DNA of 64,000 nt from Nitrosovibrio sp. Nv4 (GTDB lineage Bacteria > Pseudomonadota > Gammaproteobacteria > Burkholderiales > Nitrosomonadaceae), in contig NZ_OCMZ01000001.1 in the NCBI RefSeq assembly GCF_900215485.1, positions 1,178,001 to 1,242,000 of the forward strand, read 5' to 3'. The translations under genes were made by a program, and so were the position numbers. Shown here piece after piece: positions 1 through 64,000 of the stretch (position 1 is its first letter; the number at the start of each line of letters is the position of its first letter). The notes below the pieces were generated by a model that ran no database searches, was not told the origin of the DNA, and saw only the letters and a list, made by a program, of their open reading frames with translations.

Positions 1-1
1 C

Positions 2-376
2 TGGCCGGAAAATCTGCATTGCATATGCGTTCACCTGGGACTGTTCAAACGCGGACAGTCGCAGCAGTTACAAGCGTTGGAGCAGCACATCGAGCGCCTC
101 GTCCCGCGCCATGCGCCCCTGGTGATAGCCGGGGATTTCAACGATTGGCGTGAACTTGCCAGCGGGATTCTGGTTAAACGGCTTGAGCTGACCGAAGCGT
201 TCGAATTGACGGGGGGAAGAGTGGCGCGAAGTTTTCCGTCCATGTTGCCACTATTTCGCCTTGACCGCATCTATGTCCGCGGCTTTCACGTGGAAAAGGC
301 ACAGGTGCATCAAGGTCATCCCTGGTCAAAAATTTCCGATCATGCGGTCTTGTCGGCGCAGATGGTACGTAGATGA
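2..376 (+). CDS. Endonuclease/exonuclease/phosphatase (EEP) family protein, C-terminal part
   Basis: This is the 3' end of a gene that begins before the window; the reading frame is open from base 2. The visible 124 residues carry three hallmarks of the EEP fold (exonuclease III, DNase I and sphingomyelinase relatives): GDFNDW, whose Asp and Asn bind metal and phosphate; LDRIYV; and SDHAVL, whose Asp-His pair is catalytic. Members hydrolyse phosphodiester bonds in nucleic acids or lipids, and the substrate cannot be told from this fragment. The stop codon overlaps the start of the downstream threonylcarbamoyl-AMP synthase gene, so the two are probably translated from one message. Family assignment is firm; function is not. 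Confidence 0.85.
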   Translation, partial: WPENLHCICVHLGLFKRGQSQQLQALEQHIERLVPRHAPLVIAGDFNDWRELASGILVKRLELTEAFELTGGRVARSFPSMLPLFRLDRIYVRGFHVEKAQVHQGHPWSKISDHAVLSAQMVRR

Positions 377-1458
377 TGGCGGAAATGAATAGCCAGATTG
401 TTGCCGCCGCCGCCCTGCTGAAAGCAGGGGGTATCGTGGCCTTCCCGACGGAAACGGTTTACGGCCTTGGTGCGGATATCTCTCACCCGTCCGCCGTGCA
501 ACGCATCTTCGAAATCAAAAAACGGCCCGCGGATCATCCGCTCATTGTCCATATCGCCGATTCATCCCGCTTGACTCACTGGGCGCAAGAAGTCCCGGAA
601 CAGGCGTGGCAACTCGCTGAACACTTCTGGCCCGGTCCGCTGACACTGATATTGCCGCGTAGTCGCCATGTACCGGAAAATGTAACGGGAGGCCAGGATA
701 CGGTGGGGTTGCGCGTGCCGGATCACCCCGTCGCGCTTGCTTTGCTGAACGCATTGGGGCATGAGAAAGCCCTTGCCGCACCGTCGGCCAACCGGTTTGG
801 CCATATAAGTCCCACAATGGCAGCACATGTGCGCGAGGAATTGGGCGAAGCAGCAGACATGGTTCTGGACGGCGGGCCGTGCAGAGTGGGCCTGGAAAGC
901 ACAATTGTCAGTTTCGACGGCGACACTGCCGCCATATTACGGCCGGGCGGCATCCCGCTGGCAGCGCTGGCAGAAGTACTGGATGGAAAGATTGTGATAC
1001 CCGAAGGAGAAAAACGAACCGTGCGTGTACCTGGCGCTCTCTCTTCCCATTACGCCCCGCTAACGCCACTGGAGCTTTGGCCGTCGGACAATATATGGCG
1101 GCGCGCTTTCGAGTTGGCGGAGAAAGGCTGGCGCGCCGCAATAGTGGGCTGGTCAGCCCAATGTCTCCAGCACTCGGAGCGAGGACATGAAGAGATCGTG
1201 TATTTCTCCATGCCCGCTGAACCAATGGGGTATGGCCATCAACTGTATGCAACTTTAAGACGGGCGGACCAAGAGCGATTCGACTGTTTGCTGGTAGAAA
1301 CGCCTCCAGATAAACCCGCCTGGATTGCAATCGCGGATCGATTGCGACGCGCGGGTCGCACGCCGGATGTCAAAGGTCTAATTGAGGATCATGATTCTGC
1401 GAGAGGACAGAATGACGCAAATGAGTCCGTATATGGACGGGAAACAGGAATAAAATGA
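373..1458 (+). CDS. tsaC: L-threonylcarbamoyladenylate synthase, Sua5-type
   Basis: The protein makes threonylcarbamoyl-AMP from threonine, bicarbonate and ATP, the first step of t6A37 modification of ANN-decoding tRNAs in the cytoplasm. The YrdC-like domain fills about residues 10-200, with FPTETVYGLG near residue 25, the KKRPADHPL nucleotide-binding stretch and APSANRFGHISPT. At 361 residues it is the long Sua5 form: a C-terminal Sua5 domain follows, introduced by PGALSSHYAP, which closes over the active site in that subfamily. The start overlaps the previous stop, and a second ATG lies immediately after it at 376. The stop overlaps the next gene in an ATGA, suggesting translational coupling. 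The symbol follows the family; sua5 is an equally valid name. Confidence 0.93.
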   Translation: MMAEMNSQIVAAAALLKAGGIVAFPTETVYGLGADISHPSAVQRIFEIKKRPADHPLIVHIADSSRLTHWAQEVPEQAWQLAEHFWPGPLTLILPRSRHVPENVTGGQDTVGLRVPDHPVALALLNALGHEKALAAPSANRFGHISPTMAAHVREELGEAADMVLDGGPCRVGLESTIVSFDGDTAAILRPGGIPLAALAEVLDGKIVIPEGEKRTVRVPGALSSHYAPLTPLELWPSDNIWRRAFELAEKGWRAAIVGWSAQCLQHSERGHEEIVYFSMPAEPMGYGHQLYATLRRADQERFDCLLVETPPDKPAWIAIADRLRRAGRTPDVKGLIEDHDSARGQNDANESVYGRETGIK

Positions 1459-2216
1459 ATACTACAGTTCGAGCGGTACTGTTTGACGTTGACGGCACAC
1501 TGGCTGATACTGAGCGCGACGGTCACCGTCTTGCATTCAATGCCGCATTCGAAGAATTGGGCCTTGACTGGAATTGGAACGTAGCGCTTTATGGCGAGCT
1601 GCTTGCGATAACGGGTGGCAAAGAGCGTATCCGTCATTATATGGAAAACCATACCCCTGCCGAGTTGGGCAGAAGCGGACTCGATGGCTGGATCGCCGGC
1701 TTGCATAAGGTTAAAACGAAGCACTATGTGAGCCTGCTTGAAAGCGGCGGGATTCCACTGCGTCCCGGCGTAGCGCGCCTCATCCGGCACTTGCGCGATG
1801 CGAACATAAAAATAGCCATCGCCACCACTACGACACCGGAAAACGTAACCGCGCTTTTAAAATCTACATTAGGGGAAGACTCTCCCGGTTGGTTTGAAGT
1901 TATTGGCGCAGGCGATATCGTCCGTGGAAAAAAGCCTGAACCGGATATTTACCACTGGGTTCTTGATCAATTGGGATTGCCGGCACAACAATGCATAGCA
2001 ATAGAAGATTCGGAAAACGGGCTGAGAGCGTCGCTTGCGGCGGGGCTCGATACAGTCATTACTGTGAGCGATTACACTCGATCGCAGGACTTCAGCGGAG
2101 CGGCGCTTGTATTGTCAGACCTCGGGGAGCCGACGCAGCCTTTCACTGTACTTGAAGGGAATGTGCCGCATAGCGGTTGGGTGGATGCGGAATTGCTGGT
2201 GACGCTGAAAAGATGA
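1455..2216 (+). CDS. cbbY: HAD-superfamily phosphatase, CbbY type
   Basis: A 253-residue haloacid dehalogenase hydrolase of the beta-phosphoglucomutase/CbbY branch. The N-terminal FDVDGTLADTE holds the nucleophile Asp and the general acid Asp, an alpha-helical cap follows, and motif III/IV residues lie in KKPEPDIY and IEDSENGL. In autotrophs, CbbY removes phosphate from xylulose-1,5-bisphosphate, a misfire product that inhibits RuBisCO. That fits a Calvin-cycle ammonia oxidiser but is inferred from family resemblance, since no cbb genes are in the window. The start overlaps the upstream stop by four bases. A generic sugar phosphatase or phosphoglycolate phosphatase is the alternative. Confidence 0.8.
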   Translation: MNTTVRAVLFDVDGTLADTERDGHRLAFNAAFEELGLDWNWNVALYGELLAITGGKERIRHYMENHTPAELGRSGLDGWIAGLHKVKTKHYVSLLESGGIPLRPGVARLIRHLRDANIKIAIATTTTPENVTALLKSTLGEDSPGWFEVIGAGDIVRGKKPEPDIYHWVLDQLGLPAQQCIAIEDSENGLRASLAAGLDTVITVSDYTRSQDFSGAALVLSDLGEPTQPFTVLEGNVPHSGWVDAELLVTLKR

Positions 2217-2379
2217 ACGTCCGCAGGGATCTGTCGAATAGATCAGTCAGAAAAGAACTATCAGATGAGTCATAGAATTTTCAATCGAAAATCCGATCAA
2301 ACCGAAATTGGAATTGTCATCTGGAAGAGGTAGTATTGTCGCCAATTACTTGCTCTGACAATTCCTGACAACAAAAACA

Positions 2380-2820
2380 ATGTTGCATACCCGCACAGTT
2401 AGTTATTCCCGCCGGGCGCTTCACCTCTTTGAAGGGGCGGGACTCATCGTAATCGCGCTTGCCACCATATTCGCGGGTTACCAGGAAACCATGCTGATGG
2501 TTCACAACGGGAGGGTTACGCTGGCGGATCTGCTGTTGATGTTTCTCTATCTGGAAATCCTGACCATGGTTGGATTGTATTTCGAGTCAGGCAAACTGCC
2601 GGTACGGTTTCCCCTGTACATTGCAATGGTGGCCATGGCGCGATATGTGACCGTGGACATCAAGGAAATGGATAACATCCGTTTGATGGGCGTTGCGGCA
2701 TCGATCGTGCTTATCGCGTTAGCTGTGCTGGTTATTCGCTACGGACATGTGCGCTATCCCTACCTGGAAGACCTGGAGGATCTGGCGGAGGCTTCCAAAA
2801 AAACCAATCTCCGAGACTGA
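2380..2820 (+). CDS. PsiE-like inner-membrane protein
   Basis: A 146-residue hydrophobic protein resembling the phosphate-starvation-inducible PsiE family (DUF/PsiE domain). About four membrane segments are visible, roughly residues 18-38, 46-66, 76-94 and 104-122. The features YFESGKLPVRFPLYIAM and DIKEMDN between segments 2 and 4 are characteristic of this family, and the C-terminus is charged. The role of PsiE is not well understood. The gene follows 160 bases of untranslated DNA after cbbY and lies 15 bases before purE, so it may share a message with the purine genes. No clear Shine-Dalgarno sequence precedes the ATG, so the exact start is uncertain. Confidence 0.75.
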   Translation: MLHTRTVSYSRRALHLFEGAGLIVIALATIFAGYQETMLMVHNGRVTLADLLLMFLYLEILTMVGLYFESGKLPVRFPLYIAMVAMARYVTVDIKEMDNIRLMGVAASIVLIALAVLVIRYGHVRYPYLEDLEDLAEASKKTNLRD

Positions 2821-2835
2821 CATGGCAGGCGCTGA

Positions 2836-3327
2836 ATGAACAATCCTCTGGTAGGCGTCATCATGGGCAGCGATAGCGACTGGGAAGTAATGAAGCACGC
2901 AGCCGCTATATTGAATGATTTCAATGTGCCTTATGAGGCTGAGGTGGTTTCCGCGCATCGCACGCCGGACCGCATGTTCCAGTATGCGGAAACCGCGGTC
3001 GAACGAGGATTCAAATGCATCATTGCCGGCGCGGGCGGCGCGGCGCACCTGCCGGGAATGATTGCCGCCAAAACTGCCTTGCCAGTGCTGGGTGTGCCGG
3101 TTGCCTCGCGGCAGCTTCAAGGTCTTGATTCGCTTCTTTCCATTGTACAGATGCCAAAAGGTATTCCCGTCGCCACTTTCGCCATAGGCGAGGCGGGAGC
3201 ATTCAATGCCGGGTTGTTTGCCGTCGCACTGCTGGCGGTAGAAGATACAAAACTTGCCAGTCTTCTTGCCCGGTTTCGCGAAACTCAGGCAGCGAAGGTT
3301 GCGGCAATGACGCTTCCCAGGTTATGA
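2836..3327 (+). CDS. purE: N5-carboxyaminoimidazole ribonucleotide mutase
   Basis: PurE class I converts N5-CAIR to CAIR in de novo purine synthesis, acting with PurK encoded next. The 163-residue length is typical. The CAIR-binding elements are all present: [10 protein letters not shown] near residue 10, SAHRTPDRM near residue 40 with the catalytic His, and [12 protein letters not shown] near residue 67. The stop codon overlaps the purK start in an ATGA, so the pair is translationally coupled, as in many proteobacteria. Class I identity is supported by the adjacent purK, since class II enzymes act alone. Confidence 0.97.
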
Positions 3328-4523
3328 GCATCATGCCGGGAGCAATGCTGGGGCTTCTCGGCGGCGGCCAGCTCGGCCGCATGTTTACCATGGCCGCTCA
3401 AAGCATGGGTTACCGCGTCACTGTAGTGGATCCGTCCGATAGGAGTCCATCCACCAGCATAGCCGACCGGCATTTGCGTACCGATTACCTCGACAGCGAT
3501 ACGCTGCGTGAGCTGGGGTCCACCTGCGCGGGCGTTACCACGGAATTCGAGAACGTACCCGCTGAATCTCTCAGAATACTTGCTGAATACTGTGTGGTCA
3601 GTCCGGCTGCAAACAGTGTAGCGGTTGCACAGAATCGCATTCTGGAAAAGAATTTTCTCGCGGCCAACGGGTTCGGGGTCGCGCCATATGCGGTGATTCA
3701 GAATTTGCAAAATTCGAACAGTTCGCACAATCTGAACGGAACGTTATCGCATAAGCAACCTGAACTGTTTCCTGGTTTATTTCCAGGTATTCTTAAAATA
3801 AGCCGGTTCGGCTACGACGGCAAGGGCCAGACAAGAGTAAATAACTCAGTAGAACTCGACAGGGCACTTGCCGGCATGAAGCGGGAGCCATGCGTGCTGG
3901 AAAAACAGTTGCCGCTGGAGAGCGAGGTGTCGGTCATCGTATCGCGCGGATTCGATGGTGAAGTGACCACTTTTCCCGTGTCAGAGAATCAGCATCGCAA
4001 CGGCATACTCGATGTCAGCATTATTCCCGCCAGGGCATCGCCCGCAATTATTCAAAATGCCCGGGAAATTGCGATCCGCATTGCCGAGAAGCTCGATTAC
4101 CGAGGTGTATTATGCGTGGAGTTTTTTGTTCTTGCCAACGGCCGGCTCTTGGTAAATGAAATTGCGCCCCGCCCGCATAACAGCGGCCACTATTCAATTG
4201 ATGCCTGCGTTACCTCTCAGTTCGAACAACAGGTGCGAATACTTTGTGGCATGCCGCTCGGCAGTACCGCCATGCATGGGGCGGCGGTGATGGTGAATTT
4301 ATTGGGCGATCTGTGGCAGAGGGGGGAGCCGAAGTGGGAACAGGTGCTGCGGCATCCGTATGTCAAATTGCATTTATACGGCAAGCTTGATGCCCGGCCC
4401 GGACGAAAAATGGGCCACTATACTGTGCTCGCGGAAACGGTTGAAGCCGCGTTGCAGCTTGCGCTGGAAATCAAACAATCGTTGGAACAACAGTTGCTGG
4501 AACACCGGACGCCAATAAATTAG
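3324..4523 (+). CDS. purK: N5-carboxyaminoimidazole ribonucleotide synthase
   Basis: PurK carboxylates AIR to N5-CAIR with ATP and bicarbonate, the step before PurE. It is an ATP-grasp enzyme of 399 residues. [13 protein letters not shown] at the N-terminus forms the pre-ATP-grasp Rossmann-like part, RFGYDGKGQ is the flexible ATP loop, and [23 protein letters not shown] supplies the metal and substrate ligands. A stretch around residues 125-150 ([20 protein letters not shown]) is longer and more polar than in typical PurK and looks like a surface loop insertion. The start overlaps the purE stop; purC follows after 24 bases. Confidence 0.96.
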
Positions 4524-4547
4524 TACATGCGCAAAAGATAAAAAGCC

Positions 4548-5438
4548 ATGACTGCTCAAACCGCACTGTTTGAAACAACCATACAAAGCCTGCGCTTCCT
4601 GCACCGCGGAAAGGTACGCGATATATATGCGGTGGAGGAAGACAAGCTGTTGATAGTGCAGACGGACCGCCTTTCCGCGTTCGATGTGATTCTGCCAACG
4701 CCGGTCCCGGGCAAGGGAATGCTGCTGACCGCGTTATCCGGTTTCTGGTTTGAAAAACTTGCTCATATCGTCCCTAACCACCTGACCGGCATTGCGCCGG
4801 AATCAGTGGTGGCCGAGGGCGAGCGCGAACAAGTGGCTGGCCGCGCATTTGTGGTGAAGCGGCTGAAGCCGCTGCTGATCGAAGCCATCGTTCGCGGCTA
4901 CGTTGCCGGTTCAGGATGGAAGGACTATAAAAACACCGGCACGATTTGCGGCATCACCCTCCCGGCCGGATTGCAGGAAGCTGCCAGGATACCTGGCGGG
5001 GCGATCTTTACGCCTTCAACCAAAGCTGCGGGGGGGGCACATGATGAAAATATCCCATTTACCGACGCAGAAAAACTGCTGGGCAACGGATTGGCTGCGC
5101 AGGTGCGCGACAAGGCCATCGCGCTTTACTCGGAAGCCGCTGATTACGCGATGACAAAAGGCATCATTATCGCGGATACCAAATTCGAATTCGGTCAAGA
5201 TCCCGCAGGCGGGCTTTATCTCATAGACGAAGCCTTGACTCCCGACTCCTCCCGCTTTTGGCCGGCCGACCGGTATGCGCCGGGAAGAAATCCGCCCAGC
5301 TATGACAAACAATTTGTGCGTGACTGGCTGGAAGCGCAGGACTGGAACAAGAAAGCACCCGCACCCGCGTTGCCTCCCGATGTGCTGGCCAAGACCGGAG
5401 AGAAATATCAGGAAGCGCTGCGGCGATTAGTCGGTTAG
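4548..5438 (+). CDS. purC: SAICAR synthase (phosphoribosylaminoimidazole-succinocarboxamide synthase)
   Basis: PurC joins CAIR and aspartate with ATP, the next purine-synthesis step after PurE, which gives the order purE-purK-purC metabolic sense. At 296 residues it is the longer yeast-like form rather than the roughly 237-residue E. coli form. [10 protein letters not shown] near residue 21 is the ATP-binding P-loop-like strand, [17 protein letters not shown] follows, and TKFEFG and [13 protein letters not shown] with the CAIR/Asp-binding residues lie toward the C-terminus. It is probably co-transcribed with purK. No terminator is evident in the 78 bases to the convergent exporter gene. Confidence 0.97.
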
Positions 5439-5516
5439 TGGGCAGGCAATAAGCGAATACGTTGCGCGGTATGGCCACGTGTGGCGGGCGACGGGGACCC
5501 CCATCTGTTTGTGCGC

Positions 5517-6314
5517 CTAAAAAAGCCCGATCAGCATCCTTGTTCCCAGCAAGTAAAGCAGCACCACAAAAATTTTCCTGAGTGTCGCGGTCTGCATGAT
5601 ATGCGTGGTTTTCGCACCCAGGGGTGCTGTCAGCATACTGGCCAGCACGATCCATCCCAACGCGGGTAGATAAATATATCCCAGGCTGTATTCCGGCAGC
5701 GGTTGGGATTGCGCCATACCATTGACGATATAGCCGATTGCCCCGGCTACAGCAATAGGGAAGCCTACCGCGGCGGAGGTGCCGATCGCATGCTGCAACC
5801 TGATGTTGCAGATAGAAAGAAACGGTACTGTCAGCAATCCCCCTCCAATCGCGACAAAACTGGAAACCACACCGATCACGCTGCCTGCTCCGAGCATTCC
5901 CAATCTACCCGGAAGCTTACGACTGGGTTTTGGGTTTATTCCAAGTAACATTTGCGTCGCGGCGAAATAAATGAACGCAACAAAAATGATACTGAGAACT
6001 TGGCTGGACAGCATGCTTACCAGCGTCGCACCCCCCAGCGTGCCCAAGATGATTCCTGGAGTAATATATTTCACGACTTGCCAGTTCACCGCGCCGTGAG
6101 CATGATGAGCGCGCAGACTGGAAGCGGCCGTGAATATGATTGCAGCCATGGTGGTGCCCAGGGCAAGGTGCAGGATGCGGTCTGGAGGGAAATGCTGGGC
6201 ACCGAAAATAAAAGTGAGCACCGGAACCATCATTAGCCCACCCCCGATACCCAGCAGCCCGGCGAAGAAACCTACAATCGTACCCAACAGCAGATAAGCC
6301 GGCCACCACTCCAC
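5517..6314 (-). CDS. Sulfite exporter TauE/SafE family membrane protein
   Basis: A 265-residue polytopic protein with about eight hydrophobic segments and the family's two homologous halves. Each half opens with a glycine-rich signature: GFFAGLLGIGGGLMMVPVL near residue 15 and SSFVAIGGGLLTVPFL near residue 150. TauE/SafE proteins export organosulfur or sulfite anions across the inner membrane, but substrates are rarely known and neighbouring genes give no hint here. The gene is convergent with purC and lies 78 bases downstream of the EVE-domain gene on the same strand, so they may be co-transcribed. Confidence 0.9.
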   Translation of the reverse strand: MEWWPAYLLLGTIVGFFAGLLGIGGGLMMVPVLTFIFGAQHFPPDRILHLALGTTMAAIIFTAASSLRAHHAHGAVNWQVVKYITPGIILGTLGGATLVSMLSSQVLSIIFVAFIYFAATQMLLGINPKPSRKLPGRLGMLGAGSVIGVVSSFVAIGGGLLTVPFLSICNIRLQHAIGTSAAVGFPIAVAGAIGYIVNGMAQSQPLPEYSLGYIYLPALGWIVLASMLTAPLGAKTTHIMQTATLRKIFVVLLYLLGTRMLIGLF

Positions 6315-6392
6315 TTCAAGCTTTGCCGTAATGTTGTGGTTGCAGCGATTCGCGCCAGTTACTTGATAGGGAAGCTCGCCGCAAGAGCGTCA

Positions 6393-6848
6393 TTACAGGA
6401 TTTTCATGATGAAATTCCATTCCGCCGGGTCTATCGGTGTAATGGACAGGCGATTTCCCTTTTGCAGAATGCGCAGGGTGGCAAGTTCGGGGTAGTCTCG
6501 CAGTTCCTTGATACCGACCAGTCGGGTTTTTTTGACAAACCGCACATCCACATTGAACCAGCGCGGATTCTGCGATGTGGCTTTCGGATCGAAATACTTG
6601 TTGCTGGCGTCGAATTGGGTAGCATCAGGGTATGCAAGCTTGCTAACCTCCGCAAGGCCCGCGATTCCCGGCTCAGCGCAGCTGGAATGATAGAAAAAAA
6701 CCTTGTCACCGACGCCCATCTGGTCGCGCATGAAATTGCGCGCCTGATAATTGCGTACGCCATACCACGCCACGGCTTGTTGAGGCATCGCCGCGAGATC
6801 ATCAATGCTTACATCGGATGGCTCCGACTTCATCAGCCAGTAACGCAT
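6393..6848 (-). CDS. EVE domain-containing protein
   Basis: This 151-residue protein is one EVE domain, the PUA-like fold found in human THYN1 and in bacterial proteins that bind modified bases. The opening MRYWLMKSEPSDVSIDDL, then YGVRNYQARNFMRD and GDKVFFYHSSC, are the standard family signatures, and the tail PAEWNFIMKIL closes the domain. Stand-alone bacterial EVE proteins are thought to recognise modified DNA or RNA bases; the ligand here is unknown. There is no nuclease or methylase partner beside it, so a defence role is not supported by context. Confidence 0.92.
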   Translation of the reverse strand: MRYWLMKSEPSDVSIDDLAAMPQQAVAWYGVRNYQARNFMRDQMGVGDKVFFYHSSCAEPGIAGLAEVSKLAYPDATQFDASNKYFDPKATSQNPRWFNVDVRFVKKTRLVGIKELRDYPELATLRILQKGNRLSITPIDPAEWNFIMKIL

Positions 6849-7321
6849 GTATTATCTATCCATAAAAAATATTGTCGACACTTTTTATCCAGGCAACATA
6901 CGTGAATAGTATAACGGAACGACTACCAGGGACTAGGGGCGCTATTGCTATTTACATAGTAAATAATAATCATTATTATCGGATAAGGATCTTGGGAAGC
7001 TTCAGCCAGCGACCCAGCTATTCAGGAATGAAAATGATACGGTCCAGAGAAGCCACGTTGCGCATACATGAGAAATACCGGCCGTTGGCATTTATAATGA
7101 GAAGCCTGCTCTCATTGGACAGGCCGCAACGCGTACCTCCTCAGCAGCTCTAGCCAGACGGCTTGATCAATCACGGTATTTACCGTCCAGATGCTTTAAG
7201 GCGCAACGATAGAAATAAAATATGGGTCAGCGGGCGCAGCGGCAAACGAAAATGAGATGAATAACGTTCCGGCTACACTTTTTTTGGTCACGCAAGACTC
7301 GTTTACACACGGAGATACTTA
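6849..7321. other. Intergenic region with Fur-like promoter and a short ORF
   Basis: A 473-base gap between the divergent EVE and DUF6607 genes. It contains a sigma70-like promoter overlapped by a Fur-like palindrome (listed separately). About 40 bases downstream of that promoter, an ATG at 7028 preceded by CAGGA opens a 41-codon frame to 7153 (product begins MKMIRSREATLRIHEK and resembles nothing I know). A longer frame in the same register opens further upstream at 6872 but would start before the promoter, so I do not call it. The rest, 7154-7321, is probably leader for the DUF6607 gene. Confidence 0.5.
6951..6980 (+). promoter_or_regulatory. Promoter overlapped by Fur-like operator
   Basis: TTTACA (6951-6956) and TATTAT (6974-6979) are separated by exactly 17 bases and form a sigma70-like promoter. 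The AT-rich palindrome spanning the spacer and -10 (centred on AATCATTA) matches the classical 19-bp Fur box at 15 of 19 positions by hand alignment. Such placement would let iron-loaded Fur block RNA polymerase. The nearest downstream annotated gene is the DUF6607 lipoprotein, about 340 bases away. Confidence 0.5.
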
Positions 7322-8347
7322 ATGAAACATTCGTTTGCCATCGCAATGTGGTTATTTATCCTGCCCCTTCTCACCGCATGCGCTGGCAAAACGTACCTCG
7401 CAAAACCTGCTGCACCAGCTTATCCCACGGTTGAACGCCCCGTTGTTGGCTGTGCCGCCGGCCAACGTGCGTTCGACTGCGATCGTCGTGCTATTCTTTC
7501 AATGCTGGGCGAGTATCAGGTTGAATTCAAATTCGACGAGACGGTAGTGCTAAAACCGGGCTACGAGCGCAAGCAACCCAAGCGCAGCATTGGCTTTGAG
7601 GCCGTTGTGCTGGTTGAGGACACTGGCAAGAAAATCTCATTACAGCACATTCTCGTGATGGGCGATAACGTAACCAAGCACTGGCGCCAGGATTGGGTAT
7701 ACGAGATGCCGAGGCACTGGACTTATGTTGGCAATCAGCGCTTCGAGCAGCGGGAACGGGACGCTGCCGCCATACCTGGCACCTGGACGCAATTGGTCTA
7801 CGAAGTAAACGACGCACCGCGGTATTCCGGCAGCGGTAAGTGGAATCACAGGTACGGAATACCGACCTGGACCTCGGAGCGCAGCTGGCGGCCGCTGCCC
7901 CGGCGCGAATACACCAAGCGCACCGACTATCAGCTGATCAATAGCGAGAACCGTCACACAATCGCGCCGCAGGGTTGGACGCACGAACAGGACAATACCA
8001 AGGTAATGCGGGCTGAAGATGGAAAAGACGTGGTATTGGTCCGCGAGTTCGGATTCAATGAGTACCGACGTATCGGAGGTTACGACTTTGGGCCCGCGCA
8101 GGCCTATTGGAAGTCGACATCAGAGTTCTGGGCAGCGGCACGTGCGTGCTGGAATAACGAGTTCGCCACTCACGGATCAGTAACGCTGCCTATGTCCTCG
8201 AGTGAAGAAGGCTTTAACAAGGCAGTACTGGAACTTGCAGACGAATACAGGAAAGATCCGCGGCTAGATGTATACCGAAACAAGCTTGACGATATCTTTC
8301 GTAAATTCGTCAACGTAACTACCTCTGAACCGGTCAAAAAGCGCTGA
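7322..8347 (+). CDS. DUF6607 family lipoprotein
   Basis: A 341-residue protein with a lipoprotein signal: a hydrophobic stretch from residue 5 ends in LLTACAG, so Cys20 would be lipidated. The mature part matches the DUF6607 family as I recall it, with CDRRAILSMLGEYQVEFKFDETV near residue 58, several Trp/Tyr-rich segments (HWRQDWVYEMPRHWTY) and a C-terminal region rich in charged residues. Its function is unknown; relatives are often found near iron or haem uptake receptors, which would fit the Fur-like site upstream, but no receptor is adjacent here. A GGAG lies eight bases before the ATG. It appears to be a single-gene unit. Confidence 0.75.
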   Translation: MKHSFAIAMWLFILPLLTACAGKTYLAKPAAPAYPTVERPVVGCAAGQRAFDCDRRAILSMLGEYQVEFKFDETVVLKPGYERKQPKRSIGFEAVVLVEDTGKKISLQHILVMGDNVTKHWRQDWVYEMPRHWTYVGNQRFEQRERDAAAIPGTWTQLVYEVNDAPRYSGSGKWNHRYGIPTWTSERSWRPLPRREYTKRTDYQLINSENRHTIAPQGWTHEQDNTKVMRAEDGKDVVLVREFGFNEYRRIGGYDFGPAQAYWKSTSEFWAAARACWNNEFATHGSVTLPMSSSEEGFNKAVLELADEYRKDPRLDVYRNKLDDIFRKFVNVTTSEPVKKR

Positions 8348-8892
8348 ACGTCCACTCGATCACGGTCGCCAATCTGGCTCAATGAATCGGCGAGTGACTG
8401 CAGCGTCCACGCTCCTTTGACAAATAGAAAACTCGCGTTGAATCCGGCGCGTGCTACGCACTGACTGAATTCTTGCGCCCGCTTGAACCGGGTGATCAAA
8501 GTACTCGAGCTTGCCAGCCTCGGCAATAACAGCCAACCCCCGGCTGCTCACAGCTCGAATGATAAAAGACCCCTCGCCGATACCCCTTCTGATTGCGCTG
8601 AAAACTGCATGCACACTTTGCCGCGTGCTAGCGGTTGGGCAACTTCAAAGTTCATCCCACTGCTTACCCGGAAGATATCCGGTTTCATACCGGTACGCAT
8701 ATTTTTCCGATCATTACTATACTGAGATTGGGACTGTGTGGAAGGTGGATGTGGAGTCCGGAGTCGCTGCACCGCAGCAAAGCGTTTATTCCCGAGGTCA
8801 CCGATAAAGAGACACGATTTCAATTCCTTGAGCAGAAGAGATTATGCAAGCTTTTCAAAATCCTCAGTGTATACCTGTTAGAGGGAGGAACG
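8348..8892. other. 545-base gap before the peroxidase gene; nothing recognised
   Basis: No gene is recognised here. Open frames exist on both strands (for example 8360-8614 on the minus strand, and an upstream extension of the peroxidase frame from 8635), but neither has a plausible ribosome site or recognisable product. TATACT at 8717 is a possible -10 element for the peroxidase gene, without a good -35. A decayed gene is possible but not demonstrable by eye. Confidence 0.4.
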
Positions 8893-10470
8893 ATGATAAC
8901 TGATAAGTTGATGAATCGCCTTCTCAGATTCGCGTTGGGTATCGCGGAAAACTGGCCGTGGCTAAACACGAAATTAAATGAATGGATCATCAACAGGACC
9001 GTGAATGTTTGCCGCCACAGACCCCATCCCTGGAGTACTGTCCATGACTATACTTCATGGACTTCTCTTACAGATCAGCGGTGGAGCGCGCGTCACCTTC
9101 GTGCAAAAAAGACCCCGAATCTGCCAACATCCGGGGACTTGCTCGGGCTTTTCAAACAACAGAATGGAGAACAGCGTCTTTCCGATAAATCGACATTGTT
9201 GTTCCCAACTTTTGCCCAGTATCTGACTGACGGTTTTATCCGCACCCGCATGCCCGAGGCAAATGAGCCGGAGGAGGTGCGTCTACAGAATACCTCCAAC
9301 CATCAGATTGACATGTGCCCGCTCTATGGACGGTTGCCAAAACAAACGGACGCCCTTCGGCTTAAAAGCGAAGTTGCGGGAGAACGCGGCCGTTTGAAAT
9401 CGCAATTGATCGGAGAGGAAGAGTTTTCGCCTTTCCTCTTTGATAAGGACACGATAAAGGAGGAATTCGTCGACCTCGATAAACCACTCGGCCTGAACAG
9501 TGCTCTGGAGAGGGCGCCCAATCCCGAAGAGTTACGTGCTCGAATTTTTGCCCTTGGAGGGGATCGAACGAATGCCGTGCCGCAAGTTGCCATGCTGAAT
9601 ACGCTGTTTTTGCGAGAGCATAATAGGCTCGCAGGCGAGATTGAACAGAGTCATCCTGATTGGAATGATGAGCGTATTTTTCAGACTGCAAGAAATACGG
9701 TGATTGTGTTGTTCATCAGGATTGTGGTGGAGGAATATATCAGTCATATCTCCCCCTTGTTTCGATATCACGTCGACCCATCAGTTGCCTGGGACGCGCC
9801 ATGGAACAAGCCCAACTGGATTACAACGGAATTCAGCTTGCTGTATCGCTGGCATTCCCTTGTCCCGAATCGGATCACGTGGAATGGCAAAGACTACCTT
9901 TTGGGGGCGACCTCCATGAACAATCGGCTCTTGATCGATGGAGGGTTGCGGCGGGCGTTTACCGATACGAGTGGCCAGCGAGCCGCGCGGCTTGGCCCGT
10001 TCAACACTGCCGAGTTTTTATGGGAAATCGAAACTCGCGCTATCGATCAGGGCCGCTTGGCTGACCTCGCTCCCTACACTGATTATCGTGATTATGTGTC
10101 GCTATCCCGGCCCCGGGATTTCTCAGATATTTCCGAGGACTCCCGAGTGGTCGATTTTCTCAGGAACACATACCGGCGCGTGGAGGATATTGATTTCTAC
10201 GTTGGTTTGTTTGCGGAAGACCTCGTGGAAGATTCGCCTTTGCCGCCATTGATGCTTCGAATGGTAGCAGTGGATGCTTTTTCCCAAGCCTTGACCAATC
10301 CCTTGCTTTCCAGGCATGTGTATAACGAAGAGACGTTTTCCACGCCGGGGTGGAAAGCAATTCACAGTACAAGATCGCTGCAGGATATGCTGGACAGGAA
10401 CGCTGGTTTTGACCCGCTCACCGATTTGTATATCGGCATGACCTTACCTGGCTGGAAACCTGGTGGTTGA
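8893..10470 (+). CDS. Cyclooxygenase-like animal haem peroxidase family protein
   Basis: A 525-residue member of the peroxidase-cyclooxygenase superfamily, closest by eye to prostaglandin H synthases. The start at 8893 is chosen because GAGGGAGG precedes it and because residues 1-60 match the usual bacterial N-terminus; an in-frame extension to 8635 looks non-coding. Aligned to COX-1, FAQYLTDGF (107-115) is the distal haem helix, LREHNRLAGEI the next conserved helix, LLYRWHSLVPN (316-326) carries Tyr318 (the Tyr385 radical site) and His321 (proximal haem ligand), and Ser464 matches aspirin-target Ser530. Distal Gln109 is kept, but the distal His207 position is Asp113. The N-terminal EGF and membrane domains of animal COX are missing, and no signal peptide is seen. 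A fatty-acid oxygenase is the likely role; the product is unknown. Confidence 0.88.
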   Translation: MITDKLMNRLLRFALGIAENWPWLNTKLNEWIINRTVNVCRHRPHPWSTVHDYTSWTSLTDQRWSARHLRAKKTPNLPTSGDLLGLFKQQNGEQRLSDKSTLLFPTFAQYLTDGFIRTRMPEANEPEEVRLQNTSNHQIDMCPLYGRLPKQTDALRLKSEVAGERGRLKSQLIGEEEFSPFLFDKDTIKEEFVDLDKPLGLNSALERAPNPEELRARIFALGGDRTNAVPQVAMLNTLFLREHNRLAGEIEQSHPDWNDERIFQTARNTVIVLFIRIVVEEYISHISPLFRYHVDPSVAWDAPWNKPNWITTEFSLLYRWHSLVPNRITWNGKDYLLGATSMNNRLLIDGGLRRAFTDTSGQRAARLGPFNTAEFLWEIETRAIDQGRLADLAPYTDYRDYVSLSRPRDFSDISEDSRVVDFLRNTYRRVEDIDFYVGLFAEDLVEDSPLPPLMLRMVAVDAFSQALTNPLLSRHVYNEETFSTPGWKAIHSTRSLQDMLDRNAGFDPLTDLYIGMTLPGWKPGG

Positions 10471-10583
10471 GCTAATACGAGAGCCCGGTAACGCCTGGCG
10501 TTAATTTGCCAACGCGAGAACGTTCTCTATCGTTCCCGTGGTAATCACCTGGATAAAGCTTACAGTCAAAATGTATTGCTGTC

Positions 10584-11903
10584 ATGAAGCATCCTCATAG
10601 CGCCAAACATGCATACCATCGACTGGAACGGCGCGAATTCATCGTTTCTGCGGTTGCTACAGGATTCGCTCTTGCGCTTCGCCCGATTTGGGCGCAGACG
10701 ACGACTCATGGGGCGGGCGTGAACATCGGCACAGACGAGACCAGCGCGAGGAATGATAAACAAGACGCTGCGGGGCCGCAATCGCAGCAGGCTCCTGGTA
10801 TTGTCAGTTTATTTCTATGCGGTGATGTTATGACGGGCAGGGGCATTGATCAGATTTTGCCCCATCCCGGCAGCCCCGTCCTTTTCGAGGGCTACATGAA
10901 AAACGCCATCGGTTATGTGGAGCTTGCCGAAGAGGTAAATGGCCCGATACCAAAGCCGGTGGAATTTTCCTATATCTGGGGGGATGCACTTGCCGAACTG
11001 GACCGGCGAAAGCCCGATATACGTATCGTTAATCTGGAAACCGCGGTTACTCGAAGTAATGATGCGGAAGACAAGGCGGTCAATTACCGAATGCATCCAG
11101 GTAATATTCCTTGTATCACCGCGGCGAAAATAGATTGTTGCACTCTGGCGAACAATCATGTTCTCGATTGGGGGTACCCTGGTCTTGCGGAAACATTGAA
11201 GACACTGAAGCAGGCAAATATAAAAACTACAGGAGCAGGTCACAATATTCAAGAGGCCCGGGCCCCTGCCGTGATCGCTGTTTCGAGAAAAGGGCGGGTG
11301 CTGGTTTTTTCATTTGGTTCGGAAACAAGCGGCATACCCTGGAGCTGGGCCGCAGCGCCGGACAGACCTGGGGTAAACCTGTTACCGGACTTATCCGCCG
11401 GAACGATCCGGGATATCGGTAATAGCATCGAGCAAGTGAAACTGGAGGGTGACATTGCAATTGCTTCAATCCACTGGGGCAGCAACTGGGGTTATGAGGT
11501 TCCACGCGGTCAGCGGGAATTCGCCCATCGATTGATCGATGAAGCGAATGTCGATATCGTTCATGGCCACTCTTCCCACCATGTGAAAGGGATCGAGGTT
11601 TATAAAGGAAAACTGATTCTTCACGGCTGTGGTGATTTCCTGAACGACTATGAAGGGATTTCGGGGCATGAGACTTATCGGGGCGATCTGGTTCTAATGT
11701 ATTTCGTAAGTACGGACCCTTCAAGCGGTAATCTGATCAGTCTGGATATGACCGCCATGCAGATTAAACACTTCAGGCTTTATCGCGCATCTGAGGAGGA
11801 CGCCCGCTGGTTGAAGAATGTTCTGAAAAGGGAGGGTGAGAAGTTTGGTACTTCGGTTGAACTGGGCGCTGATAACACTTTAATGCTGCGGTGGGTGGTA
11901 TGA
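10584..11903 (+). CDS. CapA family (poly-gamma-glutamate capsule-type) metallophosphoesterase-like protein
   Basis: A 439-residue protein with a Tat-like leader: ERREFIVSAVATGFALAL near residues 14-31. The CapA domain follows from about residue 75: CGDVMTGRGID, NLETAVT, LANNHVLDWG, ASIHWGSNWGYEVP and VHGHSSHHVKG, containing the Asp, Asn and His residues of the metallophosphoesterase-like fold. In Bacillus, CapA/PgsA helps polymerise or export poly-gamma-glutamate, but no capBC genes are present, so that role should not be assumed. It lies 113 bases downstream of the peroxidase gene on the same strand and may be co-transcribed. The ribosome site is weak. Confidence 0.85.
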   Translation: MKHPHSAKHAYHRLERREFIVSAVATGFALALRPIWAQTTTHGAGVNIGTDETSARNDKQDAAGPQSQQAPGIVSLFLCGDVMTGRGIDQILPHPGSPVLFEGYMKNAIGYVELAEEVNGPIPKPVEFSYIWGDALAELDRRKPDIRIVNLETAVTRSNDAEDKAVNYRMHPGNIPCITAAKIDCCTLANNHVLDWGYPGLAETLKTLKQANIKTTGAGHNIQEARAPAVIAVSRKGRVLVFSFGSETSGIPWSWAAAPDRPGVNLLPDLSAGTIRDIGNSIEQVKLEGDIAIASIHWGSNWGYEVPRGQREFAHRLIDEANVDIVHGHSSHHVKGIEVYKGKLILHGCGDFLNDYEGISGHETYRGDLVLMYFVSTDPSSGNLISLDMTAMQIKHFRLYRASEEDARWLKNVLKREGEKFGTSVELGADNTLMLRWVV

Positions 11904-12024
11904 ATTCATCAAAAAACGTTCCGAAATAAGTCGCGCAGGTGCAACCGAAGAAGCGGTACGATTATCATTTTGCTGGTTATTTCTGCGAAAGCAGGAGCAG
12001 GAATCCACGTTCTCAAAACCATGG

Positions 12025-12044
12025 ATTCCCACTTTTGTGGGAAT
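12025..12044. terminator. Hairpin between convergent genes
   Basis: A perfect 8-bp stem, ATTCCCAC/GTGGGAAT, with a TTTT loop, sits between the converging CapA-like and amidohydrolase genes. There is no strong U-tract on either side (ATTTCT on the plus strand), so it may be a weak bidirectional terminator or an mRNA end-stabilising hairpin. Confidence 0.5.
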
Positions 12045-12057
12045 ATTTCTCAACGGC

Positions 12058-13554
12058 TCAGGGCTGTCCCGCCCCTGGTAGATTCAGAAACTCGCGCCGC
12101 GTCTTTGGTCCATAGGTAAGGAAATGCGGTTCGGGGTGTTCGAGATAGCCAAGCCGTTCCTGGGCGATACCGTCGCGCCTGAGGTATTTCTGTACCTCGT
12201 CTGGGCTGATCGCATATACCCTGGCGGCGTTGAGTCCAAAAATCTTGGCCCGGATCCGTGGGGTAATTTCCGGGTATCCGTGTCTGTCGCGCAAGTCTCG
12301 GGCAATCTGAAACACGCGAAAAGCCTGGATCTGATCCTGCGGGGAGCCATACCAGATCGAGTCCGTTCCCCAGAGTACGTTGTTCTCTCCACAGTACTTC
12401 AGAAGTTTGCCCAATGCATGGGCTGCGGCTTCCGGTTCGCGCATCAGGTAGCGCCACGTGCTACCGAGTTCGGCGTAAACGTTGCTATTTGGCGCCACAT
12501 CGTTCTCTATGAGCGAGCGGATCAGCGTATCGATGCCGTCGTCCGCACCCCTGCCCTCAAAAGCGCGTTCAGGGACCCCAGTGACAAAGCCCGAATGATA
12601 GACCAGGAATGCGACGTCGGGAAAGCGCTTGGCGACGACGCCGATATCAGTGCATTTGCTGTGTTCGTAGGATTGTTTACCGAAAGGCAGGCCCTTGTGC
12701 ACACAGATGATATTGACGCCGAGCTTGCGCGCTTTTTCAATGAAGCGCGTCCCGATCTCATCGGATAGAAAATAGCCCTTGCCTTGAGGCCCGAACTGCG
12801 TGTAAGTCTTCCACGCGGATACGCCCCAGCGCTCCTTCAGCTCATCCATCGAATCGAAGTCAGCCGTCTGATTGGGGTTCACCCGTCCATGCAGCAGCAG
12901 CCGGTGCATGCCCTCCATCCGATCGACGATCTTGCGCACTGCGTCCGCCGTCTGGATGGTGAGTGGCTCGGCATCCGGCCGTGAGGGGACGAAGGAGAGC
13001 ACCATCATATCGGTATCCGAATCGAGGAACACGTCTTTTATAAACTCGTCGGGGCCAAGGCAGCGCAGATAGCTGTACGCCCCGGGCTCGGACGCGAGCG
13101 CGCAGCCGGTCTTGGGCATTTGGCTCAATGGTTTCGCGCCAGGGGTAAGCTTCTGCAACCACGCGCCGTTCGGATCCACGAAGTGTCCCTGCACGTCGAA
13201 GATAAATTCGCCCCCACCAATTCGCGCCTCCGCGAGCGCGGAGTCGAGCGCAGCTTCCCCGGGTAGATTGAAGAATCCTCCCACCTTGCCCGCTGCGGCG
13301 TTCGCGGCATTGAAAGCGAGAAGCGTCGAAGCCGCACCGCAGGCGGAGACGAGAAAGTTTCTCCGGGAAACAGCCAAGCGCTTCGCGTTCTTGTCTGCCG
13401 CCTCATGGGCAAGTCGGTTCGCTGCGCAATTCACAGGCGATAGCGGCACCGGTTCAAACTCTCCATTCGAGGTCGTGTCGAGCTTGATCGGGAGGCGGCT
13501 GCCGTCAGGATCGATGCGGGATTTGGATGGGATCATGTTAGGCATGCCTTTCAA
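12058..13554 (-). CDS. Tat-exported amidohydrolase (amidohydrolase-2/ACMSD-like)
   Basis: A 498-residue protein. After a 56-residue polar lead, SRRNFLVSACGAASTLLAF is a twin-arginine signal, so the folded enzyme is probably periplasmic. The catalytic barrel has FDVQGHFVDP near residue 118, ICVHKGLP, LVYHSGF and NNVLWGTDSIWYG, corresponding to the four metal-binding strands of the amidohydrolase-2 family (relatives of ACMSD and gamma-resorcylate decarboxylase). The first motif reads D-x-Q-x-H rather than D-x-H-x-H, so one usual metal ligand is replaced by Gln. The long N-terminus may be over-extended, since an ATG lies at residue 6. Substrate unknown; transcribed alone. Confidence 0.85.
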   Translation of the reverse strand: MKGMPNMIPSKSRIDPDGSRLPIKLDTTSNGEFEPVPLSPVNCAANRLAHEAADKNAKRLAVSRRNFLVSACGAASTLLAFNAANAAAGKVGGFFNLPGEAALDSALAEARIGGGEFIFDVQGHFVDPNGAWLQKLTPGAKPLSQMPKTGCALASEPGAYSYLRCLGPDEFIKDVFLDSDTDMMVLSFVPSRPDAEPLTIQTADAVRKIVDRMEGMHRLLLHGRVNPNQTADFDSMDELKERWGVSAWKTYTQFGPQGKGYFLSDEIGTRFIEKARKLGVNIICVHKGLPFGKQSYEHSKCTDIGVVAKRFPDVAFLVYHSGFVTGVPERAFEGRGADDGIDTLIRSLIENDVAPNSNVYAELGSTWRYLMREPEAAAHALGKLLKYCGENNVLWGTDSIWYGSPQDQIQAFRVFQIARDLRDRHGYPEITPRIRAKIFGLNAARVYAISPDEVQKYLRRDGIAQERLGYLEHPEPHFLTYGPKTRREFLNLPGAGQP

Positions 13555-13924
13555 AACGGAGAAGTAAACGCAGCGCGCAGGAAAATTCGCAGGACAAGCA
13601 TGTGCATTATCGTAATTTCAGTTTCGGCTCGCCGCGATTTACCAGATTTAGCCTAAAATTGACGTTTCCCTTGAAACGACATTCAACCTGCCGATAGAAG
13701 TTATAGACATGGGACTCAATCAACAGATTAGTACATGAAAATGGATTTGGCAAAGAGCGTGAATTTACCCCAGCAGGTTGGGGTGTGGCCGGAAGCCGCG
13801 CGGATGCGAAGATCGACCTGTGCCAGGGGCAGGTGGTGTGGCTGACTCAATGATGCATAGTTCAGTCACAAATTGAAAGCACAGATCTTTTTAGCCGCTC
13901 CTGGTTGGGTGGCTGAGAGGCAAC
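13555..13924. other. Intergenic region; possible transposase fragment
   Basis: Between the amidohydrolase start and the 6S RNA terminator I see no intact gene. A plus-strand frame from 13736 (product includes MDLAKSV followed by QQVGV) faintly recalls the N-terminus of IS110-family transposases but stops after about 36 codons. The 13555-13735 part presumably holds the amidohydrolase promoter; no clear -35/-10 pair was identified. Confidence 0.3.
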
Positions 13925-13952
13925 AAAAAAAGCGGCATAACCGCTTTTTTTG
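13925..13952 (-). terminator. Rho-independent terminator of 6S RNA
   Basis: A symmetrical hairpin, seven A, then AGCGG...CCGCT, then seven T, with a five-base loop. Read on the minus strand it lies 13 bases past the predicted 3' end of 6S RNA and ends in a run of T. Because both flanks are homopolymeric it could also stop plus-strand transcripts. Confidence 0.85.
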
Positions 13953-13965
13953 TATTCCAAATAAA

Positions 13966-14142
13966 GTCCCCGCAAATGCCGTCAGACCATTTATCTTGAA
14001 CCTTAAGGTCCAAGGTGGTCACTTACCGGATGCATCAGGCGCTTCCGCGTAGGACGCGCACAACAGCATCGCTCTGGTTTGTAACCAATTCTCAAAAAGT
14101 TGGTTCAAAGAATATAGGTCTTAACAAACACCGCAGGGAACA
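13966..14142 (-). ncRNA. ssrS: 6S RNA
   Basis: The location, directly downstream of zapA and before a terminator, is the classical ssrS position in proteobacteria. The two ends pair over a long closing stem (GTTCCC.GCGGTG at 14142-14130 with the 13966-13980 end, a few G-U pairs and one bulge). A second stem AGACC/GGTCT lies inside. On the 3' side of the central bubble is the hairpin CTTGGACC-TTAA-GGTTCAAG, almost the same as the E. coli 6S CCTTGAACC...GGTTCAAGG element. The length of about 177 nt is typical. 6S RNA mimics an open promoter and sequesters sigma70 RNA polymerase in slow growth. End positions are approximate. Confidence 0.85.
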
Positions 14143-14228
14143 ACTTTAGCCCATTGTCGCGTGTACTCAGAATAACGCGCAAATGTGAAAACTGTTCGAG
14201 CCGATCTTGAAAATTTCGTGATGCCGGA

Positions 14229-14537
14229 TCAAAACAGCTTATCTTGCTCCGGCATCACCGCATCAAGTGCTGCCTGCATGTGATCGATTCTACGCTTAAA
14301 TTCTTCCATGTCAAAGCCCTCCCTGTTTCGTGCGGTGAGCAATTCATGAGTGATATTGAGCGCTGCCATAACGGCGACGCGTTCGGAGCCGGCCACCTTG
14401 CCGCTGTCCCTGATATCGCGCATTTTCTTGTCGAGATAAGCCACCGCCTGCAGCAGCTCCTCGCGCTCTTCGTCAGGGCAGGCGACGCGGAATTCGCGTC
14501 CCATGATGACGACATCAATGGTCTGGGGAGTCTTCAT
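14229..14537 (-). CDS. zapA: Cell division protein ZapA
   Basis: A 102-residue ZapA, which binds and bundles FtsZ filaments at the Z-ring. The N-terminal globular part includes VVIMGREFRVACPDEEREELLQ and the conserved LDKKMRDIRDSGKVAGSERVAVMAALNITHELL; the C-terminal half is a coiled coil for dimer and tetramer formation. The start overlaps the stop of the upstream ZapB-like gene (ATGA), so the pair is coupled. 6S RNA follows downstream. Confidence 0.95.
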   Translation of the reverse strand: MKTPQTIDVVIMGREFRVACPDEEREELLQAVAYLDKKMRDIRDSGKVAGSERVAVMAALNITHELLTARNREGFDMEEFKRRIDHMQAALDAVMPEQDKLF

Positions 14538-14734
14538 TCTTCGCTTTCGGGAATTTGCAACAGAATTGCCTCAAGGCGGGAAGCTGCAGTGCTTATTTTT
14601 TCCGTCAGATGTCTATTTTCACTGACGACACCAGCCAGTTGCTGGCGCAGCTCGATATTCTCCGATCGCAGTTGCTGGCACAAGCCCACGAATTGTTTGA
14701 TTTTCTCTTCAAGAGAGTCTAGTTCCGATTCCAT
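14534..14734 (-). CDS. ZapB-like coiled-coil cell division protein (TIGR02449-like)
   Basis: A 66-residue protein that is nearly all coiled coil, beginning MESELDSLEEKIKQFV and continuing with heptads of Leu and Gln to residue 60. Small proteins of this kind sit directly upstream of zapA in beta- and gammaproteobacteria and are described as ZapB-like or TIGR02449. A role at the Z-ring beside ZapA is inferred from position. I choose the ATG at 14734 because the coiled coil starts there and because a good promoter ends just before it; an in-frame upstream extension to 14869 would cross that promoter. There is no Shine-Dalgarno, so it may be translated from a leaderless message. Confidence 0.75.
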   Translation of the reverse strand: MESELDSLEEKIKQFVGLCQQLRSENIELRQQLAGVVSENRHLTEKISTAASRLEAILLQIPESEE

Positions 14735-14740
14735 CGGGTC

Positions 14741-14770
14741 ACTATAGTTTGGAAATCCTTGTTGAGTCAA
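14741..14770 (-). promoter_or_regulatory. Sigma70 promoter of the zapB-like/zapA/6S unit
   Basis: On the minus strand, TTGACT (14770-14765) and TATAGT (14746-14741) are separated by 18 bases. The predicted transcription start, about 14735, coincides with the first base of the zapB-like ATG at 14734. Confidence 0.65.
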
Positions 14771-14929
14771 CTGGGAACACGATTTTTCAAATGTAGTTTC
14801 AAGCAATCCGCCGCGTTCCGCCATGTTTATTCGCATAGCGACACATTCGGTATTCCGGGGGCGAAACATTCACACAAAGGTTTCAGCTCTCTGACACCAA
14901 TGATTCTGGTAGAATGCGCGCCACGTTTG

Positions 14930-15141
14930 AGGTGCTTCGACCGCTTTGCGCGGTCGAGTTAAACGGGAACCAGGTAGGACATCTTCGAACAGTCCTCCGC
15001 AGAGGACTTGGTCGGCGGTTTCTTATGCCTGGGCTGCCCCCGCAACGGTAAGCAGGTGTGGGCGTATCAACAGGCCACTGTGAATTCTCCAGTTCATGGG
15101 AAGGCGATACGTCAAATCCTGCAAGCCCGGATACCGGCCTT
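14930..15141 (+). promoter_or_regulatory. Cobalamin (adenosylcobalamin) riboswitch
   Basis: The expected order of elements is present: a 5' GGTGCT with an adjacent hairpin, TTAAACGGGAA, the highly conserved CTGCCCCCGCAACGGTAA near 15034-15052, GGGAAGGCGATA near 15098, and the B12 box AAGCCCGGATACCGGCCT ending at 15141. Cobalamin binding to such leaders shuts off downstream uptake genes. Here the target is the TonB receptor starting at 15272. Confidence 0.93.
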
Positions 15142-15170
15142 GAATCCATATGGAATTTATCGCGTGGGGC

Positions 15171-15193
15171 GATATCCTGATCGATATCTTTTT
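15171..15193 (+). terminator. Possible expression-platform terminator of the riboswitch
   Basis: GATATC-CTGATC-GATATC forms a 6-bp AT-rich hairpin followed directly by TTTTT, 30 bases after the B12 box and 79 bases before the receptor start. It is a weak stem, so control by ribosome-site occlusion is an alternative. Confidence 0.35.
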
Positions 15194-15271
15194 CGCTCAC
15201 AGAGTCATTCCCCGCGGTATTTCCTTGTTTATCACCTGGGATATGTGCATCCCCAAATACAAGCTGATACC

Positions 15272-17335
15272 GTGAGCCTATTCCGCAAACTTGTTTTGTC
15301 ATTTTTTGCTGTTCCTGTGCCTTCATGGGCCGTTAGCGTCGATGATTCGCCGAAAAGCCAGCTCGAAGAGATCGTTGTTACCGCGACACGCTTTAATCAG
15401 CGTGTGGAGAAACTGCCGATAGGGGTTTCCATTATCAGCGCGGAGCAGATCAAGAACAGTGCCGCATCGACCTTGCCGGAGTTAATACAACAACTGGCCG
15501 GGATACATACCCGCAACGTCGATGGCAGCCCCGATCCGCAGATCGACATGCGCGGATTCGGCATTACCGGCAACCAGAACACGCTTGTTTTGCTTGACGG
15601 GCAACGGATGAACGAAAATGAGTTAGTGGGTATTCGCTGGTCGACAATTCCTCTTGATTCCATTGAGCGCATCGAGGTGCTGCGAAGTAGCGGCGCGGTA
15701 ACCTATGGAGCTGGCGCCACAGGGGGCGTAATCAATATAGTCACGCGGGCCGCCGGGCCTGGTCGCGTGTCGGGCACCGGTGGGCTTTCGTTTGGCAGCT
15801 ATGGCGGAACGGAATTCACCGGGGCATTAAACGCGGCAGGAAGGAATCTTGCGCTGGCACTCACCGGGAATGCGCTGCAGACAGATAATTATCGCGTTAA
15901 CAATTCACTTCATCAAATGAATCTGCAAGGAGATCTGCGCTATCAGTTCACCAATGGCAGGGCATTGCTGAAGTTCGGCGTGGATGATCAAAAACTGGAA
16001 TTACCGGCTACGCGCACGGAAGCACAACTGATATCGGATCGAAAGGGGACCTCAACACCACGAGATTTCACCACTCGCGAGGGAGCATTTGTAACCCTCA
16101 GGGGAGAACGTACCACTGGATTTGGCGATCTTGCCGCAGACCTGTCTTTTCGAGACAACCATCGGACGGCATTATTCGACGACTACAGTATCGATACCTT
16201 CAATTCCAAAACATTTGTCAATTCACGATCCAACGTGTGGTTGTTCAATCCACGGATGAAGCTGCCATTTCAGGCTTTCGGCATCAATCATGAACTGGTG
16301 CTGGGCGCAAATCTGGAATGGTGGGATTATACTGCCAAACGTTTTACCGGAATGGAAACTGTACCAGGCCCGATATCAGCCAACATGTTGCAGACCGATG
16401 TGGCGGCAACGCAGGAGAATCGCGCAGTCTACCTGCAGCATTCCACGACCTTGCCCAAGGGTACGGTCGTCACACTGGGAGGGCGGCTGCAATGGGTGGA
16501 CAACAGAGCGGCTGACCGTTTCAATTCAGCAGCCCATGCCCGTGATCGGCAGAGCCGTATTGTGTATGCGTATGATGCGGGAGTGCGCCAACCGCTGGGA
16601 TCCGCTTTTTCATTCTATGGCAAATTTGGCCGAAGCTTCCGAATAGCCACGGTGGATGAAAACTACAATCAATTCGGCGGGCCGGCGTTCGATTCCATGA
16701 TCAGGATACTTGAGCCGCAAACCGCTCATACCGGCGAAATCGGACTGGATTATCAGAAAGGATCGGTGCGCGGACGCGCAGCGCTTTACCGGATCAATCT
16801 CAACAACGAGATCGGTTTCATGAACGTAGACCCATTCAGGTTCTTTGCCAATACGAATCTCCCTCCTACCCGGCGGCAGGGCGCAGAAATCGAAGGCTCC
16901 TGGGCTGTTACGAATAAAATCGATATATTTGGCAACTATACCTACACCGATGCGCGCTTTCGTGAAGGAAATTTCGGCGGCACGGATATTTCAGGAAACG
17001 TCATTCCACTGGTGCCCCGCCATAGCGCTGCGGCGGGGGGTACGTTCCGTCTTGCACCTGAAACGCGCATCGCGGCAATGATGAATTATGTGGGCGAACA
17101 GGTATTTGATAACGATCAGGCCAACACCGCCACGCGCCGCATGCCGGATTACGTCACAGTGGATATCAAGGTTTCTCATCAGGTAAGGAAGTTGTTGCTG
17201 AGCATGGCGGTAAATAACTTATTTGATGAAAAATACTTTTCATATGCAATCCGCAACGCGGCAGGCACGAGCTTTAACGCACTGCCGGCTCGCGAGCGTA
17301 ATGTCTGGTTCACAATGAAATATCAGTTCAACTGA
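15272..17335 (+). CDS. btuB: BtuB-like TonB-dependent outer-membrane receptor
   Basis: A 22-stranded outer-membrane receptor of 687 residues, predicted to import cobalamin or a corrinoid because of the riboswitch upstream. I choose GTG 15272: it gives a clean signal peptide (MSLFRKLVLSFFAVPVPSWA), while frames further upstream run back into the riboswitch. GTG 15245 is an alternative. The TonB box LEEIVVTATRF is near residue 35, the plug domain runs to about residue 155 (GAVTYGAGATGGVINIVTR), and the barrel ends in a Phe-x-Met-Lys-Tyr-x-Phe-Asn type C-terminus. Specificity for B12 is from regulation, not from binding residues I can identify. Confidence 0.87.
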   Translation: MSLFRKLVLSFFAVPVPSWAVSVDDSPKSQLEEIVVTATRFNQRVEKLPIGVSIISAEQIKNSAASTLPELIQQLAGIHTRNVDGSPDPQIDMRGFGITGNQNTLVLLDGQRMNENELVGIRWSTIPLDSIERIEVLRSSGAVTYGAGATGGVINIVTRAAGPGRVSGTGGLSFGSYGGTEFTGALNAAGRNLALALTGNALQTDNYRVNNSLHQMNLQGDLRYQFTNGRALLKFGVDDQKLELPATRTEAQLISDRKGTSTPRDFTTREGAFVTLRGERTTGFGDLAADLSFRDNHRTALFDDYSIDTFNSKTFVNSRSNVWLFNPRMKLPFQAFGINHELVLGANLEWWDYTAKRFTGMETVPGPISANMLQTDVAATQENRAVYLQHSTTLPKGTVVTLGGRLQWVDNRAADRFNSAAHARDRQSRIVYAYDAGVRQPLGSAFSFYGKFGRSFRIATVDENYNQFGGPAFDSMIRILEPQTAHTGEIGLDYQKGSVRGRAALYRINLNNEIGFMNVDPFRFFANTNLPPTRRQGAEIEGSWAVTNKIDIFGNYTYTDARFREGNFGGTDISGNVIPLVPRHSAAAGGTFRLAPETRIAAMMNYVGEQVFDNDQANTATRRMPDYVTVDIKVSHQVRKLLLSMAVNNLFDEKYFSYAIRNAAGTSFNALPARERNVWFTMKYQFN

Positions 17336-17478
17336 GGTTAACTGGATTTACAGGTAACAACTCCGCTATACACCTTACACCTTATCGCGCAGGGAGGCAG
17401 GTGACATAATACGGTTTTCCGGAATTCCCGGAAATAAGCTTCTTTTCCTCCGATTCTGCTTGCGCAGCCATACAAGAC

Positions 17479-19293
17479 ATGCGAACCATCACCAGCCGCC
17501 AGTTATGCCAGCGCGTGATGAGATATATCGCGCCCTATTGGGACGCGCTCATACTTGCACTAACCTGCATGATTGCGATGGCGGCAACAGTGCCGATGCT
17601 GACTGCATTGGTGCAGCCGATGCTGGATGGCGCTATTGCCGGCAAGAATCTGGAATTGATGCAACTGGTTCTGCTGGGAACCGTTGGCTTGTTTGCCGTG
17701 CGCGGCGTAACGGGCCACATCGGCGCCTATGCGATCAGCTGGGTAGGCAATAAAATGGCGGTGGACTTGCGGACGGAGATGTTCGACAAGTTATTGATAT
17801 TGCCTTCATGTTATTACGTCGCTCATCCGAGCGGCAGCCTCGTTTTCACCATCACATCCGGCGCCAGTCTAGTCGCTCGCGCTTTCACCGACCTCGTCAC
17901 CGTGATGGTCAAAGACACGTTTACTGTTCTGGGACTGCTGGGATGGATGCTCTATCTAAACTGGGAATTGTCGCTGCTGACGTTATTGATGGTATCCGTG
18001 ATTCTGCTGATCATGCGGATAGTCACGGAGCGCCTGCATGGGATGGGACTGGAAGTTGGACAAACAGTGGATGGCCTCTCCCGTGCGGTACAGGACTCTG
18101 TCGAGAACCACCTGGTAGTCAAGCTGCACGGCGGTGAGAAGTATGAACATCAACGCATGCGGGAGCAAGCGGACACAGTGTCCCGCTTTGTGATGAAGCG
18201 GATGGCCATAGCGTCTCTCTGCGTTCCTCTGGCGCAGATTGCCACTGCGGCTGCGCTGGCCATCATCATATATGTTTCAGGTCAGCAGGCGTTTGCCAAT
18301 GAGGTGACGGCAGGCGGCTTTGCCTCTCTCACCGCAGCCATGCTGATGCTGGTCGCGCCGGTAAGGCGCATTGCTGGCGCGAGGCAAGTTCTGCAATCCG
18401 GGCTGATAGCTGCGGAAAGCGTATTTTCGCTGCTGGATCAGGAGGCTGAACCGGATAACGGGACGATAATTATTGAGCGTGCACAAGGGGAATTGAGATT
18501 CGAGCAGGTCAGTTTTTGTCGGGATCGGGAAAAGAACATTCACGCTGACCCCGAAGCCACCCCCGAAGCCAATATCGGTTCCTGCGGCGAACCCTGCTCA
18601 GCGTTGCGGGATATCACCCTGACCATACGGCCATACGAGATGGTGGCGCTGGTGGGCTTTAGAGGCAGCGCCGCTGCTCTTGCGAATATGGTGCCGCGTT
18701 TTGCGAACCCGACATCGGGAAAAATTCTACTTGATGGTCATGATCTGAAGAGCCTCAAGTTGGCTAGTCTGCGCGCCAATATTGCCGTGATATCCGCGGA
18801 GACAACGCTATTCAATGACACGATAGCAGCCAACATCGCTTATGGTGCTACGTGTCGCGCAACAGAAGCGAAGATCACCGCTGCTGCACAGGCAGCTCAT
18901 GCATCCGAATTCATCCGGAAAATGCCCGAGGGATTGCAAACGCTGGTAGGGGAGCAAGGCGTAAAACTTACGAGCGGACAGCGGTTGCGTATCGTCATTG
19001 CTCGAGTATTGCTGAAGAATCCACCTATCCTCGTTCTGGATGAGGCGTACGGACCGATGGATTACGAGTCTGTTCATCATGTGAACGCTGCATTGGACAC
19101 CCTCATGCAAGGGCGCACGTCGCTTGTTATCGCCAACAGTTTATCCACCCTGGAAAAAGCAGATCGCATCGTTCTGCTGGACAAAGGCAGGGTCATTGGA
19201 GTCGGCAGCCATCAGGAACTGCTGGCAAGAGGCGGCGCTTACACCAGCCTTGCCCGGACTTTCCTGAACCAGAACCACGTCGATGGAGGATAG
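17479..19293 (+). CDS. MsbA-like ABC exporter with degenerate ATPase motifs
   Basis: A full-length 604-residue half-transporter, colinear with MsbA: six membrane segments in residues 15-300, then a nucleotide-binding domain from about 340. MsbA flips lipid A across the inner membrane. Membrane-domain landmarks such as AYAISWVGNKM and LNWELSLLTLL, and NBD landmarks such as LFNDTIAANIAYG, are intact, but catalytic residues are not. Walker A is GFRGSAAAL (393-401), lacking the Lys and Ser/Thr; the Q-loop Gln is Ala440; the signature is LTSGQ (497-501); the H-loop His is Asn553; and the A-loop Tyr is missing. Walker B Asp521 and Glu522 remain. An extra polar stretch (residues 350-373) precedes Walker A. 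The frame is unbroken, so this is not a simple pseudogene. It lies 143 bases after the BtuB-like gene. Substrate and activity are unknown. Confidence 0.85.
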   Translation: MRTITSRQLCQRVMRYIAPYWDALILALTCMIAMAATVPMLTALVQPMLDGAIAGKNLELMQLVLLGTVGLFAVRGVTGHIGAYAISWVGNKMAVDLRTEMFDKLLILPSCYYVAHPSGSLVFTITSGASLVARAFTDLVTVMVKDTFTVLGLLGWMLYLNWELSLLTLLMVSVILLIMRIVTERLHGMGLEVGQTVDGLSRAVQDSVENHLVVKLHGGEKYEHQRMREQADTVSRFVMKRMAIASLCVPLAQIATAAALAIIIYVSGQQAFANEVTAGGFASLTAAMLMLVAPVRRIAGARQVLQSGLIAAESVFSLLDQEAEPDNGTIIIERAQGELRFEQVSFCRDREKNIHADPEATPEANIGSCGEPCSALRDITLTIRPYEMVALVGFRGSAAALANMVPRFANPTSGKILLDGHDLKSLKLASLRANIAVISAETTLFNDTIAANIAYGATCRATEAKITAAAQAAHASEFIRKMPEGLQTLVGEQGVKLTSGQRLRIVIARVLLKNPPILVLDEAYGPMDYESVHHVNAALDTLMQGRTSLVIANSLSTLEKADRIVLLDKGRVIGVGSHQELLARGGAYTSLARTFLNQNHVDGG

Positions 19294-19328
19294 GCAGCGC
19301 TATCAACAACAGGGAGGAGCCGTGGGGT

Positions 19329-21275
19329 TCAATGCATTGATTCCCGATTCGAGTATTCCGGCACCCATCTTGCCAAATCCTGTTTTACTTCCTCATCGCT
19401 TAGTACAGGATGCTCGCTCAGCCACGCCAGCAGTTCCGCCAGCCATTCCCTGTCGATCGGACGGGCCTGGGCGATGCGTAATTTAGGGTGAGGTGTAGGT
19501 AAAGTGCTTTCATCATCCGCCAATAATTCTTCGTAGAGTTTCTCCCCGGGCCGCAACCCATTGTAGACAATTTGAATATCATCCTCACTCAGGCCGGAGA
19601 GCCGGATCAAATCCCTGGCAAGGTCGGCTATTTTCACGGGCTCACCCATATCCAGTACAAAAATTTCCCCAGCGCCGTTTTTTCCTCCCATCAACCCTGC
19701 CTGGAGAACCAGCTGTGCAGCCTCAGGTATCGACATGAAATAGCGCGTGATTTCGGAATGAGTGACGGTAATCGGGCCGCCCTTTTCGATCTGCTCGCGG
19801 AATTTGGGAATTACGCTGCCCGCGCTGCCCAGCACGTTGCCGAAGCGAACCATGACAAAACCTGGCCGCTGCATTCTGCAACTCAAATCGTCCGCTTGCT
19901 GGAAAGAAATCGATTGTTGTAGCGATTGACACACCATCTCTGCCAGCCGCTTGCTTGCCCCCATGACATTTGTGGGATTTACCGCTTTATCCGTCGAGAT
20001 CATTACAAATCTTTCCACGCCATGCGTAATCGCGGCATGTGCAAGGGCGTAAGTTCCAAAAACATTGTTCATTACGGCTTGCCAGGCGTTTTCGTGCTCC
20101 ATGAGCGGCACATGCTTGTAAGCGGCTGCATGAAATACGACCGCCGGCCGATATTGTGAGAATACTTGAGCCAAACGTGCCTGATCTTTGACATCCCCTA
20201 TCGTGAACGACATCGGCATATCCGGGAATTTGACCTGAAATTCCTGTTCGATGTTGTAGAGGGCAAATTCGTTTAATTCGAACAGCACCAGCCGCCCCGG
20301 GCCGAATTTGGCAATCTGGCGGCATAACTCGGATCCGATTGAACCGCCAGCGCCAGTAACCAGAACGGTTTTTCCTGTTAGCAGGTCATGCAAGCCTTCG
20401 TTATCCAGTACCACGGGATCTCGACCCAGCAGATCCTCCGGTTCGACAGTGCGAATTTGCGATACCGTAATTTTGCCGCTGATCAAGTCGTCGTAAGAGG
20501 GAACGGTCAAGGCCTTTATTCCGGCGGCGGCACACATCTGCAGCGCCCGCCGGCGGTCACGGAGAAGGCGGTCAGGCCGCCGCCGGTCGAGTTGAGAACG
20601 GTAGGCTTTCCGGCGATCCGAGGCGGAAGAGGTCATGGCGATAATGGCATGGGCAACGCCGGTTTCTTTCGCTATAACGGGCAATTCATTGATTCTGCCC
20701 AATACTTTAAATCCGTGCAGCATCAGACCAGTTTTTGCAGGATCATCATCCAATAATCCCACCACCTGCCATTGCACGCTGCGTGCCAGTTCTTTCACTA
20801 GCCCGACTGCGGCGTCACCCGCGCCGAGCACCAGGACGAGATTGCGTTCGGGCTTCTTTTGTCCATAGAGTCGATGTTCCTTCCATAAACGATAAGCGAG
20901 ACGGCTGCCACCCATGATAAACAGCAGCAGGATGGGGCCCAGCAGCAAAACGGTTCTCGGTACACCTGTATGTATTTCCAACATGAATAATGCCAGCGGC
21001 ACTGCGGCGGCCGATGCCAGTATCGCAAACAGGATGCGCCGTAAATCGGGCAGGCTCGCATAGTGCCAAAGTCCGCGATACAGGCCGAACCATAAAAAAG
21101 CCACCGCATGCAACGTAACCGCCCATGGCAGAATTTCTTTCAATGACCCAAGGTACAATGGCGGTATTTCGAAATTGAAACGAAACGAATAAGCCAGCCA
21201 CCACGCGATGATCGCGGCGGCCAGGTCATGAACGAACGCGATTACCGCGCGTATGTTGGGTTTATATACAGGCAT
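19329..21275 (-). CDS. FlaA1/WbpM/CapD-type UDP-sugar 4,6-dehydratase, membrane-anchored
   Basis: A 648-residue nucleoside-diphosphate-sugar epimerase/dehydratase for polysaccharide or glycan building blocks. I choose ATG 21275, one base after the preceding stop, because the protein then starts just before its first membrane helix. Four helices fill residues 10-125, a CoA-binding-like Rossmann domain follows (LVLGAGDAAVGL near 149), and the catalytic SDR domain has TGAGGSIGSE at 307-316 and STDKAVNPTNVMGASKR, where Met replaces the usual SDR Tyr as in WbpM. An Arg-rich stretch at about residues 219-243 looks like an insertion. With the preceding transferase gene it resembles the WbpL/WbpM pair that starts O-antigen or exopolysaccharide synthesis. 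Confidence 0.92.
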   Translation of the reverse strand: MPVYKPNIRAVIAFVHDLAAAIIAWWLAYSFRFNFEIPPLYLGSLKEILPWAVTLHAVAFLWFGLYRGLWHYASLPDLRRILFAILASAAAVPLALFMLEIHTGVPRTVLLLGPILLLFIMGGSRLAYRLWKEHRLYGQKKPERNLVLVLGAGDAAVGLVKELARSVQWQVVGLLDDDPAKTGLMLHGFKVLGRINELPVIAKETGVAHAIIAMTSSASDRRKAYRSQLDRRRPDRLLRDRRRALQMCAAAGIKALTVPSYDDLISGKITVSQIRTVEPEDLLGRDPVVLDNEGLHDLLTGKTVLVTGAGGSIGSELCRQIAKFGPGRLVLFELNEFALYNIEQEFQVKFPDMPMSFTIGDVKDQARLAQVFSQYRPAVVFHAAAYKHVPLMEHENAWQAVMNNVFGTYALAHAAITHGVERFVMISTDKAVNPTNVMGASKRLAEMVCQSLQQSISFQQADDLSCRMQRPGFVMVRFGNVLGSAGSVIPKFREQIEKGGPITVTHSEITRYFMSIPEAAQLVLQAGLMGGKNGAGEIFVLDMGEPVKIADLARDLIRLSGLSEDDIQIVYNGLRPGEKLYEELLADDESTLPTPHPKLRIAQARPIDREWLAELLAWLSEHPVLSDEEVKQDLARWVPEYSNRESMH

Positions 21276-21276
21276 G

Positions 21277-22269
21277 TTATGGATTGCCGGAATGGCGCCT
21301 CCAATAGCGGTCAAAGACCCACATCATAAGTAAATAAATTCCACCCCATGCGATACCGACTCCAAACTGAACTGCACTATGCTGCCGCATTGCCCATATA
21401 GCGCTCGTGCTCGCGGCCAACATGAGAAGATAACTGACCAGAGCCGTATTGCGATGACCAAAACCGCTTTGCACCATGCGCTGGTAGTAATGCTCGCGGT
21501 GCGCCTGCCACACTTTCTCCCCGCGCAGGCCGCGCCGTGCGAGGGTAACAGAGGCATCGGCAATAAACGGGGAAAATACGAGTAGTGGCAGCCACAGCGG
21601 CCAAAAGCCATTTGTCCAGCCCATTATGCCCATTGTCGCAGCCAGGAATCCCAGCGGGATTGCACCCGCATCTCCCATGAAAATACGTGCGGGATGAAAA
21701 TTGAACAACAAAAAAGCAGCGGCGGCCGCGGCGATGCAGAAACTCATAAGAGCGAACGGCTCATTCCCGGCTAACCATGCACTCACCCCATAGCAACTGA
21801 AACCGATCAGAGTCATACCGCCTGCCAGGCCGTCTGAACCGTCCATGAAGTTATAAAGATTGAGCATCCAGGTAATCGCGACCGTGGTTACGGCCAGGAC
21901 CATCCAGCCATGGGTATCGGACAGCGCCGTTACTGAGAACCAGACAGCAACCGCTCCATGGAGCAGTAATCTGGCCGAGACCGGCAATCCGAAAATATCA
22001 TCGGCGAATGATATTGCTACCAACAGGGTAACGCTTGTCCATATAAACAATGGCAACGCCTCGGGGAGAAATGCCCATGAGGCGAGTATTCCCGCCATCA
22101 AACCCAACCCTCCGGTTCGAGGAACAGCTTTGCTATGAAGGGAACGAGGATTGGGATGGTCCAGCACCTTGAGGACGTTGCCCTTGATCAGATACCAGAT
22201 CAAGCCGAGGGCTACCGTAAACGCAATGAACGGTGCTATGACAATTGAAAACGGCATGCCGGCATTCAT
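21277..22269 (-). CDS. Glycosyltransferase family 4 sugar-phosphate transferase (WecA/WbpL/MraY superfamily)
   Basis: A 330-residue polytopic enzyme that transfers a sugar 1-phosphate from a UDP-sugar to undecaprenyl phosphate on the cytoplasmic face of the inner membrane. About ten helices are visible. Family motifs include DHPNPRSLHSKAVPRTGGLG (37-56), NLYNFMDGSDGLAGG with the Mg-binding Asp residues, and FHPARIFMGDAGAIPLGF. The final His-rich loop carries REHYYQRMVQSGFGHRNTALV, as in WbpL. It overlaps or abuts the dehydratase gene downstream and is almost certainly co-transcribed. The exact sugar is unknown. Confidence 0.92.
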   Translation of the reverse strand: MNAGMPFSIVIAPFIAFTVALGLIWYLIKGNVLKVLDHPNPRSLHSKAVPRTGGLGLMAGILASWAFLPEALPLFIWTSVTLLVAISFADDIFGLPVSARLLLHGAVAVWFSVTALSDTHGWMVLAVTTVAITWMLNLYNFMDGSDGLAGGMTLIGFSCYGVSAWLAGNEPFALMSFCIAAAAAAFLLFNFHPARIFMGDAGAIPLGFLAATMGIMGWTNGFWPLWLPLLVFSPFIADASVTLARRGLRGEKVWQAHREHYYQRMVQSGFGHRNTALVSYLLMLAASTSAIWAMRQHSAVQFGVGIAWGGIYLLMMWVFDRYWRRHSGNP

Positions 22270-22583
22270 GATAACGGATTATAACTGCTGAGAATACCAC
22301 GATGCCGGGAACATCAGGATGATTGCAAATGCGGAGTGCCGGCGAAAGCAACGTTCATGGCTGAACTGACGGAAAAATATTTCGAGTTTTCTTTTTGGCA
22401 ATCTGAGTCTCTCTTCAGGCTTGCTTTCACCCGGCTTTTCATCGTTGAGAAATCTGATATTGTTACTCGCGAATATGCTGGCTTCGGCGCCTCTTTTCAC
22501 TTGTGGTATCTGTGACGTTATTGAGAATAAGAGTTTCCGCCGCCATTTTGCTCAGAAAATAATATTTCATAAAGAATCCGGCA
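22270..22583. other. Divergent intergenic region
   Basis: 314 bases between the divergently transcribed sugar-phosphate transferase and dicarboxylate symporter genes. It must hold both promoters. I could not identify a convincing -35/-10 pair, operator or RNA element. Confidence 0.5.
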
Positions 22584-23840
22584 ATGAAAAAAACGTCGCT
22601 TAATGCGCAAATTCTGTGGGGTGTGCTGGCGGGTCTTTTACTGGGTCTGGGCTTGTCCCTGCTCGAAAAAGAATCGGCGGTCGTCCAGGGTGGACTATAT
22701 ATCGCTGAGCTCGTAGGAACGTTGTTTATTGACTTGTTGAAAATGGTGCTGATTCCGCTCGTGTTTACCTCCATTGCGGTGGGGGTCGCAAATTTACGCG
22801 CGCACAGGCAGATGCACAAGGTCTGGAAAGCAACATTGGGCTTCTTTATATTTTCCATGGCGCTGGCGATCATGCTGGGGCTGACCGCTGCTAACCTTGT
22901 CCGTCCGGGCGAAGGACTGCAGCTCGCAATGTTTCAGGATGCCATGCAGGACTTTCGAGCGGCTGAAATGCCAATGTCAGAGTTCTTTTCGCATTTACTC
23001 CATTCGCTGTTTCGGAATCCGATAACGGCGCTTGCGCAGGGCGACGTGCTTGCTGTGGTGGTTTTCGCGTTGCTGCTCGGAATTGCCCTGGTTGTAGGTG
23101 GCGAGCGCTACGCCAATATACTGACTCTGTTACAGGAGTTCCTGGAGCTGATGCTGATGCTGGTGGGCTGGATCATGCGGCTGGCCCCGCTGGGCATCAT
23201 GGCGCTGCTGATGAAACTGGTTGCGACGCAGGACCCGGTCTTGCTCACGACACTGATTGAATTTATCGCCGTGGTCGTGGGGACTACACTGCTGCATGGC
23301 GTAGTGGTACTACCGCTGATCCTATATCTGGTCACCGGCATGACGCCGCTCAAATTCTGGCGCGGCGCGCGCGAGGCGCTGATAACGGCCTTCGCCACCA
23401 GTTCCAGTTCCGCCACGTTGCCGGTCACCTTGCGGTGCGTCGAGCAGCACCTGCATGTCAAACGCGATATTGCCGGCTTTGTCCTGCCGCTGGGCGCTAC
23501 ACTCAACATGGATGGCACCGCATTGTATGAGGCCGTCGCCGCCCTTTTTATTGCCAATCTGGCCGGCATAGAGCTCAACCTCATGCAGCAGATAATCGTG
23601 TTCTTGACCGCCATGCTTGCCGCCATGGGTGCGCCTGGCATCCCCAGCGCCGGCATGGTGACGATGGTGCTGGTGCTTCAATCCGTGGGACTGCCTGCAG
23701 AAGGCATTGCCATCCTGCTGCCCATTGACCGGTTGCTGGATACATTCCGCACCACAGTCAATGTCGAGGGTGATATGGTAGGCAGCCTGGTGGTACAGAA
23801 GTGGGTAAGAAGTGAGGATCGCACCCATTCCAGTAGTTAA
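22584..23840 (+). CDS. Dicarboxylate/amino acid:cation symporter (DAACS family, GltP/DctA-like)
   Basis: A 418-residue secondary transporter that imports C4-dicarboxylates or glutamate/aspartate with protons or sodium. It has eight membrane helices and two re-entrant hairpins. The hallmarks are the Ser-rich hairpin FATSSSSATLPVT near residue 270, the NMDGTALYEAV cation and substrate site near 306, and GAPGIPSAG in hairpin 2. The C-terminal DRLLDTFRTTVNVEGDM carries the substrate-binding Asp, Arg and Asn residues. In a lithoautotroph such a carrier would support limited mixotrophic uptake (inference). It is transcribed alone. Confidence 0.92.
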   Translation: MKKTSLNAQILWGVLAGLLLGLGLSLLEKESAVVQGGLYIAELVGTLFIDLLKMVLIPLVFTSIAVGVANLRAHRQMHKVWKATLGFFIFSMALAIMLGLTAANLVRPGEGLQLAMFQDAMQDFRAAEMPMSEFFSHLLHSLFRNPITALAQGDVLAVVVFALLLGIALVVGGERYANILTLLQEFLELMLMLVGWIMRLAPLGIMALLMKLVATQDPVLLTTLIEFIAVVVGTTLLHGVVVLPLILYLVTGMTPLKFWRGAREALITAFATSSSSATLPVTLRCVEQHLHVKRDIAGFVLPLGATLNMDGTALYEAVAALFIANLAGIELNLMQQIIVFLTAMLAAMGAPGIPSAGMVTMVLVLQSVGLPAEGIAILLPIDRLLDTFRTTVNVEGDMVGSLVVQKWVRSEDRTHSSS

Positions 23841-24112
23841 CTCAATTATATGTCGACATATCATCCGCCCGCTCTCGGCAAATAATTCAACGGCATATCC
23901 GGCGAGTCACTGATATCGGGCTTAATAAAAGCGAGCCTGGAAAAGGGCGTATCTGGAAACGAGACGACGGAAAATTCGCCTGGTTAAGTACGATGTCATA
24001 GTCGCCACCGCTGGATTGGAGACAATGTAACAGGCAAGGTGCGACAATTTGTCACATTCCCAGGTCTCTCCAAATGGATTATCCTCGACCGATATTATGA
24101 TGGGAGAGGGAG

Positions 24113-25339
24113 ATGCCCCGGATTCTTCGTATTGCCACCATTTTGCTGGTGAGTTTTTCGGCCGCCGCGCTCGCGGGTCAGCCGGATTCAGTCAAAGAAG
24201 AACCAGATCATTCGATGTCCCACTCGTCCCAGGCTTCCCGGGCTCCAAAGTCGACGTTGGCGGTGGGAGCAACGCTGGATGCGAACGGACGGTTATGGTT
24301 AGCAAAAGTTGAGGATCAGCGGCTGCTGGTTTCGCGGTCGGAAGACGACGGAAGAAGTTTTTCGAAGCCGGTAGTCGTCACACCCGAACCGGAAAATATA
24401 TCGTCTGACGGGGAGAGCCGCCCGAAAATCGCCGTTGCGCGCGACGGCACGGTGCTGCTGACCTGGACACAATCACTGCCACAGAAATATGCCGGCAACG
24501 TTCGCTTCGCGCGCTCGACAGACTCGGGTCAGACCTTTTCCGAACCCATTACCCTGAATGACGACGGCAAGCTCACCAGCCACCGTTTTGATTCGCTGGC
24601 AATCGATGGCGAGGGCAGGGTAGCAGTCGCCTGGCTGGATGCACGCGATCGGGATGCAGCAAAGGAAAGAGGCGAAGTGTTTTCGGGCGTGTCGGTATTT
24701 ACCGCGCAGTCCTTCGATAACGGTGCGAGTTTCGGCCGGAACCGCAGTTTTAAGGAACATACCTGCGAATGTTGCCGGACGGCGCTCACCTGGACAAAGG
24801 AAGGACCGGTTGTCTTATGGCGAAATATTTTCGATACCAACACCCGGGATTTCGCCATTGCGAATCTGGACAAGGGTGGAGTGAGACGTGCAACGCGCGA
24901 TGAATGGCAGGTTAATGCATGTCCGCATAATGGGGGAAGCATTGCGGCTGACCGTTGGGGCAAGTTGCATCTGGTGTGGTTTACCAATGGTGCGGTTCGC
25001 CAGGGACTGTTCTATAAGAGTATTGATGGTGATTGGGAATCGCAGCCGCTGCCCGTCGGCAATCCCGCAGCTCAGGCAAATCATGCTTCTGTTGTTGCAG
25101 CGGGCAAGATCGTTCTCCTTACCTGGCGAGAATTTGATGGACAGTCCTATTCAGTTCGGATGATGTACTCGACAAATGGCGGGGAGTCCTGGAACGAGCC
25201 CGCGAGTTTAATGACATCCATGGGCGCGACAGATTATCCCGTACCGCTGATTGATGATAAAAAGATATTGGTAGTCTGGAATACGGCGAAAGAAGGTCTG
25301 CGTACTATGCCAATTGAACGGGTTACAGCCAGGCGCTGA
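24113..25339 (+). CDS. Periplasmic BNR-repeat (sialidase-fold) protein with Cys cluster
   Basis: A 408-residue protein with a signal peptide ending near ALAG (residue 22). Four Asp-box motifs (S-x-D-x-G-x-[ST]-[FW]) are visible: SEDDGRSF, STDSGQTF, SFDNGASF and STNGGESW. This indicates a six-bladed beta-propeller of the sialidase superfamily. It lacks an obvious Arg triad, so sialidase activity is doubtful. A Cys cluster, C218-E-C220-C221, and a further C270-P-H272 could bind metal or form disulfides. It is followed 149 bases later by a TonB receptor gene on the same strand; pairs of this sort suggest joint work in metal or ligand uptake. A good GGGAGAGGGAG ribosome site precedes the ATG. Confidence 0.78.
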   Translation: MPRILRIATILLVSFSAAALAGQPDSVKEEPDHSMSHSSQASRAPKSTLAVGATLDANGRLWLAKVEDQRLLVSRSEDDGRSFSKPVVVTPEPENISSDGESRPKIAVARDGTVLLTWTQSLPQKYAGNVRFARSTDSGQTFSEPITLNDDGKLTSHRFDSLAIDGEGRVAVAWLDARDRDAAKERGEVFSGVSVFTAQSFDNGASFGRNRSFKEHTCECCRTALTWTKEGPVVLWRNIFDTNTRDFAIANLDKGGVRRATRDEWQVNACPHNGGSIAADRWGKLHLVWFTNGAVRQGLFYKSIDGDWESQPLPVGNPAAQANHASVVAAGKIVLLTWREFDGQSYSVRMMYSTNGGESWNEPASLMTSMGATDYPVPLIDDKKILVVWNTAKEGLRTMPIERVTARR

Positions 25340-25488
25340 TTCGTACTTGGGCGTAGCTGACCCGCAATGCTCTGCGATAAATCGCCGGGTTGATCGATCC
25401 GTATTTTAAATGCCCGCGGGGGTAGGGCGTCTGGTTGAGTTGTCTGGTTGTCTATGGATAGGAACGAGCGAGGATACCGAATAATAAT

Positions 25489-28128
25489 ATGAAACCGATC
25501 TCACTCGTGCTTGCGGCTTTGCTGTGCACGTCTTCAGCCTTGGCGGCAGACTCAGGAGAGCCGATAAAACCTCTGCCGGAAAAAACCGCTAAGGGCCTCT
25601 TGGGGCCGCACTCGCTCATTGAAACATTTTTGTCGCGAGACCAAATCGAAGGGGTAACTGTTCAATCGAACGCTGCGATTCCCTTGTTGACTCCAAGTAT
25701 GATTCAGTTGAGTCAGGTTACGCCAAATTTGGTTCCTTCTCCGGCTCCACGTTCCGCCAACGAGAAAATACCGAGTGAAGTTGCCGACGAGAACAAGAAC
25801 AAGGATAAGAGCCCAAATAAAGACGAGGATAAGCCGATACCGGAAAAAACAAAGGAAACTGTATTCAAGGAAATGGTTATCACTGGCGAGCCCGAACGCG
25901 ACTCGCATTACACATCGCCTTCTGCCCGGGTGACCCGGACACAGATCGAGCGGCAAAATGCACAAACTACGGAAGAGGTGCTGAAGTACATGCCCAGCCT
26001 GCAGATTCGCCAGCGCTATGTAGGCGATCCCAACGGCGTCTTGGGCATCCGTGGCGCAGACATGTTTTCCACCGCCCGCAATATGGTTTACGCGGACGGT
26101 TTACCGCTGCATAATTTCCTTCAGGCATCCTTCAACGGTGCCCCGCGATGGTCACTGGTCGGCCCCAATGAAATCGATTCTGTCGATGTCGTTTATGGGC
26201 CCTTCTCAGCGGAATATAGCGGCAATTCTATTGGAGGCGTGGTCAACATAAAGACCCGCATGCCCGTCAAACAGGAATTTTATGTCGAGAGCAGTCTCTT
26301 TATTCAGCCTTACAAGATTTATGGACCGGATAAAGGAACGTTCATTGGGGATCGACAATACATATCCTATGGCAATCGGATTCAGGACAAATTTACGGTA
26401 TTCCTGGCTTACAACCGACTCGAAGCGCAGGGTCATCCTCAGTCCTATTTCATCGACAATACGGGGCTGCATGATGTTGCGGGAGGAACTCCCGTCATGG
26501 GCGGTATCCGGACGAATGATACCCGCGGAACCCCCAGCATAATTTATGGCGATACCGGTCCGGAGAAAGTAAACACTCACCTGTTCAAGGGCAAATTCGG
26601 TTACGACATCAATCCTGATCTTCAAGCCCTCTTTACAGTGGCTTATGAAGATCGCACGCGCAACCAGAACCGCCCACGCAACTATGTACGAGATGCAACC
26701 GGAGGGCTGTTCTGGGGAGGGCCTCCGCCTACCTGCAATTCTGTCGCTACCTGTGGAGTTCCCGGTGACGCGTCACTGGATGGAACGCGTTTCGATGTGG
26801 AACAGCGCGGATTTGGCGGTAGCCGAGACAAGCGCGAGACACTGAATCTAGGGCTTCAGCTTCGTGGTGCGCTTACCCCTAACTGGAATATCGATACGAC
26901 TATCAGTCATTTTGATGTCCTGAAGGATATCCGTGCCTCAGCATTTTTCAATCAGGGTGATCCGGAAAATTCGGGCGCAGGGCAAATTCAGGACTTTCGG
27001 AAATTCAGCTGGCTTAATTATGATCTCAAGCTGAGCGCGCCGGTATTGCTTGGCAACGATAAGCTATCGTTTCTGGCTGGCTACCATTTCGATCAATACA
27101 ATCTGAGTTTCCGGCAATATGATCTGATCGACTACTCCACCATGGCTCGCGGGGCGTTGCAGGCCAACCGGAACAATGATGGTCAAACTTCAACTCATGC
27201 AGTCTTTGCCCAATCCGCCTTTCGCTTTCTGCCTGGCTGGGATGTTACCGCCGGAGTGCGTCAGGAATGGTGGTCGGCAATGAACGGCGTAGTTGGAAAT
27301 GTCGGCGTGCCAGACCGCTCCATGGCAGAAACCTCGCCCAAGGTCTCGGTGGGTTATGAGCCCGGGCTGTGGAAATACCGTTACTCATTCGGCCGCGCTC
27401 ATCGTTTTCCGGTGATAGCCGAACTGTATCAATCGCTGAGCTCGCCAACCAGTATCATCACTGCCAATGCCCTGCTCAAACCCGAGAATGGCGTCCATCA
27501 CAACTTCATGATTGAATACGGCTTGCCCAAGGGCTACATTCGCGTGAATGCTTTTCGGGATGATATCAAGGATGCCATCCAACAAGTAAGAACGGCCTCG
27601 GGTGTACTTACGACAAGCGCATTTCAGAATATAGGCGAGATCAGTACGACTGGCGTGGAGTTGATCTACGACCAGCGGCGCATTCTTGGTTCAAAATTCG
27701 ACTTAAGTTTTAATGGCACCTGGATGAATGCGAAAGTCGAAAAAGGGCCGGTGATCAGCTTCAGAGAGTCGACAGGTGCGCCAGCCGATGTTGATTTGAC
27801 TGGTAAGCAACGCATCCGCTTACCCCACTGGCGAGCAAATTTCTTTACCACTTATCATGCCACTGAAGCATGGGATATATCGCTTTCGGGCCGCTATACC
27901 AGCGATTCCTTCAATGATATCGATAATAAGGATCATGTGAATAACGTGTTTGGCTCTCAGAGCGACTTCTTTTTCATGGACTTCAAGACCAGCTACCGCT
28001 TTAGGCTGCAAAACGGCTTGAGAAGCCGGGTCTCATTTGGCATTACCAACCTGAACAATGATAAGGCGTTTGTCTTTCATCCCTATCCGCAACGAACCTA
28101 TCTTGTTGAAGCCGCGTTTAGTTATTAG
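25489..28128 (+). CDS. TonB-dependent outer-membrane receptor with long N-terminal extension
   Basis: An 879-residue receptor with signal peptide MKPISLVLAALLCTSSALA. Between the signal and the plug is an unusual extension of about 110 residues, first hydrophobic and proline-containing, then very Lys/Asp/Glu-rich (NKNKDKSPNKDEDKP). The TonB box region is EMVITGEPE near residue 128. The plug continues through VEVVYGPFSAEYSGNSIGG-like sequence, and the barrel ends in a typical Tyr-x-Val-Glu-Ala-Ala-Phe-Ser-Tyr. Nearby repeats of aromatic Asn/Gly turns suit a 22-strand barrel. The ligand is unknown; the neighbouring Cys-rich propeller hints at a metal or metal complex. Transcription is from its own or the propeller's promoter. 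Confidence 0.88.
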   Translation: MKPISLVLAALLCTSSALAADSGEPIKPLPEKTAKGLLGPHSLIETFLSRDQIEGVTVQSNAAIPLLTPSMIQLSQVTPNLVPSPAPRSANEKIPSEVADENKNKDKSPNKDEDKPIPEKTKETVFKEMVITGEPERDSHYTSPSARVTRTQIERQNAQTTEEVLKYMPSLQIRQRYVGDPNGVLGIRGADMFSTARNMVYADGLPLHNFLQASFNGAPRWSLVGPNEIDSVDVVYGPFSAEYSGNSIGGVVNIKTRMPVKQEFYVESSLFIQPYKIYGPDKGTFIGDRQYISYGNRIQDKFTVFLAYNRLEAQGHPQSYFIDNTGLHDVAGGTPVMGGIRTNDTRGTPSIIYGDTGPEKVNTHLFKGKFGYDINPDLQALFTVAYEDRTRNQNRPRNYVRDATGGLFWGGPPPTCNSVATCGVPGDASLDGTRFDVEQRGFGGSRDKRETLNLGLQLRGALTPNWNIDTTISHFDVLKDIRASAFFNQGDPENSGAGQIQDFRKFSWLNYDLKLSAPVLLGNDKLSFLAGYHFDQYNLSFRQYDLIDYSTMARGALQANRNNDGQTSTHAVFAQSAFRFLPGWDVTAGVRQEWWSAMNGVVGNVGVPDRSMAETSPKVSVGYEPGLWKYRYSFGRAHRFPVIAELYQSLSSPTSIITANALLKPENGVHHNFMIEYGLPKGYIRVNAFRDDIKDAIQQVRTASGVLTTSAFQNIGEISTTGVELIYDQRRILGSKFDLSFNGTWMNAKVEKGPVISFRESTGAPADVDLTGKQRIRLPHWRANFFTTYHATEAWDISLSGRYTSDSFNDIDNKDHVNNVFGSQSDFFFMDFKTSYRFRLQNGLRSRVSFGITNLNNDKAFVFHPYPQRTYLVEAAFSY

Positions 28129-28174
28129 TTCGGATACTGGGTATTGCAGAGGCTGCTACCGAAGGTCGGGATGT

Positions 28175-28200
28175 CCGATGCGAGTTACCATTCGCATCGG
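28175..28200. terminator. Hairpin between convergent genes
   Basis: A perfect 9-bp stem, CCGATGCGA with TCGCATCGG and an 8-base loop, lies between the converging TonB receptor and serB genes. There is no T-tract on either side, so it is a possible bidirectional stop or mRNA 3'-end protector rather than a classical intrinsic terminator. Confidence 0.45.
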
Positions 28201-28233
28201 GACTGAGACCCAGAAGATCAGATGCCGTGTGGA

Positions 28234-29064
28234 TTAGCCAAACAGGTTTACCACCCCGTCCAGGCCGACATGATTAATCGCATAGGTGGCGTTCTCCTGC
28301 ACGATGGGTTTGGCATGATAGGCGATGCTGACACCAGCTTCCTCCAGCATTTTGAGATCGTTGGCGCCGTCGCCGATAGCGATTACCTGTTCCCGTTTCA
28401 GTCCCAGTTCCTCGCGCACTTTTTTTAACACTTCCGCTTTTCCGCTGGAACCTATTATTTCCCCCAGTACCTTTCCGGTAAGTCTGCCATTCGCAACTTC
28501 GAATGTGTTGGCCGCTGCGTAGTCCAAACTCAGTTTTGTCTTGATTCTATCCGTGAAGAAGGTGAAACCCCCGGAAATAACCATTGTTTTGAGGCCGGCC
28601 GACTTCATCTGTTGCAGCATTTTTTCTGCACCGGGACTCAATCGAACCCGTTCATCGTATACCCGCTGTAGCGCATCCTCAGCAAGACCTTGCAGCAGAG
28701 CCGTACGCTGCCTCAAACTTTCCGCGAAGACAATTTCGCCGCGCATCGTTCTTTGTGTGATTTCCGCCACTTGCGGTTTTACACCCTGCATGTCGGCTAT
28801 TTCGTCAATGGACTCGATCGCAAGCAGGGTGGAATCCATATCCATTGCAACCAGGCCAAAATCGGACAGCCGCACCGTTTGCTCAACGAACGCGAAATCC
28901 AGTCCCGCGTCCACGCAGTATTCGGGGACCTCGTCCCGCCGGCTTGCGTTTCTCAGCCGGAAAGCCTGACCTGTAATTCGTTCGATTCCGTTAGCGCCCG
29001 CGAGCTTCGCCAACTCTCGTAAATCCCTGTTCTCGATCTCCAGCCCTTGTATGATGAGGTTCAT
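28234..29064 (-). CDS. serB: Phosphoserine phosphatase
   Basis: SerB removes phosphate from O-phosphoserine in the last step of serine synthesis. I choose ATG 29064, giving 276 residues, because the known fold starts there (MNLIIQGLEIENRDL); a longer frame to 29325 adds unrelated sequence. Residues 1-65 are the reduced ACT-like N-terminal region found in proteobacterial SerB, followed by the HAD core: DMDSTL (Asp75 nucleophile, Asp77 acid), VISGGFTFF with the substrate Ser, Lys in the GSSGKAEVL stretch, and GDGANDLKML. It is transcribed alone and convergent with the receptor gene. Confidence 0.95.
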   Translation of the reverse strand: MNLIIQGLEIENRDLRELAKLAGANGIERITGQAFRLRNASRRDEVPEYCVDAGLDFAFVEQTVRLSDFGLVAMDMDSTLLAIESIDEIADMQGVKPQVAEITQRTMRGEIVFAESLRQRTALLQGLAEDALQRVYDERVRLSPGAEKMLQQMKSAGLKTMVISGGFTFFTDRIKTKLSLDYAAANTFEVANGRLTGKVLGEIIGSSGKAEVLKKVREELGLKREQVIAIGDGANDLKMLEEAGVSIAYHAKPIVQENATYAINHVGLDGVVNLFG

Positions 29065-29574
29065 GTAACGGTTCCAATTTATTGTTAAGAATGCTTCCAG
29101 TCCGGGCAAGAAGTGACTGAGGACAACCTGATCAGCAGAGTTGTCTTTCCGCTTGGCAGAAAGCAGATGGAGCATCTGCTTTGTATGTCTGTTTGCCCAG
29201 TTCCAGTGGTTTACCACCGCAGCAACGTTGCGGGGGAGGACATTTGTGTGAAAGCCGGTATTTTTGAGACAACCCCGTATTTTGCCAGCAATTGGCATTA
29301 ACTTCCATACCGGGTTGGTTAGCATCGCTCAAGGGCGTTATCCGGGTTCAAGCCGGTTTCTTAAAGAATTCATATGCTCCAAAATACCGGAATATATAAT
29401 CGCAGCCTCGGCCTTTCTCACGCTGGCAGAGCGAGGCAGACGCGCTACACCAGCGTTGGCTGAAGTAATCGCTGAATCGAACGCCAGGAATGATAACGTG
29501 CATCACGTAAACCTGAACTGCGGGCATAATAGGCATTCTAATAGCATGGATATCAGGATCGGGAGAACAAGGTA
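29065..29574. other. Divergent intergenic region, nothing recognised
   Basis: 510 bases between serB and the SH3-domain protein. Short frames on both strands (for example 29264-29575 plus) have no recognisable product. It probably contains promoters for both flanking genes and perhaps a small gene I cannot identify. Confidence 0.4.
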
Positions 29575-30420
29575 ATGGGACCATTGAAACAATCGATCAA
29601 GCTCTACAGAACGCCAAAGATCCGGCCGGAACAAATGCTGGGTCGGCTGGTTCTGGTGCTCCTTGGTTTGAATATGATGGGATGCAATATTCTTCCGAAA
29701 GCCCATCAATTGGAAGCTGAGGCTGAGGACACGCTCTCGGAATCCCGCACGGAGGGGCAGCGTGAAATTGAATACGCAAAGCTGCTGACTGAAAAGGAGG
29801 CGCAGCAACATGAAATCGAACGCCTGCAGAAGTTGCTGGCGGAGAAGGATACTTATATCCGAAGTCAGGAGGCTCGGCAGCAGGATCAGGCGAAGGCGCT
29901 GCAGGAAAGCACCAGTCAGGCCGCACACGCCAAGGTGAAACTTCGGCGCCTGGCTACCCGCCCTGCCGCTGCCTCGACTATTGCGGAGGTTGAAATGGTT
30001 ATGGAGAACTTGAAGTCTTCCCCGCCCACGGGTTCCGAGCAGGTATTGCATACTCAGGCACAGCTCCTGTTGAATGCGGCGGCGACGGCATATGCGCAGG
30101 ATAATTATGCTGCTGCCATGGACTATGCCGCGCAGGCTCGCGAGTTTATCGACATGATAAGGAATAATCGCGCCCGCAAAGCTTCAGATCCGCAGCAGGT
30201 GACTGTTTCGTTCCAGGTCCCGATCCCGCTGCGTGCCAGAGCCAACAGCAATCTTCGCCAGAAGCCAGGCCTACGTGCCGCGGTGCTCGGGATGCTGAAA
30301 AAAGATTCGACGGTACTCGCGGAGGCCTACAGAGGCGACTGGCTGCAAATCCTTACGGCTGACGGGCGATCGGGATGGGTTTTCAGTTCATTGGTGGAGG
30401 CGCAGCTGGTAGGCCATTGA
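29575..30420 (+). CDS. SH3-domain lipoprotein with coiled coil
   Basis: A 281-residue envelope protein. A hydrophobic segment at residues 23-38 ends in LNMMGCN, a plausible but imperfect lipobox (Cys38). Residues 40-125 form a Glu/Gln/Lys-rich coiled coil; residues 150-200 look like an alpha-helical repeat (LLNAAATAYAQDNYAAAMDYAAQAREF). The C-terminal 65 residues are a bacterial SH3 (SH3b) domain with LRARANSNLRQKPG and GRSGWVFSSLVEAQ. SH3b domains usually bind peptidoglycan or scaffold proteins. Function unknown. An ATG with weak AACAAGGT upstream is used; the coiled coil would support a later start equally well. Confidence 0.72.
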   Translation: MGPLKQSIKLYRTPKIRPEQMLGRLVLVLLGLNMMGCNILPKAHQLEAEAEDTLSESRTEGQREIEYAKLLTEKEAQQHEIERLQKLLAEKDTYIRSQEARQQDQAKALQESTSQAAHAKVKLRRLATRPAAASTIAEVEMVMENLKSSPPTGSEQVLHTQAQLLLNAAATAYAQDNYAAAMDYAAQAREFIDMIRNNRARKASDPQQVTVSFQVPIPLRARANSNLRQKPGLRAAVLGMLKKDSTVLAEAYRGDWLQILTADGRSGWVFSSLVEAQLVGH

Positions 30421-30440
30421 CGCGCTTCCCGATGATCGCC

Positions 30441-32222
30441 CTATGGAGCGCGACACGCTCGATTGCGGCCGGCTCGTTTCGCTTCGTAGAGAGCATGGTC
30501 AGCGCGAGTGAAAACCGCCGTTGGTGTTATATCGTCGGGTTGACACTGCACAACGCCGATACTCACCGTTACCGTGATTGTCGAATCGCTCACGCTGTAG
30601 CACATGCTTTCTACATGGGAGCGAATGCGCTCCGCAGTTTTCAGTGCCAGCTCCGCCGAGGTTTCGACCAGAATAATAATAAATTCGTCGCCCCCATACC
30701 GCGCTGCATAGTCAATACTGCGAATAGACTGAAGAAGTATTCGGGCGACAGCAGCCAGAATCTCATCGCCGACCACATGGCCGTAGGTGTCGTTAAGTGT
30801 CTTGAAGTGATCGATATCCAGCATTAGCAACGCAAATTGCCGCTGGGTGCGTCTAAACCGCGCGAGCTCGTCGTTCAGAATTGCATCAAGTTTGCTGCGA
30901 TTGTGCAGACCGGTAAGGCTATCGGTGATGGAGAGCGTTTCCAGCACCTGATTTTGTTGCTGCATGGCTTCATTGGCGGCCATGATGTCCGCGTGACTCC
31001 GGCGCAGCCTATCCGCCATCTGGTCGAATACCTGCGTAAGATGACCAAGTTCATCGTGCCGCGTTGCGGAGAGGCGCACCTCAAGATCGCCACTGGCGAT
31101 GCGGTCCGCCGCGCGGATCAGCCGCTGCAAAGGCACAACAATCGAGCGGCCCATCTGGAAGGCCACTGCTGCCATTACCAGAACCAGTGCGCTTACCAGC
31201 GCCAGGAACATATTGCGCAGTTCTATCCATGCGCCATAGACTGCCGCGTAATCACGTTCCGCCAATATCGTGATGCCTAGTTCGGCTGATACATCGGCCA
31301 ATCCGATGACTTCGCGATGCGTCAGGCCATCAAAGACAAGGGACTCGCCCGGCTGGGCGAGCAGACGCTGCAGCGAGGACGCATCCAGTTGCATCAGCTC
31401 GTCTGCATCAGCATGGCTGCTGACAAGGGTCCTGCCGTCCGGATCGAGCAAAAGCACTTCGCCCGGCGGCGATTTTGTTGCACTCTTCAGATCGGGTTGC
31501 AGGGTGCGTAGATCCAGGACGGCCACTAACGCGCCCATTAATATGTTGTCGTATGACAATACCGGAATCGCGATGCTAACCGTCGCGGTGGCGTATTGCT
31601 TGTTCCAGTGAACCGGTACGGCCACAAGTCCTTCTGTGAGGGAGCTCTGCGGCCAATCATCCGGAAGCGTCATCATAGCCGGGGTTTCCGCACTACTCGC
31701 TACGACTTGCCCCGCCGCGTTGACGACCGTGAGTTCCAGTATGGTGTCGAGTTTTTCCTGTACCGATCTCAGGTAGTGTGCCAGGGCGCGCGGATCTTCG
31801 CCGACCATATCCGTTCCCAGCGGCTCAATTGCCGATAGTCCATCTATGACTGCGCTGGACGTGGACGTGACGTGCACTTCGTGCACACGCTTATCGATCC
31901 AGAGTTCCATTTCCCGGTTTGCATAATTTGTCAGCGTGCGAAGCTCGAGGGTTACATTGTCGCTGATCTGCGCCTCATTCTGCCGAAACGATAGCAGCCC
32001 CAGCCCCAATGACGGAATAAGCGTGGCCGTGATGGCGAACACAACAATTTTGCTTTTAATACTCTTTAACCACGCCAAGATAGATTTTCCGGTACTGAAA
32101 GGTAGATTAACGGACAAGTCATGGCCCAAATTCAGGATGATTGTCCTGAAAAGCAGCGATTGAAAATGGAATTTTTCAGGAGCAGCAAAACCCGCAGGAA
32201 CCGATATGCATGGGAAATGCAT
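30441..32222 (-). CDS. Membrane diguanylate cyclase (dCACHE-like sensor, HAMP, GGDEF)
   Basis: A 593-residue signalling protein. A transmembrane helix (about 58-82) precedes a periplasmic double-CACHE-like sensor, a second helix near 330-352, a HAMP domain (VPLQRLIRAADRIASGDLEVRL), a short coiled coil and a C-terminal GGDEF domain. The active-site GGDEF is intact (510-514), so c-di-GMP synthesis is expected. RSID at 501-504, five residues before it, is the inhibitory I-site (RxxD), giving product feedback. No EAL domain is present. The first 45 residues look unlike sensor sequence, so the true start is probably later, at a GTG or TTG. mfd lies upstream, its stop 47 bases away, on the same strand. 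Confidence 0.9.
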   Translation of the reverse strand: MHFPCISVPAGFAAPEKFHFQSLLFRTIILNLGHDLSVNLPFSTGKSILAWLKSIKSKIVVFAITATLIPSLGLGLLSFRQNEAQISDNVTLELRTLTNYANREMELWIDKRVHEVHVTSTSSAVIDGLSAIEPLGTDMVGEDPRALAHYLRSVQEKLDTILELTVVNAAGQVVASSAETPAMMTLPDDWPQSSLTEGLVAVPVHWNKQYATATVSIAIPVLSYDNILMGALVAVLDLRTLQPDLKSATKSPPGEVLLLDPDGRTLVSSHADADELMQLDASSLQRLLAQPGESLVFDGLTHREVIGLADVSAELGITILAERDYAAVYGAWIELRNMFLALVSALVLVMAAVAFQMGRSIVVPLQRLIRAADRIASGDLEVRLSATRHDELGHLTQVFDQMADRLRRSHADIMAANEAMQQQNQVLETLSITDSLTGLHNRSKLDAILNDELARFRRTQRQFALLMLDIDHFKTLNDTYGHVVGDEILAAVARILLQSIRSIDYAARYGGDEFIIILVETSAELALKTAERIRSHVESMCYSVSDSTITVTVSIGVVQCQPDDITPTAVFTRADHALYEAKRAGRNRACRAP

Positions 32223-32268
32223 AATAGCAAGGCATACCGGTGTTGCACAGCCTCATCCAATTGACTTT

Positions 32269-35200
32269 TTAGGCACTCAATTCGGTGATCAGGCTTTTTA
32301 TTCGCGTCACTCGCTCTCCAACCCCCGCAATCCGTGTCTGTATTTTCAGGCGATCGGGGCCTGAGAGTTGGTAGTCCCGGCTGCGCTGGAGTAGCGCGAC
32401 GAGTCTTGCGGCGTCTACCGGCGGGTTGGGGATGAATTGCACCTGTATGGAGTCAGAAGCAGCTTCTATGCGAGTAATTCCCAAGGGCATCGCTGCAATA
32501 CGCAGTCGGTGACAGTCCAGCAATGCTCTGACGGGATCCGGCAAGAGCCCGAATCGATCTGTCAATTCAATCTGAATATCGTCCAGCTGTTCATCGCTGG
32601 TGCAATTAGCCATGCGCTTGTACAGTACCAGGCGCTCATGTACGTCGCTGCAATAGTCATGCGGTAACAAGGCGGGAACATGCAGGTTGATTTCGGTAGC
32701 GACCCCCAGCGGATGTTCGATATCGGGTTCCTTACCCTCCTTCAATGACCGAACCGCGGCATCAAGCATGGTGGAGTAGAGATTGAAGCCGATTTCCTGC
32801 ATCTCCCCGCTTTGCGACTCGCCCAACACCTCGCCCGCCCCGCGGATTTCCAGATCGTGCATGGCCAGGTAAAAGCCGGCTCCCAGTTCTTCCATTGTTT
32901 GAATAGCGTCCAGACGCTTTCTCGCCTGTGTACCCAGCGCCTCTTCTTCCGGTACCAGCAAATATGCGTACGCTTGATGGTGAGAACGGCCTACCCGTCC
33001 ACGCAACTGGTGCAATTGAGCCAGACCGAATTTATCCGCCCGATTGATGATAATGGTATTGGCAGTGGGAACGTCAATGCCGGTCTCGATAATGGTTGTG
33101 CATAGCAGCAGATTAAAACGCTGCTGATAAAAATCCTTCATCACATGCTCCAACTCACGTTCACGCATTTGCCCATGGGCAATGTTTATGCGCGCCTCCG
33201 GCAACAGCCGCGCGAGCTTGTCATGCATCGGCTGAATTGTTCCCACCTCGTTGTGCAGAAAATATATTTGCCCGCCGCGTTTCAATTCGCGCAAACATGC
33301 CTCGCGAATAATGCCCTCGGAAAAACGGGTGACAAAGGTTTTAATGGCGAGCCGCCGCTGCGGGGCAGTAGCGATCACGGAAAAATCGCGCAGCCCTTCC
33401 AGCGACATGGCGAGGGTGCGGGGAATAGGTGTAGCGGTAAGGGTCAATACATCCACCTCGGAACGCAGGCTTTTCAGTTGTTCCTTATGGCGCACGCCAA
33501 AGCGGTGCTCCTCATCAATAATGACCAATCCCAGGTTTTTGAATTTGACGCCTTTCTGGATCAGTTTATGCGTGCCAATGACGATGTCTATCTGCCCATC
33601 GGCCAGCCCTGCCAAGGCCTGGGTTTGTTCCCTGGCTGAACGGAAACGCGACAGCTCCGCAATTTTTATCGGCCATTCGTCCGCGACCAGACTAAAGCGA
33701 TCGGAAAAGTTCTGAAAATGTTGTTCAGCCAGCAGCGTGGTGGGTACCAGTACCGCTACCTGTCGGCCATCGGCGACGGCAACAAAGGCCGCTCTCAACG
33801 CAACCTCGGTCTTGCCGAAACCTACGTCACCGCAGATCAGACGATCCATAGGCTTGGCAGAACCCAGATCCTCGATTACCGCATCAATGGCCGCTGCCTG
33901 ATCGGGTGTTTCCTCGAAGCCGAATCCTTCGACAAAGGCCTCGTAGTCATGTTGTCGGAGGCTGAATGCATGGCCTGCACGGGCGGTACGCTGAGCATAA
34001 AGATTCAGCAGTTCCGCCGCGGTATCGCGTACCTGCTGCATTGCTTTGCGCTTGGCTTTATCCCATTGGCCGCTGCCCAGTTTATGCAGTGGCGCGGCTT
34101 CCGGCGACGCTCCACTGTATCGCCCGATAAGGTGAAGTTGGGAGACCGGCACATATAATTTATCTCCGCCAGCGTACTCAAGCGACAAAAATTCCGTCGC
34201 GCCTTCGCCAAGGTCCATGCTTACCAGCCCGAGGTAACGGCCGATACCGTGTTGCTCATGCACCACCGGGTCTCCCGGTTTGATTTCGGATAAATCCCGC
34301 AGCATCGCATCCACCACTACGGTAGCTTTTCGCGAATCACGTTCACGGCGGCCATGCAGGTGCCGGGCATATAGCTCGGTCTCCGTAATGAACGCCGTTC
34401 CCTCACCTGCGGATATAAAACCATTGTGCAGCGGGGCTACGCCGAGCATGAAAGGTTTGGCGCTTGCCCGGAATTGCGCGTAATCATCGCAAATGTCCGG
34501 GTATAGTCCGTACTGCTTCAGATGTTCAGCAATCAGTTCTCGCCTGCCGAGGCTCTCTGCCAGAAGCAATGTTCGCCCGCCAGAGGGCCCATATTCAGAG
34601 GTAAATTTTGCGATAAACGCATTAAGCTTCTCTGCCGGATTGTCAGCGCGCCTGTCAATCTGAAGGGGTGGCAGTGAGCGGGTCAAATTTTGAGCCTCGG
34701 CCTTCGAGCTCTGAGCGTCATTTTGGATCTCGATGCGCGGGTAGGGTTTCAGTGCGCCGAAGAAAGCCTCTGTCGTGACAAATAATTCTCCCGGCGGCAG
34801 CAATGGACGGTCATTGTCGCCGCGTAGCAACTGATAGCGTGATTGCGTGTCTCGCCAGAAGTTTTCTACTGCCGGATAAATTTCATGGTGAAGGCATAGC
34901 AGCGTTGTCTGTGGCAAGTAGTCGAAGAGCGTCGCGGTCTGCTCAAAAAAAAGCGGCAGGTAGTATTCAATGCCGGCAGGGGCCGCGCCTTTGCTTATAT
35001 CTTTATAGATACGGCTTTTTGACGGGTCACCTTCGAACTTCTCGCGAAAACCCCCTCGAAAACGAGTGCGGCCTTCCTCGTCGAGCGGAAATTCACGTGC
35101 GGGTAACAACCGTATCTCGGCGACAGGATAGACGCTTCTCTGTGTATCCACATCAAAAGTCCGAATCGTCTCGATTTCGTTATCCATTAAATCGATGCGA

Positions 35201-35748
35201 TAGGGCAGTGGACTGCCCATCGGGAACAGATCGACCAGTCCTCCACGCACACTGTATTCTCCCGGCGAGAGCACCTGAGTTACATGGCTGTAACCCGCTA
35301 AAGTCATTTGGCTCCGTAGCGCGTTCAGATCAAGCGTTTCTCCCCGTTTTAGAAAAAAAGTGTGCGCGGCGAGATATTCCCGCGGGGGCATGCGGTATAA
35401 GGCGGTGGTGACAGGTGCGATCAGTACATCGCAGTCGCCGCTCATGAGTTGATACAGCGTGGCAAGCCGTTCAGAGACCAGATCCTGATGGGGTGAAAAG
35501 GTATCGTAGGGCAGTGTCTCCCAATCCGGTAGCAGACGGGTTTTCAATCCGGGCGCAAAAAAAGGAATTTCCTCCAGGAGTCTTTGCGCGGAAAGCGCGC
35601 TTGCCGTCACGATCGTGACAGGTCTTGTTTCTTGTGCCAGTTGTGCCAGAGCAAGCGCATCGCCGGAGCCGTCGAAACGGCCATAGCGGATTGTTGAGCC
35701 GGGTGATGGAATGGTCAGCTTGAATGGCATCTGGATACTATTTTTCAA
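32269..35748 (-). CDS. mfd: Transcription-repair coupling factor
   Basis: Mfd (1159 residues) removes RNA polymerase stalled at DNA lesions and recruits UvrA/UvrB. The N-terminal UvrB-like degenerate modules lead to the RNA polymerase-interacting domain (DPVVHEQHGIGRYLGL), then a RecG-type translocase: LICGDVGFGKTEVALRAAF is Walker A, VIIDEEHRFGVRHKEQLK is motif II (DEEH), LTLTATPIPRTLAMSL is motif III and RVGRSHHQAYAYLL is motif VI. The C-terminal domain that binds UvrA is present. The ATG at 35748 is used; ATG 35730 (MPFKLTIPS) is equally good. It is upstream of the cyclase gene and downstream of recJ, all on the minus strand. Confidence 0.97.
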   Translation of the reverse strand: MKNSIQMPFKLTIPSPGSTIRYGRFDGSGDALALAQLAQETRPVTIVTASALSAQRLLEEIPFFAPGLKTRLLPDWETLPYDTFSPHQDLVSERLATLYQLMSGDCDVLIAPVTTALYRMPPREYLAAHTFFLKRGETLDLNALRSQMTLAGYSHVTQVLSPGEYSVRGGLVDLFPMGSPLPYRIDLMDNEIETIRTFDVDTQRSVYPVAEIRLLPAREFPLDEEGRTRFRGGFREKFEGDPSKSRIYKDISKGAAPAGIEYYLPLFFEQTATLFDYLPQTTLLCLHHEIYPAVENFWRDTQSRYQLLRGDNDRPLLPPGELFVTTEAFFGALKPYPRIEIQNDAQSSKAEAQNLTRSLPPLQIDRRADNPAEKLNAFIAKFTSEYGPSGGRTLLLAESLGRRELIAEHLKQYGLYPDICDDYAQFRASAKPFMLGVAPLHNGFISAGEGTAFITETELYARHLHGRRERDSRKATVVVDAMLRDLSEIKPGDPVVHEQHGIGRYLGLVSMDLGEGATEFLSLEYAGGDKLYVPVSQLHLIGRYSGASPEAAPLHKLGSGQWDKAKRKAMQQVRDTAAELLNLYAQRTARAGHAFSLRQHDYEAFVEGFGFEETPDQAAAIDAVIEDLGSAKPMDRLICGDVGFGKTEVALRAAFVAVADGRQVAVLVPTTLLAEQHFQNFSDRFSLVADEWPIKIAELSRFRSAREQTQALAGLADGQIDIVIGTHKLIQKGVKFKNLGLVIIDEEHRFGVRHKEQLKSLRSEVDVLTLTATPIPRTLAMSLEGLRDFSVIATAPQRRLAIKTFVTRFSEGIIREACLRELKRGGQIYFLHNEVGTIQPMHDKLARLLPEARINIAHGQMRERELEHVMKDFYQQRFNLLLCTTIIETGIDVPTANTIIINRADKFGLAQLHQLRGRVGRSHHQAYAYLLVPEEEALGTQARKRLDAIQTMEELGAGFYLAMHDLEIRGAGEVLGESQSGEMQEIGFNLYSTMLDAAVRSLKEGKEPDIEHPLGVATEINLHVPALLPHDYCSDVHERLVLYKRMANCTSDEQLDDIQIELTDRFGLLPDPVRALLDCHRLRIAAMPLGITRIEAASDSIQVQFIPNPPVDAARLVALLQRSRDYQLSGPDRLKIQTRIAGVGERVTRIKSLITELSA

Positions 35749-35998
35749 TGCAATGAAAATCCAATGGAACCAGCGAACAATAACCGTCCCGCTCCACGTA
35801 AAAAGAGGGACATTATATGTCAGTCTCCCGCGAATCTCTGAATAAGTCCGGCTTTACCAATATAGGTAGAAGTGTGTCGAGGCAGATATACAAAGGGCAG
35901 GAAGACAAGTTCGGCGACTAGCAGCAGTATTTGGTACATCGCAATAATAGAGAGGCCTACATTCACCGCGATGGATTATGTACGCATGGCGGGGGACA

Positions 35999-37792
35999 TC
36001 AGATATCAGGCTGCAACCAATGCTCCAGGATGAATTGCAAGGTGGAGTTGCCGTTGAACTCGTTTACCTGCAATCGATAAATAGCGTCTATCACTCCTGG
36101 AAGAGGAACTGTGTGGGAGAACAGCATGGCGTCATACACGGGTTGCGGTTTTGGTCGACCGTAATCTTCAATTCTGGATTCCTGCTTCCTCAGCTTTAAT
36201 TTCAGATGTTTTTGTCCCACTACACGCTGATCTTCCACACGAAAGCGGGTACTGAAGGTAGGCTGCGAAAAACCCTGTCCCCATACCTGTTCCGCGAGGT
36301 GCCGCCCCAGCTCAAGATTCATTTCGGATTCATCCAGATCGCCGTCTGTTTCGATGATGCGCTTCAGATCAGCGGGCCCGAGCAACGCCTGTGCGGTTTG
36401 CTCGAAAGCATCGCGAAATTTTTCAAAATCGCAATCACGTATAGTCAATCCTGCCGCGGCCGCATGTCCGCCGAATTTGAGCAAAAGGCCGGGATACCGT
36501 TTTGAAATGATATCGAGCGAATCGCGCAGGTGGAATCCTGGAATCGACCTGCCCGACCCCTTCAATTCTCCATTGCCACCAGGCGCAAATGCAATTACGG
36601 GCCGGTGGAATTTGTCCTTTACGCGCGAAGCGAGTATGCCTATCACGCCCTGGTGCCAAGTCGCGTCGAACAGACTCAGGCTATGATTATCCGGTTCTTT
36701 GGCGATGGGATATTGGGTATGGGTTATACAGGGTATGGAGGGCGATGAAAAGATACGCTCCAGCATAATCTTCGCGCTGTCCTGCATGTCTGCTTCGATT
36801 TCCTGGCGCTTTCGGTTAAGCGAATCGAGCCGCAGCGCGATTTGTGACGCTCGGGACTCGTCATCCGTAATGAGGCACTCGATGCCCAGCGCCATATCGT
36901 CGAGCCGTCCGGCTGCATTCAATCTTGGTCCCAGCATGAAACCCAGTTCATAGGCGGATACTCGCCGAAAGTCCCGTTTCGCAAATTGCAGTAGCGCGTT
37001 AATGCCCGCGCAGGCGCGCCCCTTGCGGATACGCTGCAACCCCTGGTGTACTAATAGCCGATTGTTGTCATCGAGCTTCACTACATCGGCCACAGTACCT
37101 AGTGCCACCAGGTCAAGCAAACTGGCAAGATTGGGTTCTTTCTGGGGAAAATCAAAGATGCCTTTGGCACGTAATTCGACCCGTAGCGCCAGCATCAGAT
37201 AAAACATTACGCCCACCCCGGCGAGATGCTTGCTGGGAAAATCGCAGCCAGGCTGGTTGGGATTCACAATCAAGGCGGCGTCCGGCAAATCGTCCGCAGG
37301 CAGGTGATGGTCGGTAACAAGCACTTGCATGCCGAGACGATTGGCTTCAGCCACGCCTTCCACGCTGGCTATGCCATTATCTACCGTGATCAGTATTTCC
37401 GGCCGGGCTGCGGCAGCGGCGGCGAGTCGCACGATCTCCGGCGTGAGGCCATAACCGTATTCGAAGCGATTCGGGACAAGATAATCTACTATTGCGCCGA
37501 ATTTTGTCAGTGCGCGCATGCCAACTGCACAAGCGGTGGCCCCATCCGAGTCATAATCCGCTACGATCAGCAGACGTTTCCGCGCCAAAATTGCGTCGGC
37601 GAGAAACCGTGCCATCAGGGAAACATTCTTCAGACGCTCGAACGGGATCAGTCGCGACCAATCCACTTCGAGTTGATCCGGATCTTCGATACCGCGCGCC
37701 GCATAGACCCGAGCCAGCACGGGATGCAAGCCGTGGCGAATCAACCTGTCGGCAACATGAGGCGAGTAGACGCGAGTAGTGGTGTTGAGCAT
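35999..37792 (-). CDS. recJ: Single-stranded-DNA-specific exonuclease RecJ
   Basis: RecJ is the 5'-3' single-strand exonuclease of recombination and mismatch repair. At 597 residues it is close to the E. coli length. The DHH phosphoesterase motifs are complete: VADYDSDGATACAVGM, ITVDNGIAS, VTDHHLPADDLPDAA, and the DHHA1 part GHAAAAGLTI with the substrate-binding GGHA-type loop. An OB-fold domain follows (about residues 460-565). Relative to common RecJ there is a small linker between DHH and DHHA1 (SIPCITHTQYPIAKEPDNH). mfd and recJ are separated by 250 bases. Confidence 0.96.
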   Translation of the reverse strand: MLNTTTRVYSPHVADRLIRHGLHPVLARVYAARGIEDPDQLEVDWSRLIPFERLKNVSLMARFLADAILARKRLLIVADYDSDGATACAVGMRALTKFGAIVDYLVPNRFEYGYGLTPEIVRLAAAAAARPEILITVDNGIASVEGVAEANRLGMQVLVTDHHLPADDLPDAALIVNPNQPGCDFPSKHLAGVGVMFYLMLALRVELRAKGIFDFPQKEPNLASLLDLVALGTVADVVKLDDNNRLLVHQGLQRIRKGRACAGINALLQFAKRDFRRVSAYELGFMLGPRLNAAGRLDDMALGIECLITDDESRASQIALRLDSLNRKRQEIEADMQDSAKIMLERIFSSPSIPCITHTQYPIAKEPDNHSLSLFDATWHQGVIGILASRVKDKFHRPVIAFAPGGNGELKGSGRSIPGFHLRDSLDIISKRYPGLLLKFGGHAAAAGLTIRDCDFEKFRDAFEQTAQALLGPADLKRIIETDGDLDESEMNLELGRHLAEQVWGQGFSQPTFSTRFRVEDQRVVGQKHLKLKLRKQESRIEDYGRPKPQPVYDAMLFSHTVPLPGVIDAIYRLQVNEFNGNSTLQFILEHWLQPDI

Positions 37793-37918
37793 GCGCTAGA
37801 CGCGAAAACTGAATGGTTTCCTAGTATAACGCGTCAAGCGATGCTCAAGTTCTGCTTAGAGCCGGGAGCGATGTGCTTGAAAGAGCATAAAATCCAATTT
37901 AACCAATCGCTGAAAGGA

Positions 37919-39157
37919 TTAAAAATGATAGTGCGCCCCGATGCCGAGATATTCGACCTTTTCTCTATAGAACTGGCCGGTTGGAGAATTTCCGTTAAAA
38001 TATTCGACCAGGAACTGAAGTTTGCGCCCGAATGCTTGAAGACGGTCTAGCTGAAACCCCGCCCTCGCAGACACGTCAGTGTTCCAGTTGTTTTGTTCAT
38101 GATTTTTGAAATCAACCGCGAGAATAGGCCGCATTGATACAACCTCGATCCGCCACGGGCTTCGGAATTCGAGACCATATTGCACTAACCAGGGTTTGAT
38201 TTCCGAGGGACGCTTGTGAAAGAGACCCCCTCCGCCGCCATAAACGCGTATGCCATATGGAAGTTCATAAGAAAGCCTGAGATCGGCGCCCTCGTAGCTG
38301 AGATTTATACGCTCCAGGCTGGTTATGCTCCGCAGCAAAAACTCATCGCCAAGATGCGAGCTCTGATGGAAGATACGACCAAAAGCAGATAATTGACCTG
38401 CCCGCACACTCCCGTAAGCCGAGGCTATAAAATCCGAATTGATCAGATCGGAGGAGGGCGCGTCGAGATTGAAGTCGCTGAAGACTGCAGCCTGAAGGCC
38501 TGCTTCCCATTGCACCGTGGATTGCCCGAAATTGCCGCGATAGAACGGTATGGTTTCGCCGAAGCTGACGGAGCCATTGTTATTTCCATCAACATTGTTC
38601 CCTATATAGTTGCGATAAGCCGCCGAGAAATGAGCCCACCGCGGATCGGCCAGCAAAGGTTTGAATAGATGACCCTCGGGCAGCATCCCAGTCGCAAGCA
38701 CTGTCGAGTCGTCTGCCGGCACGCCTTCCTTGGTGATTGCTTCATCCGGGGCTGTAGCAGTGACATCTGGCGCTGCAGCAGTGACATCCGGCGCTGAGGG
38801 AGGGGTTGCAGATGGCTGAACAGTGTTGTCTGCTAGGTTTACCGCGGTAACGCCGGGAATCTCTGACAATATCTGTACAACCCTGGCGCGGTCTTCCTCC
38901 GGTAATTTCTTTGAGGGAACGGTAATAATGCCATTTCGCACGACCAATGACGGAATCTCGATCTTTAAGCCTTTGAGAACACCCGCGGCATAACCGGCAA
39001 TGTAAGAATCATCCGGTACCGTGGCATTAACAGTGGGTATATAAAATAAGACGGCTGCAGTGATTGAAAAAAATCGCCAAGCAATTCTCATTTTTTCGCT
39101 AATGCTTGAATGAGCGTTGCTATGAGAAGTAATCCTGTTTTTGGTGTTTTTTGCCAT
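37919..39157 (-). CDS. DUF1207 family outer-membrane-type protein with BON-like N-terminus
   Basis: A 412-residue exported protein. A signal peptide is clear from Met23 (MRIAWRFFSITAAVLFYIPTVNA); the first 22 residues may not be translated. Residues 46-110 resemble a BON domain (VVRNGIITVPSKKLPEEDRARVV). An Ala/Pro linker with a repeated APDVTA unit follows, encoded by two near-identical 21-base DNA repeats. From about 155 the DUF1207 domain begins: FKPLLADPRWAHFSAAYR and FGETIPFYR. The last two-thirds consist of amphipathic beta-strands ending in a terminal Phe, consistent with an outer-membrane beta-barrel. Function unknown. Confidence 0.82.
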   Translation of the reverse strand: MAKNTKNRITSHSNAHSSISEKMRIAWRFFSITAAVLFYIPTVNATVPDDSYIAGYAAGVLKGLKIEIPSLVVRNGIITVPSKKLPEEDRARVVQILSEIPGVTAVNLADNTVQPSATPPSAPDVTAAAPDVTATAPDEAITKEGVPADDSTVLATGMLPEGHLFKPLLADPRWAHFSAAYRNYIGNNVDGNNNGSVSFGETIPFYRGNFGQSTVQWEAGLQAAVFSDFNLDAPSSDLINSDFIASAYGSVRAGQLSAFGRIFHQSSHLGDEFLLRSITSLERINLSYEGADLRLSYELPYGIRVYGGGGGLFHKRPSEIKPWLVQYGLEFRSPWRIEVVSMRPILAVDFKNHEQNNWNTDVSARAGFQLDRLQAFGRKLQFLVEYFNGNSPTGQFYREKVEYLGIGAHYHF

Positions 39158-39548
39158 GGATGCCTTTATTGATTTTTCTGAATTTCCTTCGGTCTTGCGT
39201 CATCCGTCCCGCATTAGTTCGAGGGTATGAGCATGAAAACCATCTCTGCTAAATGCCTTGAGGAAGCAAGAGTGCCTTTTAATTTTGGTCTCAAGTGATC
39301 CACGCTGGCGAAACCATAGGAAACGTAGGCAACGTGAGTTGTAGTTGCTGGATCCCAGAGTTTTCATTATAAAATGAAATATGTCGGTACGGTGGCGCAC
39401 GTACGGCGGCGGATTCGTGCAGCACGGGAACGTTCAGCTATTGGTGGTTGCTATCGTAAGTACTTCAAGTATTATTCGCTTTGATGAATGAGCGTCAGCT
39501 TCCTTGAACGTCAGCTTCCTAAGTGACAATTCAGCCAGGAACCCGGCA
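39158..39548. other. Intergenic region with short repeats and a small ORF
   Basis: 391 bases between the divergent DUF1207 and SMR-exporter genes. TTCATT-ATAA-AATGAA near 39362-39378 is a possible operator. A 36-codon frame (39374-39484, product begins MKYVGTVAHVRRRIR, Arg-rich) has no ribosome site. CGTCAGCTTCCT occurs twice in tandem near 39489-39520, just before the exporter gene. None of these is an established feature. Confidence 0.35.
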
Positions 39549-39881
39549 ATGAACCAATGGCTTTTCCTTTCTTTCGCAATTGTCAGTGAGGTCGTGGCGA
39601 CTTCCGTATTGAAGTCGAGCAACGGTTTCACGCAGCTATGGCCATCAATTGTAGTGGTAGCGGGTTATGCGGCTGCCTTCTTTTTCCTGTCTCTTACCTT
39701 GCGCACGATCCCGGTGGGAATCGCGTACGCTATCTGGTCTGGTGTTGGTATCGTACTTGTTACGCTTATTGCCTGGCTCGTTTTCGGGCAAGCGCTCGAT
39801 GGTCCCGCTATCGTCGGTCTGGCGCTTATCATTGCCGGAGTGGTTGTCCTGAACGTCTTTTCCAGGTCTGCCGCTCACTAA
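39549..39881 (+). CDS. SMR family multidrug/quaternary ammonium efflux protein, EmrE-type
   Basis: Exactly 110 residues, the usual length for this family of four-helix antiporters. ATG 39549 with an upstream CAGGAA is preferred over the frame's earlier in-frame start. Glu14 in [16 protein letters not shown] is the proton/drug-binding acid of EmrE, and [11 protein letters not shown] contains the Trp63-equivalent that distinguishes drug exporters from the Gdx guanidinium exporters. Helices are visible at about residues 3-21, 33-53, 58-78 and 85-103. It probably exports cationic compounds. The pirin gene follows after 43 bases. Confidence 0.93.
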
Positions 39882-39924
39882 CGCTTAATAATCCGTCGAG
39901 CTTGAGAATATAGTGGAGAAAATT

Positions 39925-40821
39925 ATGGCGCAACCGAATATGACAGCTGGTAAATCAACCAAAAAACTGCTGCGCACGCAACGCAGTGAGGGCTCCCATT
40001 GGGTTGGCGACGGCTTTCCCGTGCGGTCACTCTTCGCTTATTCGAACCTGGGCCCGATGATCAGTCCTTTTTTGCTTCTCGATTATGCGGGCCCCATGGA
40101 ATTTCCGCCTACCAGGAAGCGGCTCGGTGTCGGCGAGCATCCGCACCGCGGGTTTGAGACCGTAACCATTGTCTATAGCGGGGAGGTGGAGCATCGTGAC
40201 AGTTCGGGTAGCGGCGGCAGTATCGGTCCCGGCGATGTCCAATGGATGACCGCAGCGTCCGGTCTGGTTCATGAAGAATTTCACGGGCGTGATTTTGCGC
40301 AGCATGGCGGCGTTCTTGAAATGGTGCAGCTATGGGTCAATCTGCCCGCGAAGGAAAAGATGTCGCCTCCCCGCTATCAAGGCATTTTGAATAACCAGAT
40401 TCCCGCGCTAAGCCTTCCCGGAGATAATGGGAGCGTCCGCATCATTGCGGGTGAGTATGACGGCGTCAACGGACCGGCACGAACGTTTACACCAATCAAC
40501 GTATGGGATCTTCATCTGACGGGCGAGCAGCCGTTCTGCCTCCCCATCCCCGAGGGTTACAACACCATGCTGGCGGTGCTCAAAGGTTCGGTTCATCTGA
40601 ATGGTTCTGAGGTAATTGGTACGGCGGAGGTCGGCCTGTTTGAGAGGGCAGGTGACCGGATTTGTATCGACAGTGCGCAAGACGCCACTGCATTGCTGCT
40701 TAGCGGTGAGCCGATCGATGAGCCGATCGTCGGCAGCGGTCCGTTCGTGATGAATAACGCGGATGAAATCAGGCAGGCGATTTCGGATTACCAGGGTGGC
40801 AGGATGGGCCGTTTGTCATAA
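39925..40821 (+). CDS. Pirin family protein
   Basis: A 298-residue bicupin. I start at ATG 39925, which has GGAGAA eight bases upstream; GTG 39913 would add four residues. The N-terminal cupin carries the metal ligands: HPHRGF near residue 73-78 and SGLVHEEFH near 116-124, matching the His-His-His-Glu iron site of human pirin and E. coli YhhW. Bacterial homologues have quercetinase activity or bind other proteins; the physiological role here is unknown. It may be co-transcribed with the SMR gene. Confidence 0.9.
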   Translation: MAQPNMTAGKSTKKLLRTQRSEGSHWVGDGFPVRSLFAYSNLGPMISPFLLLDYAGPMEFPPTRKRLGVGEHPHRGFETVTIVYSGEVEHRDSSGSGGSIGPGDVQWMTAASGLVHEEFHGRDFAQHGGVLEMVQLWVNLPAKEKMSPPRYQGILNNQIPALSLPGDNGSVRIIAGEYDGVNGPARTFTPINVWDLHLTGEQPFCLPIPEGYNTMLAVLKGSVHLNGSEVIGTAEVGLFERAGDRICIDSAQDATALLLSGEPIDEPIVGSGPFVMNNADEIRQAISDYQGGRMGRLS

Positions 40822-40949
40822 CCGGAAGCGGTTCACGCAAACTAACTATGCTGTCATGACTCCTTGAACCTACCATAGCCATCGTAGCCTCGGCTGTCAT
40901 TAAGCCATATACAACATGGATGCGTCCCGTCATTTATGAGGGAGCAGTA

Positions 40950-42524
40950 TTACATACGCTTCTTTTCCGGCATGGCAGTCCGTACCTCTGGAAGCTCTGG
41001 GGAAGGTGCGGTTGTTTTGCCTGCAGGTTTATGCTTGAGTATGAGTTTCTGGCCGATGAGTAGCCGGTTCGTACTGCCATTCCATGATTTTATTTGCGCT
41101 GCGGTAACCCCGTGGCGTTTGGCGATCCCGAACAGCGAATCGCCTTTTTGAACCGCATAGACGAAGCTGTGTTCCGGCAATTTCAGCGTCGCGGGTTTAT
41201 TGCTCATAACAGAGATATCCTCACCCCCGGCACTTCCGTTATGCGGAACCAGTAAAGTCTGCCCTGGCGTTATCATGTTGTTCCTGTCGATGTCGTTCAC
41301 TTCCTGCAGTCGGCGCACGCTGATTCCGTAACGTGCTGAAATTTTTTCGACGGTCTCTCCTTTTTTTGCCCGATAGGCTTGCCATGACACTAGAGGCTTG
41401 TCGTGATTTTTCAGATTCGCCGAAAAAATCTCTACTTTATCTGCGGGAAACAGGAGGGTGCGCGAGCCGTCGGTGTTGATGACCGGCCGATTATGCGCGG
41501 GATTGAGCGCTTTAAATTCGTCGACGGAGATCCCCGCGAGTTTCGCCGCCAGTTTTATATCGATGTGGCGAGTCGCCGCGACTTTCTCGAAATAAGGCTC
41601 GTTCGGCACGGACTCGAGTTCAACGCCGAATGCCGCGGGATTCGATATGATGTTCCTTATCGCGATCAGCCTCGGAACATAGCTCTGGGTTTCGGGCGGC
41701 AAACTGATATTGCGGAAATCCGCCGGCAATCCATTGCTACGGTTCTTCATGAGCGAGCGCCCCACGGCCCCTTCACCCCAGTTATACGATGCCAATACCA
41801 ATTCCCAGTCGCCGAACATGCGATGGAGATTTTCCAGATAATCCAGTGCAGCGTTGGTGCCGGCGATTATGTCCCTCCGGCCGTCGTACCACCAATTCTG
41901 CTTCAAGCCATAATTCTTGCCGGTAGAGGGACTAAATTGCCAGATCCCCGCGGCGTGGCGACTGGAGGAGGCTTTAGGGTTGAAAGCGCTTTCAATAATG
42001 GGTAGCAGGGCAATTTCGGCAGGCATGCCGCGGCGCTCCACCTCTTCAACGATATGAAAGAGGTATCGCTTGCCGCGTTCTACAACGCGCTTTATGTATT
42101 CCGGATGACTGGCGTAAAAATCCTCACTATGGCGCACCTCCTCGCTGTCCAGTTCAGCCATGGTAAAGCCCTTGCGTATGCGTTCCCACAGATCGATGGG
42201 AGCAACAGACAGGTTGCTGGCGGCATTGCTTGTGTCAGCAGGGGTCATGTGGTCACCGGCGGCATCGCTTTCGGCCGCGGGAATTACAGCACGGATTTCG
42301 GCGGTGGGAGTTACAGCTTCGCTTTCAGTGCGAATTACTGCGTTGCTTTCCGTAATGGAAGGCGTATCGGCAGCGTTGTGCATCTCTTCAGGTACAAGCT
42401 TAATAACCGCTTGATGAACGGATCCTGCAGGTTCGGCCGCTTGTGCTACGAAATTTGCATTCATCAGCATCAGGCTGATAATCAGGATTACCGTGAATCT
42501 TTTTTTTTCATCCTTGTGATTCAT
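40950..42524 (-). CDS. mltD: MltD-like membrane-bound lytic murein transglycosylase with LysM domains
   Basis: A 524-residue peptidoglycan-cleaving enzyme. Residues 4-27 form a signal or membrane anchor. A Glu/Ala/Val-rich linker (35-110) precedes the SLT domain, whose catalytic Glu178 sits in IIESAFNPKASSS and is followed by GIWQFSPSTGKNYGL, as in the MltD subfamily. Two LysM domains follow (KGETVEKISARYGISV near 385 and KGDSLFGIAKRHGVTA near 455), anchoring the enzyme to the wall. The lipobox expected of MltD is not obvious; periplasmic or inner-membrane location is possible. Transcribed alone. Confidence 0.92.
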   Translation of the reverse strand: MNHKDEKKRFTVILIISLMLMNANFVAQAAEPAGSVHQAVIKLVPEEMHNAADTPSITESNAVIRTESEAVTPTAEIRAVIPAAESDAAGDHMTPADTSNAASNLSVAPIDLWERIRKGFTMAELDSEEVRHSEDFYASHPEYIKRVVERGKRYLFHIVEEVERRGMPAEIALLPIIESAFNPKASSSRHAAGIWQFSPSTGKNYGLKQNWWYDGRRDIIAGTNAALDYLENLHRMFGDWELVLASYNWGEGAVGRSLMKNRSNGLPADFRNISLPPETQSYVPRLIAIRNIISNPAAFGVELESVPNEPYFEKVAATRHIDIKLAAKLAGISVDEFKALNPAHNRPVINTDGSRTLLFPADKVEIFSANLKNHDKPLVSWQAYRAKKGETVEKISARYGISVRRLQEVNDIDRNNMITPGQTLLVPHNGSAGGEDISVMSNKPATLKLPEHSFVYAVQKGDSLFGIAKRHGVTAAQIKSWNGSTNRLLIGQKLILKHKPAGKTTAPSPELPEVRTAMPEKKRM

Positions 42525-42681
42525 TTAAAATATCAATAGGTAACAGTGTCCGTTGAGGCCGGACCTGGAAAAGGTCAGGATCGGAAAACAAAAATCAATA
42601 CTCGTATCTCCCCATGAGTAGCAGCAAAAAGCGCGCTGACGTTTCATTTTTCCTTATGTATTATGTAATCAGATTAAATTG

Positions 42682-42717
42682 AAAAACCAGCCAACCGCTT
42701 ACGGAGCTTACGGCTGG
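42682..42717 (-). terminator. Intrinsic terminator of queF
   Basis: On the minus strand CCAGCC and GGCTGG pair across a 19-base loop and are followed by TTTTTC. It lies 36 bases after the queF stop. A second inverted repeat, GGGCCC-TGCAT...ATGCA-TGGGCCC at 42717-42740, sits between it and the stop. Confidence 0.6.
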
Positions 42718-42752
42718 GCCCTGCATCATGCATGGGCCCACTCAAACATAAT

Positions 42753-43190
42753 TTATCCGCGCGTCGCGGACTGGCTCTCGAATCTGACTAGATCCACTGC
42801 CGGAGGCGGGTTCCAACCCGGTTTCCGATGTTCAACAACTACATTGGTGAAAATGCCGCCGCGTACGTAAAATTTGGCGGTGAGACGAAGGTATCTAGGC
42901 TTCAAGACAGCAACAAGATCATCGACAATGCGGTTGGTTACGGCTTCATGAAATGTTTCCTCGTTCCGGTAAGACCAGATGTAGAGCTTGAGGCTTTTAA
43001 GCTCGACGCATTTCCTGTCCGGAATGTAATCCAGAATCAGGGTAGCGAAATCAGGTTGCCCGGTTTTCGGGCATAGGCAGGTAAACTCCGGAATTTCCAT
43101 ATGAATATGGTAATCCCGCGCTGGCGCCGGATTGGCGAAAATTTCCAGGTCTTTTGTGGGGCTGCTGGGCATTTCTCTTATCTCGGTCAA
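42753..43190 (-). CDS. queF: NADPH-dependent 7-cyano-7-deazaguanine reductase
   Basis: QueF reduces preQ0 to preQ1, a four-electron nitrile reduction in queuosine tRNA synthesis. At 145 residues it is the short, unimodular (YkvM) type. [16 protein letters not shown] carries Cys40, the residue that forms the thioimide, and Asp47, the proton donor. [21 protein letters not shown] supplies the substrate-binding Glu and the characteristic QueF motif. The gene is divergent from smc and followed by a terminator. No other queuosine genes are in the window. Confidence 0.96.
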
Positions 43191-43329
43191 ATCGGTTAGA
43201 ATGGTCTGCGGATACGTCCGATACGTCCGTTTTCCGAATGATGCAGAATACCTTTCGGAAGACTTGGAGACCTCTCTTCGGCCCCCGTCTCTTCAAGCTG
43301 TACAATTATAACTGGTTGCGAACCGTAAA

Positions 43330-46300
43330 TTGCGTCTCTCTCATATCAAACTCGCCGGTTTCAAATCCTTTGTTGATCCCACCGAAATCCCCCTTCCGGG
43401 AGACTTGATCGGGGTTGTGGGTCCCAATGGCTGCGGTAAATCCAATGTGATTGACGCGGTACGCTGGGTTCTGGGCGAATCGCGGGCATCTGCATTACGA
43501 GGCGAGTCCATGCAGGACGTGATTTTTAACGGCTCGGCGAATCGTAAACCCATCGGCCGGGCAAGCGTGGAGTTGATGTTTGACAACAGTCTCGGCAGGG
43601 CGGCAGGTCAATGGTCGAGCTATGCGGAGATTTGCATCAAGCGGGTGTTGCGCCGGGATGGCGAGTCAACCTACCACATCAATAATATTCATGTGCGACG
43701 CCGGGATATTGCGGATATATTTCTTGGTACGGGCATAGGCGGACGTGGCTACGCCATAATCGAGCAGGGGATGATCTCACGTATTATTGAAGCAAAACCG
43801 GAAGAGCTACGCGTATTTCTGGAGGAGGCTGCCGGCATTTCCAGATACCGCGAGCGCCGCCGCGAAACCGAATCGCGTCTGGCCGATACCCGCGAAAATT
43901 TGTTGCGGGTGAACGATATCTGCCGGGAACTGGAAAAGCAGTTGATACGGCTGGAACAACAGGCCACGGTTGCCTCCCGGTTCAAGGATATGGAAGGCCA
44001 GCTGCACGGGGCGCAAAATTTATTATGGTGTGCCCGCAAGCAGGAAGCCGCCCTGCAGCGAGCGCTTGCGGAGAAAGAGCTTCAATTGCTGCAAACCGCC
44101 CTGGAAGCAGAAACCACGAGTCTGCGGCGCGCCGAAAAATACCTTGAAGAAAAGCGCGCCCAGCATTATGCCACGAGCGATCGATTGCATCAGGCGCAGG
44201 GCGAACTTTATGCGGTCAATGCAGAGGTGGCTCAAACCGAACAGCAAATCCGGCATATGCGCGAGAACCGTCAGCGTATCGCGCAGCAGATCATGACCGC
44301 CAGGAATCAGCTTGAGCAGAAGAAGAAACAAGCGGAGGATGCGGCGGACAGCTTGAGCGGCTGGCAGGGTGAGCTTGAACAGGCATGCCTGGCTCTGGAA
44401 GCCGGCAAAGAAAAGGCTGCTGCAGAGAATGAAAAGCTGCCCTTGGCCGACTCCGCTTTTCGCTCGTGTCAGGAAAAATTGAACGAAACACAGCGCAGCC
44501 TTCTGCTGGTTGAGCAGGCCGGACAACTGGAAGAAAGCCATCGCGCCCATGCGAAAAAAAACCTGCAGCAGCTGGAAGCCCGCCGCGTACGGTTACTGAC
44601 TGAGCGCGATGCGTTACCGCAGCCAGAAATAGAAGAGTTGTCGCGGTTAAACCGGCAGACGGAAATTACAGCGGCCGACCTGAAACATAAAAAGGAAATG
44701 CTCTCGCAAACCGAAGACCTGTTGCTGGACGCTGAAGAAGTGAAGGGAGAATTCGGGCGTAAAGTACGAATGCTGGAGCAGCAGGTTATTCAGGCGGAAG
44801 CGCGACTCAACGCGCTGCAGCGCTTGCAGAATCGGCTTGAAGACAGCAAAGGATTGAATGCGTGGCTGGTCAAGCGTCAACTGGATGTTTCACCGCGTTT
44901 GTGGCAAAACATTCAGATTGAGAAGGGATGGGAAAATGCGCTTGAAGCAGTTCTGCGCGAGCGTCTGAATAGCGCGCAGCTTGAGCAATTGGAGGTAGCC
45001 CACGAGTGGGCTGATGATCCGCCTCCCGGAAAATGCGCTCTGTTCGAGTCAGCCAGGCCGAGAACCCAAGCGATGCAAGCCTTCCAGGAGATAGAAGGAG
45101 TGGAAGGCAAACCGGCTGGAGACAGGCCGCGGGTCAGGGAAAGCCGGAAAGCGCTGCAATCGTATCTGGCTTGTGATAATCCAGGAACAAAATCTGTGCT
45201 GAATGAATGGTTGAGCGGTATTTTTGTGGCAGAGAGCTTACCCGCCGGTCTTTCGCAGCGAACAGAACTTTCGTCCAGTGAAATGCTGGTGACTCGGGAA
45301 GGACATATTATTACGTGTCACAGCCTTACTTATTATGCTCCCGATTCCCAGTTGCATGGAGTACTTGGGCGGCAACGCGAGATTGCCCAGATTAAAGTTG
45401 AAGCGGATGCGCTGAGGGGAAATCTCCTGGTCGAGAGATCCGCACTGGAAACGGCGGAAGAAGCATGTCTCGAGCTTGAATCGTCTGTATCCGGCTTGCG
45501 TTACGACAGCGCCCAACTCCAGCAACAGCATCACGACGCGCAAATGCAGACGCTCAAACTTACTCAGTTGGCTGAGCGCACTGGGCAGCGCGGCAAGCAG
45601 ATTGATTGCGAACTGGCGGAAATCGAGCAGCAGGGAGCGGCGGAACGTTCCCGAAAGCAGGATGCTGAAACAAAGCTCAGTGAATATCAGGTTCAGATCG
45701 GGATTCTGCAGGACCAGTTGCAAAAACAAAAACTGGCGCGGCAGGCAGCAGAACAGTTCCTCAACGCCCAGCGTCAACTGGCGCAGAAAGCCGCAAGGGA
45801 AATGCAGGAAGCAGCATTTCATGAAAAAAACTGCCAGGATAAAATCGCTGAGACGGAGAATTCCATCCGTATCATCGACGAGAGTATCTTTGAGCTCAAA
45901 GCGCATCTGGAAAAACTACAAGCTGAGCAAGGCGGATTTGATGAAACGCAACTGAATAGTCTGCTTCAGGAGCGCTTGACGCTGCGGGAACAACGCGAGC
46001 AGGAATTGGCGGCGGTGCGCAATGCTCTGGAAGATGTGACGCGGGAATTGCGCGAGATAGAGCAGGCGCGCATGAATTCCGAACAAAAATTGCCACCGTT
46101 GCGCGAAGCTATCAGCCAGGGGCGACTCAAGGAACAAGAGGCGCGCATTACCGAGGACCGGTTTGGCGAGCAATTACGGGAATCAGGGGGCTGCGAGGAG
46201 GAGTTGATACAGTCTCTTGGGAAAACGCGGACTTCGGCTTTGCAGACCGAGATCAATCGTCTGAATGCGGAAATAGCCGCCTTGGGAGTGGTCAACCCTG

Positions 46301-46908
46301 CGGCGCTCGACGAATTGCAATCCTGCCAGGGGCGGAAGACCTATCTGGACTCACAATCCCAGGACCTGGAAGAAGCCTCCGAGACGCTTAAAAATGCGAT
46401 TCGCCGGATAGACCGGGAAACCCGTGAACGCCTGCTGGAGACGGTCGATAAGGTCAACAGCCATCTGGATGAAATATTTCCCACGATGTTCGCCGGTGGA
46501 CAAGCCAAGCTGATATTGAGGGGAGAGGAGATACTGGACGCAGGCATACAGATTTTCGCGCAGCCGCCGGGCAAGAAAAATAGTTCCATCCATTTGCTGT
46601 CCGGTGGTGAAAAAGCGCTAACTGCATTGGCGCTGGTTTTTTCGCTATTTCAGCTCAATCCGGCGCCTTTTTGCCTGTTGGATGAGGTGGATGCTCCCCT
46701 GGACGACACCAATACCGAACGCTTCTGCAACCTGGTGCGGAAAATGTCGCGCCAGACACAGTTTGTGTTTATCAGCCACAATAAAATCACCATGGAGATG
46801 GCGCAGCAGTTGATAGGCGTCACCATGCAGGAAAAGGGCGTTTCTCGAGTGGTTGCGGTAGAAATCGAAGAGGCTGTCGGATTGAGTGATGCCGCCATGG
46901 TGACTTGA
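43330..46908 (+). CDS. smc: Chromosome segregation protein SMC
   Basis: SMC compacts and organises the chromosome with ScpA/ScpB. It is 1192 residues, the normal length. The start is TTG 43330, giving the canonical MRLSHIKLAGFKSF; no better start is present and no Shine-Dalgarno is clear. Walker A is GPNGCGKSN near residue 34. Two long coiled coils (about 165-510 and 670-1020) flank a hinge with ALEAVLRERLNSAQ and GHIITCHSLTYYAPD. Near the C-terminus, LLSGGEKALTALALVFS is the ABC signature and FCLLDEVDAPLDDTN is Walker B. The stop overlaps an in-frame TTG by one base; zipA starts 3 bases later. Confidence 0.97.
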   Translation: MRLSHIKLAGFKSFVDPTEIPLPGDLIGVVGPNGCGKSNVIDAVRWVLGESRASALRGESMQDVIFNGSANRKPIGRASVELMFDNSLGRAAGQWSSYAEICIKRVLRRDGESTYHINNIHVRRRDIADIFLGTGIGGRGYAIIEQGMISRIIEAKPEELRVFLEEAAGISRYRERRRETESRLADTRENLLRVNDICRELEKQLIRLEQQATVASRFKDMEGQLHGAQNLLWCARKQEAALQRALAEKELQLLQTALEAETTSLRRAEKYLEEKRAQHYATSDRLHQAQGELYAVNAEVAQTEQQIRHMRENRQRIAQQIMTARNQLEQKKKQAEDAADSLSGWQGELEQACLALEAGKEKAAAENEKLPLADSAFRSCQEKLNETQRSLLLVEQAGQLEESHRAHAKKNLQQLEARRVRLLTERDALPQPEIEELSRLNRQTEITAADLKHKKEMLSQTEDLLLDAEEVKGEFGRKVRMLEQQVIQAEARLNALQRLQNRLEDSKGLNAWLVKRQLDVSPRLWQNIQIEKGWENALEAVLRERLNSAQLEQLEVAHEWADDPPPGKCALFESARPRTQAMQAFQEIEGVEGKPAGDRPRVRESRKALQSYLACDNPGTKSVLNEWLSGIFVAESLPAGLSQRTELSSSEMLVTREGHIITCHSLTYYAPDSQLHGVLGRQREIAQIKVEADALRGNLLVERSALETAEEACLELESSVSGLRYDSAQLQQQHHDAQMQTLKLTQLAERTGQRGKQIDCELAEIEQQGAAERSRKQDAETKLSEYQVQIGILQDQLQKQKLARQAAEQFLNAQRQLAQKAAREMQEAAFHEKNCQDKIAETENSIRIIDESIFELKAHLEKLQAEQGGFDETQLNSLLQERLTLREQREQELAAVRNALEDVTRELREIEQARMNSEQKLPPLREAISQGRLKEQEARITEDRFGEQLRESGGCEEELIQSLGKTRTSALQTEINRLNAEIAALGVVNPAALDELQSCQGRKTYLDSQSQDLEEASETLKNAIRRIDRETRERLLETVDKVNSHLDEIFPTMFAGGQAKLILRGEEILDAGIQIFAQPPGKKNSSIHLLSGGEKALTALALVFSLFQLNPAPFCLLDEVDAPLDDTNTERFCNLVRKMSRQTQFVFISHNKITMEMAQQLIGVTMQEKGVSRVVAVEIEEAVGLSDAAMVT

Positions 46909-46910
46909 GT

Positions 46911-50191
<3,281 letters not shown>

Positions 50192-50211
50192 TCCTTAAAC
50201 AAGTTCATTTT

Positions 50212-51096
50212 ATGCCAAAAATAACCAAAGCAGTTTTTCCCGTGGCGGGTATGGGCACCCGTTTTCTGCCTGCTACCAAGGCGAGTCCCAAGGAAATGAT
50301 GCCTGTTGTAGACAAGCCATTGATCCAGTATGCCGTCGAAGAGGCCATTGCGGCGGGTATAACGGAGATGATTTTCATAACCGGCCGTCACAAGCGCGCC
50401 ATTGAAGACCATTTCGATAAAGCCTATGAAATTGAAGCAGAGCTGGAAGCCCGCGGCAAAAGCGAGACGCTGGAAATGCTGCGAAGCATTCTGCCGAAAA
50501 ACATCTCTTGCATCTATATCCGCCAGTCAGAAGCGCTGGGCTTGGGTCATGCAATATTGTGTGCGCGTCCCGCCGTTGGCAATGAGCCGTTTGCGGTGCT
50601 GCTGGCAGACGACTTGCTGGCTGGGGACGAGCCGATTATGGGACAGTTGTGCCGGGTATATGAACAAAACGGCTGTTCGATTTTAGCCGTACAAAATGTC
50701 GAGCCGAGAGATACGGTAAATTATGGAATCGTAAAATGCGGACCGGGAATGAGCGGCCTGCATCCCATTACCGGTATTGTAGAAAAACCTGAACCGGAGA
50801 ATGCGCCCTCTACGTTAGGCGTGGTTGGTCGCTATATCCTGACTCCCAAAATTTTTGAACATCTGGAAAAGGTCAAGGCAGGCGCGGGGGGAGAAATCCA
50901 GCTTACTGACGGCATAGCTTCACTGTTGCTGGAAGAGCGGGCCTTGGCGTATGAGTTTTCCGGTACCCGTTACGATTGTGGAAGCAAGATAGGTTACCTC
51001 AAGGCTACTATCGCGCTGGCGCTTGAACACCCGGAGGTTGGCGAGGAGTTTGCCAACTATCTGAACGCTAAAGGCTATCGTACTCCTTCCGCTTGA
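50212..51096 (+). CDS. galU: UTP-glucose-1-phosphate uridylyltransferase
   Basis: GalU makes UDP-glucose from UTP and glucose-1-phosphate for LPS, exopolysaccharide, trehalose or sucrose synthesis. The 294 residues are a normal length. The nucleotide-binding signature [27 protein letters not shown], with the catalytic Lys, opens the protein. Further conserved pieces are [50 protein letters not shown] and [14 protein letters not shown]. It follows ligA by 20 bases and may be read from the same message. It could feed the polysaccharide genes at 19329-22269 (inference). Confidence 0.97.
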
Positions 51097-51138
51097 CCTG
51101 TTTTATTGAACGCTTAGTCGATACCAATCCCGATACTG

Positions 51139-51684
51139 ATGCATTCTTCCGAAGAAGCGAAGAAAATTTTCGATACGGCAGAGCAGATATTTTCTGCTGA
51201 CGAGGTATCCCGGACTGTCAAACGCATGGCCGCCGATATTACAAAGGCGCTATCACATCGATACCCGTTGGTGCTCAGCATAATGGGCGGTGCGGTGGTA
51301 TTTACCGGCCAACTGCTCCCGCTGCTGGAATTTCCGCTCAATTTTGATTATCTCCACGTCAGCCGCTACGATAATAAGACCAGCGGTGGTAAGATCAATT
51401 GGAAAGTGTCGCCTCGTGAAAACGTGCAGAACAGGGTGGTGCTGGTGCTGGACGATATCCTTGACGAAGGAATCACGCTTGCGGCGATCCGCGAACGGGT
51501 CATGGACCAGGGCGCAACAGCGTTCTATAGTGCCGTTTTTGCCGACAAGGATATCGCAAGATCCAAGCCGATCAGCGCCGACTTTGTGGGTATCGTGTTG
51601 CCGAATCGCTATGTGTTTGGCTTCGGCATGGATATACACGGCGTATGGCGAAATTTGCCGGCCATTTATGCCTTGAAAGAGTAA
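51139..51684 (+). CDS. hpt: Hypoxanthine-guanine phosphoribosyltransferase
   Basis: A 181-residue type I phosphoribosyltransferase for purine salvage. The PRPP-binding signature is VVLVLDDILDEGITLAAIRE near residues 95-113, the flexible loop is around FDYLHVSRYDNKTSGG, and the base-contact Lys and the C-terminal VFGFGMDIHGVWRNLPAIYAL agree with the Hpt family. It is followed by a methylthio-nucleoside phosphorylase whose product hypoxanthine would be its substrate, supporting the salvage assignment. Guanine versus hypoxanthine preference cannot be read from sequence by eye. Confidence 0.9.
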   Translation: MHSSEEAKKIFDTAEQIFSADEVSRTVKRMAADITKALSHRYPLVLSIMGGAVVFTGQLLPLLEFPLNFDYLHVSRYDNKTSGGKINWKVSPRENVQNRVVLVLDDILDEGITLAAIRERVMDQGATAFYSAVFADKDIARSKPISADFVGIVLPNRYVFGFGMDIHGVWRNLPAIYALKE

Positions 51685-51843
51685 ACGGAAACACCAAAAT
51701 AAAGTCCAATAAGCATCGGGGTAAAGCTGTTGCAGGGATGCGGAAAGCGCAGAGCATGTGACCGGGTACCCGCGAAACTTTCGATTTTCCAGAAGCGGCC
51801 CGGCCCCGGTATTTTTTAATTTCTTGTTCGATTTCTGAAAGAC

Positions 51844-52590
51844 ATGCTTGCAATCATTGGCGGCACCGGTATGACCCAACTTGCCTGTCTTGAAATATCG
51901 CACCGCAAGATCATGACAACTCCCTATGGCGAGCCGTCGGGTCCGCTGACTTTCGGCGAAATCAATGACAACAAGGTTGTGTTCCTGGCCCGCCATGGCT
52001 ATGGTCATACCATTCCGCCGCATGAAGTAAATTACCGCGCCAATTTGTGGGCATTGCACTCATTAAAGTTGTCCCGGGTGATATCAGTTACTTCGGTAGG
52101 CGGAATTCGCGCAGACTTGACGCCTGGCACGGTTGCAATTCCTGACCAGATTATCGACTATACCCATGGCCGCAAGAGCACGTATTATGATGTCATAGAC
52201 AGACCGGTTACTCATATTGATTTTACCGAACCCTATTGCCAGTTGACGCGTACACGTCTGCTGGAGGCGGCGGAGCGTGCGAATGAACGGGTAATCGATG
52301 GTGGTGTCTATGGTGCGACGCAGGGGCCGCGTCTGGAAACTGCCGCTGAAGTTACCCGAATGGAGCGGGACGGGGTCGATCTGGTGGGCATGACCGGTAT
52401 GCCGGAAGCGGCACTGGCTAAAGAGCTGGGCCTCTGTTATGCGACCGTTGCCGTAGTGGCAAATTATGCCGCAGGCCGTGAAACGAGCGCGCATGCCATC
52501 AGTCTGGAAGATGCTCATGCCGTCCTGGAAAAAGCAATGGTCGGCGTTAGAAACATTCTCGAACGCGTGGTGGAATTCGATGTCGATTAA
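51844..52590 (+). CDS. S-methyl-5'-thioinosine phosphorylase-type nucleoside phosphorylase
   Basis: A 248-residue member of the PNP/MTAP family of trimeric phosphorylases. GGTGM (6-10) and [19 protein letters not shown] bind phosphate and ribose; [29 protein letters not shown] is the family signature. The purine-contact segment is VVANYAAG with Asn207, not the Asp pair of adenosine-specific MTAP, indicating a 6-oxopurine substrate such as methylthioinosine, as described for Pseudomonas MTIP. The pathway would need an MTA deaminase elsewhere; hypoxanthine could be recycled by the upstream hpt product. The stop lies inside the def gene start. Confidence 0.85.
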
Positions 52591-53113
52591 ATCTGTTTTA
52601 AAGATGGGTGATCCGCGATTGCTCGAAGTAGCGCGGAAGGTGGAGAAATTCGGCACCCCCGAGCTTGAGACTCTGATCTGCGATATGCATGAAACCATGG
52701 AGGCTCTGGATGGCGCGGGTCTGGCCGCGCCCCAGATTGGGGTGGGCCTCCAGGTCGTAATTTTTGGGGTGAAGCGCAATCCGCGCTATCCCGATGCGGA
52801 AGATGTGCCTTACACGGTTCTGGTGAATCCGGTATTGACACCTCTCACAAAAAATATGGAACAGGACTGGGAAGGCTGCCTGAGTGTTCCGGGCATGCGC
52901 GGGGTGGTTCCACGTTTTGCGAAGGTGCGCTACCAGGGTTTGGATCAGTATGGCAGATCCATAGATAGAAGTGTCGACGGATTCCACGCACGCGTTGTGC
53001 AGCACGAATGCGATCATTTACAAGGCATTCTCTATCCCATGCGTATCACCGATTTTCGTACATTTGGCTTTACCGACGTGTTGTTTCCGGATCATGCACC
53101 TATGGCAGAGTAA
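52580..53113 (+). CDS. def: Peptide deformylase
   Basis: Def removes the formyl group from N-terminal formyl-Met of nascent proteins. I choose ATG 52580, inside the last codons of the phosphorylase gene, because [14 protein letters not shown] is the canonical N-terminus; the frame extends further upstream only as a shadow. The metal-site motifs are [10 protein letters not shown] (48-57), EGCLSVPG (98-105, Cys100) and QHECDHLQG (141-149, His142, Glu143, His146). The 177-residue length is typical. It is translationally coupled to the phosphorylase by the 11-base overlap. Confidence 0.96.
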
Positions 53114-53213
53114 GTTGGGACTGCATTATTGTTTCAACTTTGAAGGCGGCAAATTGGCAAGTGGGAACTCTTCCAGAAGGTGCAATCCTGTAGCGAGATG
53201 CAGGGCGCCTGCC

Positions 53214-53319
53214 CTCCGAAGGAAGGTGTCATCCCATAGCTTAGGCGCCCCGTGGGCGCCGTGACCCGTCGCTGCCCGATCCCTGCTTCGCGGGGCCCCT
53301 CGTGCGAACGCTTTGGGTT
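53214..53319. repeat. 106-bp structured direct repeat, copy 1
   Basis: First copy of an intergenic unit running from CTCCGAAGGAAGGTG to CGAACGCTTTGGGTT. It contains two inverted repeats: GGCGCC(CCGTG)GGCGCC and CCCTGC-TTC-GCGGGG. In copy 2 the second stem is a perfect CCCCGC/GCGGGG, so the T in copy 1 is a G-T wobble, suggesting the hairpin is maintained. Neither copy encodes a protein. A degraded third unit may lie at about 53168-53210. Confidence 0.85.
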
Positions 53320-53343
53320 AGCTGCGATGGGCTGAGCAGTGCG

Positions 53344-53449
53344 CTCCGAAGGAAGGTGCGACCTCGTAGCTTAGGCGCCCTGCGGTCGCCGTGACCCGTC
53401 GCTGCCCGATCCCCGCTCCGCGGGGCCCCTCGTGCGAACGCTTTGGGTC
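53344..53449. repeat. 106-bp structured direct repeat, copy 2
   Basis: Second copy, beginning 130 bases after the first and differing from it at about a dozen positions by eye. The outer arms GTGACCC and GGGTCAC here form an extra 7-bp perfect stem enclosing the GC-rich hairpin. Its right end overlaps the last codon of the convergent aroK gene: the bases TCA at 53448-53450 are the aroK stop on the minus strand. Confidence 0.85.
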
Positions 53450-54062
53450 ACACCTCATCCATTCTCAATCCGGAGCAGGCCAGTTGTTGTGCCAGCAATT
53501 GTGCGAGGTGGCGTGCACTTCGTTTTCCGCTCTCAACGACGATATGCGCTGTCTCACGATAAAGCGGGTCGCGTTGCGCATAAAGTTCGGCCAGTCGCGC
53601 ACGGGGATCGGAAGTCTGGAGCAGCGGACGATTCTTGTCCTGCCGCGTCCGACGCCACAAATCATCAATCGTCGCTCTCAAATAAATCACAGTGCCCCTG
53701 CGTCGCAGCGTCTCACGGTTCTCTGCTCGCAGCACTGCTCCGCCTCCGGTGGCAAGAACGATGTTCCCCATTTTCACAAGTTCCGATAACATTTCCGCCT
53801 CGCGCTTGCGAAAACCAGCTTCCCCTTCAATTTCAAAAATAACAGGTATGCTGACTCCGGTTCGCTTTTGAATTTCGCGATCCGAATCATAAAATGTCTT
53901 TTTCAGGAAACTGGCCAGAAGTCTGCCGATGGTCGTTTTTCCCGCGCCCATCATTCCAACCAGGAAAATGTTCCCCGGCGTCTCGCCTTCGGGGACGACC
54001 TCATCTACTTCGGTTTCGTTTGCGACGTTATCCACCAGCACTATTGCATTTGTTGCATTCAT
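53448..54062 (-). CDS. aroK: Shikimate kinase
   Basis: AroK phosphorylates shikimate in aromatic amino-acid synthesis. Translation from ATG 54062 gives 204 residues; a TTG further upstream is less likely. An acidic N-terminal extension of about 30 residues precedes the kinase fold. [18 protein letters not shown] (33-50) is Walker [15 protein letters not shown] holds the shikimate Asp, [13 protein letters not shown] the conserved Arg, and ATGGGAVL the adenine-loop Gly-rich motif. Other shikimate genes such as aroB are not downstream; the gene stands alone after the membrane-stress cluster. Confidence 0.95.
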
Positions 54063-54276
54063 CCGCGAATTGTAGCTGAAATGCCACAACCGGCGTAAAT
54101 ACAAAAATGTTCAGGTTTTCTCAGCCCGGATTCCAACGCCGTTTTTATAATGGCGCTTGGTTGATCGTGAAGTATGAAATCGACTTCATGTAACCAATTG
54201 CGGGGCATGCACGTCAAGGTCGAGGATGTGAATAAACCCACCGTATACACTCAAGCAAGCTGTAGCCGGCAGTAAT

Positions 54277-54591
54277 TTAATCCACCCTGATGGGAGGCGC
54301 TTTTGAAAACTCGTCCTGGTTTAGCCTGCCATCCCGATCAATGTCCAGGCCTTTATAAGTCTGCGCAGGCATTCCCTGGGCCGCAGCTTCTTCCGGCGAG
54401 ATATAACCGTCTTCGTCGGCGTCATACAATTCCCAGGGAGGCGCTACTCGTTCAGGCACCCCCGCATCGTTTTTTTGCTCGGCTGCTGTTTCCCCATGAG
54501 CCGTTTCCCCATGAGCCAGCCCTGAGATGCCCAGAATCGAGATTATCAGCCATTGTATCTTCACGCGTCGCAACGTCGAGAAATACCTCAC
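54277..54591 (-). CDS. EF-hand domain exported protein
   Basis: A 104-residue protein. GTG 54591 is chosen over an earlier ATG because AAAGGAGGT lies four bases before it. Residues 8-28 form a signal or membrane segment (KIQWLIISILGISGLAHG). Two calcium-binding EF-hand loops follow: DADEDGYISPEE and DIDRDGRLNQDE, both with standard 12-residue spacing and a Glu at position 12. A 15-base tandem repeat encodes HGETA twice just after the signal. It probably binds Ca2+ in the periplasm. Function unknown. Confidence 0.8.
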   Translation of the reverse strand: MRYFSTLRRVKIQWLIISILGISGLAHGETAHGETAAEQKNDAGVPERVAPPWELYDADEDGYISPEEAAAQGMPAQTYKGLDIDRDGRLNQDEFSKAPPIRVD

Positions 54592-54667
54592 AGTACCTCC
54601 TTTGCGATATACCGCTGCTTTACGCGCAAACAGGCGTTGCTTGCGCAAGAACGCAGATCCCGGTCAA

Positions 54668-54745
54668 TCAATTCATCAGGAAATAAATAATTATTAAAAC
54701 AAATGCGGGCACACCCAGAAGCCAGGCAATAAAATATTTACCCAT
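54668..54745 (-). CDS. 25-residue hydrophobic membrane peptide
   Basis: An ORF too short for usual gene callers: MGKYFIAWLLGVPAFVLI followed by IIYFLMN, then a stop. AAGGAGGGG lies seven bases before the ATG, one of the strongest ribosome sites in the window. The peptide is a single transmembrane helix with a short charged N-terminus. It lies in the minus-strand cluster of membrane stress genes (DUF883, YqjE-like, 116-residue protein), 106 bases downstream of the last, and upstream of the EF-hand gene. Function unknown; a stress-cluster membrane peptide is inferred. Confidence 0.65.
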   Translation of the reverse strand: MGKYFIAWLLGVPAFVLIIIYFLMN

Positions 54746-54851
54746 GATAGCCCCTCCTTGAAAAAATGCAGTGCGAGATACTTCGACGCTATCTGGTCAT
54801 ATTCATTCAGTTGAACATTGTCGCCATTGCTAGTATTACCGACTACCGGCA

Positions 54852-55202
54852 TTACGGACGACGGTTACGCGACCGCAACGAACGCACCATCGAGGGCAGA
54901 ACCTGATGCATCATTAATGTTCTCGCGCTGCTTGCCAGTACTCCCGCCGTGAGAGCTATGCCCCCTTTCACCGCTTTGTTCAGTGGGCCACGCGGCGCCA
55001 TTGACAACGCGGCCAGCAAGCCCAGCGATGTGTAGTAAGGATGGCGTGTTATAAATTTGAAGGTACGGCTGCGTGGGAATGCATGAATATCCGCGGGCTC
55101 ATCATGTTCATCCGCAGGGATGAACATGGATCGATAGTGCCTGCGGCTTTCCCTCATCCGCTCCAATAGCGCTTTTCTTTCATCTTCCAGAGGAATGCTC
55201 AT
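54852..55202 (-). CDS. YqjK-like hypothetical membrane protein
   Basis: A 116-residue basic protein. Its polar N-terminus (RKALLERMRESRRHYR) and two hydrophobic segments near residues 58-74 and 78-98 resemble small membrane proteins that accompany YqjD and YqjE in proteobacteria, but the resemblance is by position more than by sequence. The start overlaps the yqjE-like stop by four bases, so it is translationally coupled. I do not recognise a domain. Confidence 0.6.
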   Translation of the reverse strand: MSIPLEDERKALLERMRESRRHYRSMFIPADEHDEPADIHAFPRSRTFKFITRHPYYTSLGLLAALSMAPRGPLNKAVKGGIALTAGVLASSARTLMMHQVLPSMVRSLRSRNRRP

Positions 55203-55567
55203 ACTACGTCCTTCATTAGCTTTATATCCTGCTGCAATTCCTCACGCACGGTATCGAAAGCTGAAGCGGAGTCTGCTCGGCTTGGCGCTGCCAGATATGC
55301 CCAAAAGGTTGCCAGGGCATAAAAGCCAGCCACACCCCACGCGGAAATCACGCGATAAGGAGTATCCCAGCAGGTAATGATGATAGCCAGTCCCAGGAAG
55401 ATCAGGCCCAACGCCGCAAAGAGCGTGATCACGATATAGCTGACTATCTGTCTTTTCAGATTTCGCCCCTGAATCTCTACTGATATTTTCAACAGCTCCA
55501 GGTATTCGCCGACACGTTCCAAAGCAATTGCTCCGAGTTGTCTGGCTTTTCTGATGGTTTCAAACAT
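55199..55567 (-). CDS. Phage holin-like/YqjE family membrane protein
   Basis: A 122-residue protein of the Phage_holin_3_6/YqjE type. The N-terminal amphipathic helix (RQLGAIALERVGEYLELLKI) and two transmembrane helices (about residues 46-66 and 76-96) separated by a short CWDTPYR loop are typical. E. coli YqjE is a ribosome-associated inner-membrane protein in the yqjDEK unit expressed in stationary phase. It is unlikely to be a phage lysis holin, as no phage genes are nearby. It follows the DUF883 gene by 37 bases. Confidence 0.8.
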   Translation of the reverse strand: MFETIRKARQLGAIALERVGEYLELLKISVEIQGRNLKRQIVSYIVITLFAALGLIFLGLAIIITCWDTPYRVISAWGVAGFYALATFWAYLAAPSRADSASAFDTVREELQQDIKLMKDVV

Positions 55568-55604
55568 GGCGATTTATCTCGACTTGTACTGCGGCCCAAA
55601 CGGA

Positions 55605-56018
55605 TTAACGGCGGGTCAGCAACAAGCCGACTATAAATCCAACTGCGGCCGCGTAACCGACCGATTGAAGTGGATGTTCTTTTATGCATTCCTTGGAACA
55701 CTCAACACCATAGTCGAACTGCTCACGCGCATCATGGGCCAGGCCTTGGGCGGCTTCCCTGGTGGAGGCGATCTTGGTCATCAATTTTTCCTTGGCCTCC
55801 TCCAGGTCGATATCCGATAAACTGGGGATGCGTGAAATCAATTCGTCCAGATCTGCTCTCAGATTGGAAAGTTCTTCGCTCGCAACGGCGCCCACTCGTT
55901 CCCCTGCCGATTTTGCCTCATTCCCAACCCGCTGAGCTGCCTCACCCGTCCGATTGACCATGTTTTCTGCCGCAGCCTTCGTGTCGTCGATTTTATTGGT
56001 GGAAGTATCCTGTTCCAT
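55605..56018 (-). CDS. DUF883 (YqjD/ElaB-like) membrane-anchored protein
   Basis: A 137-residue protein: an acidic coiled-coil-rich N-terminal half, then RIPSLSDIDLEEAKEKLMTKI and a single C-terminal transmembrane helix (VGYAAAVGFIVGLLLTRR, residues 119-137). E. coli YqjD and ElaB anchor inactive ribosomes to the inner membrane in stationary phase through such a tail. The gene opens the minus-strand cluster with a strong AAAGGAGCC ribosome site. The same ribosome-hibernation role is plausible but inferred. Confidence 0.85.
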   Translation of the reverse strand: MEQDTSTNKIDDTKAAAENMVNRTGEAAQRVGNEAKSAGERVGAVASEELSNLRADLDELISRIPSLSDIDLEEAKEKLMTKIASTREAAQGLAHDAREQFDYGVECSKECIKEHPLQSVGYAAAVGFIVGLLLTRR

Positions 56019-56266
56019 ATTGGCTCCTTTATTTATTCGTTGGAAAAATACGTTGTACTCGGTATTCGAGCCCCTTTATAAGTATTATCTTATAATGATT
56101 GGTCCCGGTATGTACGTTGACACACATAATCCATTCATCATTATTGACAGTCTTTATCATACCTATCCCCATCGCGCGGCATTAATATTGATTGCTGGAC
56201 TTGTACTGTTTGTGCCCCCCGCCCAGCTGATGCGCGGGAGGCGGGTCCGGTATTCCGCAGCTTCAA
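56019..56266. other. Intergenic region between the stress cluster and the rpsB promoter
   Basis: Divergent space that should hold the promoter of the DUF883 cluster. ATTATCTTATAATGATT near 56083-56099 is AT-rich and could contain a -10 element (TATAAG on the minus strand), but I find no good -35. A plus-strand frame across this region overlaps the DUF883 start and is not considered a gene. Confidence 0.35.
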
Positions 56267-56296
56267 TTGAGCGAGGCGCGGCAAAAATGATATAAT
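56267..56296 (+). promoter_or_regulatory. rpsB promoter
   Basis: TTGAGC (56267-56272) and a perfect TATAAT (56291-56296) lie 18 bases apart. This is the best sigma70 promoter in the window, as expected for a ribosomal protein operon. Transcription should start near 56303, leaving a leader of about 160 bases before rpsB. Confidence 0.85.
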
Positions 56297-56302
56297 CCAG
56301 CG

Positions 56303-56464
56303 CTAAGCCGGTTTTTTCGACTAACCTCATTTACATAGATTTTGGTTAGTCGCATCAGCGGGCTTAAATTCGCACATCCGCCTGTTTCAAAAGGGTGCTC
56401 TGCAATTTTATCTTTATAAGAGCGACTATGGCGGGTAGAGGCTCAACCCTTAAAGGAGAAATTC
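56303..56464 (+). promoter_or_regulatory. Structured leader of the rpsB-tsf mRNA
   Basis: Right after the predicted transcription start, CGACTAACC (56318-56326) and GGTTAGTCG (56344-56352) form a perfect 9-bp hairpin with a 17-base loop. TAAGCC (56304-56309) and GGCTTA (56361-56366) close it from outside. The remaining leader contains no gene. In enterobacteria S2 represses its own operon by binding the rpsB leader; this leader may act similarly, but that is inference from position and structure. Confidence 0.55.
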
Positions 56465-57205
56465 ATGTCAGTAACCATGCGGCAAATGCTTGAGGCGGGT
56501 GTCCATTTCGGGCATCAGACCCGTTTCTGGAATCCCAAGATGGCGCCGTATATTTTTGGCCATCGCAATAAGATACACATCATCAATCTCGAAAAAACGT
56601 TGGCAATGTACCAGGAGGCGATGAAATATGTGCGCCAGTTGTCTGCCAACAAAGGTAATATTTTATTCGTTGGAACCAAGCGCCAGGCGCGTGATATCGT
56701 GCGCGAGGAGGCGCTCCGCTGCGGGGCTCCCTTCGTCGACCAGCGCTGGCTTGGTGGAATGCTTACCAACTTCAAGACGATTAAGCTGTCCGTCAAACGC
56801 CTCCATGATATGGAAGCGATGGTGGAGGACGGAACGCTCGACAAGCTTTCCAAGAAAGAAGCGCTGGACATCCAGCGGGAACTGGAAAAACTTAATCGAA
56901 GCCTGGGTGGCATCAAGGATATGAAGGGCCTTCCCGATGCCATGTTCGTGATTGATGTGGGTTATCAGAAGGGTGCAATCACCGAAGCCAGGAAACTCGG
57001 TATTTCCATAGTCGGTGTGGTGGATACCAATCACAGCCCTGAAGGGCTGGACTACGTCATTCCCGGAAATGACGATTCCAGTCAGGCGATACGTCTATAC
57101 GCCCGCGGTGTAGCCGATGCGATACTGGAAGGGCGTAATCAGGCCGTTCAGGAAATCGTCAAAAACGAATTTGCGGAGATGGACGAGACAGTAGCCGCGG
57201 AGTAG
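56465..57205 (+). CDS. rpsB: 30S ribosomal protein S2
   Basis: A 246-residue S2. [22 protein letters not shown] opens the protein, [14 protein letters not shown] and [23 protein letters not shown] are conserved family segments, the central helical region contains [22 protein letters not shown], and [21 protein letters not shown] is the C-terminal S2 motif. It binds S1 and 16S rRNA on the 30S head. AAAGGAG lies six bases before the ATG. It heads the rpsB-tsf-pyrH-frr-uppS-cdsA-dxr-rseP block. Confidence 0.98.
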
Positions 57206-57225
57206 GTCAGCAAGATTGCGAGAAC

Positions 57226-57254
57226 CATACCCGATGCCGACTGCATCGGGTATG
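57226..57254 (+). terminator. rpsB-tsf intergenic hairpin (attenuator-like)
   Basis: CATACCCGATGC (57226-57237) and GCATCGGGTATG (57243-57254) form a perfect 12-bp stem with a 5-base loop between rpsB and tsf. There is no T-tract immediately after it, but TTTTTT follows 19 bases later. In E. coli an attenuator in the same place adjusts the S2:EF-Ts ratio; the same role is plausible. RNA processing or stabilisation is an alternative. Confidence 0.65.
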
Positions 57255-57300
57255 TGAGATGAGTGCGCGGCTTTTTTAACAAAATATTTCTGGAGTGAAT

Positions 57301-58209
57301 ATGGCGGATATCACCGCGCAAATGGTGAAGGAATTGCGTGACATGACCGGTCTGGGCATGATGGAATGCAAGAAAGCGTTGACCGAAACCAGCGGGGACA
57401 TCAAAGCAGCGGAGGATCTGCTGCGTATCAAGAGTGGCGCCAAGGCAAGCAAGGCCGCAGGGCGTGTAGCATCGGAAGGGATGGTTGCAGCGTACATTGC
57501 GCCCGACGCAAAGAGTGGCGCGCTGGTGGAAATCAACTGCGAAACCGATTTCGTTGCCAGGAACGAAGATTTTATCAAATTCAGCCGTGATCTCGCACAA
57601 CTATTGGCGACACAAAATGTGGCGGATATCGAAGCGTTGTCGAGCGTCCCGTTGCCGGGCGGTGAAAGCGTAGATGAGTGCCGAAAAGCGCTGGTAATGA
57701 GACTGGGTGAAAATATCAGTGTGCGCCGTTTTGCGCGTCACATGACGCAGGGTCGTCTTGTTTCGTACCTGCACGGTGCAAAAATTGGTGTAATGATCGA
57801 CTACACGGGTGGCGACGAGGTGCTTGGCAAGGATCTGGCCATGCATATTGCGGCCAGCAAACCGATTTGCGTTTCAAGCGAACAGGTATCGCCCGAGCTG
57901 CTGGCGCGCGAACGGCAGATATATACGGCCCAGGCAGCGGAAAGCGGCAAACCTGCCGATATCGTTGCAAGAATGGTCGATGGGCGTGTCGCCAAATACC
58001 TCGCCGAAGTGACGCTTCTTGGTCAACCATTCGTCAAGAATCCGGATCTGACTGTGGAAAAACTACTTGCGGCAAAGTCAGCAAAAGTTAACGGCTTTAC
58101 CTTGTTCGTTGTTGGAGAGGGCATCGAAAAGAAAACCGGGGATTTTGCTGCCGAAGTGATGGCTCAAGTGAACCAGGCGAAAGAAGAAAAAACGTCACAG
58201 CCAAATTAG
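57301..58209 (+). CDS. tsf: Elongation factor Ts
   Basis: EF-Ts regenerates EF-Tu-GTP by nucleotide exchange. ATG 57301 ([17 protein letters not shown]) gives 302 residues; a GTG six bases upstream is in frame but less likely, since GGAG lies close before the ATG. The N-terminal UBA-like part contains [18 protein letters not shown], and the core contains [18 protein letters not shown], with the Asp-Phe that inserts into the EF-Tu Mg2+ site. It lies downstream of rpsB as in most bacteria. Confidence 0.98.
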
Positions 58210-58218
58210 AATTATCTC

Positions 58219-58935
58219 ATGACTATCGCTGCCTATAAGCGTATTCTGCTGAAGCTCTCCGGCGAGGCCCTCATGGGTGATGACAGCTATGGCATCAATC
58301 GTGTCGTGATTGAGCGTATTGTCGCCGAGATCGCCGACGTGCACCGGTTAGGGGTTCAGGTAGCAGTGGTAATTGGCGGCGGCAACATTTTCCGCGGCAT
58401 GACATCCGCTGAAGACGGGATGGATCGTGCTACCGGGGATTATATGGGCATGCTCGCTACTGTCATGAATGCCCTGGCGCTGCAGGACGCCATGCGCCGT
58501 GACGGGTTGATAAGCCGCGTCCAATCGGCGCTGCGTATTGATCAAGTTGTGGAACCCTATATTCGTGGAAAAGCGATACGCTACCTGGAAGAAGGCAAGG
58601 TGGTAATTTTTGCCGCTGGCACCGGTAATCCTTTTTTTACGACCGATACAGCTGCGGCATTACGTGGCAGAGAAATGAACGTAGACATTGTGCTGAAGGC
58701 CACCAAGGTGGATGGAGTATATAACGCCGACCCCAAGACAAATCCGGACGCCATACGCTACCATGAGTTGTCTTTTGACGCGGCCATTGCCCAGAACCTC
58801 AAGGTGATGGACGCTACCGCCCTGACGCTATGCCGCGACCAGAAACTGGTGCTCAATGTGTTCAGTATCTTCAAGGCTGGCGCGTTGAAACGGGTGGTGA
58901 TGGGTGAGGACGAAGGTACACTGGTGCAAATTTGA
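58219..58935 (+). CDS. pyrH: Uridylate kinase
   Basis: PyrH phosphorylates UMP to UDP. The 238-residue protein belongs to the amino-acid kinase family: [14 protein letters not shown] near residue 8 binds phosphate, [13 protein letters not shown] is the Gly-rich loop, [19 protein letters not shown] the conserved core and [17 protein letters not shown] the C-terminal nucleotide site. It follows tsf by nine bases and precedes frr with 167 bases between, in which an 8-bp tandem repeat lies. Confidence 0.97.
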
Positions 58936-58944
58936 ATCGTCCGT

Positions 58945-58992
58945 GTTTGTAAGTTTGTAAGTTTGTAAGTTTGTAAGTTTGTAAGTTTGTAA
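58945..58992. repeat. Octanucleotide tandem repeat (GTTTGTAA)6
   Basis: Six perfect head-to-tail copies of GTTTGTAA fill 48 bases starting 10 bases after the pyrH stop. The remaining gap before frr is about 110 bases. It contains no hairpin and no gene. Repeats like this change copy number by slippage, so the distance between pyrH and frr, or a promoter in between, could vary between cells. Confidence 0.9.
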
Positions 58993-59102
58993 CTATGGAA
59001 ATTTGAAATTATTGAATCACTATAATTGAACCGCCGGTATCCGACGTTTCAGGTCTTAATGGGGCAGTGCGTTTGTTTCGTTCTCTGTAAATTGACAACA
59101 TC

Positions 59103-59660
59103 ATGATCGCCGACATAAAAAAATCCGCTGAAGAAAAAATGCAGAAAAGCCTTGAAGCACTGAAACTGGACCTGGGCAAAATACGGACCGGCCGGGCTCA
59201 CACCGGTTTGCTGGATCACATTACCGTCGACTATTATGGCGCACCCACGCTCATTAATCAGGTTGCCAACGTCAACCTGGCGGATGCGCGTACTATTACC
59301 GTGGCGCCGTGGGAAAAGAAGATGCTGAGTGCGGTCGAAAAAGCCATCCGCAACTCCGATCTGGGATTGAATCCCGTCACGGTAGGCGAGTTGATTCGAG
59401 TACCCATGCCGCCGCTCACCGAGGAACGCCGTCGTGATCTTACCAAGGTTGTGAAGCACGAGGGCGAAAACGCGCGGGTCGCGATGCGAAATATTCGCCG
59501 TGATGCAAATACCCATCTGAAGGATTTACTCAAGGAAAAAAAGATCGCCGAGGATGAGGAACGCCGCGGACAGGATGAGATCCAGAAGCTTACTGATCGC
59601 TACATCGCAGAAATAGATAAACTCCTGCAGATTAAAGAAGCCGAGTTGATGGCAATCTGA
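59103..59660 (+). CDS. frr: Ribosome recycling factor
   Basis: RRF splits post-termination ribosomes with EF-G. At 185 residues it has the usual length. The N-terminal helix holds [25 protein letters not shown], followed by the hinge and domain II ([39 protein letters not shown]), then the last helix [31 protein letters not shown] about 70 bases upstream may be the -10 of a secondary promoter without a clear -35. Otherwise frr is read with pyrH. Confidence 0.97.
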
Positions 59661-59780
59661 GGGGGTGAACGCACGGCGAATAGTAATGGCATGCTGCAGC
59701 AGGTAGGGTCCGCGAACCGCTAGCGTATCTCACGAATAACCGATTTTTTTGTTTGAAAGCTCCTTAACCCAATCGTTTCC

Positions 59781-60578
59781 ATGCTCGTTACCCCCAGTTC
59801 AACCCGGGAAATACCTGAAACCGGCATGATTCCGCGACATATCGCCATCATCATGGATGGCAATGGCCGATGGGCAAAGAACCGCTTCATGCCGCGGATG
59901 GCTGGGCATAAACGCGGAGTGGAAACGGTACGCACCGCGATCAAGGCCTGCATTGAGCGCGGTGTCGAATACCTCACCTTATTCGCCTTCAGCAGCGAGA
60001 ATTGGCGCCGCCCCACGGACGAGGTCGCGTTCCTGATGCAGCTTTTCATAAATGTGCTGGAGCAGGAGGTTACCAAACTTCATGAGAACGGTATTTGCTT
60101 CAAAGTAATTGGGGACCTGTCGAAGTTCGATCCAAAAATAGTCGAGTTTGTTCGTAATGGCGAGGCGCTTACAGCGGCGAATACGCGTTTCACGCTTACC
60201 ATCGCAGCTAATTATGGGGGGCGCTGGGATATCATGCAGGCTGTGCACAAAATGCTGGAGCAACAGCCACAACTGGCAGCCCGTTTTGACGAAAAGGACC
60301 TGGTGCAGCATTTCGCCTTGAATTACGCTCCGGAACCGGATCTGTTTATCCGTACCGGCGGCGAAAAACGCATCAGCAATTTTCTGTTATGGCAATTGGC
60401 TTACACTGAACTGTATTTTACCGATACGCTGTGGCCGGATTTTGATGCTCGTGCGCTGGATCTTGCCATTCTGTCCTATCAGCAACGCGAGCGCCGGTTT
60501 GGACGCACCAGCGAGCAGCTTCAAACAAGGTCATCCGCTCATGGAGGGAGAGAGGTTGCCGTCAAAAAAACGGCGTAA
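59781..60578 (+). CDS. uppS: Undecaprenyl diphosphate synthase
   Basis: UppS (265 residues) extends farnesyl-PP with eight isopentenyl-PP units in cis to make the lipid carrier for peptidoglycan and O-antigen. The substrate motif [31 protein letters not shown] contains the catalytic Asp26. [19 protein letters not shown] and [27 protein letters not shown] are the other conserved stretches. It is followed by cdsA after 48 bases, as in many proteobacteria, and its product is the acceptor of the sugar-phosphate transferase at 21277. Confidence 0.97.
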
Positions 60579-60626
60579 TCTCTACACCTTTCCAATCTGC
60601 GCCGTTTCTTTCTTACCTTACCAGTC

Positions 60627-61448
60627 ATGCTCAGGGCCCGGATTTTCACAGCCGTCATCATGCTATGCGTGTTTTTGGCGGCATTGTTTTACCTGTCAGC
60701 CATTTTCTGGATGGTGTTACTGCTTGCCTTGACAGCGACAGGCACATGGGAATGGAGCAGGCTGGCGAAGTTTTCTCTGACCAGTTCCATAACCTATCTT
60801 TTATTCACGATAATACTGGTTGGAGAACTGCTGTTCTTGTTAAGCGACGTAGTCCTCGCCAATCCCCATACTACCGCATTTCTCGGGTTTTACGCTGCAT
60901 CGTTCGCATTCTGGACGCTGGGTGTTCCATTTTTCCTGAAGTCAAAAACGCCTATCAGAAATCCGGTCGCACTGGCGTTGACGGGATGGGTGCTGCTATT
61001 GCCAACATGTTTTGCCCTGTACCAATTGCGAGCCATCGATCCGTTCATCCTGCTGGGGTTCATGTCCACAATCTGGATATCCGATACCGCGGCGTACTTC
61101 ACAGGCCGTAAATGGGGAAAACACAAGCTCGCGCCGGGTATCAGCCCGGGAAAAACCTGGGAAGGCGTGGCTGGAGCACTGGCGGCAGTTTTTATTTACG
61201 CGTTGATATGGAATTATGGCGCTGGAGACGAAGCACGCATCAGGTTACTGATACCGCTGCTACTTCTGCTTGCCATCATGGGAATTGCCGGGGATTTGTT
61301 TGAGTCTCTGATGAAAAGGCATGCCGGAGTCAAGGATAGTGGAAATATTTTGCCCGGCCACGGTGGTATACTTGACAGAATTGATGCGCTGACTTCCGCC
61401 CTGCCCATCGCCGTCTTATCACTTCTACTGTTACAGACCGAATTATGA
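60627..61448 (+). CDS. cdsA: Phosphatidate cytidylyltransferase
   Basis: CdsA makes CDP-diacylglycerol from phosphatidate and CTP, the branch point of phospholipid synthesis. The 273-residue protein has about seven to eight transmembrane helices. [36 protein letters not shown] and the C-terminal [29 protein letters not shown] form the diagnostic CDS signature. The stop overlaps the dxr start by four bases. Confidence 0.96.
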
Positions 61449-62632
61449 TAGCTGTTCGTCATCTTACCATTCTTGGCTCTACCGGGAGTATCGGCGTAAA
61501 CACGCTGGATGTGGTTGCACGTCATCCTGACCGGTTTCGTGTCGTTGCACTTACGGCGGACAAGAGCGCCAAGAAAATTTTGGAACAATGCCGCCGTTTC
61601 CAGCCGCGTTATGCAGTATTACTGGACGAAGCCAGTGCTGAATGGCTGGAGGCAGAAGTCCGTTCGGCGGGACTCGCCACCGAGGTGCTGTCAGGCGTCG
61701 AATCTCTGGAGAAAGTCGCATCGCTTGCAGACGTTGATACGGTAATGGCGGCGATTGTGGGCGCTGCAGGTATACGTCCCACGTTTGCCGCTGCCCGCGC
61801 AGGCAAGCAGGTGCTGCTGGCAAACAAGGAGACTATGGTCATGGCTGGCCGTATCTTCATGGATGTGGTCAAGGAAAACGGCGCTACTCTGCTACCGATC
61901 GACAGCGAACATAATGCTATCTTCCAGTCACTACCGCAGCATTTCAAGGGTGATCTGGGCGCGGTAGGGGTACGCCGGATTTTGCTGACCGCATCAGGCG
62001 GACCATTCCGCCAATTACCGTTGAGCTCCCTGGAGCACGTAACGCCGGGGCAGGCTTGCGCTCATCCCAACTGGGTAATGGGACAGAAGATTTCAGTCGA
62101 CTCCGCTACCATGATGAACAAGGGCCTGGAAGTGATTGAAGCACACTGGCTGTTTGAAGCTGCACCCGAACAGATACAGGTGGTGATTCATCCGCAAAGT
62201 ATAATTCATTCGATGGTCGAATATGTGGATGGCTCCGTATTGGCACAACTGGGTAATCCCGACATGCGTACGCCGATCGCCCATGCCCTGGGTTTTCCTG
62301 AGCGGATCGAAACCGGTGTAACGCCTCTGGACATGTTCAAAGTAGCACGGCTGGATTTCGAGGCGCCCGATTTTAAACGTTTTCCTTGTTTGAGGCTTGC
62401 ATATCAAGCATTGGCCACCGGCGGCAGCGCACCGGCGATACTCAATGCGGCGAACGAGGTAGCGGTAGATTCTTTTCTCAAGTGCCAAATGCCATTTACC
62501 GCGATCCCGGCCATGATCGAAGAAGTCATGCAGGCAGTAGGTCGCAAGGATATCGCCACACTTAATGATGTGCTGGCGGCAGACAGTCTGGCGCGTGAAG
62601 CTGCCCATGAGTGGCTGACGTGCCTGGCGTAG
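61445..62632 (+). CDS. dxr: 1-deoxy-D-xylulose 5-phosphate reductoisomerase
   Basis: Dxr is the committed step of the methylerythritol phosphate isoprenoid pathway and supplies UppS with substrate. The 395-residue protein starts with the NADPH motif [31 protein letters not shown] and [16 protein letters not shown] hold the metal Asp/Glu, TASGGPFRQ the flexible region, and [14 protein letters not shown] the active-site helix. [16 protein letters not shown] is conserved. It is coupled to cdsA by an ATGA overlap, and rseP follows after 491 bases, which is longer than usual. Confidence 0.97.
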
Positions 62633-63123
62633 TGTCTAGCGTAAGGGGTTGCAATTATTGGCCTCGGGAAGCGGCGAGACAAGCGCGGATTGCCCGTTGG
62701 TTCAGGCGAATCGTTTCCGCTGCGCTCGGCGAGCAGAACATCGGGCCGAACGCAGAGTTAAAAAACTCATAACTGGAGTTTCTATCCCGATGTGTCACTC
62801 CGGCGCCGGGACAGCACGCAACTGCGCCATGTTTCCCTTCCGACACAACATCGATAATGGCAACAGGTGCGAAAGGTGAGGCAGCAACGCCTGTGCGGCA
62901 TTTCTCGCAGATGGGAAGCCGCTTCATCACATACGCGTAGGCGTAGGTTTTTTATAACCATTTCCGCCGCTTATCTGATCATTTTTTCCGGATCTTCCGG
63001 CTTCCATTCCGTTTCGCGGAAGATAGCAAATCACCTCTTTCAGATGTTCGAATCCCCTCCATTTGACACTCTTTCGCTTTACGTACCCCTCTTGTATGCC
63101 GCTTGCCGTGGACCCGTATTGGC
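62633..63123. other. Unusually long gap between dxr and rseP
   Basis: These genes are normally adjacent, but here 491 bases separate them. Both strands hold frames (for example 62655-62930 minus, 91 codons, with several Cys residues), none recognised or with a good ribosome site. No terminator or clear promoter is seen; a TTGACA at 63063-63068 has no partner -10 within 16-19 bases. It could hold a decayed gene or a regulatory region specific to rseP. Confidence 0.4.
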
Positions 63124-64000
63124 ATGACATTTTTTTCCACCATCCTTGCTTTCGTCGTCGCCCTGGGGTTGCTGATCGTATTTCATGAATTCGGCCATTT
63201 CCTGGTGGCTCGCTGGTGTGGGGTTAAAGTGCTGCGCTTTTCTATCGGCTTCGGCCAACCTTTGCTGCGGAAGCGCTGGGGAAAAGACCAGACCGAATGG
63301 GTCATTGCTGCTTTTCCCCTCGGCGGCTATGTCAAGATGCTCGATGAACGTGAGGGTAGCGTTGCGCCCGAGGAGTTGACGCAATCATTCAACCGCAAGC
63401 CTGTTGGACGCCGGTTCGCCATTGTCGCGGCAGGACCGATTGCTAATTTTTTGCTGGCAATAGTGCTTTACTGGTTGCTGTTCATGCTGGGCGTCAGCGC
63501 AATGAAGCCGATTCTGGGTCCGGTGACTTCTGCAACGCCAGCGGCATTCGCGGGATTCAAGCCGGGCGATACCATTACAAAAATTGGCACCGAGACAGTC
63601 GCTACCTGGCAGGATGCCCGATGGTTGCTGTTGTCGCAGGCAATGGAAAGATCATCCTCCGTAGCGGTAGAAACTGCTGACGCACACGGGCGGCTGGCAT
63701 TGCGGAAATTGGATTTAAGCGGTATTCAGGCGGATGACCTGGATGCGGAGTTCCTGAAGAAGATCGGCCTGAGCACTTACCAGCCAGCCGTGAAACCCAT
63801 CATTTCGCACGTAACGCCCGACAGCTCGGGGAGGCGCGCGGGTTTGCTGCCGGGTGACGAGATTCTGGCAGTCAACGGGAGCGAAATTGCACTTTGGGAA
63901 GACTTGGTCGAAAAGATACGGAACAGTCCGGGAATGCCACTAATACTGGAAATCCGCCGTTATGAAAAGACTATCGAAATAGAAATTATTCCCGATACTG
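63124..64000 (+). CDS. rseP: RIP metalloprotease RseP, N-terminal part
   Basis: This gene runs off the window end; 292 codons are visible. RseP is the site-2 intramembrane protease that clears remnant signal peptides and cuts RseA to release sigmaE in the envelope stress response. HEFGH (21-25) is the zinc-binding and catalytic motif in the first helix; RFSIGFGQP and FPLGGYVKMLDE are conserved next to it. The second helix region AAGPIANFLLA matches the NxxPxAxF-like family motif. A first PDZ domain follows (GFKPGDTITKIG), with a second beginning near GLLPGDEILAVNG. The ATG lacks a clear ribosome site. Confidence 0.94.
   Translation, partial: MTFFSTILAFVVALGLLIVFHEFGHFLVARWCGVKVLRFSIGFGQPLLRKRWGKDQTEWVIAAFPLGGYVKMLDEREGSVAPEELTQSFNRKPVGRRFAIVAAGPIANFLLAIVLYWLLFMLGVSAMKPILGPVTSATPAAFAGFKPGDTITKIGTETVATWQDARWLLLSQAMERSSSVAVETADAHGRLALRKLDLSGIQADDLDAEFLKKIGLSTYQPAVKPIISHVTPDSSGRRAGLLPGDEILAVNGSEIALWEDLVEKIRNSPGMPLILEIRRYEKTIEIEIIPDT

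Follow-up and report, generated by a model that had tools for sequence, protein, structure and literature searches.

Why does an ABC exporter gene keep a full-length open frame when nearly every residue of its ATPase site has been replaced? The question is posed by a gene in the window, that is, in the whole stretch of 64,000 nucleotides of Nitrosovibrio sp. Nv4 DNA that was analysed. The original prediction described an MsbA-like exporter with an intact frame of 604 residues, and this was correct: the start ATG is at 17479, the stop codon ends at 19293 and the frame between them is open. The features of the gene and of its neighbours are listed below (coordinates in the window, strand, description; the basis of the assignment is in parentheses).

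15008..17335, + strand: TonB-dependent receptor, upstream (gene clusters, domain)
17479..19293, + strand: MsbA-derived half-transporter with destroyed ATPase site (intact 604 aa frame; profile, Pfam, tree, fold)
17479..18468, + strand: transmembrane domain, approximately residues 1-330 (alignment to E. coli MsbA)
18469..19290, + strand: nucleotide-binding domain, NBD (high-confidence fold prediction for most blocks)
18526..18594, + strand: linker from the first NBD strand to Walker A, residues 350-372, exceeding that of E. coli MsbA in length (modelled with low confidence)
18655..18681, + strand: former Walker A, GFRGSAAAL (393-401), without the Lys and without Ser/Thr after it (alignment)
18796..18798, + strand: former Q-loop Gln, now Ala440 (alignment)
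18826..18846, + strand: ANIAYG stretch, residues 450-456, one of the parts that the family keeps best (column conservation)
18937..18942, + strand: Gln487-Thr488 (column conservation)
18967..18981, + strand: former signature, now LTSGQ, residues 497-501 (alignment)
19039..19044, + strand: Walker B Asp521 and Glu522, retained (alignment)
19051..19062, + strand: former D-loop SALD, now GPMD (alignment)
19135..19137, + strand: former H-loop His, now Asn553 (alignment)
19329..21314, - strand: CapD/WbpM-like nucleotide-sugar dehydratase/epimerase, Polysacc_synt_2 (gene clusters, domain)
21277..22269, - strand: WecA-like polyprenyl-phosphate sugar-1-phosphate transferase, Glycos_transf_4 (gene clusters, domain)

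The motif losses that had been claimed (A-loop Tyr, Walker A, Q-loop, signature and H-loop) were found at the positions claimed, and Walker B does remain. The P-loop is, in addition, one residue shorter than in intact MsbA. The protein does not have the complete set of ATPase motifs that belongs to an MsbA. The best NCBIfam model for it was MsbA (TIGR02203), with a score of 560.2 bits, below the cut-off of 602; two outgroup proteins (L036 and L034) scored 783.6 and 802.6 bits. Pfam recognized ABC_membrane and ABC_tran. The predicted structure had the MsbA fold (pLDDT 78.5, pTM 0.73; pLDDT approximately 75-95 in most blocks beyond residue 372), and its best PDB matches were MsbA, as were the nearest solved structures by sequence. 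The model thus has the type IV exporter fold, with the membrane domain fused to the NBD, that characterizes MsbA. In a tree of 71 proteins, made by a quick search and with long branches flagged by the program, the 53 rows from the family formed one clade (SH-aLRT 100) nested in the intact MsbA proteins of the order, and four other exporters of the Nv4 genome fell outside MsbA. The Nv4 gene is an MsbA orthologue. It is present in a single copy, and a search for a second, intact msbA in the Nv4 genome gave no match above the cut-off of the MsbA model.

Orthologues sharing the motif loss were sought in the family Nitrosomonadaceae, whose genera are designated g1 (Nitrosospira), g2 (Nitrosovibrio), g3 (presumably Nitrosomonas) and g20. 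All 22 other genomes of the own genus that were searched contained an orthologue, each with a damaged ATP site, and a profile built from 30 such proteins detected a homologue in 114 of 125 family genomes. The remaining 11, several of them nearly complete, had no match at the profile threshold, and the protein is therefore dispensable. Genes from 112 of the 114 genomes were aligned, leaving out G045, where a contig end cuts the gene, and G130 (copy L204). The alignment also held 84 rows from outside the family. An uninterrupted in-frame match was obtained for 72 of the 76 outside loci L209-L284, of which two, L245 and L270, belong to the family and were dropped; the other 14 of the 84 rows are order-level rows, L034 and L218 are the same gene, and the motifs played no part in the choice. 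The MsbA rows of L239 and L244 rank among environmental betaproteobacteria, and their titles (Bordetella parapertussis metagenome bins) look mislabelled.

None of the 112 family rows keeps all six core residues (K382, Ser/Thr383, Q424, G483, E506 and H537 in E. coli numbering), as opposed to 83 of the 84 outside rows. When 12 ATP-site residues were scored, the same number of outside rows kept all 12 and the remaining one kept 10; family rows kept between 1 and 10, most often 3. Residues kept in the 112 family rows were, again in E. coli numbering where a number is given, the A-loop Tyr in 3, Walker A G379 in 8, G381 in 5, K382 in 68 and Ser/Thr383 in 21, Q424 in 13, signature G483 in 11 and G484 in 18, the Walker B Asp in 97 and Glu in 93, the D-loop Asp in 50 and the H-loop His in 10. 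Retention of the Walker A Lys is mostly a feature of g3 (54 of 76 g3 rows). Given what these relatives keep of Walker A Lys and of Walker B, nucleotide binding is possible in them. On a tree made from the membrane-domain columns each ATP-site residue required 4 to 14 changes, indicating that the set of lost residues differs from lineage to lineage. L019 (G019), the family member with the least erosion, keeps 10 of the 12 residues and scores 610.2 bits, just over the cut-off.

Orthologues with intact Walker A and H-loop, named in the original prediction as the sign of an artefact or a recent mutation, exist outside the family and were not found inside it. Both explanations can be ruled out, as the erosion is common to the 112 aligned rows and to L204, the copy in the 113th genome, which was read by eye. 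It was also ruled out that ABC exporters are eroding throughout these genomes: the 8 other exporters read in 7 family genomes all keep Walker A, signature and H-loop, so the erosion is specific to the MsbA orthologue. With an intact outgroup protein as query, no match above 55% identity was present among the matches listed for the 125 genomes; the full-length matches of at least 42% identity that were compared were, among those listed and with the weaker exporters typed in part, all at degenerate loci. Plasmid matches were, among those listed, all below 60% identity and nothing was concluded from them. A literature search (MsbA and lipid A in these bacteria; pseudoenzyme ABC flippases), conducted mostly outside the subscription journals, brought up no report on the protein.

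All 112 aligned family rows have an uninterrupted frame, two of them running off contig ends. To this came the evidence of dN/dS. Of 24 close pairs taken, one had no synonymous change and hence no ratio; the other 23 gave values of 0.14-0.34 with a median of 0.23, the membrane domain and the NBD being about equal. The 95% bootstrap ranges calculated for six pairs lay between 0.12 and 0.43. A dN/dS near 1, which had been put forward as the mark of a decaying gene, was thus not observed. In a simulation of free drift approximately 6 to 11 stop codons were expected at the divergence of the nearest pair; none was present. Pairs of intact MsbA genes had a median dN/dS of 0.08 (range 0.03 to 0.24), a range whose upper end overlaps that of the degenerate genes and which includes many pairs with high dS and sequences shared between pairs. 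For the neighbouring genes, with nine pairs each, the median was 0.066 (CapD-like) and 0.181 (WecA-like); the degenerate msbA is higher than the former and close to the latter. The degenerate msbA is under purifying selection, with a constraint about three times looser than that on working MsbA. Open frames and low dN/dS support the suggestion that the gene is selected for a non-ATPase role.

To see which parts of the protein are kept, columns conserved to at least 95% in the 84 outside rows were compared, and retention was averaged over the 112 family rows. Over 48 membrane-domain columns mean retention was 0.52; the NBD gave 0.62 away from the ATP site (77 columns) and 0.35 within it (19 columns). 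The difference between the ATP site and the rest of the NBD was significant when columns were taken as independent (Mann-Whitney p = 0.0003). The membrane domain, which the original prediction called well conserved, is present, but it is kept no better than the NBD outside the ATP site. The best-kept stretch is in the NBD, approximately residues 401-520, and includes ANIAYG and the GLQT-VGE region, where Gln487 occurs in 99% of family rows versus 26% of outside rows. This is the helical part, by which the NBD of ABC exporters docks on the coupling helices.

The residues contacting lipid A were taken from the accessible parts of PMC10945598 and PMC8660845, and R190 was added as a presumed neighbour. 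At the exterior site R190 fell from 82 of 84 outside rows to 7 of 112 family rows and R238 from 83 to 17; R188 is kept in 32 family rows. The acidic residue at 41 is kept in 10 family rows (8 in g2, 2 in g20). R78 and the acid at 149 are kept in 89 and 105 of the 112 family rows. The transmembrane domain of the Nv4 protein keeps the E. coli equivalents R78 (R75), R148 (K145), E149 (D146) and K299 (R296), and has no equivalents of R190, R238 and the acidic residue at D41. Judged from these substitutions, the exterior lipid A site is largely lost in the family.

The probable cause, that the family does not synthesize lipid A, lay beyond the reach of the original prediction. LpxC and LpxB were each detected in 0 of 125 family genomes by searches that were positive in E. 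coli and three other controls, so that a host making lipid A, as expected for an MsbA, was not found by these two enzymes. Among 150 genomes from the order (Burkholderiales), 143 had LpxC, and the seven misses were five Nitrosomonadaceae and two genomes of another family, f40. The two LpxC-less f40 genomes (G163 and G206) had no MsbA, only a lone NBD-sized frame. In f40 msbA went; in Nitrosomonadaceae it stayed. The absence of LpxC and LpxB agrees with a 2010 survey, the accessible part of which lists lpxK alone for N. europaea and lpxA alone for N. multiformis (PMC3087551). From their lack of LpxC and LpxB, Nitrosomonadaceae seem to make no lipid A; the only other lpx gene searched was LpxK.

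LpxK was found in 82 of 125 family genomes, all of them g3. In all 24 g3 copies read (loci L285-L288 and L294-L313), which were compared with E. coli and one solved structure only, LpxK is retained without the rest of the pathway and its P-loop is eroded: the first Gly is replaced by Asp in each, and the DDG motif is kept in 8. The g3 LpxK thus resembles the degenerate MsbA as a lipid A protein that outlived its pathway with a damaged P-loop, but it is a kinase and present only in g3. In L285-L288 it carries an extra C-terminal CPLC...C stretch which, by reading, looks like a Trm112 domain. An LpxK control was sought at the loci flanking msbA and none was found there. LptF/LptG were present in 121 of 125 family genomes (e.g. 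G000:C3:970548-971576). Since they are kept without LpxC and LpxB, the Lpt machine may have a cargo that is not lipid A.

The surroundings of the gene were compared at 40 family loci. The CapD-like cluster lies downstream of the msbA-like gene in 33 of them, as the next called frame in 27, and is absent from the stretch fetched in 7. The TonB-receptor cluster is also upstream in g1 and g20 loci and in L049, an intact outgroup locus from the order. At g3 loci the other side is usually occupied by genes that, from reading of the sequences, are RmlA- and RmlC-like.

Several explanations of a conserved exporter without an ATP site can be weighed against these data. If the protein were a functionless relic still drifting towards loss, its dN/dS, about threefold over that of intact MsbA, the 11 of 125 family genomes without a match and the two f40 genomes left with a lone NBD-sized frame would be understandable. 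However, slow decay does not agree with 112 open frames (two cut by contig ends), with dN/dS values far below 1 and bootstrap ranges under 0.45, with the absence of the 6 to 11 stop codons expected from the simulation, or with a Gln487 that is far more constant inside the family than outside, and we regard it as unlikely. An intact exporter encoded elsewhere in the genome might instead supply ATP hydrolysis to a heterodimer. Degenerate-site heterodimers are well known, as the accessible part of PMC7756269 describes, and the Nv4 genome does have other exporters with intact motifs. But no further ABC-exporter-like gene clustered with MsbA in 46 loci, so an adjacent partner for the heterodimer offered in the original prediction was not found, and the commonest alternative exporter observed was a cyanophycin-associated one. 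In most known degenerate partners, moreover, it is the catalytic Glu that is missing, the residue retained in the Nv4 protein. Each ATP site is made of the Walker A of one subunit and the signature of the other; with both motifs lost, both composite sites of any heterodimer would be damaged. This arrangement appears quite improbable. One such exporter of the Nv4 genome (C2), L199:7613-10129, matches the cyanophycin-associated ABC model with 1221 bits and adjoins frames of 800 and 874 aa, which by position and family name only are probably cyanophycin synthetases.

Residual ATP binding or slow hydrolysis with unusual residues could be argued from the Walker B of the Nv4 protein and from the Walker A Lys of 68 of the 112 relatives, mostly g3. 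Against it stand the near-complete loss of the A-loop Tyr, G379, G381, Q-loop Gln and H-loop His in the family, the missing Lys and shortened P-loop of the Nv4 protein, and the finding, in the accessible part of PMC8660845, that E. coli MsbA without K382 failed to rescue growth; we consider residual activity very doubtful. Lastly, another exporter could have replaced MsbA for a lipid A-like molecule, the old MsbA being merely tolerated. The presence of LptF/LptG in 121 of 125 genomes, hence a possible persistence of some glycolipid export, and of intact-motif exporters with 34-40% identity to MsbA, also in genomes without the degenerate form (G127), would fit. None of the typed exporters, however, passes the MsbA cut-off (none in the Nv4 genome; 427 versus 602 bits), and replacement would not explain why the degenerate protein is under purifying selection; we hold it to be highly improbable. 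The loci L193-L196 (G127, G072, G054 and G056) encode an intact-motif exporter 36-40% identical to MsbA that could be such a replacement; in these genomes the degenerate MsbA is weak or undetected.

The Nv4 protein was also compared with known systems. With MsbA of E. coli and of order relatives it shares homology over the whole length, fold, orthology and part of the interior-cavity residues (R78, acidic 149); unlike them it has lost the ATP-site residues and most exterior lipid-A-site residues, its TIGR02203 score of 560.2 bits is under the curated cut-off of 602, and its host family has neither LpxC nor LpxB. Among ABC exporters a single degenerate site is common. The degenerate-site heterodimers TM287/288, TmrAB and MsRv1273c/72c retain Walker A together with one complete ATP site and are encoded as gene pairs. 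They resemble the Nv4 protein in having an off-consensus NBD kept by selection, but the latter is one subunit with both site halves lost and no adjacent partner. The closest parallels in the laboratory are the ATPase-deficient MsbA-deltaK382 and MsbA-MD, which has no NBD, both described in the accessible part of PMC8660845: each has a membrane domain without a working ATPase. These are man-made, whereas the natural protein keeps its NBD with the ATP site erased. According to the same text neither variant rescued lipid A transport in E. coli, and MsbA-MD is described as active in drug transport; a role for MsbA without ATP is therefore conceivable.

The explanation that we prefer, and think probable, is that MsbA, orphaned by the loss of lipid A, lost its ATPase along with residues of the exterior lipid A site and persists as a membrane protein without ATPase activity, in most cases encoded close to genes for polysaccharide initiation. 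In family genomes without lipid A synthesis the substrate of MsbA would be gone, and ATP-driven flipping of lipid A would no longer be needed. Erosion of the ATPase motifs and of the exterior residues that bind lipid A then proceeded differently by lineage, likely because lipid A synthesis is absent; lipid A loss and ATPase loss are correlated in one family, with one contrast family (f40). What was retained would be a folded membrane protein, presumably without productive ATP binding or hydrolysis. As the best-kept surface of the NBD is its helical part, the NBD probably still forms a unit with the membrane domain, moving or resting together with it, with the ATP sandwich gone. The most likely work of such a protein would be the ATP-independent assembly or movement of a lipid-linked envelope glycan or glycolipid, as a scaffold or a passive lipid mover. 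An envelope role is suggested only by the neighbourhood of nucleotide-sugar and polyprenyl-phosphate sugar transferase genes, and we hold the scaffold or passive mover to be a minority choice within the preferred explanation. That MsbA became a natural ATP-independent transporter or scaffold for an envelope glycolipid or lipid-linked glycan other than lipid A, possibly the cargo of the Lpt machine, is a tentative proposal.

An exporter that throughout a family has lost its ATP site yet is under purifying selection would offer a natural experiment on whether an exporter fold is able to function without using ATP. It may also be a visible trace of Gram-negative life without lipid A, in which LpxC and LpxB are gone, the nucleotide sites of MsbA and of g3 LpxK are eroded and LptF/LptG are kept. 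The finding would make testable a long-standing question, what covers the outer membrane of these ammonia oxidisers and by which route it gets there.
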